A stretch of DNA of 47,781 bases from Glycomyces sp. L485. GTDB lineage: Bacteria; Actinomycetota; Actinomycetes; Mycobacteriales; Micromonosporaceae. The stretch is from NCBI RefSeq assembly GCF_022548875.1, contig NZ_JAKZEW010000036.1:273-48053 (forward strand), in the 5' to 3' direction. Under the pieces are notes generated by a model that was given only the letters and a program-made list of their open reading frames with translations, did not search any database and was not told the DNA's origin. The position numbers and the translations under genes were made by a program. Below are positions 1 to 47,781 of this stretch, one piece after another; within the stretch, counting starts at the first letter, position 1; each line of letters starts with the position of its first letter.

Positions 1-1
1 C

Positions 2-262
2 TACGACGCATTCGTCACGCGAGGATACCCGGTCGTCGTAGGCGAGTACGGCTCGGTCGACAAGTCATCGCACGACTCGGCGAACAACCAGTATCGGGAG
101 GACTTCGCGCGCGCCATGGTGGCCACCGCCAAGCAGTATGGAGCCGCCACCATCTACTGGGACAACGGCGTCAACGGGCAGTACGGGTTCGGGCTGTTCG
201 ACCGAACCTCTTATGCGGTAACCCAACCGGGCATCGTCAATGCCATCATGAGCGGCCTCTAA
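2..262 (+). CDS. glycoside hydrolase family 5 protein, C-terminal fragment
   Basis: The window opens inside this gene. The visible 86 residues read YDAFVTRGYPVVVGEYGS at the start, and the Glu of GEYG fits the catalytic nucleophile of clan GH-A family 5 glycosidases. The later YWDNG segment fits the aromatic substrate-binding strand of the last barrel repeats. The family hydrolyses beta-1,4-glucans or mannans and is usually secreted. The signal peptide, the acid/base Glu and any carbohydrate-binding module lie outside the window. The protein stops soon after the barrel (IMSGL), so no C-terminal binding module follows. Exact substrate cannot be told from this piece. Confidence 0.85.
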   Translation, partial: YDAFVTRGYPVVVGEYGSVDKSSHDSANNQYREDFARAMVATAKQYGAATIYWDNGVNGQYGFGLFDRTSYAVTQPGIVNAIMSGL

Positions 263-422
263 CCCGACCGCTTCATGAGTTCTAGTCAGGTGGGGGTGTC
301 GTGACGCAAGAAGTGCCTTGCTACCAGCGATGATACGGATGCTGAAACCATAAGTGACCCGCTGGTTCTGGCTTCGACGCCCGATCATCCTGCCACCGAT
401 CTGGTGAGCCCAGAGAAACGAA

Positions 423-456
423 GAAGCGGCCCGGATCCTTCGATCCGGGCCGCTTC
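423..456 (-). terminator. intrinsic terminator after the TetR operon
   Basis: A perfect 15-bp stem (423-437 with 442-456) has a 4-nt loop. Read on the minus strand it runs into the T-rich tract TTCGTTTCTC. It lies just past the stop at 461 and so closes the two-gene minus-strand unit. Between 262 and 422 no gene or other signal was seen. Confidence 0.8.
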
Positions 457-460
457 AAAT

Positions 461-769
461 TCAACTGCAGGGATCATACGTATCGAGCAGGCGTCCCAGC
501 AGGTCACTCGACCAGATCAGGCCAGCGGCCGCCAGTAGGGCGACTGCCGCAATGGCGAGGAGGGTCGGACGCCGCCGCTGCGGCGCGGACTCGGCGCCCG
601 GCGGCGGCTCTGCCGGGGCATCGTCGTCGCGGGCGCCCTGAGAGGAGTTCGCCTCGTCCACGCGCCAACCGTACCGGTACCCGATCGGGACCCTCCCGAT
701 GCTCAAACCACCTGAGTTGTACGCAGTTCGCCGAGAACTCGTTTCAAGTTCGTGGTTGAGCATGCCCAT
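461..769 (-). CDS. small single-pass membrane protein
   Basis: This is a protein of about 102 residues of unknown function. The N-terminal two thirds is hydrophilic and rich in Pro, Ala, Asp and Arg. One hydrophobic segment (LLAIAAVALLAAAGLIW) follows an Arg cluster (QRRRP), so the predicted topology is N-terminus inside, with a short Cys-containing tail outside. The start at 769 was chosen because GAGGAG lies just upstream; an in-frame ATG at 763 and an upstream TTG at 784 are alternatives. It begins 24 bp after the TetR stop, and a strong terminator follows the pair, so the two are probably cotranscribed. No family was recognised. Confidence 0.6.
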   Translation of the reverse strand: MGMLNHELETSSRRTAYNSGGLSIGRVPIGYRYGWRVDEANSSQGARDDDAPAEPPPGAESAPQRRRPTLLAIAAVALLAAAGLIWSSDLLGRLLDTYDPCS

Positions 770-793
770 GGGACTCCTCGCCAAGCGCCGCTT

Positions 794-1399
794 TCATGGT
801 GTGTAGGTGGCGTCGATGAGAGCGGTCAACTGTGCGGCGGCGTTCCTGGTGTCGTAGGCGGGGTCCTGCAACTTCTCGGTCACGATAGCGTCGATCGCAC
901 CGCCGATGATGAGCGCCGTGGTGCGGCTGTCCGGATCGGGAGCCAGGCCGCGTGTCCTGCGCGCGGCCTGGATGAGCTGCGCCAAGGGTTTCCAGCGGGC
1001 GGCGGTGTCCCTTTCGGCGTCGCTGTTGCTCAGCGCCTCGATGATCATGCGCGTGTGCCGTCGGTTCACGCTCAGATACTCGATCATCGAACTCGCGTAG
1101 GCGGCAGGTCCTTCCTCTGCGGATGCGGCCTCCACCGCGGCACCGACGTGCGAGACGAGTTCATGAAGCACGTGCTCGTAAGCCGCATCAACGACCGCGG
1201 CCTTGCTTGAGAAGTGGTAGAGCACCGCAGGCTTGGTGATGCCCGCGCGTTCGGCGATCCCCGACAGGGAGACGCCCGCATAGCCCTTCTCGGCCACGAG
1301 CTCGATGGTCTTCTCGATGATCTGCGCTCTGCGGTGCCGCTGAGCGAAGGTCGGCGATGCGCCCTCTGAGCTGGTCTTACTCGTCCTAGGCATTGCCAT
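794..1399 (-). CDS. TetR/AcrR-family transcriptional repressor
   Basis: The N-terminus holds a classic TetR helix-turn-helix (residues about 25-70: IIEKTIELVAEKGYAGVSLS, then GIAERAGITKPAVLYHFSSK). The remaining 130 residues are the variable ligand-binding helices. About 201 aa is the usual length. Such proteins repress their own gene and a divergent exporter or enzyme gene until a small hydrophobic ligand binds. ATG codons occur at 1399 and 1393. The second lies exactly 6 nt past TAAGTT on the minus strand, a canonical leaderless arrangement, so 1393 may be the true start. Two palindromes that look like its operators lie just upstream. The expected divergent target is broken by a mobile-element relic. 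Confidence 0.9.
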   Translation of the reverse strand: MAMPRTSKTSSEGASPTFAQRHRRAQIIEKTIELVAEKGYAGVSLSGIAERAGITKPAVLYHFSSKAAVVDAAYEHVLHELVSHVGAAVEAASAEEGPAAYASSMIEYLSVNRRHTRMIIEALSNSDAERDTAARWKPLAQLIQAARRTRGLAPDPDSRTTALIIGGAIDAIVTEKLQDPAYDTRNAAAQLTALIDATYTP

Positions 1400-1403
1400 A
1401 ACT

Positions 1404-1434
1404 TACCAGATGGTATATTTACTGACCGATCGGT
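1404..1434. promoter_or_regulatory. tandem TetR-type operators in the divergent promoter
   Basis: Two similar 12-bp sites face each other: TACCAGATGGTA (1404-1415, arms TACCA/TGGTA around GA) and GACCGATCGGTA (1424-1435), whose core ACCGATCGGT (1425-1434) is a perfect palindrome. The first overlaps the putative -10 TAAGTT of the repressor gene. The second abuts the plus-strand ribosome site AAGGAGG (1435-1441). This fits autoregulation plus control of the divergent gene; the assignment is by position and symmetry only. Confidence 0.65.
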
Positions 1435-1442
1435 AAGGAGGA

Positions 1443-1512
1443 ATGATGGAGACCGACCCGACATCCGAGGAACGTGTCACCTCGCCCGAAACCGAGCTGC
1501 GCCGCCGCCGCC
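1443..1512 (+). pseudogene. 5' stub of the TetR-divergent target gene
   Basis: Directly after AAGGAGG and the second operator, an ATG (1443, or 1446) opens a reading frame of about 23 plausible codons, ending in a run of Arg codons (ELRRRRR). At about 1510 the frame merges with group II intron maturase sequence and stops near 1560. The polar N-terminus followed by an Arg cluster would suit an MFS exporter, a common partner of such repressors, but too little is left to name it. Confidence 0.4.
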
Positions 1513-1777
1513 GTAGCCGAGGAGATCAAACAGCGCCTGGCGGCGTTCCTGCACGATGACCTCAAGCTGGAACTGTCCCAGGACAAGACGCTGATCACGC
1601 ATGCCAGGACCGGCAGAGCGCAGTTCCTGGCTATGAGATCAGCGTGTTGCACGACGACAAGCAGCGCACCGTGACCGGCCAGAGGGCCGTCAACGGCGCG
1701 ATCGGCTTGCACGTCCCGACATCGGTGATCCGGGCCAAGAGCGCCCCGTATCTCATGCGCGGCAAACCCGCGCGTCG
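1513..1777 (+). pseudogene. group II intron reverse transcriptase/maturase fragment
   Basis: The text AEEIKQRLAAFL, then LKLELSQDKTLITHART and, in the next frame, GYEISVLHDDK followed by RAVNGAIGLHVPTSVI matches the region just after the polymerase core of group II intron-encoded proteins. One G is missing near 1630 (QFL joins GYE only after a frame change), so the piece is frameshifted. It is also cut at both ends: the YADD catalytic core and the X/DNA-binding end are absent. No intron RNA domains V/VI were seen around it. It is a dead relic that interrupts the TetR target gene. Confidence 0.75.
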
Positions 1778-1848
1778 GCGTGAACTAGACAGCGCGGAAA
1801 AGGACCCGCGGACAGCGGGCACCTCGCCGCGCGGTCGACCCTACCCAG

Positions 1849-2165
1849 GATACCAAGGGCCACTTCGGACTCGATGAGCATCAGATGCGGACCTGGACCT
1901 CGGTCCGCCGCTGGATCACCCTGTGCCTGCTCGTTGCGGCCGCGATCACCATCGCCCACCACCTCGCCCGATCCCGAAGCAGCCACCTGAGTCTCACCGG
2001 TCTCGCCCGACTGCACGCCGAGATCATCCGGCCGACCACCCCGATGACCACCGCTACCGCAGGTCAGAATGGATATGCGGCCACAACGAAGCCACCCGGC
2101 GAGCCCATTACCGCCGCCGAGACAACCACTGTCCGTCATGAAACGAGCTTCCGCTGCCGTAGTAG
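1849..2165 (+). pseudogene. IS701-like transposase C-terminal remnant
   Basis: The frame reads TKGHFGLDEHQMRTWTSVRRW and then a hydrophobic helix. This is the last part of DDE transposases of the IS701 type, where KGE-GLD-HQ-R-W normally marks the catalytic Glu helix. Here the Glu is replaced by His (KGH). Everything upstream is missing and the downstream text decays into low-complexity Thr/Ala codons. The remnant is on the opposite strand to the intact IS701 element that inserted at its 3' side, and is only distantly similar to it, so it represents an older insertion. Confidence 0.5.
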
Positions 2166-2189
2166 CACGACAGCTGTATTTCGTTGTGC
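2166..2189 (+). repeat. left terminal inverted repeat of the IS701 element
   Basis: This 24-bp sequence is the exact reverse complement of 3513-3536. It is preceded by GTAG (2162-2165), the left copy of the 4-bp target duplication. Confidence 0.9.
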
Positions 2190-2295
2190 TGCTTCTATTG
2201 TCGCTGGTAGCGGGATTGTCTAGCGCGGGTTTGGTGGCGGCGCCTCCAGTGGGCGGCGGCGAGGGCATGGCCGAGGGAGCGAGCGGGGTTGAGGA

Positions 2296-3489
2296 CTACC
2301 GCCAGGAGACGGCGGATTTCGGGGACTGTGAGTCTTCCCAGCTCGCGTGGGCTTTTGGGTCGGTCGCCGCCATCACCGCCAGGAACGCATGGGCCAGCAT
2401 GGACATGGTGATGTGCCGGTACCAGCCCTCCCACCTGCGCACTTGATAATGGTCCAGGCCGCATTCGCCCTTGGCGGCCTGGAAGCACTCCTCGATCGCC
2501 CACCTGGCCCCGGCGACGCGCACGATCGCCTCGCGCTCGACCGAGTCGGGGTGGAAGCACAGGTAGTAGGCAATATCGGTGGGATCTGCAATGGAACGGC
2601 GGGCCAGCAGCGTGCGAGCGTATCCGGGCGGGAGGTCGCCGTAGGAGGGGACGGTGGCCCAGGCCCAGTCGTACTCCCGCTCACCGCGGACGCCGGGTCC
2701 GGCCGAGACTCGGTGCCACGCTTCCTCGGGCGCGCGGCCGATGAGGGTGTCGACCCTGCGCTTGCCGTCCAGGTCGACCACGGTCTGGCTCACCGGCACT
2801 TCGACGACATAGGACATGCGCCGGGCTTCCAGGAAGGCGCGGAAGGCGCCGTCGCGGCCGTAGGCGGAGTCGGCGGCGACCCAACCGGCCTCGACACCGG
2901 CCGCGAGGGCCCGCCCGATCATGGCCTCGGCCAGCCGCGCCTTGGTCAGCACGCCCTGGTGCCAGCGGTCATCGGGGATGCCGGCGTCATCGCACCGGTC
3001 GCGATCGGCGATCCAGGACTCGGGCAGGTAGAGCTCACGGTCGATCAACGCCCGGCCCTGCTCACCGGCGTAGGCGAGAAAGACGCCGAGCTGGCAGTTC
3101 TCCACCCGGCCCGCCGTCCCCGAGTACTGCCGCTGCACCCCTGCTGAGCGGCGGCCCTTCTTGATGAAACCCGTCTCATCGACCACGAGCACACCGTCCG
3201 GCCCGGCCAAATTGGTTGACACAAAGGAGCGAACCTGGTCGCGGACCGCATCAGCGCTCCACTTCGCCCGGCCCAGGAAGTGCTGCACCTTCCACGGGTC
3301 GGTATCCCCGGCCGCCTCGGCCAACTGCCAGGAGTTCTTCCGCTCTACCGGCGCCAGCAGCCCGACCAAATACGACCTCGCCCGCCGCCGCAGCTCCACT
3401 CGGCTGAACAGCCCCGCAACCTCGGCGAACGCATCATCAAGACTTGACTTCCACGACGACACATCCCCTGCCGCAACATCATCGACCAC
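2296..3489 (-). CDS. IS701-family DDE transposase (frame 0 product, C-terminus in -1 frame)
   Basis: A 397-aa transposase. The acidic residues expected for the DDE site sit in VLVVDETGF, VAADSAYGRD and AIEECFQAAKGE-GLDHYQ, all present. GTG at 3489 was taken as start because it follows the inverted repeat by about 24 nt and opens the conserved text; a nearby ATG at 3497 is out of frame. The annotated frame ends in SQSPKSAVSWR. The family's usual tail (RELGRLTVPEIRRLL, ending QTRARQSRYQRQ) lies in the -1 frame and stops at 2195. The switch falls on a heptamer C_CCA_AAA at 2359-2353, so the full protein of about 435 aa may be made by frameshifting; a simple mutation is the alternative. Confidence 0.9.
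   Translation of the reverse strand: MVDDVAAGDVSSWKSSLDDAFAEVAGLFSRVELRRRARSYLVGLLAPVERKNSWQLAEAAGDTDPWKVQHFLGRAKWSADAVRDQVRSFVSTNLAGPDGVLVVDETGFIKKGRRSAGVQRQYSGTAGRVENCQLGVFLAYAGEQGRALIDRELYLPESWIADRDRCDDAGIPDDRWHQGVLTKARLAEAMIGRALAAGVEAGWVAADSAYGRDGAFRAFLEARRMSYVVEVPVSQTVVDLDGKRRVDTLIGRAPEEAWHRVSAGPGVRGEREYDWAWATVPSYGDLPPGYARTLLARRSIADPTDIAYYLCFHPDSVEREAIVRVAGARWAIEECFQAAKGECGLDHYQVRRWEGWYRHITMSMLAHAFLAVMAATDPKAHASWEDSQSPKSAVSWR
2353..2359 (-). promoter_or_regulatory. candidate -1 ribosomal frameshift heptamer in the IS701 transposase
   Basis: On the coding strand the sequence is CCCAAAA, read C_CCA_AAA in frame 0. This is the X_XXY_YYZ pattern of -1 slippery sites. Slippage at this exact point enters the frame that carries the conserved transposase tail. 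Thirteen nt downstream, GGG-AA-GACT-CAC-AGTC-CCC (plus-strand 2321-2339) can fold into a 7-bp stem with a bulge. The spacing is longer than the usual 5-9 nt, which weakens the case. Confidence 0.45.
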
Positions 3490-3512
3490 AAAACCATACT
3501 AGACAAGTTGCG

Positions 3513-3536
3513 GCACAACGAAATACAGCTGTCGTG
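3513..3536 (-). repeat. right terminal inverted repeat of the IS701 element
   Basis: Exact reverse complement of 2166-2189. It is followed by GTAG (3537-3540), the right copy of the target duplication. It lies about 24 nt upstream of the transposase start and may contain its promoter. Confidence 0.9.
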
Positions 3537-3595
3537 GTAGAATGCCGGTGTCCCGCGACTGCTGTACTTGACGTATCGACGATGAGAAAGCGACC

Positions 3596-3649
3596 ATGTT
3601 CAGCCAGGCCAAGTCCCTCGTGGCTCACGCTGTCGGCGGCGATTCGTGA
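3596..3649 (+). CDS. 17-residue leader peptide coupled to the M48 peptidase gene
   Basis: ATG at 3596 follows GAGAAAG and encodes MFSQAKSLVAHAVGGDS. Its TGA (3647-3649) overlaps the GTG/ATG start of the peptidase in the sequence GTGATG. That is the arrangement of translational coupling. It could be a true leader peptide, or the truncated 5' end of a gene damaged when mobile elements entered just upstream. No homologue is recognised. Confidence 0.35.
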   Translation: MFSQAKSLVAHAVGGDS

Positions 3650-5166
3650 TGCTCTTGCCCCGCACCGTGCTCTGGGTGCTGCTGATCAACGCCGTCCCGG
3701 TGGCGATGCTCGCCCTCATGGGTGGGTTGGTCTGGTTCAACGTGTGGGCGTTCACCGTCTCCCCCGTCACCGCCGTCAAGATCGCGATCGGGGTCGTGCC
3801 GACCGTGTTGGTGCTCGGCCGCGGGCTGTGGGTGCTGTTCTCCAAGAGCGACAACGCGGTGCGCGGCGTGCCGGTGCGTGAGCACGAGCAGCCGGAGCTG
3901 TGGGCGCTCGTCCGCAGGCTCGCCGTGGTCGCGGACACCAGGCCCCCGGACGACATTCATCTGGTCGCGGAGGCGAACGCCTCCGTCCGCGAGGACACCC
4001 GGCTGCTCGGGCTGATCTCCGCTCGGCGGCATATGTTCATCGGCGCCCCGCTGGTCGCGACGATGAGTTCGGCCCAGCTCGCCGCGGTGCTGACCCACGA
4101 ACTCGCCCACTACAGCAATCGCGACACCCGCTTCGCCGGCCTGGCCTACCGCAGTCGCAGCGCCTTCACGCGCACGCTCGCCACGATCAATCGCGGCGAC
4201 CGCCTCCAACTGGGGCTGCATTTCCTCCTGCGGCACTACGGCGCGTTCGTGTTCCGCGCGTCTGCGAAGCTGAGCAGGCGCCAGGAGGACGTGGCGGACG
4301 AGGCGGCTGCGGCCGCCGTCGGTTCGGCCGCCACCGCCTCCGCACTCCGCGAGCTGGCGCCGATCAACGAGTCGTGGGATGTGTTCGAGAACAACCACCT
4401 GGTCATCGGTTGGGACGCGGGCTATCTGCCGGCCGATGTGTTCGCCGGGTACCAAAGATTGCACGCCTCACTGCACGACGCGCTGCACGGCCTGCGCACC
4501 GATCCGCCGGATGCGGCGGATCCGTTCGACTCGCATCCGCCACTGCGCGACCGGATCGCCGCCACCGACGCGCTGGGCGCCGTCGGCACGATCCACGTCC
4601 CGGCCACGTCCGCGCTCGGCCTGCTGCGCGATCCCCTGCGGCTGCTCGACGCGGCGGTGCTGGCCGATCTGACGCCGGAGGCGAGGTCCAAGCGGCGCGC
4701 GGACTGGCCGACGTTGATCCGCATCAGCGGCATCAGTTCGCTGACCGAGAACACCGACCGGGTACTGGCAAACGCCGCTCGGGTCACCGGCGGACCGCCG
4801 ACGCTGCGCGCGCTGCTGGACGCGCTCGACGCTGGCAGGCTGATCGAACTGGGCGCGGACCCGGACCGGGCGGCCGATCCGTCGGACGGCCCCCGCGTCC
4901 TTCGCGAACGATCCAGACTCATCGTCCACAAGGCATTGTTCGGCGCAGTCGCCGCGACGCTCACCTCGGCGGGCGCACTGCACTGGACCGAATCCTGGCC
5001 GTCGGTCGGCACCTTGCGGCTGGACGAGCGGTACCCGGACTCGCTGCCGGACCTGATCGACGCCGCCCTCAACGATCGCCCCGACACCTCGCGCCTGCGC
5101 GCGCTCCTCGATTCAGTAAGAGACTCACCAGGAAGGCCCGGCCACTATGGCGCTGCTGCTCGGTAA
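3646..5166 (+). CDS. M48-family membrane zinc metallopeptidase
   Basis: A 506-aa protein with two N-terminal membrane segments (about 8-34 and 42-66) and then an M48 peptidase domain. The zinc motif HELAH is at 151-155 and the third ligand is Glu214 in SRRQEDVAD, with Asp218 as in M48 enzymes of the HtpX/Ste24 group. The C-terminal 250 residues are an Ala/Leu/Asp-rich helical extension without a recognised domain, absent from short HtpX proteins. GTG at 3646 and ATG at 3649 are both possible starts. Its last 20 nt overlap the next gene, so the three genes 3646-6977 form one unit. The enzyme probably cleaves membrane or membrane-near proteins; the substrate is unknown. Confidence 0.85.
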   Translation: MMLLPRTVLWVLLINAVPVAMLALMGGLVWFNVWAFTVSPVTAVKIAIGVVPTVLVLGRGLWVLFSKSDNAVRGVPVREHEQPELWALVRRLAVVADTRPPDDIHLVAEANASVREDTRLLGLISARRHMFIGAPLVATMSSAQLAAVLTHELAHYSNRDTRFAGLAYRSRSAFTRTLATINRGDRLQLGLHFLLRHYGAFVFRASAKLSRRQEDVADEAAAAAVGSAATASALRELAPINESWDVFENNHLVIGWDAGYLPADVFAGYQRLHASLHDALHGLRTDPPDAADPFDSHPPLRDRIAATDALGAVGTIHVPATSALGLLRDPLRLLDAAVLADLTPEARSKRRADWPTLIRISGISSLTENTDRVLANAARVTGGPPTLRALLDALDAGRLIELGADPDRAADPSDGPRVLRERSRLIVHKALFGAVAATLTSAGALHWTESWPSVGTLRLDERYPDSLPDLIDAALNDRPDTSRLRALLDSVRDSPGRPGHYGAAAR

Positions 5167-6283
5167 GAAAACCAAGGTCTTGATGGCCATGCGGAAGGAG
5201 GCCAAGCGCCGCGGCCTGTCGTGGAAGGCTTACCTCGAATCGACGAACGCCGAAGAACTGATCGCCTTGTGCCAGCAGATCGATCCGAGCATCGATCCGG
5301 CCGAACTAATCGAGGGCCTGCCCTCCGACCCGCCCGTCGACGCGGTCCAATGGGGTCTGCCGCCCAGGCACGCGCTGCGCACCGACCTGATCAGCCCCGT
5401 CCCGGTGATCACCGCGGCGGTGACCGCGGCCAGAGCCGGCGATTGGCGGCCGGCCGCCCACTTGCTCAACCGCAGCTACGGGGATTGGGCGATGCGGGCC
5501 GCCGCGGTCCATGCGCTCGCCGAGACCGTGGCCGACGACCGCACCTGGCTGGAGGCGTGGAGGGCGGCCGGCACCGGCGACGACAAGCACATCGCGGCCG
5601 TCGATGCGCAGGGCCTGCTCTGGTTGGCCTGGAAGCTGCGCGGCGACAACAACAACGAGAACACCTCGGCCCAGCAGCACGAGGCGTTCGTTCAGGTGCT
5701 TCCGCAGGCCGAGGCGGCGGCGTGGAAAGCGACCGAGATGGCGCAGGAGGACCCGACGCCGTGGACCACGCTGGTCACGGTCGCCATGGGTCTCCAATTC
5801 GACAACGACAAGTTCGGCGCGGTCTGGCGCGAACTGCTGGCCCGAGACCCGCTGCACCGCACTGGACACGAGTTCGCGGGACAGTACTGGTCCGGCTTCG
5901 GCGCGGACCGGATGCTCAGCTTCGCTCTCCAGGCCGCGTCGGCGTCCCCGTCACTCGCCTTCCTGATCATCCAGGCGGCGGCCGAGGGTGAGGGCGAGAA
6001 CGAGAACGTGTGGCAGCAGGCCGAGGTGCACCGCGCGCTCGACGCCATGCTGCACTGGCTGGGCACGCCCCAAGGCAGCGCCGGTGTGGACGCGAGCGCC
6101 GACCGGCGCTGGGCGGCTTACGGGCTGGTGAACGCCGGCCGGGGCGCCGAGGCACTGCCGCTGTTCCAGCAGTTGGGCATCGACGCCTCGGGCACCCCGT
6201 GGCAATACTGGGGCGACGCCGCGATCGCCAACTTCGACCGGTACCGTCGCAGGGCCTGCGCCGCCACCATCGCCCGAAAATAG
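5147..6283 (+). CDS. helical (TPR-like) companion of the M48 peptidase
   Basis: A 378-aa soluble protein with no signal peptide or membrane segment. It is built mainly of Ala/Leu/Trp-rich helices in repeats of 30-40 residues (for example VITAAVTAARAGDWRPAAHL, and AYGLVNAGRGAEALPLFQQL near the C-terminus), resembling TPR or similar alpha-solenoids. No family was recognised with certainty. AGGAAGG lies about 11 nt before the ATG, inside the peptidase gene. The 20-nt overlap argues for coupled synthesis, and a role as adaptor or regulator of the peptidase is a reasonable inference. Confidence 0.75.
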   Translation: MALLLGKKTKVLMAMRKEAKRRGLSWKAYLESTNAEELIALCQQIDPSIDPAELIEGLPSDPPVDAVQWGLPPRHALRTDLISPVPVITAAVTAARAGDWRPAAHLLNRSYGDWAMRAAAVHALAETVADDRTWLEAWRAAGTGDDKHIAAVDAQGLLWLAWKLRGDNNNENTSAQQHEAFVQVLPQAEAAAWKATEMAQEDPTPWTTLVTVAMGLQFDNDKFGAVWRELLARDPLHRTGHEFAGQYWSGFGADRMLSFALQAASASPSLAFLIIQAAAEGEGENENVWQQAEVHRALDAMLHWLGTPQGSAGVDASADRRWAAYGLVNAGRGAEALPLFQQLGIDASGTPWQYWGDAAIANFDRYRRRACAATIARK

Positions 6284-6290
6284 GACCGAC

Positions 6291-6977
6291 TTGGAAGACA
6301 TCGTCGCCGGCGACCCGGACTGGAGCACCCGGAACGCCACGCCTCCGCCTCGGTGGGCCCTGGCTTGGCGCCCGTTCGGATACCTGCTGGTCGGCCTGGT
6401 CTGGCTGGCAATCTGGGCGACCATCTTCGCTTTGGGCTGGGGGATATTGATCTTCGGCGTCGTATCGGGTGAACTCACGGTCGCCGTGTTCACCGAACCC
6501 TCCATGTCGTCGGTGGGCTCCGTCCTTGCGATGGTCTTCCTCGTGGCCCCGCTGCTGGCCGTGATCATGGGCCCTGTCGTGCTGTGGTGGCTGCCGAACT
6601 GCTCCTGGCCTCTCGCGGCACTGTCGTTCGTCTACATCGGCCGGTCCTTGCGTCCGTCCTTCCGCCACGAGAAACTGTCGTTCACCGCCTATGGCGATCA
6701 GGCCGACACGTTCGGTCGGCCCACGGTCTCGGGAACCTCGCTCTCGCTGCAGCCGGTGCGCAATACGGCGCTGACCCGTTTCCTCATGCGCTTCTATGTG
6801 GCCGGCTGGGAGCCCAGCGGCATCGGATTCCTCGCGATGATGCCCGCGGGGGTCGGCTGGCTGCTGCTCTTCCCCGCCATCGCGAAGGACGTCGCCCTGA
6901 CTACGAGCGTCGTGTGCGGCGTGCTCGGGGTCGGATTGATCGCATGGTCGTACGTATGGGCGCTGCGGACCATGTGA
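6291..6977 (+). CDS. polytopic membrane protein of the M48 unit
   Basis: A 228-aa protein with about five membrane segments (near residues 28-60, 75-115, 175-195 and 200-222). A cytoplasmic or outer loop of some 60 polar residues lies between the second and third clusters. It starts with TTG at 6291, 7 bp after the previous stop; no other start in this frame keeps the N-terminal MEDIVAGDPDW text. No known family was recognised. Close spacing places it in the same operon as the M48 peptidase and the helical protein. Confidence 0.7.
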   Translation: MEDIVAGDPDWSTRNATPPPRWALAWRPFGYLLVGLVWLAIWATIFALGWGILIFGVVSGELTVAVFTEPSMSSVGSVLAMVFLVAPLLAVIMGPVVLWWLPNCSWPLAALSFVYIGRSLRPSFRHEKLSFTAYGDQADTFGRPTVSGTSLSLQPVRNTALTRFLMRFYVAGWEPSGIGFLAMMPAGVGWLLLFPAIAKDVALTTSVVCGVLGVGLIAWSYVWALRTM

Positions 6978-7045
6978 ACGCTCGCCAAAGACCGCCCACG
7001 GGTCAAGTAGGGCCGCTCCAGCACCCCTGCCTCAGAAAGGCGACC

Positions 7046-7337
7046 TCATCGCACGGTCGGCTCGACCAGCGACTCCAGTGCGGCGGTGATACCGGGCTGG
7101 ACGGTTTCCAGGTTCGGGCGGCCACCGCCTGGAGCGCGGACCCGGTCGGTCACCTCGGCCCCGGCCTCGATCTCGTTCATGCCCTTGCGGACTGTTCTTC
7201 GAGGCCCTCAAAGCCTGAGTTACCACGGGCACACCGTATTCGAGCGCATCGACGCCGAGGTAGAGGCGCCACTGCCGCTCGTTGAGATGCGCACGCATCA
7301 ACTCGTACTTCTCCGCCAGCGAGATCCGATCGGTCAC
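7046..7337 (-). pseudogene. ISAzo13-like transposase N-terminal remnant
   Basis: The GTG at 7337 opens MTDRISLAEKYELMRAHLNE, then RQWRLYLGVDALEYG, the typical start of ISAzo13-family transposases. After ALRASKNSPQ the match jumps frame to GMNEIEAGAEVTDRVRAPGG, then GRPNLETVQPGITAALESLV, and ends at an early stop (7046-7048). It thus keeps about 97 of an expected 400 or more residues and has at least one frameshift. No terminal repeats were identified. Confidence 0.75.
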
Positions 7338-7389
7338 GCCCCATGTAACGAGCGATCCACTACAGTAGCGACGCCCCAGGTCAATTTGT

Positions 7390-7713
7390 TCATCGAAGAG
7401 CCCTAATCACCGTCGACGAGTCACACGGTGTCCAGGAAGCAACTCGCATCGCGCGCTGGTCCTCAAGGACTTCGTACCCGTGGGCCGACGTCGTCGCTAT
7501 GAGCTCCTCTGCACCGAGGACCGCGCAGACGTCGGGCCGGTCGATCTGCTCGCCGACCGGGAACTTCTCGACCTCCTGCTTCGGCGGTCCGGCAGGGGCG
7601 CCGGAAAGTCCGAGCAGCAGCGCGACTCCGACCGCACCGGCGACGACGACGGCACAGGGTGGTACGTGGCGCCTACGCTGGCAGGTCCGTTCATCATTGA
7701 AGAGGCTCACCAT
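7390..7713 (-). CDS. small membrane-anchored, DUF3558-like protein
   Basis: A 107-aa protein: a basic N-terminus (CQRRRH), one hydrophobic segment (CAVVVAGAVGVALLLGL), a Pro-rich linker, and a short external part beginning RPDVCAVLGAEEL and ending with a second Cys (WTPCDSS). The D-x-C-x-x-L motif followed by acidic residues recalls the first strand of DUF3558-type secreted proteins, of which this would be a much shortened form. There is no lipobox Cys. Its ATG (7711-7713) overlaps the ATG of the divergent gene, so at least one of the two starts may be wrong. Confidence 0.5.
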   Translation of the reverse strand: MVSLFNDERTCQRRRHVPPCAVVVAGAVGVALLLGLSGAPAGPPKQEVEKFPVGEQIDRPDVCAVLGAEELIATTSAHGYEVLEDQRAMRVASWTPCDSSTVIRALR

Positions 7714-8254
7714 GGCACTGCCGAGCTTCGCCGGTTCAGCGCCGCGTCGGCAAAAGCCGCGCACCGTCACGGCGGCTCAGATCTCCGCCACCGCCCAGGT
7801 CGCCCTCCTCGCCGTGCTCGCTTGCGGAGGAGGCCTGATCCTGCTGTTCAGCGCCTTCGTGTACGGCATGTCCGACCCGCGTCCTGCGCAGACCGACAGT
7901 GCAGCTCCCGGCGATCCTGCCGACGGCACGGTGCTCGCCCGCGCCTTGATCACGGTGGTCGTGTTCATCCTCGTCACCGCGGTGTACACCAGGCTCACCA
8001 CCCGGCTCGGTGCCGGCACGATCCGGCTCCGGACCGCGTTGATCGCGTTCGCGCCTCCGCAGTACGCGGCCATCGTGATCGCCGGGGTGCTCGCTTTTCA
8101 GTGGCAGGTCGATTCGGCGATCGGGCCGCTCGCCGTCTACGCGTGGCTGGTCGCGGTGTCCCTGGTGCCGTCGATGCTGACCACGACCTTCCTCCTCCAC
8201 CCCAGAGCCCGGCGTTGGTTCGGCGACGGCGGGCCCGCGCAAGAATCAAGCTGA
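7712..8254 (+). CDS. four-helix membrane protein of unknown function
   Basis: A 180-aa protein with four hydrophobic segments (about 27-48, 70-90, 108-130 and 140-160) and short charged ends; the C-terminus is polar. ATG at 7712 was chosen because earlier in-frame starts add Ser/Thr-rich text that looks like antisense of the neighbouring gene. No strong ribosome site is visible. No family recognised. The start codon shares bases with the start of the minus-strand gene 7390-7713. Confidence 0.6.
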   Translation: MALPSFAGSAPRRQKPRTVTAAQISATAQVALLAVLACGGGLILLFSAFVYGMSDPRPAQTDSAAPGDPADGTVLARALITVVVFILVTAVYTRLTTRLGAGTIRLRTALIAFAPPQYAAIVIAGVLAFQWQVDSAIGPLAVYAWLVAVSLVPSMLTTTFLLHPRARRWFGDGGPAQESS

Positions 8255-8646
8255 CGGCGGACCCGGTGCCTCAATGCGCGGTCTGGCGGCAGCACGCCGG
8301 TAAGGCTCCGCCGCGTTCCCCCATCCAGCGGAACGGACCGGCGTTCCGGAACATCGGCCCCCGGTGACAGCGATGGCGATCGCGACTTCAATCAGGCGCA
8401 GTCTGAGGCCACCGATAAGGAGGGGACGGGAGCTGTCCTCGAGCCGCGCGATCGTCCTCGGCAGCCAGTGCGCGGGCACGCGGGCCCGGTACTCGGCCCG
8501 AGCCGAACACCGCACCCCGAGATCGCGCGGGTTCCCCACGCGACCAGATAAAGGTGCGGGTACCGAGCGCCGCTCACGATGGTGAATCGGTCAGGTGTCG
8601 CACCATTCTCGACGGCCCGCGGGGATCGGTTATCAATGCACCGCCA
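8255..8646. other. intergenic stretch without a recognisable gene
   Basis: About 390 bp between two convergent genes. Several short open frames occur on both strands. One minus-strand frame (8246-8539) has a faint transposase-like helix (RLEDSSRPLLIGGLRLRLIE), but the similarity is too weak to name a family. No terminator with a T-run was found. Confidence 0.4.
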
Positions 8647-9726
8647 TCAGTCGTTCCGCAGTTCGGCGACCCGATCGTCGCCGGTCGCCTCGAACACCGC
8701 TTCGGCAGCGGCCGGGTTGCGGGACAAGGCTTCGAGCACGGCGTCGATGGCGTTGGTCGGCTCGTCGAGGGTGAGGTCGAACCAGAGAGGATCCTCGCCC
8801 TCGACGGTCCAGTCGCCGCCGTGCTCGATATCGAACTCGATGACCGCTGTCGCCACCGGAGTCAGGAAGTCCTCGTGGAAGTCGCCGAACCGCAGCAGCG
8901 GCGCCAGCACCGACCATCCGTAGACGGTCGGCCCCACCGTGTCGATCTCCCACTCGCCGCCATGGAAGTTGTTCAGATCCTCAGTGTGCTCGTCGTCCCG
9001 GCCGAGGACGGGTGAGCCGGCGTACTTCACCAACGGCACCTGCGACGAGCCGAGCTCGATGAAGCGGCTGGTGTACTCCTCGCCCAGGTGGTATTCAGGA
9101 TCGAGGATCAACTCGGTGTAGTTGCCTTCGTCGATCAGTGTTTCCCGGTCCGGGTTCGTCACGTGCGCGAGTCCGATCCCGAGCATTTCCTGTGCCTCCA
9201 CGGCGAAAGGAGGAGGTGTATCGGGGCCGTCGTCTGTTTCCCAGAACGTCCCACCGCAGTACCTGGTCGCGCCCAGCCCCCAACCGGTCACCAGCCCTTC
9301 GGCACCGAGCTCGTCGAAATATGCGGTTTCCAGATCGGCGGGAGCGGCCGGATTGTCGGGACCGTTGTGACCGGGGGTGTCGACGACCTCCATGAGCATG
9401 GCAGCGAACAAGGCTAGGCCGGGGTAGGTGCAGGACTGCCTTTCGAAAAGATCTTGGTTCGCTATCCTCACGTCGTCGGCGAGCACGGAGACCTCCTCGG
9501 CCGGACCCGAGTCGTACTCGGTCAGGCGGTCGGGCTCGTATTCTTCCAGCCTCGCGAGCCACTTCGATTCGGCGCCGACCCACGTGCCTTGACGGCAGAG
9601 GTCCCCGTCCACCGGCCACGGTGGCCTGGTCAGGAGGTAGAGGGCGGCCGGGGCGGCGATCAGGACGACCGCGACCGCGGCGATGACGAGTTTCGCTCTT
9701 CCGCTCAGGCTCTGAAGGGTTCCCAT
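8647..9726 (-). CDS. membrane-anchored extracellular protein resembling DUF6571-type proteins
   Basis: A 359-aa protein with one N-terminal anchor (KLVIAAVAVVLIAAPAALYLL, residues about 12-32) and an acidic external domain with six cysteines spread over it. The C-terminal text NAIDAVLEALSRNPAAAEAV recalls the D-P-V-x-A-x-L-E-A-L-x-x-N-P-x-A segment of DUF6571-like actinobacterial proteins, which often accompany WXG100/ESX-type secreted proteins. Those are longer after this segment, so this one may be truncated at its C-terminus. The product starts 7 bp after a 67-aa gene and is probably cotranscribed with it. Family naming is from memory and moderate at best. Confidence 0.65.
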   Translation of the reverse strand: MGTLQSLSGRAKLVIAAVAVVLIAAPAALYLLTRPPWPVDGDLCRQGTWVGAESKWLARLEEYEPDRLTEYDSGPAEEVSVLADDVRIANQDLFERQSCTYPGLALFAAMLMEVVDTPGHNGPDNPAAPADLETAYFDELGAEGLVTGWGLGATRYCGGTFWETDDGPDTPPPFAVEAQEMLGIGLAHVTNPDRETLIDEGNYTELILDPEYHLGEEYTSRFIELGSSQVPLVKYAGSPVLGRDDEHTEDLNNFHGGEWEIDTVGPTVYGWSVLAPLLRFGDFHEDFLTPVATAVIEFDIEHGGDWTVEGEDPLWFDLTLDEPTNAIDAVLEALSRNPAAAEAVFEATGDDRVAELRND

Positions 9727-9733
9727 GCGGCCG

Positions 9734-9937
9734 CTACGCCCCGTATCCGTTCGTCACGCGGGACGCATCGCCCCCGTAGCGCTCGCAGTAGTTGGTCATG
9801 CGTTCCATCTTGGCACAGGTCCCCTTGTTCGCGAGGACCAGAATTCTTGTGCCCGATGGGCTGTGGGAGATCACCGCGCCGCTGGTCCCGACCTCGCCGA
9901 ACCGAGCAGAGCTTTCGATCGGGAAGGCTCGGCTCAT
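9734..9937 (-). CDS. small hypothetical protein upstream of the DUF6571-like gene
   Basis: A 67-aa protein, MSRAFPIESSARFGEVGTSG onward, with a beta-strand-like centre and two Cys near the C-terminus (KGTCAKMERMTNYCERY). It ends 7 bp before the next gene. Its ATG overlaps the TGA of the upstream DUF4143-ATPase remnant (ATGA). No ribosome site other than that coupling is visible. It may be a real small gene or the end of a larger lost one. Confidence 0.4.
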   Translation of the reverse strand: MSRAFPIESSARFGEVGTSGAVISHSPSGTRILVLANKGTCAKMERMTNYCERYGGDASRVTNGYGA

Positions 9938-10092
9938 GAAGTGGCCGGACGAGACCCGAGTGCGGCGATCGGGGCGGCCACCACCCGGTCGCCGAGGGGG
10001 AACGAGCGTGGGCCGGTATGAAGGACCGCGCCTCCGAGGAACCGGTCGCCGAGTTCATCGCGAAGCCACGCCAGATGGCGCGCCGATAATAA
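9934..10092 (-). pseudogene. C-terminal remnant of a DUF4143-type AAA ATPase
   Basis: The frame contains HLAWLRDELGDRFLGGAVLH followed by TGPRSFPLGDRVVAAPIAAL, which closely follows the end of actinobacterial ATP-binding proteins of the AAA_14/DUF4143 group. The ATPase domain and most of DUF4143 are missing; upstream text is unrelated. About 50 codons remain. Confidence 0.6.
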
Positions 10093-10215
10093 GGTGGGCG
10101 TTGCCGACCGCGGGACTCCGGTGCGACTTCCGGATCCGTTTTGTAAGCGATAGTTCGCCTTCGTGCCTCTCATTCCCCGGTCGGCACCCAGGCCCTTCGA
10201 AACCCGGACGCCCCA

Positions 10216-11670
10216 ATGGAACTCACAGCCGACCGCACCGCCGCAGAGGACGTGCTGCTGTTCGTCAACGCCGCGATCGCCTCGACCGGCCAGGGCGAGT
10301 TCCACTCCGATGCCGACGCGCAGCAGTGGTCCATGGAGTTCCTACACGAGTACATGCTCGTCAACTACCGGGACCTGTACGCGGCCACGCTCACGCTCGG
10401 CGTCAACGACCGCAATGCCGCCGCGATCATCATGCGGCTCTTGCAGAGCGGTCGCGACGCCAACCAGAACCAGCGCGTCGTCGAGGGCCGCCTCATCACC
10501 AAAGCGCTTGCCGAGCTGCCGACGCACCGGGTATACCACCTGTTCACCGCCCTGCGGAAGGCCCGGGTCAACAACCGGCGGACTCGCGCGATCATGCGCG
10601 AATGGCTCGTCGCACGCCCGGACCCGGCGTTCGAGGCCGTCAAGTACCGGTCCGCGTTCCTCGGCGCAATCCGTCACGCGCACATGAAGGTCGAGGACCT
10701 GCCCGGCGAGGAGCTGGACGCGTTTCTGTTCGGGCGGCATGCCGCGGGCCGCTTCGAGACTCCCCAGTTTGAAACCTGGCGGCGCGCCCATTTCGACCGG
10801 CGAGCCGTGTTCGAGCTGCCGTATACGGTGGCCGAGGGCTTCGCGGCCAAGCACCGCATCACTCGCGCCGAGTTCCTGGAGAAGATCGCGCCCCAGCTCA
10901 CCCGCGGCGAGCGGCTGCGGCTCCAGCGATCGGCCGCACGGGTCGGCGCGATCGGGGTGGCCGCTGACGTCGCCGACCTGTCGCGGATGTCGTTGACCCG
11001 CCTTGCTGCGTACGCGCTCGCGCTGCCGGTGGAGGAGCTGGAGCAGCGGCGCGTAGAGCTGACCGACGCCCTCCGTGCCGCGGCGCTGCGCGTGGCCGGT
11101 CTGCGTGCCGGGACGTGGGGGCGGGTCGCGGCGGTGCTCGACGACAGCTACTCGGCGAGTGGGTCGAGCGAGAAGCGGCGGCGGCCACTCGTCGTAGCGC
11201 TGGCGGCGCACTTCCTGTTGCAGGAGCTGGCCGCCGATTACAGCCCCTTGTGGCTTTCTGGCGACGTGGACCCGCTCATGGCCCGCGCCCGCGGCGTCAC
11301 CGCGCTCGGGGAGCGAATCCTGGACGGGCTCGAGAAGCGCCCCGATGCGCTTGTCGTGGTCTCCGACGGCTGGGACAACGCACCGGTCGGCATGGCCGCC
11401 GAAGTCCTGCGCGTCTGGGAGGATCGGCTCGACCCCGAGGGAAAGACCGCTGTGGCCCACCTGAACCCGGTGTTCGACGCCGCGGGGCTCCAGGCGCGCC
11501 GCCTCGCACCCACCACCCCCACAATCGGCATCCGCGACGCCGAAGACCTGCCCGAGCTCGTTGAGTTCGCCCGGTTCGCCACCGCCCGCACTGGGATCGC
11601 CGAGCTGCGAGCCCACATCGACTCGCGGGTCGAGCGCTGGCTCACCGAGGAGATACCGTGCACCGCTTGA
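10216..11670 (+). CDS. TROVE-like helical-repeat protein with C-terminal vWA domain
   Basis: A 484-aa soluble protein in two parts. Residues 1-290 form a series of amphipathic helices as in TROVE (Ro60) ring proteins, including NDRNAAAIIMRLLQSGRDAN and HLFTALRKARVNNRRTRAIM. Residues about 300-475 form a von Willebrand A domain with a complete metal site: DDSYS (Asp309-x-Ser311-x-Ser313), Thr362 and Asp384 in VVSDGWDN. Ro60-type proteins bind misfolded RNAs and Y RNAs and assist RNA turnover or repair. It overlaps the next gene by 13 bp, so the two are made together. It is flanked by transposon relics, consistent with lateral transfer. RNA binding is inferred from the family and has not been shown here. 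Confidence 0.75.
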   Translation: MELTADRTAAEDVLLFVNAAIASTGQGEFHSDADAQQWSMEFLHEYMLVNYRDLYAATLTLGVNDRNAAAIIMRLLQSGRDANQNQRVVEGRLITKALAELPTHRVYHLFTALRKARVNNRRTRAIMREWLVARPDPAFEAVKYRSAFLGAIRHAHMKVEDLPGEELDAFLFGRHAAGRFETPQFETWRRAHFDRRAVFELPYTVAEGFAAKHRITRAEFLEKIAPQLTRGERLRLQRSAARVGAIGVAADVADLSRMSLTRLAAYALALPVEELEQRRVELTDALRAAALRVAGLRAGTWGRVAAVLDDSYSASGSSEKRRRPLVVALAAHFLLQELAADYSPLWLSGDVDPLMARARGVTALGERILDGLEKRPDALVVVSDGWDNAPVGMAAEVLRVWEDRLDPEGKTAVAHLNPVFDAAGLQARRLAPTTPTIGIRDAEDLPELVEFARFATARTGIAELRAHIDSRVERWLTEEIPCTA

Positions 11671-12782
11671 CGTTCGACGGACTCCAGACCCGCCCCGGCC
11701 AAGTGTGGGGCGGGGTCCGGCTCGTACCGCTCGTCCGCGACGAGCCGATCTCGTCGCTGCGGCTGCACCCCAACGGGTTTCCCGACAACGACCCGTTCGG
11801 CGGGTACGAGCCGCGCTGCTGCTACGCGCCACACGGCTTGACCGCCGAGTGGACCGACGACGGCACCGCCGTGCCCGCACTCGGCACCGCACTGCGCATG
11901 CCCGCCAAGACCGTGCGCAAGTCCGGGCGACCAAAGACGAAACTCGAACGGCGCACCCGCGTGCGCTTCGTCCCGCACCAAACTGCACTCGAGGCCTTCC
12001 TACCGCTCACGTTCCAGGTTCCAACGATCGCCTGGCGCGAATGGTCGACCCGCGTGTTCCGCCGCGGCCTGCCGCGTTCGGAGGAGCCGCAGTACATCGG
12101 CTACGACGTTGAAGGGCTCGCCGATGCCCTGCGCATCTTCGAGATCCATCCTGGACAATGCGGCGTCCTGGTGTACATCGCCGACGCGCTCGCCTCAGCC
12201 GTCGTCACCCCGCACCCGGACGACTACCGGGCCCTGCACCCGACCCTCGTCGAGGACGGGTTCGGTGAGCTCATCTGGCGGTACACGCACCTGTACGAGG
12301 ACGTCCCGGACTTCCGCGTGCGGCTTCACGAGAGCTCGATCGACACCGTCGCCGACCTGCGCACGACAATCAGAGTCGCACAGCGGGAGTGGACCGACTT
12401 CCACGAGGACGCCATGGCCGGAGGACTTCTCGACGCTGAATACGTCTTCACCGGCGACTACCAGATGAACCAGTACACGCTCCGCCGGTTCCGGCCGCAC
12501 TTCGTGCCCGGCCGCGAGACCCACGTGGGCGAGGCGATCAGCGACGACAACGGCCGCCTCGCATACCTGCGGACGTTCCGCCTCTCAGAAACCCAGTCAC
12601 GACGGGGACGACTCCTGCGAACACTGTCGGACTACGACTGGAACGTGGAAGCCGCAGCCGCGAGCATGGGCATCGCAGCCCCAGCACTGGTCGCACGCGT
12701 CGACGCCGCCGGCTACGGAGGCCTCCTCCGCCAGGACGTGCTCGACCACTACCGCGCCATGAACTCCCGCTTCGGCACGTAA
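11658..12782 (+). CDS. ARPP-like protein with C-terminal Fis-type helix-turn-helix
   Basis: A 374-aa protein starting with GTG inside the end of the TROVE-like gene. The N-terminal part (about 8-300) has RPGQVWGGVRLVPLVRDEPI and further beta-rich text (GECGVLVYIADAL-like strand at 165-180, Cys54-Cys55, Cys168). It resembles the ARPP-type domains described with predicted RNA-repair gene sets, an assignment made from memory and uncertain. Residues about 316-352 (GRLLRTLSDYDWNVEAAAAS, then MGIAAPALVARVDAAGY) look like the Fis/NtrC DNA-binding helix-turn-helix. It could thus be both effector and regulator of the pair. No close alternative family was recognised. Confidence 0.65.
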   Translation: MHRLTFDGLQTRPGQVWGGVRLVPLVRDEPISSLRLHPNGFPDNDPFGGYEPRCCYAPHGLTAEWTDDGTAVPALGTALRMPAKTVRKSGRPKTKLERRTRVRFVPHQTALEAFLPLTFQVPTIAWREWSTRVFRRGLPRSEEPQYIGYDVEGLADALRIFEIHPGQCGVLVYIADALASAVVTPHPDDYRALHPTLVEDGFGELIWRYTHLYEDVPDFRVRLHESSIDTVADLRTTIRVAQREWTDFHEDAMAGGLLDAEYVFTGDYQMNQYTLRRFRPHFVPGRETHVGEAISDDNGRLAYLRTFRLSETQSRRGRLLRTLSDYDWNVEAAAASMGIAAPALVARVDAAGYGGLLRQDVLDHYRAMNSRFGT

Positions 12783-12786
12783 ACCA

Positions 12787-12802
12787 TGTCCGTTCACGGA
12801 CA
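12787..12802 (+). terminator. short hairpin after the TROVE/ARPP pair
   Basis: TGTCCG and CGGACA form a 6-bp stem around TTCA, 4 nt after the stop. There is no T-run, so it is either a weak terminator or a 3'-end stabilising stem. Nothing else is seen up to 12886. Confidence 0.35.
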
Positions 12803-12886
12803 CACCTTGGCGCTCAAGAGAAGAACGCCCGTCAAGCGAACGCCATGATCGCAATATCAAAAAGGCCCGAACCACATCGGCAGATT

Positions 12887-13348
12887 CTAGGGCTGGTTGC
12901 AACACTGCTGATAGATGCTGTTTTCGGTCAGGAGCTTAGCAAGGCGCTCGGCTGGGGTTTCCCAGCCGAGCGTTTTGCGTGGGCGGCCGTTGAGTTCGGC
13001 AGCGACGGCGGCGAGCCGTTCGCGGTCGTGGACGGACAGGTCGGTGCCTTTGGGGAAGTACTGGCGCAGCAGGCCGTTCGTGTTCTCGTTGGAGCCGCGT
13101 TGCCAGGGGCTGGCGGGGTCGCAGAAGTAGACGGGGATGTCGGTGGCGACGCTGAAGCCCTTGTGTTCTGCCATTTCGGAGCCGCGATCCCAGGTCAGTG
13201 ACTTCACCAGGTGGGCTGGGAGTGTGCGGACGGTGTCGATGAGCGCGTCGCGGACGCTAACGGCGTCGTGGCGGCCGGGCAGGTGCAGGAGCATTACGTA
13301 GCGGGTGGATCGTTCGACCAGGGTGCCGATCGCCGAGCCGTCCAACCC
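12887..13348 (-). pseudogene. IS30-family transposase, C-terminal half only
   Basis: The frame from 13348 reads GLDGSAIGTLVERSTRYVML and keeps the later catalytic parts: LTWDRGSEMAEHK (second Asp) and SPWQRGSNENTNGLLRQYFP (the conserved Glu). It then ends normally at LGWETPAERLAKLLTENSIY-QQCCNQP. The N-terminal DNA-binding region and the first catalytic Asp are missing. Upstream the sequence abuts an ISAs1-like fragment on the other strand. Confidence 0.85.
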
Positions 13349-13408
13349 TGACCTGCGCGATTTCATCCAGAACCACCTGACTCCTCCACCGTCCACGCCG
13401 GGAGCGCG

Positions 13409-13542
13409 CCCCGCGCGATGGCCGCCTTCAGAAACCTCGCCACCGGCGCCCTCAAAATCCTCGGCTCGAGCAACATCGTCAAGACCACCCGTGCAATCGG
13501 AGCCGAACCCGAACGAGCCCTTCCGATCCTGGGCATCACCCA
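13409..13542 (+). pseudogene. ISAs1-like transposase C-terminal fragment
   Basis: The text MAAFRNLATGALKILGSSNI, then RALPILGIT, follows the last helix of ISAs1-type transposases (the usual pattern is M-x-x-L-R-N-x-A-x-x-x-L-R). Only about 45 codons remain, with no matching catalytic region, and they are joined to the IS30 fragment. Confidence 0.5.
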
Positions 13543-13645
13543 TCAACCGAACCCTTCAGGAACCCGAAAAAGCCCTGCGCACCGGGCGCCGGCGGCAGCG
13601 TCTCCGGGCACGGGTTGATGCTCTCATCGCCAAGGACAGGATCTG

Positions 13646-13972
13646 TCAGGAGATCTTGAGGTATTCGGCGAGTTCAGCGACGATGCCTTGGGACGAGCGG
13701 ACGCCGAGAAGGACGCGCTGCAAGATGCCGTTCTTGAAGAAGACCTGCACGGGCAGGTTGGCAGGGCGCACACCCCATTCAGTGGCCGTGAGGGGAGCCT
13801 TGTCAATGTCGATGAGACCGACGGCGACCGCACCTTCGGTCTCCTGTTCGAACTCCGCAAGCTGCCTGCCGAAGACCTGACTACTCAGATCGGTGGCGGA
13901 GCCAAAGACGAGCAGGCGCGGGCTGTCGTCTGCCAGGAAATCCTGCACGGTCGTGTCATCGAGGAAACGCAT
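13646..13972 (-). CDS. thioredoxin-fold protein lacking the redox cysteines
   Basis: A 108-aa protein with the thioredoxin order of strands and helices: LLVFGSATDLSSQVFGRQLA at the place of the WCGPC loop, AVGLIDIDKAP as the second strand, and NLPVQVFFKNG with the cis-Pro. No cysteine occurs in the whole protein, so it cannot act as a dithiol oxidoreductase and is likely a binding or scaffold version of the fold. It begins 3 bp after the stop of the gene 13976-14305, so the two are one transcription unit, located between a transposon relic and a serine recombinase remnant. Confidence 0.75.
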   Translation of the reverse strand: MRFLDDTTVQDFLADDSPRLLVFGSATDLSSQVFGRQLAEFEQETEGAVAVGLIDIDKAPLTATEWGVRPANLPVQVFFKNGILQRVLLGVRSSQGIVAELAEYLKIS

Positions 13973-13975
13973 AGT

Positions 13976-14305
13976 TCACCCCTGAATCGCTTCGTAGTGT
14001 GTGTCGCGCTTCCACTCGACCATGGTGCGCCACTGGTTGTCTCCGGCGAGGTAGCTCAAGAACGCGCTCATCACCAGCTCCTTCGACGGCACGGTCGCCT
14101 CATAGTGCTGGCTCGCGCTGCCGGCTCGATAGTCGAGGCCGAACTGGTCGATGTCCGCCAGGTAGTTGGTCTGGATGTACACCTGGACTTCGCGTCCGAG
14201 AAGCGCGATCGAATTCTCGCCCTGACCGAGGGAGTCGATAAGATCGATCACCTCGTCGCGAGTAGCGTTGTGAGAGACGAAATCGAAGTCGGACCTGAGA
14301 AACAC
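13976..14305 (-). CDS. hypothetical partner of the cysteine-less thioredoxin-fold protein
   Basis: A 109-aa soluble alpha/beta protein. GTG at 14305 follows AGGAAGG at good spacing. Notable text: REVQVYIQTNYLADIDQFGL, then YEATVPSKELVMSAFLSYLA and WRTMVEWKRD. The pattern of a ligand-like beta sheet followed by a helix and a final Trp-containing segment before a charged tail vaguely recalls Imm1-type immunity proteins, but this is only an impression. Located in a mobile region with its 3-bp spaced partner, a role in a conflict or immunity pair is possible. Confidence 0.65.
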   Translation of the reverse strand: MFLRSDFDFVSHNATRDEVIDLIDSLGQGENSIALLGREVQVYIQTNYLADIDQFGLDYRAGSASQHYEATVPSKELVMSAFLSYLAGDNQWRTMVEWKRDTHYEAIQG

Positions 14306-14410
14306 GGCTTACCTTCCTGTAGTCGTGAACGACCAGAGTCGGGAACGGATCTCCCCTGGTTCGACGGGAATCTCCGTGTTCCCGGCGTCCCAGATGAATC
14401 CGAGCCGCCG

Positions 14411-14710
14411 ATGCGGCGGCTGCGTGATGAGTCGGCGGTGATCGATGAGCGCTTGACCGAAGTCGGTGATGCCAAGGTGGAGCGCGCTGGCGAGGCGATC
14501 GCGATGCTGCTGCAACTGCTGGAGGATCCTCGGCGGCTGCTGAAGTCGGTGCCGGAGGATTTCCACAAGACCTTTCACCTGTCCTTCTTCAAGCGGCTGC
14601 TCGTCTACGTCGATGAAGCGACCGGCGAGCCGAAGATCGGCGCGGACGAGATCCGGTCGCCGTTCACGCCACTGCTGCCCGAGCAACGCAGTCATTTGGG
14701 GCCCGAAATG
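14411..14710 (+). pseudogene. C-terminal remnant of a large serine recombinase
   Basis: The frame reads RLTEVGDAKVERAGEAIAML, then LQLLEDPRRLLKSVPEDFHK and FHLSFFKRLLVYVDE-ATGEPK, which matches the coiled-coil and tail of large serine integrases. The resolvase catalytic domain and recombinase domain are gone. The open frame runs on through the terminator and tRNA without meaning. Its position against the 3' end of tRNA-Trp suggests a decayed integrative element at this tRNA. Confidence 0.65.
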
Positions 14711-14747
14711 CCGAACACCGGGCCGTTGATCACGGCCCGGTGTTCGG
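14711..14747 (-). terminator. terminator of tRNA-Trp
   Basis: A perfect 16-bp inverted repeat (14711-14726 with 14732-14747, loop TGATC) lies 16 nt past the 3' end of the minus-strand tRNA. The minus-strand continuation CATTTCG is only weakly T-rich. It may also stop readthrough from the recombinase remnant. Confidence 0.7.
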
Positions 14748-14762
14748 ATAATGCTGGTCTTG

Positions 14763-14835
14763 CAGGGGTGACAGGACTTGAACCTGCAACCTACGGTTTT
14801 GGAGACCGTTGCGCTGCCAATTGCGCCACACCCCT
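14763..14835 (-). tRNA. tRNA-Trp (anticodon CCA)
   Basis: Read on the minus strand, acceptor arms AGGGGTG and CACCCCT pair perfectly. The anticodon stem-loop CGGTCTCCAAAACCG carries CCA, and the T arm has the TTCAAGT loop. The molecule is 73 nt with discriminator G, and 3' CCA is not encoded. It is the likely boundary of the accessory island. Confidence 0.95.
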
Positions 14836-14924
14836 ATGCCAGGCCCGTTGCCCGGCCTGGCCGCAACCATCTTACGTGCCGCTTCCAGGCCGGTGCAACC
14901 GGGTATGAGGCATGTATTGGCTGG

Positions 14925-15099
14925 TTACGAGGCCGCGATGCCCGAACCGTCGGTGCAGGCCCGCTCGATGCAGGTGCGGACCTCGTCGGACTGGAGGATC
15001 TCGGCGAGGTTGAGGAGGGCCCCCGTTCTCGGCGGTCGCGGCGGTGGCTACCAGGTAGTTCGCGTACGGGTTGCCTTCGCGACGGTGTTGCCGAAGCAC
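14925..15099 (-). pseudogene. C-terminal remnant of a MetQ/NlpA-type methionine-binding lipoprotein
   Basis: The minus strand encodes GNPYANYLVATAATAENGG; one nucleotide later, in another frame, it encodes LLNLAEILQSDEVRTCIERA and ends at a TAA (14925-14927). N-P-Y-A-N and L-x-S-D-E-V-R are hallmarks of the last part of MetQ-family ABC transporter binding proteins. The frameshift and the missing first 200 residues make it a pseudogene. No metN or metI is near. Confidence 0.6.
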
Positions 15100-15347
15100 T
15101 TGGGCCGACTGGTGCTGTAATCGGGCATTGGGAGAAGCGTCGCTTTCGCTGTGGGTTGCCGCTTCGAGGCGCGGCGGACATCGGGGCCTTCAGGCGCACA
15201 TTCGACGCCACGAGTGGCCGGCGCTCTGAGTGTCGGGACCGGAGAGTATGCGATGCCTGTTCACGGTTGCGAAGTGAAGCATGCGAACGGTCCGCATCCG
15301 AGTTTCTGTGAGCAACGCCGCGCGGTCTCTTGAGATAGGGTCTGGCC
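15100..15347. promoter_or_regulatory. upstream region and leaderless promoter of the M16-nudC operon
   Basis: About 250 bp without a gene. At its end TAGGGT (15336-15341) lies exactly 6 nt before the ATG at 15348, the standard geometry of actinobacterial leaderless transcripts; no ribosome-binding site precedes the start. Confidence 0.6.
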
Positions 15348-16649
15348 ATGACTGTTGCGACGATTCCCGCTCCGGCGTTCGCGATCGAGACGTTCCGGCT
15401 CGCCAACGGGCTGCGGGTGGTCCTGGCCCCCGATCCCGGAGCGCCGGTCGTCGGGGTGGCGGTGGTGTACGACGTGGGCATGCGCTCGGAGCCCGAGGGC
15501 CGAACCGGATTCGCGCACCTGTTCGAGCACATGATGTTCCAGGGCTCCCACAACGTCGGCAAGGCCGAGCACATGCGGCACGTACAGTCTGCGGGCGGCA
15601 CGTTCAACGGCTCGACCCACATCGACTACACCGACTACTTCAACCTGCTGCCTTCTGGCGGCCTGGAGCTGGCCCTGTTCCTCGAAGCCGACCGCATGCG
15701 GGGTCCGGCGATCACCGAGGAGAACCTGGAGAACCAGGTCAGCGTCGTCAAAGAGGAGATCCGGGTCAACGTCCTCAACCGCCCCTACGGCGGCTTCCCG
15801 TGGCTCAAGCTCCCGCCGGTCATGTTCGACACCTTCCCCAACGCCCACGACGGCTACGGATCCTTCGGAGACCTGGAGGCGGCCACGGTCGACGAGGCCC
15901 AGGCGTTCTTCGACGCCTTCTACCCGGCCTCGAACGCGGTTCTGTCAGTCGCCGGCGACTTCACCGTCGAGACGGCCCGCGACCTGGTCGAACGCCACTT
16001 CGGCGACGTGCCGGCGCGGCCCGCGCCGGTCCACCCGTCGTTCGCGGAGCCGAACTTGGACGCCGAGCGCAGAGAATCCTATGTGGATGAGCGGGCGACG
16101 CTGCCGGCCGTCGCCATGGCCTGGCGCATCCCCGACCCCGTGACCGAGCTCGCCGAGTTCCTGCCGTACGTCGTCCTCGGTGAACTGCTCACCGACGGCG
16201 ACGCCTCCCGCCTGGTCGAGCGCCTCGTCCATCGCGACCGCGTCGCCACCGCCGTGGCCGCCCACGCCACCTTCATGGCCGAGCCCTTCGCCTCCAGGGG
16301 CCCGACCGCGCTGCTCATTCAGGCGTTCCTGCCGCCGGGCGGCGACGTGGACACCGTCATGGCCGGCGTCCACGAAGAGCTCGCGCGCGTCGCCGAAGGC
16401 GTCGACGAGGCCGAACTCGGCCGAGTCAAGGCCCGCGTCGCCGCCCAGCTCCTGCGCAGCGACGACTCCGTCATGGGCCGCTCGCGGCGCCTGGCCACCG
16501 CCGAGGTCTTCCACGGCGACGCGACCATGGCCACCCGCTTCGCCGTGCTCCTCGGCGAGGTCACCGCCGAATCGGTCGCGCGTGCGGCCGCCGCCCTGAC
16601 CCCGAACCGGCGCGCCGTCATCGAAGTCGTTCCCGGAGGAAACCAGTGA
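15348..16649 (+). CDS. M16-family zinc metallopeptidase (active subunit)
   Basis: A 433-aa insulinase-like peptidase. The inverted zinc motif HLFEH is at residues 57-61, and the distal ligand is Glu136 or Glu137 in VSVVKEEIRVN, about 75 residues on. The usual two M16 halves follow. No signal peptide is seen, so it acts in the cytoplasm, probably on small peptides. It overlaps the next gene in GTGA. In M16B enzymes an active and an inactive subunit form a clamshell heterodimer, and exactly that pair is present here. The transcript is predicted to be leaderless. Confidence 0.92.
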   Translation: MTVATIPAPAFAIETFRLANGLRVVLAPDPGAPVVGVAVVYDVGMRSEPEGRTGFAHLFEHMMFQGSHNVGKAEHMRHVQSAGGTFNGSTHIDYTDYFNLLPSGGLELALFLEADRMRGPAITEENLENQVSVVKEEIRVNVLNRPYGGFPWLKLPPVMFDTFPNAHDGYGSFGDLEAATVDEAQAFFDAFYPASNAVLSVAGDFTVETARDLVERHFGDVPARPAPVHPSFAEPNLDAERRESYVDERATLPAVAMAWRIPDPVTELAEFLPYVVLGELLTDGDASRLVERLVHRDRVATAVAAHATFMAEPFASRGPTALLIQAFLPPGGDVDTVMAGVHEELARVAEGVDEAELGRVKARVAAQLLRSDDSVMGRSRRLATAEVFHGDATMATRFAVLLGEVTAESVARAAAALTPNRRAVIEVVPGGNQ

Positions 16650-17956
16650 GCACAGCCATTCCCGGCCTCGCGCCGGAAGTCCCGCTCGCGCTGCCGACGC
16701 CGGTCGAGCGCGCCCTGCCCAACGGCCTGTCGGTCAGCCTGGTCCGCCGCCCAGGCGTGCCGCTCGCCGAGGTGCGGCTGTCGGTCCCGGCCGCGCACGC
16801 CGACCTCGCCGTCGCCGACATGCTCGCCGCCGCCCTGTTCTCCGGCACCGAGGGCTCGACGATGACGCAGATCGCCCAGCGCCTCCAAGGCGTCGGCGGC
16901 GCGCTGGGCGCCGGTGCCGACCCCGACCGGATCGCCGTTTCCGGCAACTGCCTCTCCAGCGGCCTCGCCGAGCTGCTCGATGTGCTCGGTGAAATCCTCA
17001 CCGCCGCCGACTATCCCGCCGAGCCGCTGGCGGTCGAGCAGTCCCGCATTATCGACGGGCTCTCCGTCGCCGAGCAGCAGCCCGAGTTCCAGGTCTCCCG
17101 CGCGCTCGACGCCAGGCTGTGGGGCGACCACCCCTACGGCCACCAGCAGCCGACCGCCGCCGAGGTCGGCGACGTCGACCGCGGCGCGGTGCTCGCGCTG
17201 CACGCCTCCCGCGTCCACCCGGCCGGGGCGCGCCTGATCATCGTCGGCGACATCGACCCCGACGGGGCCTGGGCCGCCGTCGAGAAGTCCCTGAGCGCGT
17301 GGAACGGCGCCGGGGAGCCGAGACGCATGGAGCCCCTGCCGAGTCTGAAGCCCGGACCGATCGTACTGGCGAACCGGCCCGGCTCGGTCCAGTCCGCGAT
17401 CCGCGTCGCCTACCCGGCCGTCGCGCGCACCCACCCCGACAACGCCGCCCAGCACCTCGCCAACCTCATCTACGGCGGCTACTTCACCTCGCGCCTGGTC
17501 ATGAACCTGCGCGAGTCAAAAGGCTACGGATACTCTCCTAGATCCAGAGTCGATCACTCACCCGCGGGGTCGGTGCAGCTCACCAGCGTCGACGTGGCCA
17601 CCGAGGTCACCGCCCCGGCGCTCGCCGAGATCGTGGCCGAGCTGCGCGGCATGGCCGAGAACCCGCCCGACGAGGCCGAACTGGACCTGGCCCGCCGCTA
17701 CGCGCTCGGCTCCGTGAAGCTCGCCACCGCCACCCAGTCCGGCATCGCCGGCTACACCTCCGCGCTGGCCGCCTGCGGCCTGCCGCTGTCTTGGCTCGCC
17801 GAGCACTCCGAGCGGCTGCGCGCGGTCACCGCGGCCGACATCAAGCGGGTCGCCGCCGAGCGCATGAATCCCGACGGTGCGGTCTCGGTCATCCTCGGCG
17901 ACGGTGAGCACGTCACGGGCCCGCTCGCCGACTCCTCCGAGATCGAGGTCCTATGA
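16646..17956 (+). CDS. M16-family protein without the zinc motif (partner subunit)
   Basis: A 436-aa M16 homologue. Where the first subunit has HLFEH this one has MLAAALFSGTEGS, so zinc binding and catalysis are lost. It keeps the R-Y substrate-clamp segment RLVMNLRESKGYGYSPRSRV that M16B dimers supply from the inactive chain. It starts with GTG overlapping the TGA of the active subunit, so coupled 1:1 synthesis is likely. The next gene, nudC, starts in ATGA overlap. Confidence 0.9.
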   Translation: MSTAIPGLAPEVPLALPTPVERALPNGLSVSLVRRPGVPLAEVRLSVPAAHADLAVADMLAAALFSGTEGSTMTQIAQRLQGVGGALGAGADPDRIAVSGNCLSSGLAELLDVLGEILTAADYPAEPLAVEQSRIIDGLSVAEQQPEFQVSRALDARLWGDHPYGHQQPTAAEVGDVDRGAVLALHASRVHPAGARLIIVGDIDPDGAWAAVEKSLSAWNGAGEPRRMEPLPSLKPGPIVLANRPGSVQSAIRVAYPAVARTHPDNAAQHLANLIYGGYFTSRLVMNLRESKGYGYSPRSRVDHSPAGSVQLTSVDVATEVTAPALAEIVAELRGMAENPPDEAELDLARRYALGSVKLATATQSGIAGYTSALAACGLPLSWLAEHSERLRAVTAADIKRVAAERMNPDGAVSVILGDGEHVTGPLADSSEIEVL

Positions 17957-18840
17957 CCCGCCCGCCCTTGGCGATCGACGCGCTCGACCGGCGCGCGGAG
18001 CGACGACACGAACCCGAATGGCTCGACGACGCCTGGCAGCGGGCCCAAGTCGTCGTCTTCGACCCGGTCTCCGAACACATCGACGCCGACGAGGAGGGCC
18101 TGCACTACTTCGACGCCGCGACCGCACCCAAGGGTGAGCGCATCTACCTCGGCGGCGAGGACCCGCCCGTCTTCGCCGTCTGGGCGAGCGTCCCCGACGG
18201 CCTGAACGCCCGGTGGATCGGCGGCGCCTGGGACGAGCGCGATCTCGCGATCGCCGTGCAGGCCATCGGCATGATGCACTGGCGCGCCACCTACCGGTAC
18301 CACCCGACCACCGGCGAGGAGCTGGCCCCGATCCGAGGCGGCTGGGAGCTCGTCGCCGACGAGGGCCGCACGGTCTTCCCGCGCACCGACCCGGCCGTGA
18401 TCGTCCTCATCGACGACGGCGCCGACCGGGTCCTGCTCGCCCAGCACCGTCGATACGGCTCGCAGAGCAATTCCACGCCTCGGCAGGCGTCGACGAGGAA
18501 GGGCCGCTACGCGTGCATCGCCGGGTTCGTCGAACCGGGGGAGTCGGCAGAGGCCGCCGTGCACCGCGAGGTCGGCGAGGAGATCGGCATCAAGCTCGAC
18601 TCGCTCGCCTACGTCTCCAGCCAGCCGTGGCCCTACCCGCGCTCGCTCATGCTCGCCTACCGGGCCAGCGCCGACGCGGGCCAGGAGCTGCGCCTCCAGG
18701 ACGACGAGATCAGCGACGCCCGCTGGTTCACCCGCGAGGAAGTCCGTCGCATGTGGATCGAGACGGATTCGTCGACGCCGAGCGCGGTGAGGATCTCGAT
18801 CGCCCGGTTCCTCATCGAAGACTGGCTGGAGGAACGCTAG
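17953..18840 (+). CDS. nudC: NudC-type NAD(H) pyrophosphatase
   Basis: A 295-aa Nudix hydrolase. The Nudix box is GFVEPGESAEAAVHREVGEE plus IGI, and the SQPWPYPRS motif seven positions into the next strand is the NudC/NADH-diphosphatase signature. Such enzymes cleave NAD(H) to NMN(H) and AMP and can remove NAD caps from RNA. The four Cys of the usual zinc ribbon are absent; the segment is RYHPTTGEEL and ELVADEGRTVFPRTDPAV. A short polar insertion (SQSNSTPRQASTRKG) replaces the usual Q-P-x-W-P-x-G loop before the box. The ATG overlaps the stop of the M16 partner, placing the gene in that operon. In mycobacteria nudC sits close to uvrD2, as here. Confidence 0.92.
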   Translation: MTRPPLAIDALDRRAERRHEPEWLDDAWQRAQVVVFDPVSEHIDADEEGLHYFDAATAPKGERIYLGGEDPPVFAVWASVPDGLNARWIGGAWDERDLAIAVQAIGMMHWRATYRYHPTTGEELAPIRGGWELVADEGRTVFPRTDPAVIVLIDDGADRVLLAQHRRYGSQSNSTPRQASTRKGRYACIAGFVEPGESAEAAVHREVGEEIGIKLDSLAYVSSQPWPYPRSLMLAYRASADAGQELRLQDDEISDARWFTREEVRRMWIETDSSTPSAVRISIARFLIEDWLEER

Positions 18841-19793
18841 GCGGGGGCTCCGGCGAGATCGGCGTCCTCGTCGGGAGCGGTGCGGCGCTTCGCGACCGCC
18901 CGCTGGGCGGTGAAGACGCCCGCGATGACGACCAGGCCGCCGATGATCTGCGGTGCCGTCAGGGCCTCGCCGAGCAGCGCCCAGGCCGCCAGCGCGGCCA
19001 CGACGACCTCGGCGTAGCCGATGGCCCCGGCCACCGGTGCCGCGAGGAACCGCAGCCCGGACAACCCGAGCGTGTACGCGACGGCGGTGCTTGCAATGAG
19101 CGCGGCCAGGCTCGCCAGGCTCGTGGTCGCGAAACCGCCGAGGGCCACCCCGGTCGACAGCGACGCCCAGTTCATCGCCCACGGCGCGGCCAGCGGGGCG
19201 AGGGCGATCGTGCCGACGGTGAAGCCGACGGCGAGCAGGACCCGGACGTCGACCTTCGCGGTCAGGCGTTCACCCGAGAGGAAGTAGGTGGCCTGGCAGG
19301 CCGCGGCGGCGGAGCCGGCCAGCAGCCCGACGGCGTCGAGGCGCAGGCCGGACCAGACCTCGACGACGATGCACAGTCCTGCGATGGACAGCAGCGCGCC
19401 GACGACGGCGGGGCGCGGCAGCGGATTGCGGCGCACGAACTTGACCCAGGCGACCACGACGATGGGGCCCATGAACTCCAGAAGCAGGGCGATGCCCACC
19501 GGGAGGCGTTCGACGGCGATGAAGTAGAAGGCCTGGACACCGGCGATCGCGATGAGTCCGAACACGGCGAGCGCGCCCAACGGGGGCCTGGGGCCGTGGC
19601 GGCGGGCCCGCATGAGCGGCACGATCGCGACGGCGACCGCGAGGAGGCCGACGCCGAGGACGCGCAGCCACGTCACCTGGATGGGCGTCAGTCCCGCCTG
19701 GATGACGACCTTGCCGAGCGGGCCGCAGACGCCGAAGAAGGCGGACGCCAACAGTATGAGGGCGACGCCGAGGGCGGCTCTGGGCGACGACAT
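18837..19793 (-). CDS. EamA/DMT-superfamily transporter (RhaT/YdcZ-like exporter)
   Basis: A 318-aa protein with ten membrane helices in two EamA repeats (first about 5-140, second about 150-290), ending in an acidic tail. The family exports amino acids, their derivatives or other metabolites; the substrate here is unknown. ATG at 19793 begins MSSPRAALGVALILLASAFF, the family's first helix. The frame is open further upstream to 19940, but that text is basic and crosses a terminator hairpin, so the longer start is unlikely. It is convergent with nudC and the two stops overlap by 4 bp (18837-18840). Confidence 0.88.
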   Translation of the reverse strand: MSSPRAALGVALILLASAFFGVCGPLGKVVIQAGLTPIQVTWLRVLGVGLLAVAVAIVPLMRARRHGPRPPLGALAVFGLIAIAGVQAFYFIAVERLPVGIALLLEFMGPIVVVAWVKFVRRNPLPRPAVVGALLSIAGLCIVVEVWSGLRLDAVGLLAGSAAAACQATYFLSGERLTAKVDVRVLLAVGFTVGTIALAPLAAPWAMNWASLSTGVALGGFATTSLASLAALIASTAVAYTLGLSGLRFLAAPVAGAIGYAEVVVAALAAWALLGEALTAPQIIGGLVVIAGVFTAQRAVAKRRTAPDEDADLAGAPA

Positions 19794-19879
19794 CAGGCGG
19801 CTCCAGTGGGTGCTGAGGATCGGGAAGCGAGCGTATCCGGCGAGCCGGACGGTCGGCCTGCGTCGAGAGGGCAGAGAAA

Positions 19880-19907
19880 AGGCCCGGGACGGATCCATCC
19901 CGGGCCT
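19880..19907 (-). terminator. minus-strand intrinsic terminator upstream of the EamA gene
   Basis: AGGCCCGGGA and TCCCGGGCCT form a perfect 10-bp stem with an 8-nt loop, followed on the minus strand by TTTTC. It lies about 110 nt past the stop of the glutaredoxin-like remnant and 87 nt before the EamA start. The simplest reading is the old terminator of the lost gene; attenuation of the EamA gene is a less likely alternative. Confidence 0.7.
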
Positions 19908-20020
19908 GAATGCTTGGCTGCCACCCCTCGAAGCAGCCAAGCAAGCTTGCGGCTTAACTATAGAGCATGTTACCGGCTCTGTGTCCTAAACGTGACCATA
20001 GTCTCGGCATATGGCACAAG

Positions 20021-20110
20021 TCAAGACCCGAGCTTGGCTTTTACCTCCGCCGGCGACGGGTTGGCAAGCGCGGTACCGTCATCGAATCGCAATGCCGGTA
20101 GTGCTTCCAC
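20021..20110 (-). pseudogene. glutaredoxin/mycoredoxin-like C-terminal remnant
   Basis: The frame VEALPALRFDDGTALANPSP, then AEVKAKLGS and a stop, matches the cis-Pro strand and last helix of mycoredoxin-type proteins (compare TVPTVRGFAPSG and ALTNPTVQQV in the intact copy at 22068-22322). There is no redox motif upstream in any frame. GTG at 20110 could start a 29-aa peptide, but a relic is more likely. Confidence 0.35.
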
Positions 20111-20615
20111 CCGGACGCGTAGCCCTGGGGTCGGCTCGGTGCCGGAGTCGTATGCGCTTGCTCTGAGCTGGGGCCCGCGAATCAGCGCGCCGATGTGGGT
20201 CGTGGGCCGACAACGTCCACACCGCCGAGTATTTGGCAGCCCGCACCCCAGCAGACCGCTGTCGGGTTTGTCAGCGTCAAGTCTTCACTGGAAGGGACGG
20301 TTCCTCGAACCGTCGGGACGGTATGCGGTGCCTCGGTTCCACCTCCCGGGTGCGGCTTCGGGCCGAGCAGCGCAGCCGGCGCGACGGCCGGGCGCGTGAA
20401 CGGCGGCTTCCGCGGCCGGGCTCGCCCTGCCGCGGATAACGTTCTCAGTGCGCGGTCGCCTCAGATCTGCGATATGTGAGAATGCCTCACAAAGACGGTT
20501 CGGGGCAGCGGCGCCCCGGCCACATCCGGCAGTGAACACACCCGGCATCGTTCACTGCCCCCCATTCGCGGAGCGGATCGAAAACTCCGCGGGCATCACA
20601 TGAGCCAGGAGCAGT
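20111..20615. other. non-coding region upstream of the alginate-lyase-like gene
   Basis: About 500 bp without a convincing gene. It contains a perfect 8-bp hairpin GACGGTTC-CTC-GAACCGTC (20296-20314) and, nearer the gene, the inverted repeat listed separately. The start of the next gene is preceded by CCAGGAGC. Confidence 0.5.
20528..20559. promoter_or_regulatory. 10-bp perfect inverted repeat upstream of the lyase gene
   Basis: GGCAGTGAAC (20528-20537) and GTTCACTGCC (20550-20559) are separated by 12 nt and lie 57 nt before the ATG. It could be a repressor site spanning two DNA turns or an RNA hairpin in the leader. No regulator gene for it is nearby. Confidence 0.45.
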
Positions 20616-22511
20616 ATGTCCAAACACCGCCTGAAGTACGCCATGGGCCGACGCAGTTTCATCCGGGGCGGGATCATCGGCGGCGGCACCGCCGCGACCG
20701 GCCTCGTCGGCGTCTGGCTCGCCAACCGTCCAAGCGACGTCGATGGCACCGCGGCGCCCACGGCCGGCAGCAGCCACTCTCCCACGAGGGAGGGACCCGT
20801 CTCTCCCAGCGCGAGCCCCTCCACCGAACACTTCGGCAGTTCGGGCACCACCGGCCGCGGCGATGCCGTGCCGAACGAACCCGACCATCCTCGGATGCTC
20901 CACACCCAGGCCGACTTCGACCGAATCTCCGAAAAAGTCGATGCGGGCGAGGAGCCTTGGGCCGGCGGCTGGAACCGGCTCACCGGCAACGGCCGATCCC
21001 ACAGCGACTGGTCGCCCCGGCCGCTGGAAAAGGTGGTCCGCGGAGGCGAAGGGTCGAACTACGGGCAGATGTTCACCGACATCCACGCGGCCTACCAGAA
21101 CGCGCTGCGCTGGCGCGTGAGCGGAGACACCGCCCATCGAGACTGCGCGGTGAACATCCTCAATGCCTGGTCGGGGAGGCTGAAGGAAGTGACCGGCAAT
21201 GCCGACCGCTACCTGGCCTCGGGCATCTACGGCTACCAGTTCTGCAATGCCGCCGAACTCGTCCGAGACGTCGACGGGTTCGACCTCGGCCGGTTCGCCG
21301 ACATGGTCACCGGCGTCTTCTACCCGCTCAGCGAGCGATTCCTCAACGAGCACAACGACGCCTGCGTGACCAACTACTGGGCCAACTGGGACCTGTGCAA
21401 CATGGCCAACATCATGGCCTGCGGCATTCTCACCGACGACGAGTCCCTGTTCGATCGCGCCGTCGACTACTTCTGGAACGGCGGCGGCAACGGCGCGATC
21501 GAAAACGCCGTCCCGTTCGTCCACGACGACGGCCTCGCCCAGTGGCAGGAGAGCGGCCGGGACCAGGCGCACACCCTCATGGGCATCGGCCTGATGGCCG
21601 ACTTCATGGAGATGGCCTGGAACCGGGGCGTCGACCTCTACTCGGCACGGGACAACGCCTTCGCCAAGGCCGCCGAATACGTCGCCCGCTACAACCTCGG
21701 CAAGGACGTCCCCTACACCAAGTACACCTGGGGCACCGGCCAGAACTGCGACTACCGCGAACAAACGGTGATCTCCGAGAACGCCCGCGGACAGGTGCGC
21801 CCGGTCTGGGCGAGGGCCTACCACCACTACGTCGGTCGGCAAGGCCTCTCGATGCCCAATGTGGCCGAGATGATCGCGCAGAACGGCCCCGAGGGCGGCG
21901 GCGGAGACTACGGCCACGACTCCGGGGGCTACGACACGCTCGGATTCGGCACCCTCACCTGCTCCCGGTTAGGAGCGACTCCGTTCAGACCCACTCCTCG
22001 CAGACGAGGGAGGCAGGCCCCACGGCTTGCCTCCTCATGCCTCATGAAGCCGCTTCGGTGGTCATCCTCACGCAAGATCCAGCGCGAAGGCGTCCATCAC
22101 CTGCTGCACGGTGGGATTGGTGAGGGCGACCTCCTCGCCGGAGGGGGCGAAGCCGCGCACCGTGGGCACGGTCTGGTTGCCGCCGTTGACGCCCATGACC
22201 CACTCGGCCGCCTCCGGATCGTCCTCGAGATTGACCTCCTTGTAAAGGATGCCCTCCCTGTCGAGCCCGATCTTCAGCCGCCTGCAGTAACCGCACCAGG
22301 TGGTGCTGTACATGGTGATCATGGATCCTCCTTCGTCAAGAACGATAACGCTATACACCCCCGGGGCATTCCGATCCGCATGTCGACCGGCGCACATTCG
22401 GGTCCGGCCGGGCGGGCGGGCCCCGGATCGTGTCGCACGGCTCTGCGACACTGTCGGGGTGACTTCGCGCGACCAGGACCTCGATGCACTCCTAGCCGAA
22501 CTCGACCCTGA
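20616..22511 (+). CDS. Tat-exported alginate-lyase-family protein with lost stop codon
   Basis: The ATG follows CCAGGAGC. Residues 11-35 are a twin-arginine signal (GRRSFIRGGIIGGGTAATGL). After a Ser/Thr/Pro-rich linker, residues about 90-451 resemble alginate-lyase-fold (PL5-like) helical proteins, including NYWANWDLCNMANIMACGIL and GGGNGAIENAVPF. The natural protein appears to end at residue 451 (GYDTLGFGTLTCSR): the next bases are TTAGGA, and without one T they would read TAG. As written the frame runs on for 180 residues of basic, low-complexity text antisense to the mycoredoxin gene and into uvrD2, which is very unlikely to be functional protein. A sequencing error or recent mutation are both possible. 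Confidence 0.7.
   Translation: MSKHRLKYAMGRRSFIRGGIIGGGTAATGLVGVWLANRPSDVDGTAAPTAGSSHSPTREGPVSPSASPSTEHFGSSGTTGRGDAVPNEPDHPRMLHTQADFDRISEKVDAGEEPWAGGWNRLTGNGRSHSDWSPRPLEKVVRGGEGSNYGQMFTDIHAAYQNALRWRVSGDTAHRDCAVNILNAWSGRLKEVTGNADRYLASGIYGYQFCNAAELVRDVDGFDLGRFADMVTGVFYPLSERFLNEHNDACVTNYWANWDLCNMANIMACGILTDDESLFDRAVDYFWNGGGNGAIENAVPFVHDDGLAQWQESGRDQAHTLMGIGLMADFMEMAWNRGVDLYSARDNAFAKAAEYVARYNLGKDVPYTKYTWGTGQNCDYREQTVISENARGQVRPVWARAYHHYVGRQGLSMPNVAEMIAQNGPEGGGGDYGHDSGGYDTLGFGTLTCSRLGATPFRPTPRRRGRQAPRLASSCLMKPLRWSSSRKIQREGVHHLLHGGIGEGDLLAGGGEAAHRGHGLVAAVDAHDPLGRLRIVLEIDLLVKDALPVEPDLQPPAVTAPGGAVHGDHGSSFVKNDNAIHPRGIPIRMSTGAHSGPAGRAGPGSCRTALRHCRGDFARPGPRCTPSRTRP
22009..22034. terminator. bidirectional terminator between lyase and mycoredoxin genes
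   Basis: GGAGGCAGGCC (22009-22019) pairs with GGCTTGCCTCC (22024-22034), 11 bp with one G-T pair and a 4-nt loop. It lies 40 bp after the expected stop of the plus-strand gene and 34 bp after the stop of the minus-strand gene. Its position supports the view that the lyase gene should end before it. Confidence 0.65.
22068..22322 (-). CDS. mrx1: mycoredoxin
   Basis: An 84-aa glutaredoxin-fold protein with active site WCGYC (residues 9-13), cis-Pro segment TVPTVRG and a C-terminal ALTNPTVQQV helix. Mycoredoxin-1 reduces mycothiol-mixed disulfides on proteins, such as those made under oxidative stress, using mycothiol as electron donor. ATG at 22322 follows GGAGG at ideal spacing. It is divergent from uvrD2, as in Mycobacterium (Rv3198A beside Rv3198c). 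Length and motifs are normal. Confidence 0.92.
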   Translation of the reverse strand: MITMYSTTWCGYCRRLKIGLDREGILYKEVNLEDDPEAAEWVMGVNGGNQTVPTVRGFAPSGEEVALTNPTVQQVMDAFALDLA

Positions 22512-24570
22512 GCAGCGCGAGGCGGTGACCGCCGACCCCGGGCCGGTGTGCATACTCGCCGGAGCCGGCACCGGCAAGACCCGCGCGGTCACCCACCGGA
22601 TCGCCTGGCGGGTCCTCCGCGGCGACATGCGCGGCCAGCACGTCACCGCCGTCACCTTCACCGCCCGCGCCGCAGGGGAGATGCGCGACCGCCTGCGCAC
22701 CCTCGGCGTCTCCGGGGTCAACGCCCGCACCTTCCACTCCGCCGCGCTGCGCCAGCTCCGCTACTTCGGCGCCCGCCACTTCGGCGGCGGCACACCCGAC
22801 CTGGCCGACTCCACGCTCAAGTTCGTCGCCATCGCCGCCGCTCGCGCCGGCCTCAAGACCTCCCGCGCCAAGAACTTCGACCTCGCCACCGAGATCGAAT
22901 GGGCAGCGTCCTCCCTCATCGGCCCCGACGACTACGTCGCCGCCATCGCCAAGATCGGCCGTGAGGCCCCGGCCGCCCCCGAGGACGTCGCCAAGGTCTA
23001 CGCGGCCTATGCGGAGGGCAAGCGGCGTGCCGGCGTCATGGACTTCGCCGACGTCCTCGCCCACACCGCCGACATGATCGCCGAGGACGAGGCCGCCGCC
23101 GACCGCATCCGCAGCCAGTACCGCTTCTTCGTCGTCGACGAGTACCAGGACGTCACCCCCCTGCAGCAGCGCCTGCTCGACGCCTGGCTCGGCGACCGCG
23201 ACGACCTCACCGTCGTCGGCGACGCCAGCCAGACCATCTACTCCTTCACCGGCGCCACCTCGAAGTACCTGCTCGACTTCACCCGCCGCCACCCGGACGC
23301 GGCCCTCGTGCGCCTCGTCCGCGACTACCGATCCACCCCGCAGGTGGTCGGCCTCGCCAACCAGATCATCGCCGAGTCCAAGGGCCGCGAGGCCGCGATG
23401 CGGCTCGAACTGGTCGGCCAGCGTCCGAGCGGCCGCGAAGTCTTCGCCGAGACGTACAAGGACGAGGCCGAGGAGGCCGAGATGGTCGCCCGGCGCTGCT
23501 CCCAGCTCATCGCCGACGGCACCAGCGCCTCCGAGATCGCCGTCCTCTACCGCACCAACGCCCAGTCCCAGGCCTACGAGGAGGCGCTGGCCTCCTACGG
23601 CGTCCCGACCGTAGTCACCGGCGCGGCCAGGTTCTTCGATCGGCCCGAGGTCCGCCAGGCCGTCGTCGCTCTGCGGTCGGCGGCCAAGGCCGACATAGGC
23701 GCCCTGCCGCTTCGCGAAGCGGTCCCGGCCGCGCTGGAGGCCGTCGGCTGGCGGCCCGGGGAGCCGCCCTCCGGCGGCGCCCAACGAGAGCAGTACGAGG
23801 CGGTCACCGCGCTGGCCGGTCTCGCCGAGCAGTACGAAGGCTCGACATTGGAGGAGTTCTGCGCCGAGCTGGGCCGCCGCGCCTCCGATCAGCACGCCCC
23901 GGCCGTGGAGGGCGTGACCCTCGCGAGCCTGCACTCGGCGAAGGGCCTGGAGTGGGACGCGGTGTTCCTCGTCGGGTTGGCCGACGGGACGCTCCCGACG
24001 ACTTTCGCCCGCAGCGACGAGGCCCAGGAGGAGGAGCGGCGGCTCCTCTACGTCGGCATCACGCGCGCACGCGAGTGGCTGCAACTCTCCTATGGACTGT
24101 CGCGGAACCCCGGTGGGCGCGAACGCAAGCTGAGCCGCTTCCTCGCCCCGCTCGGCCTCGGCGGCTTCCCGCGCGCGCCCGAGCCCTCGGCCCCCGGGCA
24201 GCGGCAGCGCACCAAGAAGGCCGCGAAGGTTCTCGACTGCTCAGGCTGTGGCAAACCCCTGACCGAAGCGAGGGACCGCAAGCTGGGGCACTGCGCCGAC
24301 TGTCCAGCGACAATGGACGAAGAGCTCTTCGAACGACTGCGCGAGTGGCGCATCGCGGTCGCCAAGGAAGGCGGCAAACCCGCCTTCACCGTTTTCACGG
24401 ATGTGACCTTGATCGCGATAGCAGAGCGGTGTCCGGCATCCGACACGGAGCTCGCCTCCCTGCACGGCATCGGCAAATCCAAACTAGACAAGTACGGCCC
24501 GGCCGTGTTGTGCCTGGTGAACGGTGGTTCGGTAGCGGATTCCCTCACGATCTCGAGTGAAGAGACCTGA
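22459..24570 (+). CDS. uvrD2: ATP-dependent DNA helicase UvrD2
   Basis: A 703-aa superfamily 1A helicase. Walker A GAGTGKT is at 35-41 and the Walker B box is FVVDEYQDVTPLQ; later motifs include GDASQTIYSFTGA, VRDYRST, LASLHSAKGLEWDAVFLVGL and RRLLYVGITRARE. The C-terminus has the tetracysteine motif CSGCGKP then HCADC, and an HRDC domain (LREWRIAVAKEGGKPAFTVF through LHGIGKSKLDKYG). That combination is the mark of UvrD2, a 3'-5' helicase needed for growth in mycobacteria. GTG at 22459 is chosen because it opens the family's N-terminus (TSRDQDLDALLAELDPEQRE); the frame is open to 22300, but that part is antisense to mrx1. Confidence 0.95.
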   Translation: MTSRDQDLDALLAELDPEQREAVTADPGPVCILAGAGTGKTRAVTHRIAWRVLRGDMRGQHVTAVTFTARAAGEMRDRLRTLGVSGVNARTFHSAALRQLRYFGARHFGGGTPDLADSTLKFVAIAAARAGLKTSRAKNFDLATEIEWAASSLIGPDDYVAAIAKIGREAPAAPEDVAKVYAAYAEGKRRAGVMDFADVLAHTADMIAEDEAAADRIRSQYRFFVVDEYQDVTPLQQRLLDAWLGDRDDLTVVGDASQTIYSFTGATSKYLLDFTRRHPDAALVRLVRDYRSTPQVVGLANQIIAESKGREAAMRLELVGQRPSGREVFAETYKDEAEEAEMVARRCSQLIADGTSASEIAVLYRTNAQSQAYEEALASYGVPTVVTGAARFFDRPEVRQAVVALRSAAKADIGALPLREAVPAALEAVGWRPGEPPSGGAQREQYEAVTALAGLAEQYEGSTLEEFCAELGRRASDQHAPAVEGVTLASLHSAKGLEWDAVFLVGLADGTLPTTFARSDEAQEEERRLLYVGITRAREWLQLSYGLSRNPGGRERKLSRFLAPLGLGGFPRAPEPSAPGQRQRTKKAAKVLDCSGCGKPLTEARDRKLGHCADCPATMDEELFERLREWRIAVAKEGGKPAFTVFTDVTLIAIAERCPASDTELASLHGIGKSKLDKYGPAVLCLVNGGSVADSLTISSEET

Positions 24571-24587
24571 GCCGTGCGACCGCTTGC

Positions 24588-24651
24588 AAGAAATTTCTTC
24601 GGCGAGTCGCCGAAAAAGGCGTTGCGCCCGCGAGGCAAGCGGGCGTAGCGT
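24588..24651 (+). promoter_or_regulatory. WhiB7-type autoregulated promoter
   Basis: The region has AAAAA (24613-24617) 4 nt before a -35 TTGCGC (24622-24627), an 18-bp spacer and -10 TAGCGT (24646-24651). An AT-rich patch just upstream of the -35 is the known docking site of the WhiB7 AT-hook when it works with the principal sigma factor. Farther up is the palindrome AAGAAATTTCTT (24588-24599). An inverted repeat CGCCCGC/GCGGGCG (24625-24631, 24639-24645) lies inside the promoter. Confidence 0.65.
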
Positions 24652-24658
24652 TATCGAT

Positions 24659-24691
24659 TGCCGGGTGAGGTGTGCGCCTCATCGCCCGGCA
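24659..24691 (+). promoter_or_regulatory. hairpin at the start of the whiB7 leader
   Basis: TGCCGGG (24659-24665) pairs with CCCGGCA (24685-24691), with an inner GAGG/CCTC pair. It would form at the very 5' end of the leader RNA, just before the first ribosome site (AGAGGAG). Confidence 0.55.
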
Positions 24692-24708
24692 GAGGAGATG
24701 AAGTAGTC

Positions 24709-24741
24709 ATGGCCACCACGGATGAAGGAAGGAGGGACTGA
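24709..24741 (+). CDS. short upstream ORF in the whiB7 leader
   Basis: ATG at 24709 after AGAGGAG encodes MATTDEGRRD. An even shorter ATGAAGTAG (24698-24706) lies before it. Such short frames near the 5' end of whiB7/wblC leaders act as sensors of translation stress: when ribosomes slow or fail here, downstream RNA folding changes. Function here is inferred from the well-studied mycobacterial and Streptomyces leaders. Confidence 0.4.
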   Translation: MATTDEGRRD

Positions 24742-24746
24742 CAGTG

Positions 24747-25058
24747 ATGTTGACCAAAGACATTGAAGGCAACGAAGCGGTTACGGCGATGCCGTCTGCT
24801 GCCGTCTATTGGCTGCTCGCGCCCGTCCCCGCCTCGCTCCGTGGCACAAGTGTGCCCTCCGACGTCATCGAACCCACGACGGTCGAGGGCACGACGGATG
24901 TCCACAACACCGATATCGGCGTTGCCACGTTCGTTGAGCGTGCTTGGAACGGCATCGCACTCGGTCTGTCCGAGTGGGGCCGGCCGGGCACCGGACTCGA
25001 CAAGCGCCACGGCGCCACCCGCGGGAGACCGCCTCGAGAACATCTGAGGAGCTTATAG
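24747..25058 (+). CDS. longer leader ORF of whiB7
   Basis: A 103-codon frame starts at ATG 24747 (GTG 24744 is alternative) after GGAGG with 11-nt spacing, and ends with TAG at 25058, 22 nt before the terminator stem. It resembles no family; the middle is Thr/Val/Ala rich and the end basic. It covers the 5' arm of the antiterminator stem (25031-25039), so a ribosome moving or stalling at its end would affect that fold. It may be a regulatory frame more than a functional protein. Confidence 0.4.
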   Translation: MLTKDIEGNEAVTAMPSAAVYWLLAPVPASLRGTSVPSDVIEPTTVEGTTDVHNTDIGVATFVERAWNGIALGLSEWGRPGTGLDKRHGATRGRPPREHLRSL

Positions 25059-25117
25059 AAGCTCGATCGGACCTCTCGAGGCCGCGACTCCCGCCACAGG
25101 GATCGCGGCCATTTTTT
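25031..25117 (+). terminator. whiB7 leader attenuator (terminator with competing antiterminator)
   Basis: The terminator has an 8-bp stem GGCCGCGA/TCGCGGCC (25080-25087, 25103-25110), a bulged C, four more pairs (TCCC/GGGA) and a loop GCCACA, followed by ATTTTTT. Just upstream GCCTCGAGA (25031-25039) is perfectly complementary to TCTCGAGGC (25074-25082), whose last three bases belong to the terminator stem. The two structures therefore exclude each other. This is the classic layout of antibiotic-induced attenuation control of whiB7. Confidence 0.8.
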
Positions 25118-25253
25118 ATGGCATCAGCCAGGTCGCGAAGCCCACAACCAGGCAAAGCACGAGACGAGACAGATTGCGAAGCAGTTGAGTCCTCAACAAA
25201 CACGCATGCGACCAGTTGAGATGCCGAACGAGATGAGAGAGGAGACCGAGTTC

Positions 25254-25613
25254 ATGACCGACACCCTCATCGGACCTGAGCTCCGCGAGCAGGCCTGCGA
25301 GACCGGCAGCGACCTGCCCTGCCGTGAGTACGACGCGGACCTGTGGTTCTCGGAGTCCCCCATGGAGCTCGAATTCGCCAAGTCCCTGTGCGCCGATTGC
25401 CCGGTGCGCGTGGCCTGCCTCACCGGCGCCGTGGAGCGGCACGAGCCGTGGGGCGTCTGGGGCGGCGAGATCTTCGAGAAGGGCGCCGTAGTCGCCCGGA
25501 AGCGGCCGCGCGGTCGGCCCCGCAAGGACGCCGCCGTCATCGAGCAGGCCGCGCAGGCCGAGCTCGAAGCGCGGACGGCCGAACTCGCGCTGGCGGGGGT
25601 GAATGTGTCGTGA
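25254..25613 (+). CDS. whiB7: WhiB7, Fe-S transcription factor for intrinsic antibiotic resistance
   Basis: A 119-aa WhiB-family protein. Cluster ligands are Cys23, Cys46, Cys49 and Cys55 (C-x22-C-x2-C-x5-C); a fifth Cys is at 15. The turn motif EPWGVWGG (64-71) binds region 4 of the principal sigma factor, and the AT-hook RGRPRK is at 86-91. The AT-hook identifies WhiB7 among WhiB paralogues. It induces resistance genes under ribosome-targeting drugs and activates its own promoter. ATG at 25254 is preferred because of GAGAGGAG upstream; earlier in-frame ATGs add text unlike the family. It sits behind an attenuator leader and overlaps a small downstream gene. Confidence 0.95.
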   Translation: MTDTLIGPELREQACETGSDLPCREYDADLWFSESPMELEFAKSLCADCPVRVACLTGAVERHEPWGVWGGEIFEKGAVVARKRPRGRPRKDAAVIEQAAQAELEARTAELALAGVNVS

Positions 25614-25789
25614 CGGTCGAGCACCTGAGCCGCCACCTCAAGCGTGACGTCGGCTCCCAAGACCTCGGACTCCCCGCAGGGGAGGTCGAGAGCGGTCGGG
25701 CTCTCAGCACGGCGAACCTGCTGTTCGGACGCGTGGGTCGCATCCGAATGCGGAGTCTATGGAAAGAAGCCGGGCATTCCAGGCTTTGA
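25610..25789 (+). CDS. 59-aa protein translationally coupled to whiB7
   Basis: GTG at 25610 overlaps the whiB7 TGA (GTGA). The frame encodes 59 residues starting VTVEHLSRHLKRDVGSQDLG and ending RIRMRSLWKEAGHSRL: amphipathic and basic, without Cys or membrane segments. It is followed 24 nt later by the shared terminator, so it lies in the whiB7 transcript. No family is recognised; it could be a genuine small partner or a chance frame. Confidence 0.4.
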   Translation: MTVEHLSRHLKRDVGSQDLGLPAGEVESGRALSTANLLFGRVGRIRMRSLWKEAGHSRL

Positions 25790-25812
25790 CGCCGCTGAGG
25801 ATGCGTTGGCTT

Positions 25813-25846
25813 AGAGGGGTCCATCCCGTTCGGGATGGGCCCCTCT
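25813..25846. terminator. bidirectional terminator between whiB7 and the ABC1 kinase gene
   Basis: AGAGGGG (25813-25819) with CCCCTCT (25840-25846), and inside them CCATCCC with GGGATGG, form a 14-bp stem with one T-G pair and the loop GTTC. It separates the convergent genes. Confidence 0.8.
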
Positions 25847-25848
25847 TG

Positions 25849-27228
25849 TCATGCTCGGCCTTCGTCGTCAGAGCGAGTCGGATCGGCGAAGCCGGGAAGC
25901 CACTCCTCCAGGATGTCCCGCCAGCGGCCCCTGGCGCCGAGCTGGCACAGCACCCCGATCGAACCCATCGTCACGCGGTGGATGAGCAGGTACGACGGCG
26001 GGAAGCTCAGCTGCTTGTTGAGCTTCGCGGCCTCGGACCCCTGGCTGGTGAGCCGTGCGCTCTCCTTGCGCAGCCACTCGCGGGAGAACTGGAACTCCTC
26101 GGCGGCCAGCGGCTCCAGCATCGGCAGCAGGAAGTCGAGCATCGCCTGCGCGTCGATTTCGAGGTCGGGCGGCACGAAGCCCTCTTCCCGGAGTCCGTCG
26201 ACGACCTCCTCGGCCTTGCCCTCCAGCGTGAGCTTCGTCAATCGACCCACATGTATCGGCATGCCGCCCGGCATCCGGGCCGCCGCTCCGAAGTCGTAGA
26301 CGATGAGGCGCCCGTCGTCGCCCAGCGCGAAGTTCCCGGGGTGGGGGTCGGCGTGCAGGAGTCCGGCGCGCTCGGGCGCCGAGAAGTGCAGCGTCGTCAG
26401 CAGCATCCCCGCCCGGTCGCGCATCTCAGGCGTGCCCTCGGCGATGATCTCGGCTATCGGCGTCCCGACCATCCATTCGGTCACGAGCACTTCGGGGCCG
26501 GCGTGGACGACCTCGGGGACGCGGATCCGGTCGTCGCCCCGGTAGGCCTCGGCGAACCGGCGCTGCGTGTCCGCCTCCAGCTCGTAGTCGAGTTCTTCGA
26601 GGATCCGCTCGCGAAGCTCCACGGTGAGTTTCTTGACGTCGAAGTTCGGCTGCAGCACCTTGAACAGCGGCGCGAGGCGCGCGAGCTGGCGGAGGTCCGA
26701 GCGCAGCGCGTCGCCGGCGCCGGGATACTGGATCTTGACGGCCACCTCGCGGCCGTCGTGCCAGACCGCGCGGTGGACCTGGCCGATGCTCGCCGCCGCG
26801 GCAGGCTTGTCGTCGAAGTGCGTGAACTGCTCGCGCCAGTCCGCGCCGAGCTGGCCTTCGAGCACGCCGTGGACGCTGGCGGCCGGCAGCGGTGGCGCGG
26901 CGCTCTGCAGCTTCGTCAGCGCCTGCCGGTAAGGGGCGGCGAGGTGCTCGGGGAGCGCCGCCTCGAAGATCGACAGCGCCTGGCCCAGCTTCATCGCCCC
27001 GCCCTTGAGCTGGCCTAGCACGCTGAACAGGTGCTCGGCGGTGCGCCGCTGCGCCTGCTCGCCGAGGATCTCGTCGGCCAGACCGGTGACTCGCTTGCCG
27101 AATCCGACCGTGGCGCGCCCCGCCAGCCCCAGCGGCAGGGAGGCGAGCTTCATGCCCCGTGAGAATGCTCGCCGGGGGAGGTCGTCCCCTGAATGGGTGT
27201 TTCCATGCCTGTCGCTCACATTCCCCAT
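25849..27228 (-). CDS. ABC1/UbiB-family atypical protein kinase
   Basis: A 459-aa protein with the marks of the UbiB/ADCK family: KxGQ motif LGQLKGGAMKLGQALSIF, Ala-rich loop KPAAAASIGQVHRA, lysine in VAVKIQYPG, catalytic HADPHPGNF and metal-binding VYDFGAA. Members are ATPases or kinases linked to quinone/lipid metabolism; the mycobacterial orthologue beside whiB7 is Rv3197, reported to affect macrolide tolerance. ATG at 27228 (MGNVSDRHGN) is chosen; an upstream GTG/ATG frame to 27294 adds only basic residues. It is convergent with whiB7. Confidence 0.9.
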   Translation of the reverse strand: MGNVSDRHGNTHSGDDLPRRAFSRGMKLASLPLGLAGRATVGFGKRVTGLADEILGEQAQRRTAEHLFSVLGQLKGGAMKLGQALSIFEAALPEHLAAPYRQALTKLQSAAPPLPAASVHGVLEGQLGADWREQFTHFDDKPAAAASIGQVHRAVWHDGREVAVKIQYPGAGDALRSDLRQLARLAPLFKVLQPNFDVKKLTVELRERILEELDYELEADTQRRFAEAYRGDDRIRVPEVVHAGPEVLVTEWMVGTPIAEIIAEGTPEMRDRAGMLLTTLHFSAPERAGLLHADPHPGNFALGDDGRLIVYDFGAAARMPGGMPIHVGRLTKLTLEGKAEEVVDGLREEGFVPPDLEIDAQAMLDFLLPMLEPLAAEEFQFSREWLRKESARLTSQGSEAAKLNKQLSFPPSYLLIHRVTMGSIGVLCQLGARGRWRDILEEWLPGFADPTRSDDEGRA

Positions 27229-27392
27229 GTTCTCACGCCGGGGCCGGAAAACGCCCCCGCGAATGCGAGAGGGACGCCTGCGGGTACCTCGCACGGGTGA
27301 AGCGGCGCGCCTGGACTTACACGCGTGAAATTTGTGGCATTCTGAGGCCGGACGGTTGCACAGCGTGACCGTTTACATCAAGGGGGAAGTCA

Positions 27393-27557
27393 GTGGCTCA
27401 AGCAACCGAGACCTACAACGGCTACTGCGTCAAGTGTCGCGAGAAGCGTGACTTCGAGGGTCACGTGGTCGTGTCCGATTCCGGTCGGCGGATGGCGAAG
27501 GGGACGTGCCCGGTCTGCGGCACCAAGATGAACCGGATTCTCGGCAAGGCGTCGTGA
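27393..27557 (+). CDS. DUF5679-type small zinc-ribbon protein
   Basis: A 54-aa protein beginning VAQATETYNGYCVKCREKRD. Two CxxC pairs (CVKC, CPVC) and a beta-rich middle (HVVVSDSGRRMAKGTCP) form a zinc ribbon. GTG at 27393 follows AGGGGGAAG. The family is conserved in actinobacteria and has no established function. It is isolated: divergent from the ABC1 gene and closed by a strong terminator. Confidence 0.88.
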   Translation: MAQATETYNGYCVKCREKRDFEGHVVVSDSGRRMAKGTCPVCGTKMNRILGKAS

Positions 27558-27610
27558 TCGCGGTTGCGGGGCTGACTCACGGCTCGCAAGCGTCGCCAAA
27601 AGGTAGCCCG

Positions 27611-27656
27611 CCCCTCGCTGAATCCCATAATTCGGGAAACTGGCGAGGGGATTTTT
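27611..27656 (+). terminator. intrinsic terminator of the DUF5679 gene
   Basis: CCCCTCGC (27611-27618) and GCGAGGGG (27643-27650) pair perfectly, with an inner CCC/GGG, followed by ATTTTT. Confidence 0.85.
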
Positions 27657-27723
27657 CATGACATTCACACTTCTATCCACATAATCACGACTTTCGTGTT
27701 ATGCGATTGTCACCCTCAGGGAT

Positions 27724-27729
27724 TAATGT
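27724..27729 (+). promoter_or_regulatory. leaderless -10 element of the YgjP-like gene
   Basis: TAATGT ends 6 nt before the ATG at 27736. There is no Shine-Dalgarno sequence, so a leaderless transcript is likely. The stretch just upstream is unusually AT-rich for this genome. Confidence 0.55.
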
Positions 27730-27735
27730 GCGTTC

Positions 27736-28257
27736 ATGGCGCGCAAAGTCCATCCCCCCGTTGAGGTGCGGCGCTCATCCCGGCGCCGTGCCACTGTAGC
27801 GGCCTACGAAGAACGAGGCCGTGTAGTCGTCATGATCCCCGACGCCTTCTCGGAGTCCGAGGAACGCGAGTGGATCGATCACATGCTCGAACGATTGCGT
27901 CGCCGCCAGGCCCGCGACGGCCGGGCGAGCGACTCCGCACTCAGGGCCAGGGCCGTCCGGCTCGCCAGGCGCTACTACCCCGACCACCCCGATTGCGCTG
28001 CCCCGGCCAGCGTCAAATGGGTCGACAACCAGCAGCGGCGCTGGGGCTCGTGTACGCCCGACGACGGCACGATCCGCCTGTCGAGGCGGCTCACGATGAT
28101 GCCGTCGTGGGTCATCGACTACGTTCTGCTCCACGAGCTGGCCCACCTGGTCCACCCCGACCACTCGCGGCCGTTCTGGGAGCTGGTCGGGCGATACGCC
28201 AAGGCCGAGCGGGCGCGCGGCTACCTCGAGGGGATCGCCGACGCCGAGGGCGCATAG
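27736..28257 (+). CDS. YgjP/DUF45-type zinc metallopeptidase
   Basis: A 173-aa protein. The C-terminal half has the family signature RWGSCTPDDGTIRLSRRL, followed by the zinc motif HELAHL and, 8 residues on, HS-PFWELVGRY (third His). The N-terminal half is basic and helical. DUF45 proteins are related to M48 gluzincins and often stand beside restriction enzymes; here the neighbours are housekeeping genes. No membrane segment is present, so it is cytoplasmic. Substrate is unknown. The stop is 6 bp from the convergent DUF2342 gene. Confidence 0.88.
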   Translation: MARKVHPPVEVRRSSRRRATVAAYEERGRVVVMIPDAFSESEEREWIDHMLERLRRRQARDGRASDSALRARAVRLARRYYPDHPDCAAPASVKWVDNQQRRWGSCTPDDGTIRLSRRLTMMPSWVIDYVLLHELAHLVHPDHSRPFWELVGRYAKAERARGYLEGIADAEGA

Positions 28258-28263
28258 CCTCGG

Positions 28264-29532
28264 CTACCGGTCGTCGTTCTCGTCCTCCTCGGGCGGCTTC
28301 GGGTCGTTCACCGCGAGCTGGTCGAACATCGACATGTCGAGGTCGCCCAGCGCCTCGGAGACGCTCGCGAAGCCCTCAGGGTGCTCAAGATCGGCCGCGC
28401 TCGGCATCAGGTCCGGGTGCGCCCAGACCGCCTCGCGTCCCTCGATGCCGCGCGCCTCCGCCAGGAATTTCCACAGCTGGCTCGCCGCCCGCACCTTCGC
28501 CGGGTCGAGCTGGAGCCCGACGAGCGCGTCGAAGGTCTGCTCGGTCGGCCCACCGCTCGCGCGCCGGCGCCTGGCCGACTCCAGCAGCCGGTCCATCGTC
28601 GGCAGCCGCTCCGCGGCCGCGTCCGAGACCACCACGTTGATCCAGCCGGTGATGAGCGCCAGCGTCGTGCCCAGGCGTGCCAGCGCCGCCTTCTGCTGCT
28701 CGGTGTCCTCGGGCTTGAAGATCTCGCTCAGTTCCATCGTGGCCGCGACCTCGGGATCGGTCGGGTCGATGTCCGCCATGGCCTCTTCGATGGCCGCCTC
28801 GTCGATGCGGATCTCGCGCGCGTACGCCTCCAGCGCACCAAGCAGGTGCGAGCGCAGCCACGGCGCGTGCGTGAACAGTCGGTGCGCCGCGGCCTCTCGC
28901 AGCGCCACGAACAGCCGCACTTCCTCGACCGGGAGCTCAAGGCCCTCCGAATAGGCGGCGATGTTGTTCGGCAGCAGCGCCGCGACGCCGGTCTTGCCCA
29001 GCGGCAGCCCGACCTCGGTGGAGGAGAGCACCTCGCCGGCGAGCTTCGCGAGCGCCTGGCCCATCTGCGCGCCGAACAGCGCCGAGCCGACGCCCTTCAT
29101 GAGGTCGGCCATCGGGCCGAGCATCCCGGACATCTCCTCGGGCACGAGCGTCTGCATCGCCTCGCCCATCTGGGCGGCGAGCGGCTCGGCAAGCTGCTTC
29201 CAGGATTCCTCGGTCTGCGCGATCCACTGCTTCCGCGTCCACGCGTCGGTGGCCGAGACGCCCGAGGGCCAGTCAGTGGCGCCGTCGAGCCAGAGGTCGG
29301 CGAGGCGCACGGCTTCGGACACCGCGGACTGGTCGGCCGGCCCCACGGTGTTCTCCGAAGCGAGCTCGGACTCGGCGAGCTGCCTCGCCAGCTGCCAGTT
29401 GACCGGTCCTGACGACAGCGACTGAGCCATCATCTGCTGCAGCTGCTGCATCATCTGCTGTACCCGCGGGTCGTTCGGGTCGGGTAGGTCGCCGCCCAAG
29501 TTGCCGAAACCGAATGGAATGTCGGAGCCCAT
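28264..29532 (-). CDS. DUF2342 zinc-dependent metalloprotease-like protein
   Basis: A 422-aa soluble, mainly helical protein of a family restricted to actinobacteria (mycobacterial orthologue Rv3195). The conserved core is LFVALREAAAHRLFTHAPWL, in which the E-x-x-x-H and following H-x-P-W residues are thought to bind zinc. The N-terminus is Gln/Met/Pro rich (QQMMQQLQQMMAQ) and the C-terminus acidic. The family is sometimes called F420 biosynthesis-associated, without biochemical proof. The start at 29532 lies 6 nt after TACGGT, a leaderless promoter geometry. Confidence 0.85.
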   Translation of the reverse strand: MGSDIPFGFGNLGGDLPDPNDPRVQQMMQQLQQMMAQSLSSGPVNWQLARQLAESELASENTVGPADQSAVSEAVRLADLWLDGATDWPSGVSATDAWTRKQWIAQTEESWKQLAEPLAAQMGEAMQTLVPEEMSGMLGPMADLMKGVGSALFGAQMGQALAKLAGEVLSSTEVGLPLGKTGVAALLPNNIAAYSEGLELPVEEVRLFVALREAAAHRLFTHAPWLRSHLLGALEAYAREIRIDEAAIEEAMADIDPTDPEVAATMELSEIFKPEDTEQQKAALARLGTTLALITGWINVVVSDAAAERLPTMDRLLESARRRRASGGPTEQTFDALVGLQLDPAKVRAASQLWKFLAEARGIEGREAVWAHPDLMPSAADLEHPEGFASVSEALGDLDMSMFDQLAVNDPKPPEEDENDDR

Positions 29533-29538
29533 GCGCCA

Positions 29539-29544
29539 ACCGTA
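29539..29544 (-). promoter_or_regulatory. leaderless -10 element of the DUF2342 gene
   Basis: On the minus strand TACGGT is followed by 6 nt and then the ATG at 29532. No ribosome-binding sequence is present. Confidence 0.5.
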
Positions 29545-29629
29545 CGTCAGAGACTCGCCTGAAAACCACGGCCTGGCGATCTACGGCGCAGGGTGCCCAC
29601 GCTCGTAGCTGAAAGGACGATGCCCACGC

Positions 29630-29668
29630 CTTCATGGCGGGAAGCCCACATGGCTTGCGCCATGTAGG
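29630..29668 (+). repeat. direct repeat, copy 1
   Basis: A 39-bp sequence beginning CTTCATGGCGGGAAGCC is repeated exactly at 29732-29770. In this copy the downstream arm is imperfect (GGTTCCGCC), so only the inner ACATGGC/GCCATGT stem is perfect. Between the copies lie the hairpin GCCCGC-TGC-GCGGGC (about 29692-29706) and a further CTTCCCGCCATG half-element. Confidence 0.85.
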
Positions 29669-29731
29669 TTCCGCCCTCCTTCGTCGGGCGAGCCCGCTGC
29701 GCGGGCCTTCCCGCCATGCTGCGCCTTCCTG

Positions 29732-29785
29732 CTTCATGGCGGGAAGCCCACATGGCTTGCGCCATGTAGGCTTCCCGCCATGAAG
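29732..29785 (+). repeat. 54-bp near-perfect palindrome covering the PDZ-protease start codon
   Basis: The arms are CTTCATGGCGGGAAGCC (29732-29748) and its exact complement (29769-29785). A C-A mismatch, a further 7-bp stem (ACATGGC/GCCATGT) and a 4-nt loop TTGC lie inside. The ATG of the next gene (29780-29782) is in the 3' arm. If transcribed, the RNA would hide the start codon. Copy 2 of the direct repeat is included here. Confidence 0.85.
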
Positions 29786-30754
29786 AGGCGCGGAATAACC
29801 GTCTTGCTCGGCGCGGCACTGGTGGCCCTGCTGACCTGGCAGTCGCTGTCGATGGACGTCGCGTACGTGGTCATGGGCCCTGGCCCTACTGAGGACGTCC
29901 TCGGCGTGGTCACCGACGAGGATGAGACTGAGCAGCAGATCATCAGCGCCGACGTCGAGTACGACACCAATGGCGAACTGCGCCTGACCACGGTGCGAGT
30001 CAAGCAGAGCGTCACGCTCGCACAGGCATTGCGCTTCTGGATGTCCAATGAGAATGCGATCATCCCGCGCGACCTGGTCTACCCGCCCGGCCAGTCGCAG
30101 GAGGAGATCAGCGCCGAGCAGGAGGCCGACTGGGCCGAGTCCCAGACGAACGCCGAGCAGGCCGCTCTCGACTTCCTCGGCCAGCCTGCCGAGATCCTCG
30201 TCGTCTCCGACGGCGCCGGCCTACTCGAAGGCGACGCCGTCCTCCAAGTCGACGGGACCGTCGTCGACTCGCTCGATGATCTCGAGAATTTCGCGGACAG
30301 CGAAACCGACGTCATCGTCGAACGCGACGGCGCCGAGACCACCGTCGAAGCGGTCACCCTCGGCGACGCCGAGCTCGAAGTCACCCGCGAAGACCCCTTC
30401 GGCATCGAGATACACACCGAGGCCCTCGACATAGGCGGCCCCTCCGCCGGCCTCGTCTTCGCGCTCGGCATCGTCGACCTCGTCGAAGCCGAGGACCTGG
30501 TCGGCGGCCTCACCGTCGCCGGCACCGGCGAGATCGACGCGGAAGGCAACGTCGGCGGCATCGGCGGCATCCAGCAGAAGATCATCGCCTCCTCGGAAGC
30601 CGGCGCCGAAGTGTTCCTTTCGCCCGCCGCGAACTGTCCGGACGCCGCTTCGGTAGCGCCCGACAACATGACTATTGTCAAGGTAGAGACCCTCGCGGAC
30701 GCAGTCTCGGCACTGAGGTCCATCAACGCTGGTGAACAAGTCGAGACCTGCTGA
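29780..30754 (+). CDS. YlbL-type PDZ-domain Lon-like serine protease
   Basis: A 324-aa membrane-anchored protein. It has an N-terminal anchor (ITVLLGAALVALLTW), an extracytoplasmic mixed domain, a PDZ domain (about 125-195: VVSDGAGLLEGDAVLQVDGT), and a Lon-type S16 catalytic domain with Ser222 in GGPSAGLVFALG and Lys267 in GIGGIQQKIIAS. It probably cleaves or clears proteins at the outer face of the membrane. The mycobacterial orthologue is Rv3194c, in the same order. No Shine-Dalgarno is visible; the start codon is buried in the 54-bp palindrome. The UPF0182 gene follows after 42 bp. Confidence 0.9.
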   Translation: MKRRGITVLLGAALVALLTWQSLSMDVAYVVMGPGPTEDVLGVVTDEDETEQQIISADVEYDTNGELRLTTVRVKQSVTLAQALRFWMSNENAIIPRDLVYPPGQSQEEISAEQEADWAESQTNAEQAALDFLGQPAEILVVSDGAGLLEGDAVLQVDGTVVDSLDDLENFADSETDVIVERDGAETTVEAVTLGDAELEVTREDPFGIEIHTEALDIGGPSAGLVFALGIVDLVEAEDLVGGLTVAGTGEIDAEGNVGGIGGIQQKIIASSEAGAEVFLSPAANCPDAASVAPDNMTIVKVETLADAVSALRSINAGEQVETC

Positions 30755-30796
30755 AGCCCTGCGTCGGCTCGATGAGACACAAAGGAGTTGCTTAGA

Positions 30797-33700
30797 GTGG
30801 CGAACCGGACGCCCACGCCCCCACGTATGAGCCGACGAGGACGCTACGTGCTGATTCTCCTCGTGGGCGCCATAGTGCTGCTGTCAGTGCTGGGATGGCT
30901 GGTCAGCCTCCGCACCAACTATCTGTGGTACGACTCGGTCGACTACACGACCGTGTTCTCCACGATGATGTGGACGAGGATCGGCCTGTTCGCGGTGTTC
31001 GCCTTCGCGATGGCCGCGTGGGTCGGCGTGAACCTCTACCTCGCCTGGCGCTTCCGCCCCGACACCTGGCCGGCCACCGCCGAACAGGAGGGGCTCGAAC
31101 GCTACCGAGAACTCATCTCCCCGCGCGCCGGCTGGTGGATCGCAGGCTCCGCCGTGGCCGTCGGCATCTTCGCCGGCATGTCCGCCCAATCCCGCTGGGA
31201 AACGTGGCTGCTGTTCCGCGAAGGCGGCGAGTTCGGCTGGGAGGACCCGGTCCTGGGCGTCGACGCCGGCTTCTACATCTTCCGGCTCCCGTTCTGGGAG
31301 TTCCTCATCGGCTTCGGCTTCGCGGCCGTGGTCGTCGGCATCCTCGCCTCGCTCGGCGCCTACTACCTGTACGGGGCGCTGCGCTTCTCCGGCTCCGGCG
31401 ACCGCATGACCAACGTCGCCCGCATCCACCTGTCGATCCTGGTGGCGCTGTTCCTCGGACTCAAGGCCGTCGCCTACTACTTCGACCGGTTCAACTTCAC
31501 CGTCCAGGACAACGAGGTCACCAACATCGTCGGCGGCGGCTACACCGAGATGACCGCCCTCATCAACGCGAAGAACGCGCTCATCTGGGTCTCCGTCATC
31601 GCGGCCCTGGTCATCCTCGTGTTCTCCTGGGGCTTCACCCGATCCCTGGCGCTGCCGGGCGCAGCGCTCGGCCTCGTCGTGGTCACCGCGATCGCAGCCG
31701 GTGGCATCTACCCGGCCGTGGTCCGCAACTTCCAGGTCGAACCCAACCGGCCCCAGCGTGAGGGACCGTACGCGCAGCACACCATCAACGGCACCCGCTA
31801 CGCCTTCGACATGGAGAACCTCGCACAGGAGACGTACACCGTCGCCTCCAGCCCGAACGCCGAGCAGCTGGAGACCGACACCGGAACGGTGCCGTTCACG
31901 CGCCTGATCGACCCGTTCATCGTCTCCGACGCGTTCACCCAGCGCCAGCAGCCGCGAAGCTTCTACGACTTCAACGACAAGCTCGACATCGACCGGTACA
32001 CGTACACCAACGAGGACGGCGAAGAGGTCACCGAGGACTTCGTCGTCGGCCTCCGCGAACTCAACCCCGATGAGCTCACCGGCGAGCAGCAGGACTGGAC
32101 CGTCCGACACACCGTCTACACCCACGGGTGGGGCTTCGTCGCGGCGCCGACCGGCGACAACTGCGCGGGCGGCCCGTTCTTCATGAACGGCGTCATGCGC
32201 TCCGACGACGCAGAGGCCGGCCAGTGCGAGGCCACCGACGACTTCCTCGACGTCGAACAGCCCCAGGTCTACTACGGCCTGCTCAACAACGACTACGCGA
32301 TCGTGGGCGTCCCCGAGGGCGATACCCCGCGCGAATACGACCGGCCCGCCGACATCGCGGTCTCCACCGAGGACTCCGACGACCCCGAGGCCGAGGAGAT
32401 CGGCTCCGACCGCTACACCACCTACCAGGGCGACGGCGGCGTCGAGATCGGTTCGATCACCAGGCGGCTGCTGTACGCCTGGGAGTTCCAGGAGCCGAGG
32501 TTCCTGCTGTCCGACCAGATCAACGAGGACTCGCAGCTGCTGTACAACCGGAACGTCCGCGACCGCGTCGAGGCCGTCGCCCCGTTCCTGACCGTCGAGT
32601 CCGACCCGTACCCGGCCGTCGTCGACGGCGAGGTCGTGTGGATCGTCGACGGCTACACCACGACGAACAACTTCCCCTACTCCGACCGGGTCAACCTGGC
32701 CCAGGCCACCAACGACACCTACTCGGGTTCGGGCGTGGCCAACCAGACCTCTGAGGAGATCAACTACATCCGCTCGTCGGTGAAGGCCGTCGTGAGCGCC
32801 TACGACGGCTCGGTCGAGCTGTACGAGTTCGACGAGGAGGACCCGATCCTCCGGACGTGGAACGAGATCTACGGCGGCGACCTCGTCACGCCGAAGGCGG
32901 ACACCCCGGCCGAGCTCGCCGAGCACTTCCGCTACGCCCAGGACCTGTTCAAGGTGCAGCGCAACATCCTCCAGCGCTACCACGTCGACGAGTCCCGGAC
33001 GTTCATCGAAGGCGGCGAGGCCTGGGCGGCCCCGGACGACCCCTCCCGGGGCAACGCGGTCACCCAGCCGGCCTACTACGTGTTCGCGCAGTACCCGAGC
33101 CAGGAGCAGTCGTACTTCCAGTTGACGAGCACGTACGTGCCGCGCAACCGCGAGAACGCGCTCGCCAGTCTCATGTCGGCCTATTACGACGAGAACGGCG
33201 ATCCGCAGCTGGTGCTGTACGACGTCGCCGGCGGCGACGACCAGTCGGTGGGGCAGGTCCACCAGATCATCACCTCGACCACGGACGTCGCCGAGGAGCT
33301 GAGACTCTTCCAGCAGCAGGGCACCACCGTCGAATGGGGTAACCTGCTGGCGCTGCCGGTCGGCGACGGGATCCTGTACATGGAGCCGATGTACCTGCGC
33401 CGCCAGTCCGGCGGCGAGGGCACGACGCTGCCGCTGCTGCGCCGCGTCGCGGTCAGCTACGGCGGCTATGTCGGCTACGCGGAGGGCTTCGAGGAAGCGA
33501 TCGACTCGGTGGTGGAGCAGTACGTCTCCGGGGCCCCGACGGCAGTCGAGGAGATCGAGGAGGATCCGGACGCCGAGGGCGAGGAGCCGCCGGACGAGCC
33601 CACGGACGAGGCGCCTACCACGGAGGCGCCCGTTGAGGACCCGCCGGAGGTCGCCGAGGCGATCGACAACGTGCTCACCGCCCAGCAGGCATATGAGGAC

Positions 33701-33802
33701 GCGCAGTCGAGCGGCACGAACGAGGAGATCGGCCGGGCGCTGGACGACCTGTTCCGGGCGCTCGACGAGCTCCAGGCCGCCAGGGAGGCGGCCGGGGAGT
33801 AA
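30797..33802 (+). CDS. UPF0182-family large membrane protein
   Basis: A 1001-aa protein with seven membrane segments in the first 310 residues and a large extracytoplasmic domain (about 315-900). The C-terminus is a Glu/Pro/Thr-rich acidic linker and a short helical end. Length and layout match the UPF0182 family (Rv3193c in M. tuberculosis), whose function is unknown. GTG at 30797 is chosen because AAGGAG (30782-30787) lies 9 nt upstream; TTG at 30788 abuts that site. Cotranscription with the PDZ protease is likely, and a strong terminator follows. Confidence 0.9.
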   Translation: MANRTPTPPRMSRRGRYVLILLVGAIVLLSVLGWLVSLRTNYLWYDSVDYTTVFSTMMWTRIGLFAVFAFAMAAWVGVNLYLAWRFRPDTWPATAEQEGLERYRELISPRAGWWIAGSAVAVGIFAGMSAQSRWETWLLFREGGEFGWEDPVLGVDAGFYIFRLPFWEFLIGFGFAAVVVGILASLGAYYLYGALRFSGSGDRMTNVARIHLSILVALFLGLKAVAYYFDRFNFTVQDNEVTNIVGGGYTEMTALINAKNALIWVSVIAALVILVFSWGFTRSLALPGAALGLVVVTAIAAGGIYPAVVRNFQVEPNRPQREGPYAQHTINGTRYAFDMENLAQETYTVASSPNAEQLETDTGTVPFTRLIDPFIVSDAFTQRQQPRSFYDFNDKLDIDRYTYTNEDGEEVTEDFVVGLRELNPDELTGEQQDWTVRHTVYTHGWGFVAAPTGDNCAGGPFFMNGVMRSDDAEAGQCEATDDFLDVEQPQVYYGLLNNDYAIVGVPEGDTPREYDRPADIAVSTEDSDDPEAEEIGSDRYTTYQGDGGVEIGSITRRLLYAWEFQEPRFLLSDQINEDSQLLYNRNVRDRVEAVAPFLTVESDPYPAVVDGEVVWIVDGYTTTNNFPYSDRVNLAQATNDTYSGSGVANQTSEEINYIRSSVKAVVSAYDGSVELYEFDEEDPILRTWNEIYGGDLVTPKADTPAELAEHFRYAQDLFKVQRNILQRYHVDESRTFIEGGEAWAAPDDPSRGNAVTQPAYYVFAQYPSQEQSYFQLTSTYVPRNRENALASLMSAYYDENGDPQLVLYDVAGGDDQSVGQVHQIITSTTDVAEELRLFQQQGTTVEWGNLLALPVGDGILYMEPMYLRRQSGGEGTTLPLLRRVAVSYGGYVGYAEGFEEAIDSVVEQYVSGAPTAVEEIEEDPDAEGEEPPDEPTDEAPTTEAPVEDPPEVAEAIDNVLTAQQAYEDAQSSGTNEEIGRALDDLFRALDELQAAREAAGE

Positions 33803-33820
33803 CCGGATGAGCGATGCGTG

Positions 33821-33856
33821 AAGCGCCCGACGGCCGTTGGCCGTCGGGCGCTTTCG
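33821..33856. terminator. bidirectional terminator after UPF0182 and PASTA-kinase genes
   Basis: AAGCGCCCGACGGCC (33821-33835) pairs perfectly with GGCCGTCGGGCGCTT (33839-33853) over the loop GTT, followed by TCGTT on the plus strand. It separates the convergent genes. Confidence 0.85.
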
Positions 33857-33861
33857 TTCGT

Positions 33862-35505
33862 TCACCACTGCGTGGGCGTGGGTGTCGGCGTCGCGTCGGA
33901 CTCGGTCCGGCACGCCCCGGCGTCGGCGGCCTTCTCGACGGTGATCTGCACCGCGGAGTCGGGTTGGACTTTCGTGCCGGGGGACGGGTACTGGCGGACG
34001 ACGCCGCACTTGTGGTCGCCCTCGCCCTCGTAGGAGACCGAGGGGGAGAGGTCGGACTCCTCGACGCGCTTGCGCGCCGCCGACTCGGACTGGTCGACGA
34101 CGTCGGGGACGGTCACCGTCAGCTGCTGTGTGGGCGAGGCGCTCTCGGTGGGCGTCGGCGGGGCCGTCGCCTCTTCGGTGGGTTCGACGCCGACGACCGG
34201 AGCGGTGGTCTCGCCGTCGTTCTCCTCTTCGGTCGTCGCCGAGGCCTCCGCTTCATCGGACTCGCCGGTCTGGGCGGGCGCGTGCTCATCGTGATCGGCG
34301 GCGGGCGCCGGCGCGTCGGCGTCTTGGCCTCGCACTTCGGCGTCCTCGGCGTCGGTCTCGCCGACGGGCGACGTGCCGGGCCCGGACGGGGCGCTCCACG
34401 GGCCGGCGGCGGCGATCACGGCGGCCGCACCTAGGACGGCGAGCGCCCCGGCGAACGTGGCCCAGAGCCTCCCGCGCCGCCGAGGCCGCTCCTCCCCGGC
34501 CTCGTGCGCGGCCGCCTCGGTCGAGCCGGACGGCGGCGGCACCGGATGAAAGCCGGTGCGCGGACCGGTACGCGTACCGGTACGGGCGAAGCCGGGTTGC
34601 GGCGTCGGATCCACGCGTGTCGGCGACGGCGCCGGATGCGACGCGTCGGGTCGCGGCGTGGTGATCATCGCGCGGACCTCCTGGCAGGCCTCGGCGAAGG
34701 CCCCCGCGTTCGGCCAGCGAACGGACGGCTCCTTCTGCAGGGCCCGGGCGATGATCGCGTCGACCTCGCGCGGCACGTCGGGCGGCAGTGGCGGCGGGGC
34801 GTTGCGCAGGTGGGCCGAGAGCACGCCGAGCGGCGTGTCGGCTTTGAACGGCGGCGATCCTGCCAGGCATTGGTGGGCGACGACGCCGAGCGAGTACAGG
34901 TCGGAGGCGGGCGTCAGGTTCTCCCCGGCGGCCTGCTCGGGGGACATGTAGGTGACCGTTCCCAGCACCACGCCGGTGGTGGTGAGGGTGAGATTGTGGC
35001 CTGCACGGGCGATCCCGAAGTCCACCAGGACGACCGAGCCGTCGTCGCGCACGAGGATGTTGCCGGGCTTGATGTCGCGGTGGACGATTCCGGCGGAGTG
35101 GGCGATTTGGAGCGCCGTGGCGACGCCGCCGACGACGCGCAGCGTGTCGGCGGCGGCGAGCTTGCCCCACAGGCCGAGGAGCCGCGACAGCGGTCGGCCG
35201 GCGACGAACTCCATGATGAGGTAGGCGATGGTGGCGTCAACGTGGTCGATCTCGCCGTAGTCGTAGACCTCGACGACGCCGGGGCCTTTCATCATGGCGA
35301 TGGCCTGGGCCTCGCGCCGGAATCGTTCGCGGAAGCCGCGGTCGTCGACGAGGTCGGCCAGCAGGATCTTCACGGCGACGGTGCGCCACAGGACCGTGTC
35401 GGTGCCTTCCCAGACGTCGCCCATGCCACCGCCGCCGACGCGGCGCTCGAGCCGGTATCGCCCGTCCAGGACGTCGCCTGCTTTGAGGTTGCGCGTGCTC
35501 AGCAT
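33862..35505 (-). CDS. Ser/Thr protein kinase with one PASTA domain (PknB-like)
   Basis: A 547-aa receptor kinase. The kinase domain (about 15-275) has a Gly loop RRVGGGGMGDVWEG, Lys46 in VAVKIL, catalytic HRDIKPGN (Asp144), DFG (Asp162) and SPEQAAGE. A Pro/Arg-rich juxtamembrane part follows, then one membrane helix (FAGALAVLGAAAVIAAAGPW), an acidic Thr-rich stalk and a single PASTA repeat (TVPDVVDQSESAARKRVEES, with two Cys further on). PknB itself has four PASTA repeats, so this is a short-ended relative. It would sense muropeptides or other surface ligands and phosphorylate cell-growth proteins. ATG at 35505 is preferred; the open frame to 35877 adds basic non-homologous text. Confidence 0.92.
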   Translation of the reverse strand: MLSTRNLKAGDVLDGRYRLERRVGGGGMGDVWEGTDTVLWRTVAVKILLADLVDDRGFRERFRREAQAIAMMKGPGVVEVYDYGEIDHVDATIAYLIMEFVAGRPLSRLLGLWGKLAAADTLRVVGGVATALQIAHSAGIVHRDIKPGNILVRDDGSVVLVDFGIARAGHNLTLTTTGVVLGTVTYMSPEQAAGENLTPASDLYSLGVVAHQCLAGSPPFKADTPLGVLSAHLRNAPPPLPPDVPREVDAIIARALQKEPSVRWPNAGAFAEACQEVRAMITTPRPDASHPAPSPTRVDPTPQPGFARTGTRTGPRTGFHPVPPPSGSTEAAAHEAGEERPRRRGRLWATFAGALAVLGAAAVIAAAGPWSAPSGPGTSPVGETDAEDAEVRGQDADAPAPAADHDEHAPAQTGESDEAEASATTEEENDGETTAPVVGVEPTEEATAPPTPTESASPTQQLTVTVPDVVDQSESAARKRVEESDLSPSVSYEGEGDHKCGVVRQYPSPGTKVQPDSAVQITVEKAADAGACRTESDATPTPTPTQW

Positions 35506-35606
35506 CCGGCGGCTTTCTCCCCTCGGCGACGCTTGCGAGCCGTAATCTTGGCAAGCGACGGTTCGTCTCTCAGGGACTAACGACCGTGTCGGGCTGAGGC
35601 TACGCG

Positions 35607-35948
35607 CTAGGCCGCGCTCTTTTGGGCGTGCATGTCGACGGCAGGATCCACGGCGCGCGCGTGGATCGGCGAGGGCTCTCTCAACTGTCCTGTTGGGTCG
35701 GTGAGGTTCTCGGCGGCGGGCGCCGGCATGGCGACGGCTTCGCCGAGCTGGCCGTCCCAGCACGCCCAGGAGTGGCAGGGCCAGGCCTGTCGACAGTGGC
35801 CGCAGACAGGGCGCCGGGCGCCCCGCTGTTCGAGGGCGGGAGTGTGCCGTTTCCACCATCGCGCTTGCACGCGCCACAGGCTCGGAACCAACACCCCGTT
35901 CGGCGGCTCGTCCGGCGGGGGGCTCTCGAGTGTGTACGGACTTCGCAA
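35607..35948 (-). CDS. small Cys-rich protein divergent from the XRE regulator
   Basis: A frame of 113 codons (TTG at 35948; GTG at 35894 gives 95). The centre VCGHCRQAWPCHSWACWDG contains four Cys and two His in a possible zinc knuckle. Short actinobacterial proteins with a C-x2-C-x4-C pattern and W-P-C occur next to XRE-DUF5753/DUF397 genes, which supports a real gene here, though no function is known. The N-terminus before 35894 is Pro-rich and doubtful. Confidence 0.6.
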   Translation of the reverse strand: MRSPYTLESPPPDEPPNGVLVPSLWRVQARWWKRHTPALEQRGARRPVCGHCRQAWPCHSWACWDGQLGEAVAMPAPAAENLTDPTGQLREPSPIHARAVDPAVDMHAQKSAA

Positions 35949-36284
35949 CGCGGGCTGCCTTTCATATCGTCTTGATGATCGGTTTCGTTGGCGGCGAACG
36001 GAATACGATGCCGCTCTCCTGAGTGACCACTGGTCGGTCTCGAAACGCGGTGTCGAATCGGTACAGTCGGGCGAGGCGGGTAGCCCCTACGTCAAGTAGA
36101 ATTGCACATGCAGATTTTCGATGCAAGAGTTGTAACCGGATCGGGTGGCGGATTTTCTCCTCGCCGCCTGCGGCAGCCCTGATGGTCCTGCCGAGCCGTA
36201 CATAGGCGACGCACCCCGTCAACCGGCCAGAAGTCGGCGCCAGCCGGTGCGTCCTCACAGATACCGGAGGGATCAGGGTGTCAA
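35949..36284. promoter_or_regulatory. divergent promoter region of the XRE regulator
   Basis: About 335 bp without a gene. It contains the inverted repeat TTGCA (36102-36106)/TGCAA (36122-36126), a possible operator of the XRE protein, and GGAGGG about 13 nt before the ATG at 36285. AT-rich patches near 35965-36010 and 36090-36130 may hold the two promoters, but no clear -35/-10 pair could be fixed. Confidence 0.4.
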
Positions 36285-37223
36285 ATGGGAACATCGAACG
36301 ACGACGCTGACAACGATCTGCCGAAGAGGTTGGGGAGCAAGGCGATGCCTTCAGGTGGCAGCCCTACCGTCCGCAGGAGGCGGGCGGGCAAGATCCTGCG
36401 CCAGATGCGCGAGACGTCGGGCAGGGACGCTCAGGCCGCGGCCGACGCGCTGGAGGTCACCACCTCCACGATCTACCGCATGGAGCTCGGGCGCGTGGGC
36501 ATCAAGCCCCGGGACGTCATGGCGCTCACCGAGGTCTACGGCGTGTCCGACTCGGCGCAGGTCGAGGAGCTCGTGCGCCTGGCCCGGGACGGCCGCAAGC
36601 GAGGGTGGTGGGCCCGCTACTCGGACACGATCTCCCCTCCGTACGCCACCTACGTCGGCCTGGAGCAGGACGCCTCGAGCCTGTACCTGTACGACGGTCT
36701 GATCATCAACGGGCTCTTGCAGACCCCCGGCTACGCCCGTGCCACCTTCGACTTCGCGCTGGAGCAGTCGCGGCAGTTCATGGAAGACCGCATCAACCTG
36801 CGCATGGAGCGCCAGGCGCGGCTGCGCGACGACCTGAAGATCTGGAACGTCATCGACGAGGCCGCGATCCGCAGGGTCCTCGGTGGACCGAAGGTGATGA
36901 TCGACCAGCTCCAGAACCTGCTCGAACTCGCCGCTCTGCCGAACGTCCACCTCCAGGTCCTGCCGTTCGACGGCGGTGCCTACCCCGGCATGCTCTCCTC
37001 GTTCACGATCCTGGGCTTCGGAGAGGTGGACGGCGAGGTCGATCCCGGCTACAGGCACCCCGACGTGGTCTACATCGAGGGCCACAACGGCGATGTGTAC
37101 GAGGAGGGCGAGGACGTCGCCCCGTTCCACGAGGTCTTCGGCAACCTGCGATCGGCGGCCCTGGGGCCAGGCAGGAGCCTGGAGTTCATCGAACAGCAGG
37201 CCAGCCGGCTCAAATCTATGTGA
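36285..37223 (+). CDS. XRE-family regulator with DUF5753 ligand domain
   Basis: A 312-aa protein. The N-terminal helix-turn-helix (about 32-95) has the Xre/Cro pattern GKILRQMRETSGRDAQAAAD, then LEVTTSTIYRMELGR. The rest (about 120-305) is DUF5753, with YEGLIINGLLQTPGYARA-like text (here YDGLIINGLLQTPGYARATF), LQVLPFDGGAYPGMLSSFTI and a conserved Y-IEGHNGDVYEE. Streptomycete genomes hold many such regulators paired with DUF397 proteins, some controlling development or antibiotic production. ATG at 36345 is an alternative start with GGAG upstream. The DUF397 partner lies just downstream, convergent. Confidence 0.9.
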   Translation: MGTSNDDADNDLPKRLGSKAMPSGGSPTVRRRRAGKILRQMRETSGRDAQAAADALEVTTSTIYRMELGRVGIKPRDVMALTEVYGVSDSAQVEELVRLARDGRKRGWWARYSDTISPPYATYVGLEQDASSLYLYDGLIINGLLQTPGYARATFDFALEQSRQFMEDRINLRMERQARLRDDLKIWNVIDEAAIRRVLGGPKVMIDQLQNLLELAALPNVHLQVLPFDGGAYPGMLSSFTILGFGEVDGEVDPGYRHPDVVYIEGHNGDVYEEGEDVAPFHEVFGNLRSAALGPGRSLEFIEQQASRLKSM

Positions 37224-37235
37224 AGGCCCCGGACA

Positions 37236-37278
37236 CCTGACGGGGCGGCCGCGGTGACACCGCGGCCGCCCCGTCAGG
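37236..37278. terminator. 19-bp perfect hairpin between the XRE and DUF397 genes
   Basis: CCTGACGGGGCGGCCGCGG (37236-37254) and its exact complement (37260-37278) surround the loop TGACA. It works as a shared terminator for the convergent genes; neither side has a strong T-run. Confidence 0.75.
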
Positions 37279-37284
37279 TATCCG

Positions 37285-37458
37285 TCACCGGCCTTCCATG
37301 TGCAGCAGCGATAGCCAGTCAGCTTGGCTGGTCCGCAGGATCGGGCTCCGGTCGAGCTTGGTGTCCCTGATCTCGACGACACCGTGTGCGAGCCGGACCT
37401 CGACGCAGGCCCCGTTGGGGCCTGATCTGCTGCTCTTCCTCCATGCGTGGGTCAACAT
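37285..37458 (-). CDS. DUF397 protein
   Basis: A 57-aa protein starting MLTHAWRKSSRSGPNGACVE and containing VEIRDTKL and the final FxxF-like helix (TSQADWLSLLHM). W-x-K-S-x-x-S, a single Cys-V-E-V and V-x-x-R-D-S/T-K are the family signature. ATG at 37458 follows AAGGAGGAG. DUF397 proteins work with XRE-DUF5753 regulators, by genetic evidence in Streptomyces, as small antagonists or cofactors. Here the gene is convergent instead of directly downstream. Confidence 0.88.
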   Translation of the reverse strand: MLTHAWRKSSRSGPNGACVEVRLAHGVVEIRDTKLDRSPILRTSQADWLSLLHMEGR

Positions 37459-37580
37459 GGATCTCCTCCTTCCAAGGAGCACTTCGAGTCCCCAGGTCGG
37501 TGTTCACCATAGCCAGCAGGCCCGATGGCAAGCGTCACATATTTGTCACTATCGGTTTCCTGACATGTCGACCGAAGGAT

Positions 37581-38489
37581 TCACCAGGCGGGATGATCGC
37601 ATGCTTGGTCGGGACTGCCGGGTTCGATCTGGACGGTCGCGTGCTCGATCCCGAAGCGTTCGGCCAGCGTTCGCCTGGCCTCGGTGAGGACGGAGCCCGG
37701 ATCGGCGTCCGTTCGCAGTGCGAGGTGGACGGTGGCGACGTCCATGCCGGACGTGAGCGTCCAGAGATGAAGATCGTGCACCTCATTCACCCCATCGAGT
37801 GCCCCCAGCGCGTCCTCGACCTCGTCCACGCTCACGCGGACGGGGGCGTGCTGGAGCAGGATCCGCAGTGCGTCGCGACCGAGCCTGGCCGCGCGCGGCA
37901 GGATGAACAGGCCCACGGTCACGGCGATGATGCTGTCGACGTAGAACCAGCCGGTGAACCAGATGACGGCCGCCGCGATGATCACCCCGATCGAGCTGAG
38001 CGCGTCGCCGAGGACCTCGAAGTAGGCCCCGCGCACATTGATCGACTCGGCCGCGCCCGACCGCAGCAGCAGCAGCGAGACGACGTTCGCGGTGAGCGCG
38101 AGGCAGGCGACCGCCAGCATCGGCAGCGAGTTCACCTCCGGCGGCTCCTCGAGGCGCCGGATCGCCTGGGCGACGACGAAGCCGGCGACGCCGAACAGCA
38201 GCACGGTGTTCGCCAGCGCCGCGAGCACCTCGAGTCGGTACAGGCCGTAGGTGCGTCTCGGCTTGCCGCCGCCGCGCCGCACCGCGGTGATCGCGGCCAG
38301 GGCCATGCCGATGCCCAATGAGTCGCCCGCGATGTGAGCGGCGTCGGAGAGCAGGGCGAGCGAGTGGGTGTACCAGGAGGCGACCGCCTCGACGACCATC
38401 ACGCTGACGGCCAGGCTCAGGGCCAGCCAGAGCCGTCCTCGGTGACGGGCGCCGAGGCTTGCGGCGCCGTGCGAGTGGCCGTGTCCCAT
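37581..38489 (-). CDS. CDF-family zinc/cobalt/cadmium exporter (CzcD/ZitB-like)
   Basis: A 302-aa cation diffusion facilitator: a His-rich N-terminus (MGHGHSHG), six membrane helices, and the metal site SLALLSDAAHIAGDS (HxxxD type, with Asp) in helix 2 and its partner FEVLGDALSSIGVI in helix 5. A cytoplasmic ferredoxin-like C-terminal domain ends with VHDLHLWTLTSGMDVATVHL. It exports Zn2+ or related ions by proton antiport. ATG at 38489 follows AGGAGGG; upstream codons to 38642 are spurious. An inverted repeat resembling an ArsR/SmtB operator lies just upstream. Confidence 0.92.
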   Translation of the reverse strand: MGHGHSHGAASLGARHRGRLWLALSLAVSVMVVEAVASWYTHSLALLSDAAHIAGDSLGIGMALAAITAVRRGGGKPRRTYGLYRLEVLAALANTVLLFGVAGFVVAQAIRRLEEPPEVNSLPMLAVACLALTANVVSLLLLRSGAAESINVRGAYFEVLGDALSSIGVIIAAAVIWFTGWFYVDSIIAVTVGLFILPRAARLGRDALRILLQHAPVRVSVDEVEDALGALDGVNEVHDLHLWTLTSGMDVATVHLALRTDADPGSVLTEARRTLAERFGIEHATVQIEPGSPDQACDHPAW

Positions 38490-38551
38490 GCGGGCATCCC
38501 TCCTACGGAAGCGTGCACGGCGCGGTGCCGCGCACGACCAAAAAATGCTAA

Positions 38552-38569
38552 CATGCGCATTTGTGCATG
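38552..38569. promoter_or_regulatory. probable metal-sensor operator of the CDF gene
   Basis: CATGCGCA-TT-TGTGCATG is an 8-2-8 inverted repeat with one mismatch, 63 bp upstream of the exporter ATG in an AT-rich patch. Size and symmetry suit an ArsR/SmtB-type zinc-responsive repressor. No such regulator is encoded in the window. Confidence 0.55.
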
Positions 38570-38715
38570 CAAATTGTCCGGAGCGAATGCTACCGAGAAC
38601 ACCGCTCAAAATGTTGGGAACCGACCCGGCCGGCACCAACAAGGGGGAGTTTCATAAATCTCCCGGAGTAATGGAATAATATTCATCAGAGACGAATCGA
38701 TACTGGTCACGGGGG

Positions 38716-39195
38716 GTGACGATGCAAAACGCTATTGAAGTAGCAATCGCCGCGTTCGGCGCAGTCGTCGCGATCGTCCTCATTTTCGCCGCGGTCCTCG
38801 GACTGCGGTCGAGCATCGACACAAGGAGACGCCGCAAGGCCCGTGCCAGGGCAGACGCCGAGGCATGGACCAGGCTTCTCGACAATCAACTCGCCATCGC
38901 GCCCTCGTACGTCACCGACGTCGAGGCCGCCGCCGCGCTCGACCGGGCGCGGAAACTCCACCACAACGCCGGCGAATCACTCAAGACTGCCAAGAAGACC
39001 AAGCAGTACGAGCGAATCCGCACCTACGCGCTCGCCGGACTCCACAACCTCAACGTCGTGCGCCGCCGACTCGGCAAGGCACCGGGACCGCAAGGCCCCA
39101 TGCCCTTCAACGGCGCCAGCGCCACTGCCGTCGACCGAGCCGACGTCCAACACGACATTCCCACCAGCCCGTCCACCGGGCTCTACTTCTACTAG
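38716..39195 (+). CDS. membrane-anchored helical protein of unknown function
   Basis: A 159-aa protein with one N-terminal membrane segment ([21 protein letters not shown]), a very basic stretch just after it ([17 protein letters not shown]; so a cytoplasmic domain), a long helical region rich in Ala/Lys, and a flexible tail ending YFY. GTG at 38716 follows GGGG; ATG at 38722 is an alternative. Not recognised. Confidence 0.65.
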
Positions 39196-39224
39196 GAACG
39201 GCGGGGCATGAGGCGGACAGGCGC

Positions 39225-39611
39225 CTAGTGCCCCGCCTCCTCGCGCCTCGGGGTCAGCAGGTCCATCACCCACATCGCCACCCACACGATGATCGCGCCC
39301 CAGAACGCCGCCCAGAACCCGTCGACCGAGAAGCCGATCTCCAACTGCTCCGAGACCCACCCGGTCAACCAGAACATCAACGCGTTCACCACCAGCCCGA
39401 ACAGACCCAGCGTCAACACGTACAGCGCGCAGCCGACCAGCATCACCACCGGCTTCACGAACGCGTTCACCACCGTGAACACCAGGGCCGCCACCATCAG
39501 CGACAAGAACCGGGACCCGGTCGAATCTCCGAACAGCGCGATACCCGGGACCAGCGCCGTCGCCAGCCACAGGGCGAGCGCCGTCAACAGCAGACGCACC
39601 ACGAAACTCAT
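39225..39611 (-). CDS. four-helix membrane protein of the phage holin family IV (YvlD-like)
   Basis: A 128-aa protein with four membrane helices: [20 protein letters not shown], a central pair with the family motif [30 protein letters not shown], and a final helix [13 protein letters not shown]. The last residues are charged. ATG at 39611 is chosen since upstream codons add unrelated polar text. Despite the holin name, chromosomal members are small membrane proteins of unknown role. Confidence 0.8.
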
Positions 39612-39699
39612 GGCGCCAGTATCGCCGCAGACCGACTTCGAGACCCCCGAATCGGGCAAACGGCCCGCACAGGCACCGTGAGACGATCCCGCGCCCTCC

Positions 39700-39721
39700 C
39701 ATTCACCGTCAGTTCACCGAA
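39700..39721 (+). promoter_or_regulatory. PHO box upstream of pstB
   Basis: Two 11-nt direct repeats, ATTCACCGTCA and GTTCACCGAAG, start near 39701 and lie about 85 bp before pstB. The pattern GTTCACC-N4-GTTCACC is the PhoP-binding box known from Streptomyces and other actinomycetes. Confidence 0.75.
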
Positions 39722-39806
39722 GGTCGGGCCGGACGCTACCCGCGCCGCCTATGGTCGCCACAGCCCCCGAACGCTTTCTTCCAAGCTCACCGCAGAGGAG
39801 AAGACC

Positions 39807-40694
39807 ATGAGCGACCCGACCATGTCCGGCGCAGGCCCCACCGTGAGCCCGCGTCGCATCGGAGCGGCTCCTCAAGCAGCGCCCCGGAGCACCGGCACGA
39901 CAGGCGTCGACGGCCCGAGCGTCTTCGACATACGCGACGTCAAAGTCCACTACGGCGCCTACAACGCGGTCAAGAACGTCGGCTTCACGGTCGCCAAGAA
40001 CGAGATCACCGCGCTCATCGGCCCCTCAGGCTGCGGCAAGTCCACCCTGCTGCGCTCGCTCAACCGCATGAACGACCTCATCCCCGGCGCCCGCGTCGAA
40101 GGCTCCGTCGCCTTCCACGGCAAGAACATCTACGACGCCGACGTCGACCCCGTCGAGGTGCGGCGCCGCATCGGCATGGTCTTCCAAAAACCCAACCCCT
40201 TCCCCAAGTCGATCTACGACAACGTCGCCTACGGACCCAAGATCCACGGCGTCCCGCGCACTGATCGCGACGGCATCGTCGAGGACTCGCTCAGGAAGGC
40301 CGCGCTCTGGGACGAGGTCAAGGACGACCTTCGCAAGAGCGCGCTGGCACTCTCGGGCGGCCAGCAGCAGCGCCTGTGCATCGCGAGGACCATCGCGCTC
40401 CAGCCCGAAGTCGTCCTGATGGACGAGCCGTGCTCGGCGCTCGACCCGATCGCGACGGCCCGCATCGAGGAGCTCATGGTCGACCTGGCCAAGCAGTTCA
40501 CGATCGTCATCGTCACGCACAACATGCAGCAGGCCGCGCGCGTCTCCGACAAGACGGCGTTCTTCTCGACCGAGGTCAACGAGCAGAGCGACACTCGCAC
40601 CGGAGTGCTCGTCGAGTTCGACGACACCCAGCGGATCTTCACCACGCCCTCGGACGAGCGCACCGAGAACTACGTCACCGGCCGCTTCGGCTAG
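39807..40694 (+). CDS. pstB: phosphate ABC transporter ATP-binding protein PstB
   Basis: A 295-aa ABC ATPase: Walker [11 protein letters not shown]-loop [13 protein letters not shown] (typical PstB text), signature LSGGQQQR, Walker [14 protein letters not shown] and the H-loop [14 protein letters not shown] 40-residue Ser/Pro/Ala-rich N-terminal extension precedes the domain. It energises high-affinity phosphate import with PstA/PstC. ATG at 39807 follows GAGGAG. Unusually it is not in the pst operon: it faces pstA tail to tail and has its own PHO box. Confidence 0.95.
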
Positions 40695-40712
40695 CCGAAC
40701 GGAACCTCAGCA

Positions 40713-40734
40713 GGGCCCCGCCGCGGCGGGGCCC
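40713..40734 (+). terminator. GC hairpin after pstB
   Basis: GGGCCCCGCC and GGCGGGGCCC pair perfectly (40713-40722, 40725-40734), 18 nt after the pstB stop; the following TCGTCGTTCTC is only moderately T-rich. Confidence 0.65.
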
Positions 40735-40808
40735 TCGTCGTTCTCAACGTCGGCTCGGCCTGCCGGGCGACCGACCGAAATGCCCGCCGCATTTCGATCG
40801 ATTGACAG

Positions 40809-40846
40809 AAAAAGGTCCCCGCGCCGGTGATCCGGCACGGGGACCT
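40809..40846 (-). terminator. intrinsic terminator of the pstSCA operon
   Basis: On the minus strand AGGTCCCCG and CGGGGACCT, with inner GCCGG/CCGGC, form a 14-bp stem with one internal mismatch, followed by TTTTT. It lies 25 bp past the pstA stop. Confidence 0.85.
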
Positions 40847-40870
40847 CGGAAAGAGACCGGTCGGCTTCGC

Positions 40871-41773
40871 CTACCGCTTGTCGATGGCGAAGCGTGAGGC
40901 GATGATCCTCGAGAGGATCGTGAACAGGAAGACGATCGCGATCAGGGTCAGCGCGGCACCCCAGGCCCGCTCCTGCGAGGCCTCGAACGGGCGCGCCGCG
41001 TTGCGGTAGATCTGCGCCGCCAGGGTCGTGTTCTGACCGTCGAACAGGTCCGGCTTGTAGATGTAGGTCAGGCCGACCGTGATGATGATCGGCGCGGTCT
41101 CGCCCGCCGCGCGCGCGACCGCCAGCAGCGACCCCGACGTGATGCCCGAGGAAGCGGCCGGCAGCACCACGCCCAGCGTCGTGCGCCACTTGCGGGCGCC
41201 CAGCGCGGACGAGGCCTGGCGGAGTTCGTCCGGGACCAACCGCAGCATCTCCTCGGTCGAGCGGATCACGATCGGCAACATCAGGCACGCCAGCGACAGG
41301 GCACCGGCGAAACCGCTCTGCTCGCCGACGACCAGGACGTAGCCGACGTAGATGAACAGACCCATGACGATCGACGGGACGCCGGTCATGACGTCGGCCA
41401 TCGTGCGGATGAACCTCGCCAGCGGGTTGGATTTGCCGTACTCGTTGAGGTAGACCGCGCCGAGGACGCCGACCGGGATGGCGATGAGCGCCGCCATGCC
41501 GGTGATCAGCAGGGTGCCGACGACGGCCGGGCCCATGCCCGGGCCCGCGGTGCGGTAGTTGCGGGGAATCACCTCGGTCAGGAAGTCCCAGCTCATGACC
41601 GAGGCGCCGCGTGAGATCACCTCGTACGCGACCAGGCCGAGCGGGAACGCCGCGACCAGCACGCACAAGCCGATCCCGAGTGTGGCGGCCCGATTGGCGA
41701 ACGCGCGTCGCGCCGACAGGTTCTTCCCGGACAGGTCCGGCGGTGTGGGGGTGCCGGTGTCGATGGCGGTCAT
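40871..41773 (-). CDS. pstA: phosphate ABC transporter permease PstA
   Basis: A 300-aa inner-membrane permease with six helices. The cytoplasmic coupling loop is EEMLRLVPDELRQASSALGA followed by RKWRTTLGVVLPAA, the EAA motif of PstA proteins. It forms the phosphate channel with PstC. ATG at 41773 overlaps the pstC stop (ATGA), so the two are coupled. It is the last gene of pstSCA and is followed by a terminator. Confidence 0.95.
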   Translation of the reverse strand: MTAIDTGTPTPPDLSGKNLSARRAFANRAATLGIGLCVLVAAFPLGLVAYEVISRGASVMSWDFLTEVIPRNYRTAGPGMGPAVVGTLLITGMAALIAIPVGVLGAVYLNEYGKSNPLARFIRTMADVMTGVPSIVMGLFIYVGYVLVVGEQSGFAGALSLACLMLPIVIRSTEEMLRLVPDELRQASSALGARKWRTTLGVVLPAASSGITSGSLLAVARAAGETAPIIITVGLTYIYKPDLFDGQNTTLAAQIYRNAARPFEASQERAWGAALTLIAIVFLFTILSRIIASRFAIDKR

Positions 41774-42765
41774 GTGTGGGCCCCTCGCATCTTGATCTCG
41801 GCCCGGCGGACGACCCAGCGGGCGGCGAAGTTGATGATGACGGTGATGGCGAACAGCACGACGCCGATGCCGATCAACGCGTCCGTGTGGAGACCGGTCG
41901 ACTCGCCCCACTGCTGGGCGATCGCCGCGGCCATGGTGTTGCCGGTGTCGAACATGCTGGCCGAGATGTGGAACGAGCCGCCGATGACCAGCGCCACCGC
42001 GATCGTCTCGCCCATGGCGCGCCCGAGGCCCAGCATCGAGGCGCCGACCAGGCCCCCGAAGGAGTGGGGGAGGATGGCGCCCTTGATCATCTCCCAGCGG
42101 GTCGCGCCCAGCGCGTACGCGGCCTGCTTGTCGGCCTCGGGAACGGTGTCGAAGACCTCCCTCGCGATGGAGGTGATGATCGGGATCACCATGATCGTGA
42201 GGACCAGTCCCGCGGTGAAGTAGTTGCGGCCGGTGTTGGTGTCCGCGAAGAGCGAGCTGAGCAGCGGGATCGGCTCGACCAGGCCGGCGAACCACTGGTA
42301 GACCGGCGTGATGAAGGGGACGACCACCAGAACGCCGACCAGTCCGAACACCACCGAGGGCACGGTGGCGAGCAGGTCGATGATCGTGACGATGTACTTG
42401 CGGGAGCGCGCGTGCGCCACCTCGGTGATGAACAGGGCGATGCCGATCGAGACCGGCACCGCGATGAGCATGCCGATCAGCGAGGTCACCAGGGTCCCGT
42501 AGAGCATCGAGAAGGCGCCGAAGACGTCGTCGTTGGGCGCCCACCGGGTGCCGAAGACGAATCCGAGCAGGCCTTCGTGGCTGATGGCCGGCATGGCGCG
42601 CATGGTCGTGGTGACCAGGATCAGGCCCAGGACGATGAGGACCGTGAGACCGGCGAAGGTCACCAGTCCCCGGAAACCCCGGTCGGTTCCCCTGGCTCGG
42701 GAGTCGCCGCCGAGATCCAGGTCGTCGGGAGTCTGGGGTGATGCCGTAGAGGTCAAGACTGTCAC
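41770..42765 (-). CDS. pstC: phosphate ABC transporter permease PstC
   Basis: A 331-aa permease with six helices and a polar N-terminus of about 30 residues. The coupling loop has REVFDTVPEADKQAAYALGA and TRWEMIKGAILPHS (EAA motif). GTG at 42765 is the start; no stronger start with a ribosome site lies nearby. It follows pstS after 75 bp that contain an RNA hairpin, and overlaps pstA at its 3' end. Confidence 0.95.
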   Translation of the reverse strand: MTVLTSTASPQTPDDLDLGGDSRARGTDRGFRGLVTFAGLTVLIVLGLILVTTTMRAMPAISHEGLLGFVFGTRWAPNDDVFGAFSMLYGTLVTSLIGMLIAVPVSIGIALFITEVAHARSRKYIVTIIDLLATVPSVVFGLVGVLVVVPFITPVYQWFAGLVEPIPLLSSLFADTNTGRNYFTAGLVLTIMVIPIITSIAREVFDTVPEADKQAAYALGATRWEMIKGAILPHSFGGLVGASMLGLGRAMGETIAVALVIGGSFHISASMFDTGNTMAAAIAQQWGESTGLHTDALIGIGVVLFAITVIINFAARWVVRRAEIKMRGAHT

Positions 42766-42792
42766 TCCGGTTTCGGTAGCGGAACGGCCGAA

Positions 42793-42825
42793 GACCCCAC
42801 CGGCGCGAATCGCGCTGCTGGGGTC
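42793..42825 (-). promoter_or_regulatory. intercistronic hairpin between pstS and pstC
   Basis: GACCCCA (42793-42799) pairs with TGGGGTC (42819-42825), with an inner CGCG/CGCG stem. With no T-run it is better explained as a processing or stability element that lets pstS mRNA outlast pstCA, as is common for binding-protein genes. Confidence 0.5.
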
Positions 42826-42840
42826 GACGGCGCGACGTTC

Positions 42841-43896
42841 CTAGGCAATCGTCTCGTTCAGTACGTCCAGGGCCTGCTGCTGCAGTCCCTCGGGCAGCGC
42901 CGCGAAGTTGTTCTGGGCGGCCAGGTTCTGGCCGTCGGTCAGCAGCCAGGTCAGGAACTCCTTGACGCCGGCGGCGACGTTCTCGTCCTCGTAGTCCGTG
43001 CGGATGAGGATGTAGGTCGGAGCGGTGATCGGGTAGGCCTCCGGACCCGCGGCGTTCAGCGGGTTGTAGGTCAGGTCGTCGTTGATGACCGCGCCGTCGA
43101 GACCGGCGGTGGTGCCTTCCAGCGTGGGCTGGACGAAGTTGCCGTCGGCGTTCTCGATGGAGGCGGTGACGAGACCGGTCTCGGCCGCGTCGGCCAGGTC
43201 GACGTAGCCGATGGCGCCGTCGGTCTCAGTGACGGCCTGCGCCACACCGGTGTTGCCGTCGCCGCCGATCGAGTTGGACGGCCACTCGGCGGTGTCGCCG
43301 GAGCCCAGGGTCCAGGACTCGGTCGCCTCGTCGAGGAATTTCGTGAAGTTGCCGGTGGTGCCCGAACCGTCAGAGCGGTGGGCGACGGTGATGTCGGTGG
43401 AGGGCAGTTCGAGGTCGGGGTTGTCGGCCGCGATGAGCTCGTCGTCCCAGGCGGTGATGTCGCCCTGGAAGATCATGGCCAGGGTCTCCTGGCCGATCTG
43501 CAGGCCCTCGACGCCTTCGAGGTTGTACGACACGGTGATCGGGGCGGCCACCGTCGGGATGTACTGATAAGAGCCTTCCTCGGGGCCGTCGTCAGAGCCG
43601 ACCAGCGAGTCGGTGCCGGCGAAGTCGTTCAGGCCCTCGCCGAAGTCGGACTTGCCCTGACCCGAACCGACGGCGTTGTAGGTGACGATGAGGTCGGGGT
43701 TCACTTCGGCGTACTCCTCCGTGGCCGCCGCATAGTAGGCGTCGGGGAAGCTGGCGCCGGAGGCGTTGATCTCGCCCGACGCCATGTCGCCACCGGCGCC
43801 GTCCCCGTCACCGCCGCCGCAGGCCGCCAGGCCGAACGCGAGGGTGCTTGCAGTGATCGTTCCGAAGATGGCTCTGCGGTTCAGTTTCATGTTCAC
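42841..43896 (-). CDS. pstS: phosphate-binding lipoprotein PstS
   Basis: A 351-aa binding protein. The lipobox is LAFGLAAC with Cys at about 26, followed by a Gly/Asp linker. Phosphate-site segments are INASGASFPDAYYAAA, VGSGQGKSDFGEG, DFAGTDS and HRSDGSGTTGNFTKFLDE, all typical for PstS. It is anchored outside the membrane and delivers phosphate to PstCA. GTG at 43896 or ATG at 43890 starts the gene. A PHO box lies about 95 bp upstream, so PhoP induction under phosphate limitation is expected. Confidence 0.96.
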   Translation of the reverse strand: MNMKLNRRAIFGTITASTLAFGLAACGGGDGDGAGGDMASGEINASGASFPDAYYAAATEEYAEVNPDLIVTYNAVGSGQGKSDFGEGLNDFAGTDSLVGSDDGPEEGSYQYIPTVAAPITVSYNLEGVEGLQIGQETLAMIFQGDITAWDDELIAADNPDLELPSTDITVAHRSDGSGTTGNFTKFLDEATESWTLGSGDTAEWPSNSIGGDGNTGVAQAVTETDGAIGYVDLADAAETGLVTASIENADGNFVQPTLEGTTAGLDGAVINDDLTYNPLNAAGPEAYPITAPTYILIRTDYEDENVAAGVKEFLTWLLTDGQNLAAQNNFAALPEGLQQQALDVLNETIA

Positions 43897-43989
43897 AGCT
43901 GGTCTCTACTCCGTTTTCCGGTCTTGAACCGGGGACTGCTTCACTGTTCACGACCCATCAAAACCAAACCCGGTGTTCACCTGGCGACT

Positions 43990-44011
43990 TGGAGTTGAAC
44001 TTGAGGTGAAC
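43990..44011 (-). promoter_or_regulatory. PHO box upstream of pstS
   Basis: On the minus strand GTTCACCTCAA (44001-44011) is followed directly by GTTCAACTCCA (43990-44000), two 11-nt direct repeats of the PhoP consensus. Confidence 0.85.
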
Positions 44012-44108
44012 GACTGAGCGCGATTCACGACGTTTGCTTGCAGGCATCGAGGGGCGCGGCTGCAACCAGGCAGTTTGATGGGATCAGCGCCTTGTCGTGA
44101 CCGGAGCG

Positions 44109-44756
44109 TTATGAACGATCGAGGTGAACATCACCGGTGACCAGATACACGACCTGGTGCGAGATGCGCACCGCGTGGTCGCCGAACCGCTCGAAGAACC
44201 GAGCCAGGAGCGCCGTGTCGACCGCCGCCTGCGGCCCGTAGCCGAGATCGGGGATCTGATCGTGGATACGCTGCTGGACCGCGTCGAGCTCGTCGTCGTC
44301 GAGGCCCATCTGCGCAGCCTGGAGCTGGTCGTGCTCGGCGAGGATTCGCACCAGTTTCTCCGAGATCCTTGTCGCCGCCCGACCCATCGCCGCGAAGTCA
44401 TCGTGGAGCGATTCGGGGATCGCCGAGACCGGGGACCGCATGATGACCGTCTTCGAGACGTGCTTGGCCAGGTCGCCCATCCGTTCCAGGTCCACCGAGA
44501 TGCGCACCGCCGCCAGGATGAACCGCAGGTCGCTCGCGACCGGCTCGTACCGGGTCATCAGGTCCACGATCCGGTCGTCGACTTGGAACTGGAGTGCGTT
44601 GATCTCCGTGTCGGCGGCCACGACCTCCTCAGCGGCCGGCGCGTCGACCTCCAGCAGCGCCGCGCTCGCCTTCTCCATGGCCTCGCCGGCGCGGCGGGCC
44701 ATGTCGACGAGCAGCTGGTTGAGGTCGTCGAGGTGCTGGTGGAACGGATTCGCCAT
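44109..44756 (-). CDS. phoU: phosphate signalling protein PhoU
   Basis: A 215-aa helical protein with two PhoU repeats; metal-binding acidic motifs are VVAADTEINALQFQVDDRIV in the first and LDDDELDAVQQRIHDQIPDL in the second, and the conserved RVSVDLERMGDLAKH-like text reads VRISVDLERMGDLAKHVSKT. PhoU links PstB to the PhoR/PhoP system and limits phosphate import. It is on the same strand as pstSCA but upstream of it, with no ribosome site evident before ATG 44756. No phoR/phoP is in the window. Confidence 0.95.
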   Translation of the reverse strand: MANPFHQHLDDLNQLLVDMARRAGEAMEKASAALLEVDAPAAEEVVAADTEINALQFQVDDRIVDLMTRYEPVASDLRFILAAVRISVDLERMGDLAKHVSKTVIMRSPVSAIPESLHDDFAAMGRAATRISEKLVRILAEHDQLQAAQMGLDDDELDAVQQRIHDQIPDLGYGPQAAVDTALLARFFERFGDHAVRISHQVVYLVTGDVHLDRS

Positions 44757-44931
44757 AATGGACCAATCGCGGGGTCGGATGCAGGGCTCGTACCAGGACG
44801 AGGCACGCGATCAGTCTAAGCCCGGACAGGGCTCCGCAGGCGTGCGGCGGTGAAGGACCGGCACGAGCCGCGGTCTGGTGACGCGAGGTTAAGGTGAGGA
44901 CGTACTTCGATCGATCCTCAGGAGTGAACGA

Positions 44932-45693
44932 ATGTCGTACCCCTCCCAGCCTTCCTACACGCCCCCGTACGGACAGCCCCAACCGCCGCGCAATACGAAC
45001 CTCTGGCTCGTGGGGTCCGCGATCATCGCCGTCCTCGTCGTCATCATGACCGTCACGCTGCTCATCATCCAGCGCACCGAGGGCAGCGCCACGGCCGGCG
45101 GCGGCGAGGACCCGCAGACCTCCTCGGGGAACGAATCCACTGCCACCGAGGAGGAGACGACCGAGGAGGAGACGACCGAAGGGGACGACGTCGAGGAGAG
45201 CGCCGGAGACGGGGGCGGTGAGTACGCAGGACTGAAAGAGGAGACCTGCGACGCCTACGACCTCTCGGCCTTCGAGGAGTACTTCGGGGCGTCCCTCGAC
45301 GCCGATGACACCTATAGGTCCGCCTCCACCAGCGGTGATTCCGGATCGGTCTACTGCAGCTTCTACACCGACGAGTACGACTCGCTGACCATCTCCGTCT
45401 ACGTGGAGGACGACGCGGAATGGGCGAGGGACTTCTTCGACTCCGACAAGGAGTACCGGGAAGAGGACTCGGACTACGAGGTGTCCGACTACAGTGATCT
45501 CGGCGACGCCGGGTATGTCTCGGTCTACGTCGACGATTCCTACGAGTCCCACGAGTTGCGGGTCATCTCCGGCAAGATCGACGTCAAGGTGAGCTCCGCG
45601 ATCTACTCCGACGAGAGCGACCGGGGCGAGATGCCGCCCATGCTGGCGGCGCATGCGGCGCAGGCGTTCGACCTGTTCGCGGCGTACGCCTAG
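44932..45693 (+). CDS. single-pass membrane protein with acidic external domain
   Basis: A 253-aa protein: a Pro/Tyr/Gln-rich cytoplasmic N-terminus (SQPSYTPPYGQPQPP), one membrane helix (LWLVGSAIIAVLVVIMTVTL), a very acidic Thr/Glu linker (TEEETTEEETTEGDDVEESA), and a compact external domain with two Cys (TCDAYD, VYCSFY) and many Asp/Glu/Tyr. Layout resembles DUF3558-like or septum/PknB-substrate anchored proteins, but no family is recognised. ATG follows AGGAGTGAACGA. Confidence 0.75.
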   Translation: MSYPSQPSYTPPYGQPQPPRNTNLWLVGSAIIAVLVVIMTVTLLIIQRTEGSATAGGGEDPQTSSGNESTATEEETTEEETTEGDDVEESAGDGGGEYAGLKEETCDAYDLSAFEEYFGASLDADDTYRSASTSGDSGSVYCSFYTDEYDSLTISVYVEDDAEWARDFFDSDKEYREEDSDYEVSDYSDLGDAGYVSVYVDDSYESHELRVISGKIDVKVSSAIYSDESDRGEMPPMLAAHAAQAFDLFAAYA

Positions 45694-45775
45694 CGAACGG
45701 GGGCGCCGGTGCGGCACATCACCGAATCGGCGCCCGACCGTGCGTAGCGCCTCCCCCGATGACAGGCAACGAAAA

Positions 45776-45801
45776 AGCGGGCCCAGATCACTGGGCCCGC
45801 T
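45776..45801 (-). terminator. terminator of tRNA-Lys
   Basis: AGCGGGCCCAG and CTGGGCCCGCT form a perfect 11-bp stem with loop ATCA, followed on the minus strand by TTTTCG, 14 nt past the tRNA. Confidence 0.88.
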
Positions 45802-45815
45802 CAATGCTTGTGATG

Positions 45816-45888
<73 letters not shown>

Positions 45889-45991
45889 TTGATGATTGAG
45901 CTGTTGCGGCCCGAAAGGGCCCGAGTCGCTCGCACGAGGAGAAACTTTAGCACGTCCTGCGGGGTCGCGTTCCGGGGGGAGCGCCGGTGGC

Positions 45992-45997
45992 TACGCT
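45992..45997 (+). promoter_or_regulatory. leaderless -10 element of obg
   Basis: TACGCT is followed by 6 nt and the GTG start at 46004. No ribosome-binding site is present. Confidence 0.55.
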
Positions 45998-46003
45998 TGA
46001 ACG

Positions 46004-47467
46004 GTGACAAGTTTCGTTGACCGGGTAAATCTGCAGGTCATTGCTGGCAAGGGTGGAAACGGCTGCGTGTCGGTCCACCGCGAGAAGTTCAAGCCGCTCG
46101 GTGGACCCGACGGTGGTAACGGCGGCCACGGCGGTGATGTCGTGTTCGTCGTCGACCCCAACGTCCACACGCTGCTCGACTTCCACTTCCAGAGCCGCCT
46201 GCAAGCCGGCAACGGCAAGCACGGCAAAGGCTCCAACCGCGACGGCGCCAACGGTGAGACGTTGCGCGTCTCCGTGCCCAACGGCACGGTCATCTACACC
46301 GACGGCGAGCAACTCGCCGACCTCACCGGCGACGGCACCGAGATCAGCGTCGCCAACGGCGGAAGAGGCGGGCGTGGCAACGCCGCGCTCGTCAGCTCCA
46401 AGCGTCGAGTCCCCGGCTTCGCCGAACTCGGCGAGCCGGGCGACGAGCTCGCCGTCACGCTCGAACTCAAGAGCGTCGCCGACGTCGGCCTCGTGGGCTT
46501 TCCCTCGGCCGGAAAGTCCTCTCTTATCGCGGCGATGTCGGCCGCGCGGCCGAAGATCGCCGACTACCCCTTCACGACGTTGAAGCCGAACCTCGGCGTC
46601 GTGTCCGCCGGGGAGACGACCTACACCATCGCCGACGTCCCGGGCCTCATCCCGGGCGCCGCGCAGGGGAAGGGCCTCGGCCTGGAGTTCCTGCGGCACA
46701 TCGAGCGCTGCGCCGTCCTGGCGCACGTCGTCGACTGCGCCAACCTCGAGACCGACCGCGACCCGGTCTCCGACATCGACGCGCTCGAAAGCGAGCTCGC
46801 CGAATACGGGGGCCTGGCCGATCGGCCGCGCATCATCGTGCTCAACAAGATCGACATCCCGGACGGGCGTGAGCTGGCCGAGTTCGTACGCCCCGATCTG
46901 GAGAAGTACGGCTGGCCGGTCTTCGAGGTGAGCGCCGTCAGCCGTGAGGGCCTGCGGGGGCTCAACTTCGCGTACGCCAAGGCGGTAGAGGAGTATCGCG
47001 CTGAACAGCCGCCGATCGAGGCGACCCGCGTCGTCATCCGACCGGCCGCTATCGACGACTCCGGTTTCAAGGTCCGCGCTCTCACGCCCGCATATGAAGG
47101 AGACGTCGAGTTCGTCGTCTCCGGTCAGAAGCCCGAGCGCTGGGTCGGCCAGACGAACTTCGAGAACGAGGAGGCCGTCGGGTACCTGGCGGACCGCCTC
47201 GCGGGGCTCGGCATAGAAGAGGCACTCGCGAAGCAGGGCGCCGTGCCGGGATCGATCGTGCGTATCGGCGAGACCGAGTTCGAGTGGGAGCCGACCGATC
47301 CTTCGGTCATCGCGACGGTTGGACCGCGCGGCACCGACGCGAGGTTCGAGACCACCGACCGCAAGGGCGCCGATGAACGGCTCGCCGAGCGGAAGGCGCG
47401 TCGCGCCGAGCTGCTCGAACGCGTCGCCAAGGAAGAGGACGCTCGCGGCAAACGACGCCGCGGCTAG
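46004..47467 (+). CDS. obgE: Obg-family GTPase
   Basis: A 487-aa ribosome-associated GTPase. The Obg fold (1-160) has the Gly-rich loops [16 protein letters not shown] and [12 protein letters not shown]. The G domain has G1 GFPSAGKSS, switch I text [15 protein letters not shown]3 [10 protein letters not shown]4 NKID and G5 SAVS. The actinobacterial C-terminal OCT domain (about 350-430) follows, then a basic tail. It couples nutrient state to 50S ribosome assembly. GTG at 46004 is leaderless. In many actinobacteria it follows rplU-rpmA; here those genes are absent and tRNA-Lys lies upstream. Confidence 0.95.
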
Positions 47468-47498
47468 CCCCGATTTCGGCATTGACCTGCGATGACAT

Positions 47499-47547
47499 GG
47501 GGTTTGCAAGGGTGTGTCGCCGAACACGCACCCCCCTTGCAAACCCC
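47499..47547. terminator. long hairpin downstream of obg
   Basis: GGGGTTTGCAAGGG (47499-47512) is perfectly complementary to CCCTTGCAAACCCC (47534-47547), with further partial pairing inside (GTGT/ACAC). It lies 31 bp past the obg stop. It has no T-run, and its 3' arm contains the -35 of the rRNA promoter. Confidence 0.7.
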
Positions 47548-47567
47548 TGTCCCGGGTCGCGTAAATT
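47537..47567 (+). promoter_or_regulatory. candidate rRNA operon promoter
   Basis: TTGCAA (47537-47542) and TAAATT (47562-47567) are separated by 19 bp, a little long. Its place between obg and the rRNA leader supports it; a second promoter farther down is not excluded. Confidence 0.45.
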
Positions 47568-47781
47568 AGTTCTTGCCCGCAGGGGAAACGGACAGGAAAG
47601 CCGAAAGGCCCTGGCCCAAAACCAAAAGGGCAAAACTCCGAACGAACAGATCGGGGGCCTAAACGGCCCGAAAACAGGTCTGGTAAGTTACTGGAGCCGC
47701 TCCGGTCGGAGCTGGAACATCAAAGATGTTTTCAGACTGATTGTGGCGTGTTGTTTGAGAACTCAACAGGGTGTTTGGATG
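47568..47781 (+). promoter_or_regulatory. rRNA operon leader with boxA antitermination site
   Basis: The last 210 bp have no gene and are AT-richer than the surroundings. TTGTTTGAGAACTC (47751-47764) followed by AACAGGGTGTTTGG closely matches the boxA leader found just before 16S rRNA in mycobacteria and relatives. The 16S gene is expected to begin a few tens of bases past the window end. Confidence 0.75.

Follow-up and report, generated by a model that had tools for sequence, protein, structure and literature searches.

The Glycomyces sp. L485 genome encodes, within a stretch of 47,781 nucleotides (the window), what is probably a three-part Ro-type ribonucleoprotein module common to phages and bacteria. 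Sequence comparison shows all three parts, their linkage, the structure of the RNA and the existence of phage forms. The parts are a short structured RNA, a divergent vWA protein resembling TROVE/Ro60, and a protein of the ARPP-2 family, encoded in this order on the forward strand:

10090-10095, + strand: -10-like promoter element TAAGGT (TANNNT), conserved before the RNA stem
10103-10185, + strand: structured RNA of 83 nt (closing stem, conserved GGGACU/AUUCCC, mid stem, small hairpin), a candidate Y-like RNA
10216-11670, + strand: gene 1, 484 aa, TROVE-like N-terminal region and vWA domain with metal site
11658-12782, + strand: gene 2, 374 aa, GTG start, ARPP-2 domain (residues 5-270) and helical Fis-like C-terminus
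12588-12773, + strand: four-helix HTH_8-like end of gene 2 (residues 311-372), placed by HTH_8 matches of relatives and by predicted helices

Both open reading frames are real at the coordinates given in the first-pass annotation, with the 13-bp overlap that it reported, and the RNA is positioned between the -10-like element and gene 1. The annotation had stated that no Y-RNA gene is next to the pair, which the conserved structured RNA directly before gene 1 contradicts; its proposal of an RNA-centred system is supported.

A structured RNA precedes gene 1

Of 84 bacterial loci, which come from Actinomycetota, Cyanobacteriota, Nannocystis, sulfur bacteria and Sericytochromatia, 83 have the RNA ahead of gene 1. 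Its alignment comprises 22 base pairs, with 96.3% of cells paired and double changes at 14 pairs (0 of 500 shuffles); on the 80 distinct rows, 98.2% of cells are paired and 15 pairs have double changes. In 83 of 83 loci, the stem has a TANNNT motif 4-19 nt ahead of it, compared with a background of 3.5% in equally long upstream windows. Searching the strain's own genome with the RNA yields one strong place (E 1e-14), the next best having an E value of 0.68. The RNA represents a family that covaries strongly and is almost always accompanied by the same protein partner; no Rfam family gave a match to it in the loci scanned.

Ro biology is known mainly from animals, Deinococcus and Salmonella, and the plan of Y RNAs is a stem plus a module. 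No tRNA-like module was seen in the bacterial RNA, which has a small hairpin in its place. YrlA, by contrast, contains a tRNA-like domain (PMC7790460). Like the Ro60/Rsr systems of Deinococcus radiodurans and Salmonella (rsr-yrlBA-rtcBA), the present locus combines a Ro-like vWA protein with an adjoining structured RNA gene, so that the Y RNA trait of a small structured RNA beside a Ro gene is present; unlike those systems, it has a protein 1 beyond the reach of Pfam TROVE, an ARPP partner, no adjacent RtcB and an RNA without an Rfam match. RtcB is encoded on another contig of the same genome (C46, the window being on C12), which leaves the suggestion of a minimal form of an RtcB operon unsupported. 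Of 34 genomes searched that bear the pair, 32 have RtcB, compared with only 1 of 16 viral records; RtcB is thus not diagnostic and was rejected as a partner.

Linkage of the parts

The first-pass annotation had proposed a coupled two-gene unit, whose homologues should occur side by side, and adjacency bears this out: ARPP-2 is downstream in 79 of the 80 genome loci found via gene 1 (the contig of the remaining locus ends), and gene 1 is upstream in all 30 of the 30 best ARPP-2 loci of one genus, in one of them split in two frames. The gene pair is near-obligate. The two genes overlap by four bp in 62 of 79 measurable pairs, and their trees agree, with a Mantel r of 0.96 over 98 loci and 0.85 over 76 bacterial loci (best of 999 permutations, 0.24 and 0.25, respectively).

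Among 295 genomes of one genus, 43 have the RNA and ARPP-2, four have ARPP-2 only, two have the RNA only and 246 have neither; the exceptions with one part alone hold short remnants. When one cyanobacterial order was searched with the RNA first, gene 1 was next to it in 17 of 19 fetched places and both genes in 13; thus, the RNA tracks gene 1 more closely than it tracks ARPP. Four of the 19 places had gene 1 without ARPP in the stretch, a point against the three-part reading.

Gene 1 is probably a distant relative of TROVE/Ro60

The vWA metal site that had been read from the window (Asp309, Ser311, Ser313, Thr362, Asp384) is intact and conserved: D309, S311, S313 and D384 are identical in 82 of 82 aligned relatives, and T362 in 81. 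The vWA domain (DxSxS, T, D) is C-terminal and, by profile comparison, in register with that of TROVE. The TROVE ring that had been claimed from motifs finds no counterpart in Pfam, as TROVE (PF05731) matches 0 of 82 gene 1 family members at E<=1 and nothing in the strain's own genome; searches of protein 1 against Pfam, NCBIfam, PADLOC, PDB sequences and PHROGs returned nothing usable. Comparison of the gene 1 profile with classical TROVE gives p 1.5e-5 (probability 79%, 187 columns; controls: reversed p 0.72, ARPP p 0.39), a match that is firm only around the vWA domain and the stretch before it, the N-terminal part being a low-confidence alignment. The claim of a Ro-like protein with a vWA domain is supported: judged by sequence, protein 1 appears to be a distant relative of TROVE/Ro60, with significance confined to the vicinity of the vWA half.

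Gene 2 encodes ARPP-2

The ARPP-like domain recognized in the second gene is ARPP-2 itself (PF22549, E 3.3e-102). The Fis-type DNA-binding end attributed to this protein is supported by its relatives: HTH_8 matches 33 of 77 gene 2 relatives at E<=1 (best 2e-4), and the predicted model has four helices at residues 311-372 (pLDDT 80-96, last block 66) within a model of mean pLDDT 73.6 in which much of residues 41-160 is poor, whereas the window's own protein has no HTH_8 match. The Fis-like end is absent from the viral form, appearing as a gap in the viral alignment rows.

A conserved Cys and Gln of ARPP, proposed to be catalytic, are described in the part of Iyer, Burroughs and Aravind 2022 (PMC9503650) drawn on here. 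The Cys is found in 22 of 22 viral rows versus 0 of 16 bacterial rows, the window included, in an alignment that is uncertain at this column; among the 77 gene 2 members, C168 (64 of 77) is the only other Cys column. The ADP-ribosylglycohydrolase systems of that source have the ARPP domain in common with the present module, and the phage partners here (ARPP-1) retain both the Cys and the Gln; the systems differ in that the ARPP partners named in the same part of the source are HIRAN, WYL and deacetylase rather than a TROVE-vWA gene or an RNA, and in that the bacterial ARPP-2 here is without the Cys.

Phage forms and candidate tRNA-enclosing RNAs

The pair is present in 33 of 34 viral loci (in the exception, L166, the contig ends), on contigs of up to 429 kb, and the viral partner is ARPP-1 (PF20208) in 11 of 11 scanned. 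In 9 of 22 viral loci, the closing stem of a predicted RNA within about 2 kb of the pair encloses a whole tRNA; these RNAs recall bacterial Y RNAs. By tests written after some of the sequences had been read, so that hit rates are not blind, 11 of 22 phage loci have an RNA element <=700 nt upstream, compared with 50 of 1100 shuffles and, among other windows from these loci, 31 of 344; the descriptor behind this count was relaxed from a first version that detected 11 of 22 phage loci and 0 of 83 bacterial RNAs. A GRAC motif together with a closing stem and a mid stem encloses 11 of 74 phage tRNAs, in nine loci, compared with 19 of 1480 tRNAs whose flanks were shuffled and 3 of 182 control tRNAs; four of these loci (L145, L148, L153, L155) prompted the test, and five (L149, L150, L152, L154, L157) emerged from it. 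A looser enclosure test is passed by 6 of 13 tRNAs within 700 nt upstream of gene 1 versus 6 of 61 others.

The covariance model of the bacterial RNA found no phage RNA with default filters, and its best match without filters on seven phage loci (E 0.23) was an ordinary tRNA; therefore, a common origin of the bacterial and phage RNAs rests on their shared plan and not on score. Rfam matches eight of the viral loci, only as tRNA. For jumbo phages, ROT/TROVE proteins have been portrayed as a platform for RNA repair whose partner in cells is tRNA-like (PMC7824862), and a TROVE protein in large phages is common to that account and to this one; the part of the account drawn on here mentions neither an ARPP partner nor a tRNA-enclosing RNA. 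No ARPP was found beside classical TROVE in 80 viral loci examined up to 3 kb on each side, or in the ~1.5-kb flanks of 19 actinobacterial TROVE loci.

Proposed function and alternatives

We infer that the three parts form a ribonucleoprotein. A dedicated promoter would produce the short folded RNA, starting at its own closing stem, with a transcript that probably runs on into both genes in most bacteria; protein 1, with its intact vWA metal site, would bind the RNA as Ro60 does Y RNA; and ARPP-2 would act together with the particle. Because it has no Cys in the region concerned and has a Fis-like DNA-binding end, unlike phage ARPP-1, the bacterial ARPP-2 is more likely a sensor or reporter of the particle's state, in a regulatory role, than the same enzyme. 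The RNA may gate or aim the particle toward misfolded or cleaved tRNA-like RNA, so that the module would handle damaged tRNA-like RNA in a form of RNA surveillance; in large phages, the variable part of the RNA is often a whole tRNA, which could be a bait, decoy or template for attacked tRNAs. More tentatively, the module may be a separate Ro/Y-RNA branch in which phages place a tRNA in the Ro-binding stem and, with the ARPP enzyme, shield, bait or mend tRNAs cut by the host, and from which bacteria took the unit, the tRNA becoming a small hairpin and ARPP a DNA-binding reporter of RNA damage.

These findings add an RNA family without an Rfam match that can be tested in culturable Streptomyces and Nostoc, connect Ro biology with ARPP, a further protein family of unproven chemistry, and suggest that large phages may wrap tRNAs inside Ro-type RNAs; the role of bacterial Y RNAs, including in dealing with attack on tRNA, becomes directly testable.

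It is unlikely, though consistent with its position, that the RNA is instead a cis-acting leader through which protein 1 or protein 2, by binding the mRNA that encodes it, would repress or activate the operon, with no free RNP RNA. The interval between the end of the RNA and the start codon is 0-60 nt in 70 of 83 bacterial loci (starts chosen by script, eight of which fall inside the RNA), the median gap from stem to start codon is about 25 nt, the RNA and ARPP-2 share contig and strand in the 41 genomes measured, with the RNA upstream, and a U-run directly follows the stem in only one of 83 loci (L086). In that locus, however, the RNA with its own U-run is >200 nt from the start codon; there are also tandem copies (L185) and an orphan copy (L190), two Nostoc plasmids keep the RNA even though XisH/XisI genes separate the protein genes, and the tRNA-bearing phage forms lie up to about 2 kb from the pair, all of which speak against a leader.

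A selfish or defensive RNA-protein conflict cassette, in which an effector, either protein 1 or ARPP, is restrained by the small RNA in the manner of type III toxin-antitoxin systems, seems equally improbable. Such a cassette would suit the patchy distribution (ARPP-2 matches occur in 47 of 295 genomes within one genus and in 7 of 396 across the phylum, three above the cut-off), the occurrence of the unit on plasmids and in phages, its decayed remnants and turned-over flanks, and the Macro, YAcAr and cREC domains among phage neighbours; but many of the listed phage neighbour families have ordinary phage functions, neither protein matches PADLOC, family searches found no nuclease or toxin domain in either, the RNA is a single structured element rather than a repeat array, and rough gene calls across 83 loci reveal no further conserved neighbour beyond local synteny and spurious GC-rich frames. 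Less probable still is that protein 1 combines a vWA domain with an unrelated helical N-terminus and serves ARPP as a Mg-dependent peptide chaperone, with some other role for the RNA. Among plausible Pfam models, the gene 1 family touches only vWA ones, and those weakly, and vWA chaperones are reported, in the part of PMC9503650 cited above, in systems that also hold ARPP; yet the profile match passes beyond the vWA domain into the preceding TROVE region, one viral relative touches the PHROG family 'RNA-binding protein' (E 0.016), and the RNA stays with gene 1 where ARPP is absent.

Flanks and neighbouring genes

The description of the pair as standing alone between dead mobile elements fits the downstream side, where there is an integrase fragment (12887-13546) that recurs, in part, in additional copies in a relative, but not the upstream side, where 8647-9726 is an open frame of 359 aa without a Pfam match. 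Movement by lateral transfer is not supported as proposed: plasmids and phages carry the unit and its distribution is patchy, but in three Glycomyces relatives the unit shares its contig with the same tRNA-Trp region, indicating that there the flanks changed and not the unit; hopping of the Glycomyces unit between sites was therefore dropped as an explanation. In the rough gene calls, five loci have a small XRE-type HTH gene upstream and a sixth has one downstream.

A near-obligate gene pair

Both overlapping genes that the first-pass annotation had placed at 10216-12782 exist as open reading frames with a 13-bp overlap, and its description of the second as ARPP-like is borne out by a Pfam ARPP-2 match (E 3.3e-102).

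Features of the window
10103-10185: structured RNA element, 83 nt, inside the upstream stretch common to the Glycomyces copies
10216-11670, plus strand: gene 1 (TROVE-like N-terminal region and vWA domain), 484 aa
11658-12782, plus strand: gene 2 (ARPP-2), 374 aa
12887-13546, minus strand: integrase (rve) fragment
14762-14835: tRNA-Trp

Family searches with gene 1 alone gave no useful match. A gene 1 scan of 84,980 species genomes returned 134 relatives, of which the closest are Glycomyces proteins (L014 at 92% identity), making a Glycomyces origin of the window probable; the best 80 of the 134 were used, and their hosts include Glycomyces, Streptomyces, Actinomadura, Saccharothrix and Kibdelosporangium as well as Nannocystis, Nostoc, Thiomargarita, Parabeggiatoa, Sericytochromatia and others. 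The coupling that had been proposed for the two families holds in both directions: from the gene 1 side, ARPP-2 lies downstream in 79 of these 80 loci (split between frames in a few), the contig ending in the sole exception, L086; from the ARPP-2 side, in a reverse search of one genus that matched 47 of 295 genomes, gene 1 lies upstream at 30 of the 30 best loci, once in two frames (L131). A phylum-wide search matched ARPP-2 in 7 of 396 genomes, 3 of them above cut-off, and gene 1 was not found beside L008-L012, which are four weak ARPP-2 matches and one remnant. Among 79 gene pairs with clear ends, a set that includes three Nostoc plasmids (the plasmid matches) and uses script-chosen starts, 62 overlap by 4 bp. 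The gene-1 and gene-2 trees are concordant (Mantel r 0.96 over 98 loci and 0.85 over 76 bacterial loci; permutations at most 0.25). The pairing is near-obligate.

XisH/XisI lie between gene 1 and ARPP-2 on two of the Nostoc plasmids (L002 8454-9193 and L003 8475-9214). In the gene-1 tree, L047, titled Rhodococcus rhodnii, falls with Kibdelosporangium; its genome is 12.4 Mb and the assembly is possibly mislabelled.

Relationship of gene 1 to TROVE proteins

Comparison of profiles makes homology of gene 1 to TROVE likely: p 8.8e-4 against 17 actinobacterial TROVE proteins (ARPP-profile control 0.24); 3.9e-5 once the query included viral relatives (reversed-profile control 0.17); and 1.5e-5 once 80 viral TROVE proteins had joined the target (controls 0.72 reversed, 0.39 ARPP). 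The firm part of the match comprises the vWA domain, whose metal site is invariant among gene 1 relatives except for one T-to-S change, and the stretch preceding it. At a looser setting a co-linear alignment spans 399 columns; it begins near the N-terminus, in a part where a Gly precedes a (Thr/Glu)-Phe-(Tyr/His) motif in both profiles. Gene 1 did not match the Pfam TROVE family itself. Viral contigs often carry classical TROVE genes: one scan gave 125 relatives, 80 of which were used (L203-L282), and no ARPP was found beside these 80 in flanks of up to 3 kb.

A structured RNA upstream of the pair

Identity among the four Glycomyces copies extends at the DNA level from about 130 nt before gene 1 to just short of the gene 2 stop. 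Of 84 loci (the window, 80 genome loci and 3 plasmids), 83 have the element of this upstream stretch before gene 1; the exception, L090, has just 33 nt available there. In a first covariation test, for which 27 similar elements were dropped to leave 56 of the 83, 96.3% of cells across 22 pairs were paired, with two-sided changes in 14 pairs (67 cells); none of 500 shuffles scored as high, and slid controls were 37-48% paired. With 80 distinct rows the values were 98.2%, 15 pairs and 203 cells, in an alignment that includes one reverse-strand artefact match in L072 and, having been fitted to the model, leans toward it. In each of 83 loci a TANNNT -10 element precedes the stem at a distance of 4-19 nt (background 3.5%); in 60 it is extended. 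Rfam gave no match to the window element, the best hit at a lax threshold being an opposite-strand chance match (E 4.4), and none whatever in nine relatives.

The covariance model found a single strong copy in the genome of the window and placed the RNA in 45 of the 295 genomes of the genus used for the reverse search, 43 of which also match ARPP-2, with neither in 246, an association whose Fisher value of 1.6e-44 is overstated because the genomes are related. The RNA lies upstream of ARPP-2 on the same contig and strand in the 41 measured of these 43. In the four genomes with ARPP alone the ARPP-2 matches are short and partial; the two RNA-only genomes hold fragments of both genes in one and an ARPP fragment behind the RNA in the other. 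At L178, L179 and L180 the unit is decayed: the protein genes are fragmentary, but the RNA keeps a good score.

In the order to which the genome of L092 (a Nostoc) belongs, the RNA occurs in 21 of 195 genomes. Nineteen stretches were examined of 23 table rows, the other four being a locus already in the set, two that lie close to contig ends and a second tandem copy inside an examined stretch. Gene 1 adjoins the RNA in 17 of the 19 (one truncated, one in two frames); both genes are present in 13, only part of ARPP in one, and neither in one. By these counts the RNA is tied more tightly to gene 1 than to ARPP, which is what a Ro/Y-RNA pair would lead one to expect.

The pair in phages

In the uncultured 462-kb phage LR756500, a gene 1 relative of 22% identity is followed directly by an ARPP gene, and scans of viral contigs added 30 and then 2 further loci, on contigs of up to 429 kb. 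ARPP lies downstream in 33 of 34 viral loci, a count in which LR756500 appears three times along with other near-duplicates; the exception, L166, is a contig end. The viral partners are ARPP-1 above cut-off in 11 of 11 scanned. A Cys-(Val/Ile)-(Gln/Glu) motif is kept in 22 of 22 viral ARPPs aligned and 0 of 16 bacterial ones, the alignment being uncertain in the Cys region; it resembles the Cys and Gln that PMC9503650 describes as absolutely conserved in ARPP. A helical Fis-like C-terminus is present in the bacterial ARPP-2 proteins and missing from the viral ones.

In L142 a gene between the two protein genes (6565-7038) matches nucleoside 2-deoxyribosyltransferase (E 1.3e-19), and L143 has a homologue in the same place; the stretches read hold 10 tRNA genes in L142 and 12 in L143. 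The 462-kb phage has a Macro-domain gene (L004 14075-14653, E 6e-7) about 3.5 kb away from the pair, and 124 phage neighbour proteins scanned gave two Macro and two YAcAr matches.

Phage RNAs and enclosed tRNAs

With default filters the bacterial covariance model found no RNA in 31 phage loci, and its best unfiltered match in seven phage loci (E 0.23) was an ordinary tRNA. Some phage upstream elements are alike in plan: a closing stem, G(A/G)ACU and a mid stem precede a variable module, which the mid stem and then the closing stem follow. A descriptor of this plan, composed after the phage sequences had been seen, has a match in the 700 nt upstream for 11 of 22 phage loci, as against 50 of 1100 shuffles and 31 of 344 windows taken elsewhere in these loci. 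It also recovers 71 of 83 bacterial RNAs. Nine phage loci have a tRNA as the variable module, at distances from the pair of up to about 2 kb. Among 74 phage tRNAs, 11 are enclosed in this way; the corresponding counts are 19 of 1480 when the flanks are shuffled and 3 of 182 for tRNAs close to classical viral TROVE genes. By descriptor or enclosure L145, L148, L149, L150, L151, L152, L153, L154, L155, L157 and seven of the L160-L174 group are positive; neither test found anything in L142, L143, L159, L160 or L164. Rfam reported only tRNA on the enclosed forms of eight loci. The longest closing stems seen, of 22-24 Watson-Crick pairs with GRAC, enclose tRNAs at L152 3980-4055 and 4325-4400 and L154 3991-4063.

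The tRNA-enclosing phage RNAs resemble Y RNAs of bacteria, for example YrlA. According to PMC7790460, the tRNA-like domain of YrlA has been suggested to be a competitive inhibitor of a tRNA nuclease; the same paper states that in Deinococcus a Y RNA tethers Rsr to PNPase.

Leader or free RNA

In 70 of 83 loci 0-60 nt separate the end of the element from the script-chosen start codon (median about 25 nt), a position that fits a cis leader of the operon. A leader alone is harder to reconcile with L086, where a U-run directly follows the stem and the gene is a long distance away, with the two tandem RNA copies of L185, with the orphan copy of L190 and with the phage RNA forms.

Most likely the element is the RNA of a Ro-type ribonucleoprotein. 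One promoter would then drive the RNA together with the operon, protein 1 would bind the RNA via its stem, and the particle would capture misfolded or cut tRNA-like RNA, on which ARPP would act or which it would report. Ribose ends may be the substrate of the phage ARPP; bacterial ARPP-2, which lacks the Cys and carries the Fis-like end, may pass its report on to the promoter. No title or abstract opening on the ARPP-TROVE/vWA pair or the RNA was found in the literature searched, which left most subscription journals outside.

Surroundings of the unit

In three Glycomyces relatives the unit (RNA and both genes) shares a contig with the same tRNA-Trp region at distances of 7-45 kb, which implies that the intervening DNA has turned over. 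Part of the rve fragment, about 13384-13540, has several more matches in the Glycomyces luteolus genome.
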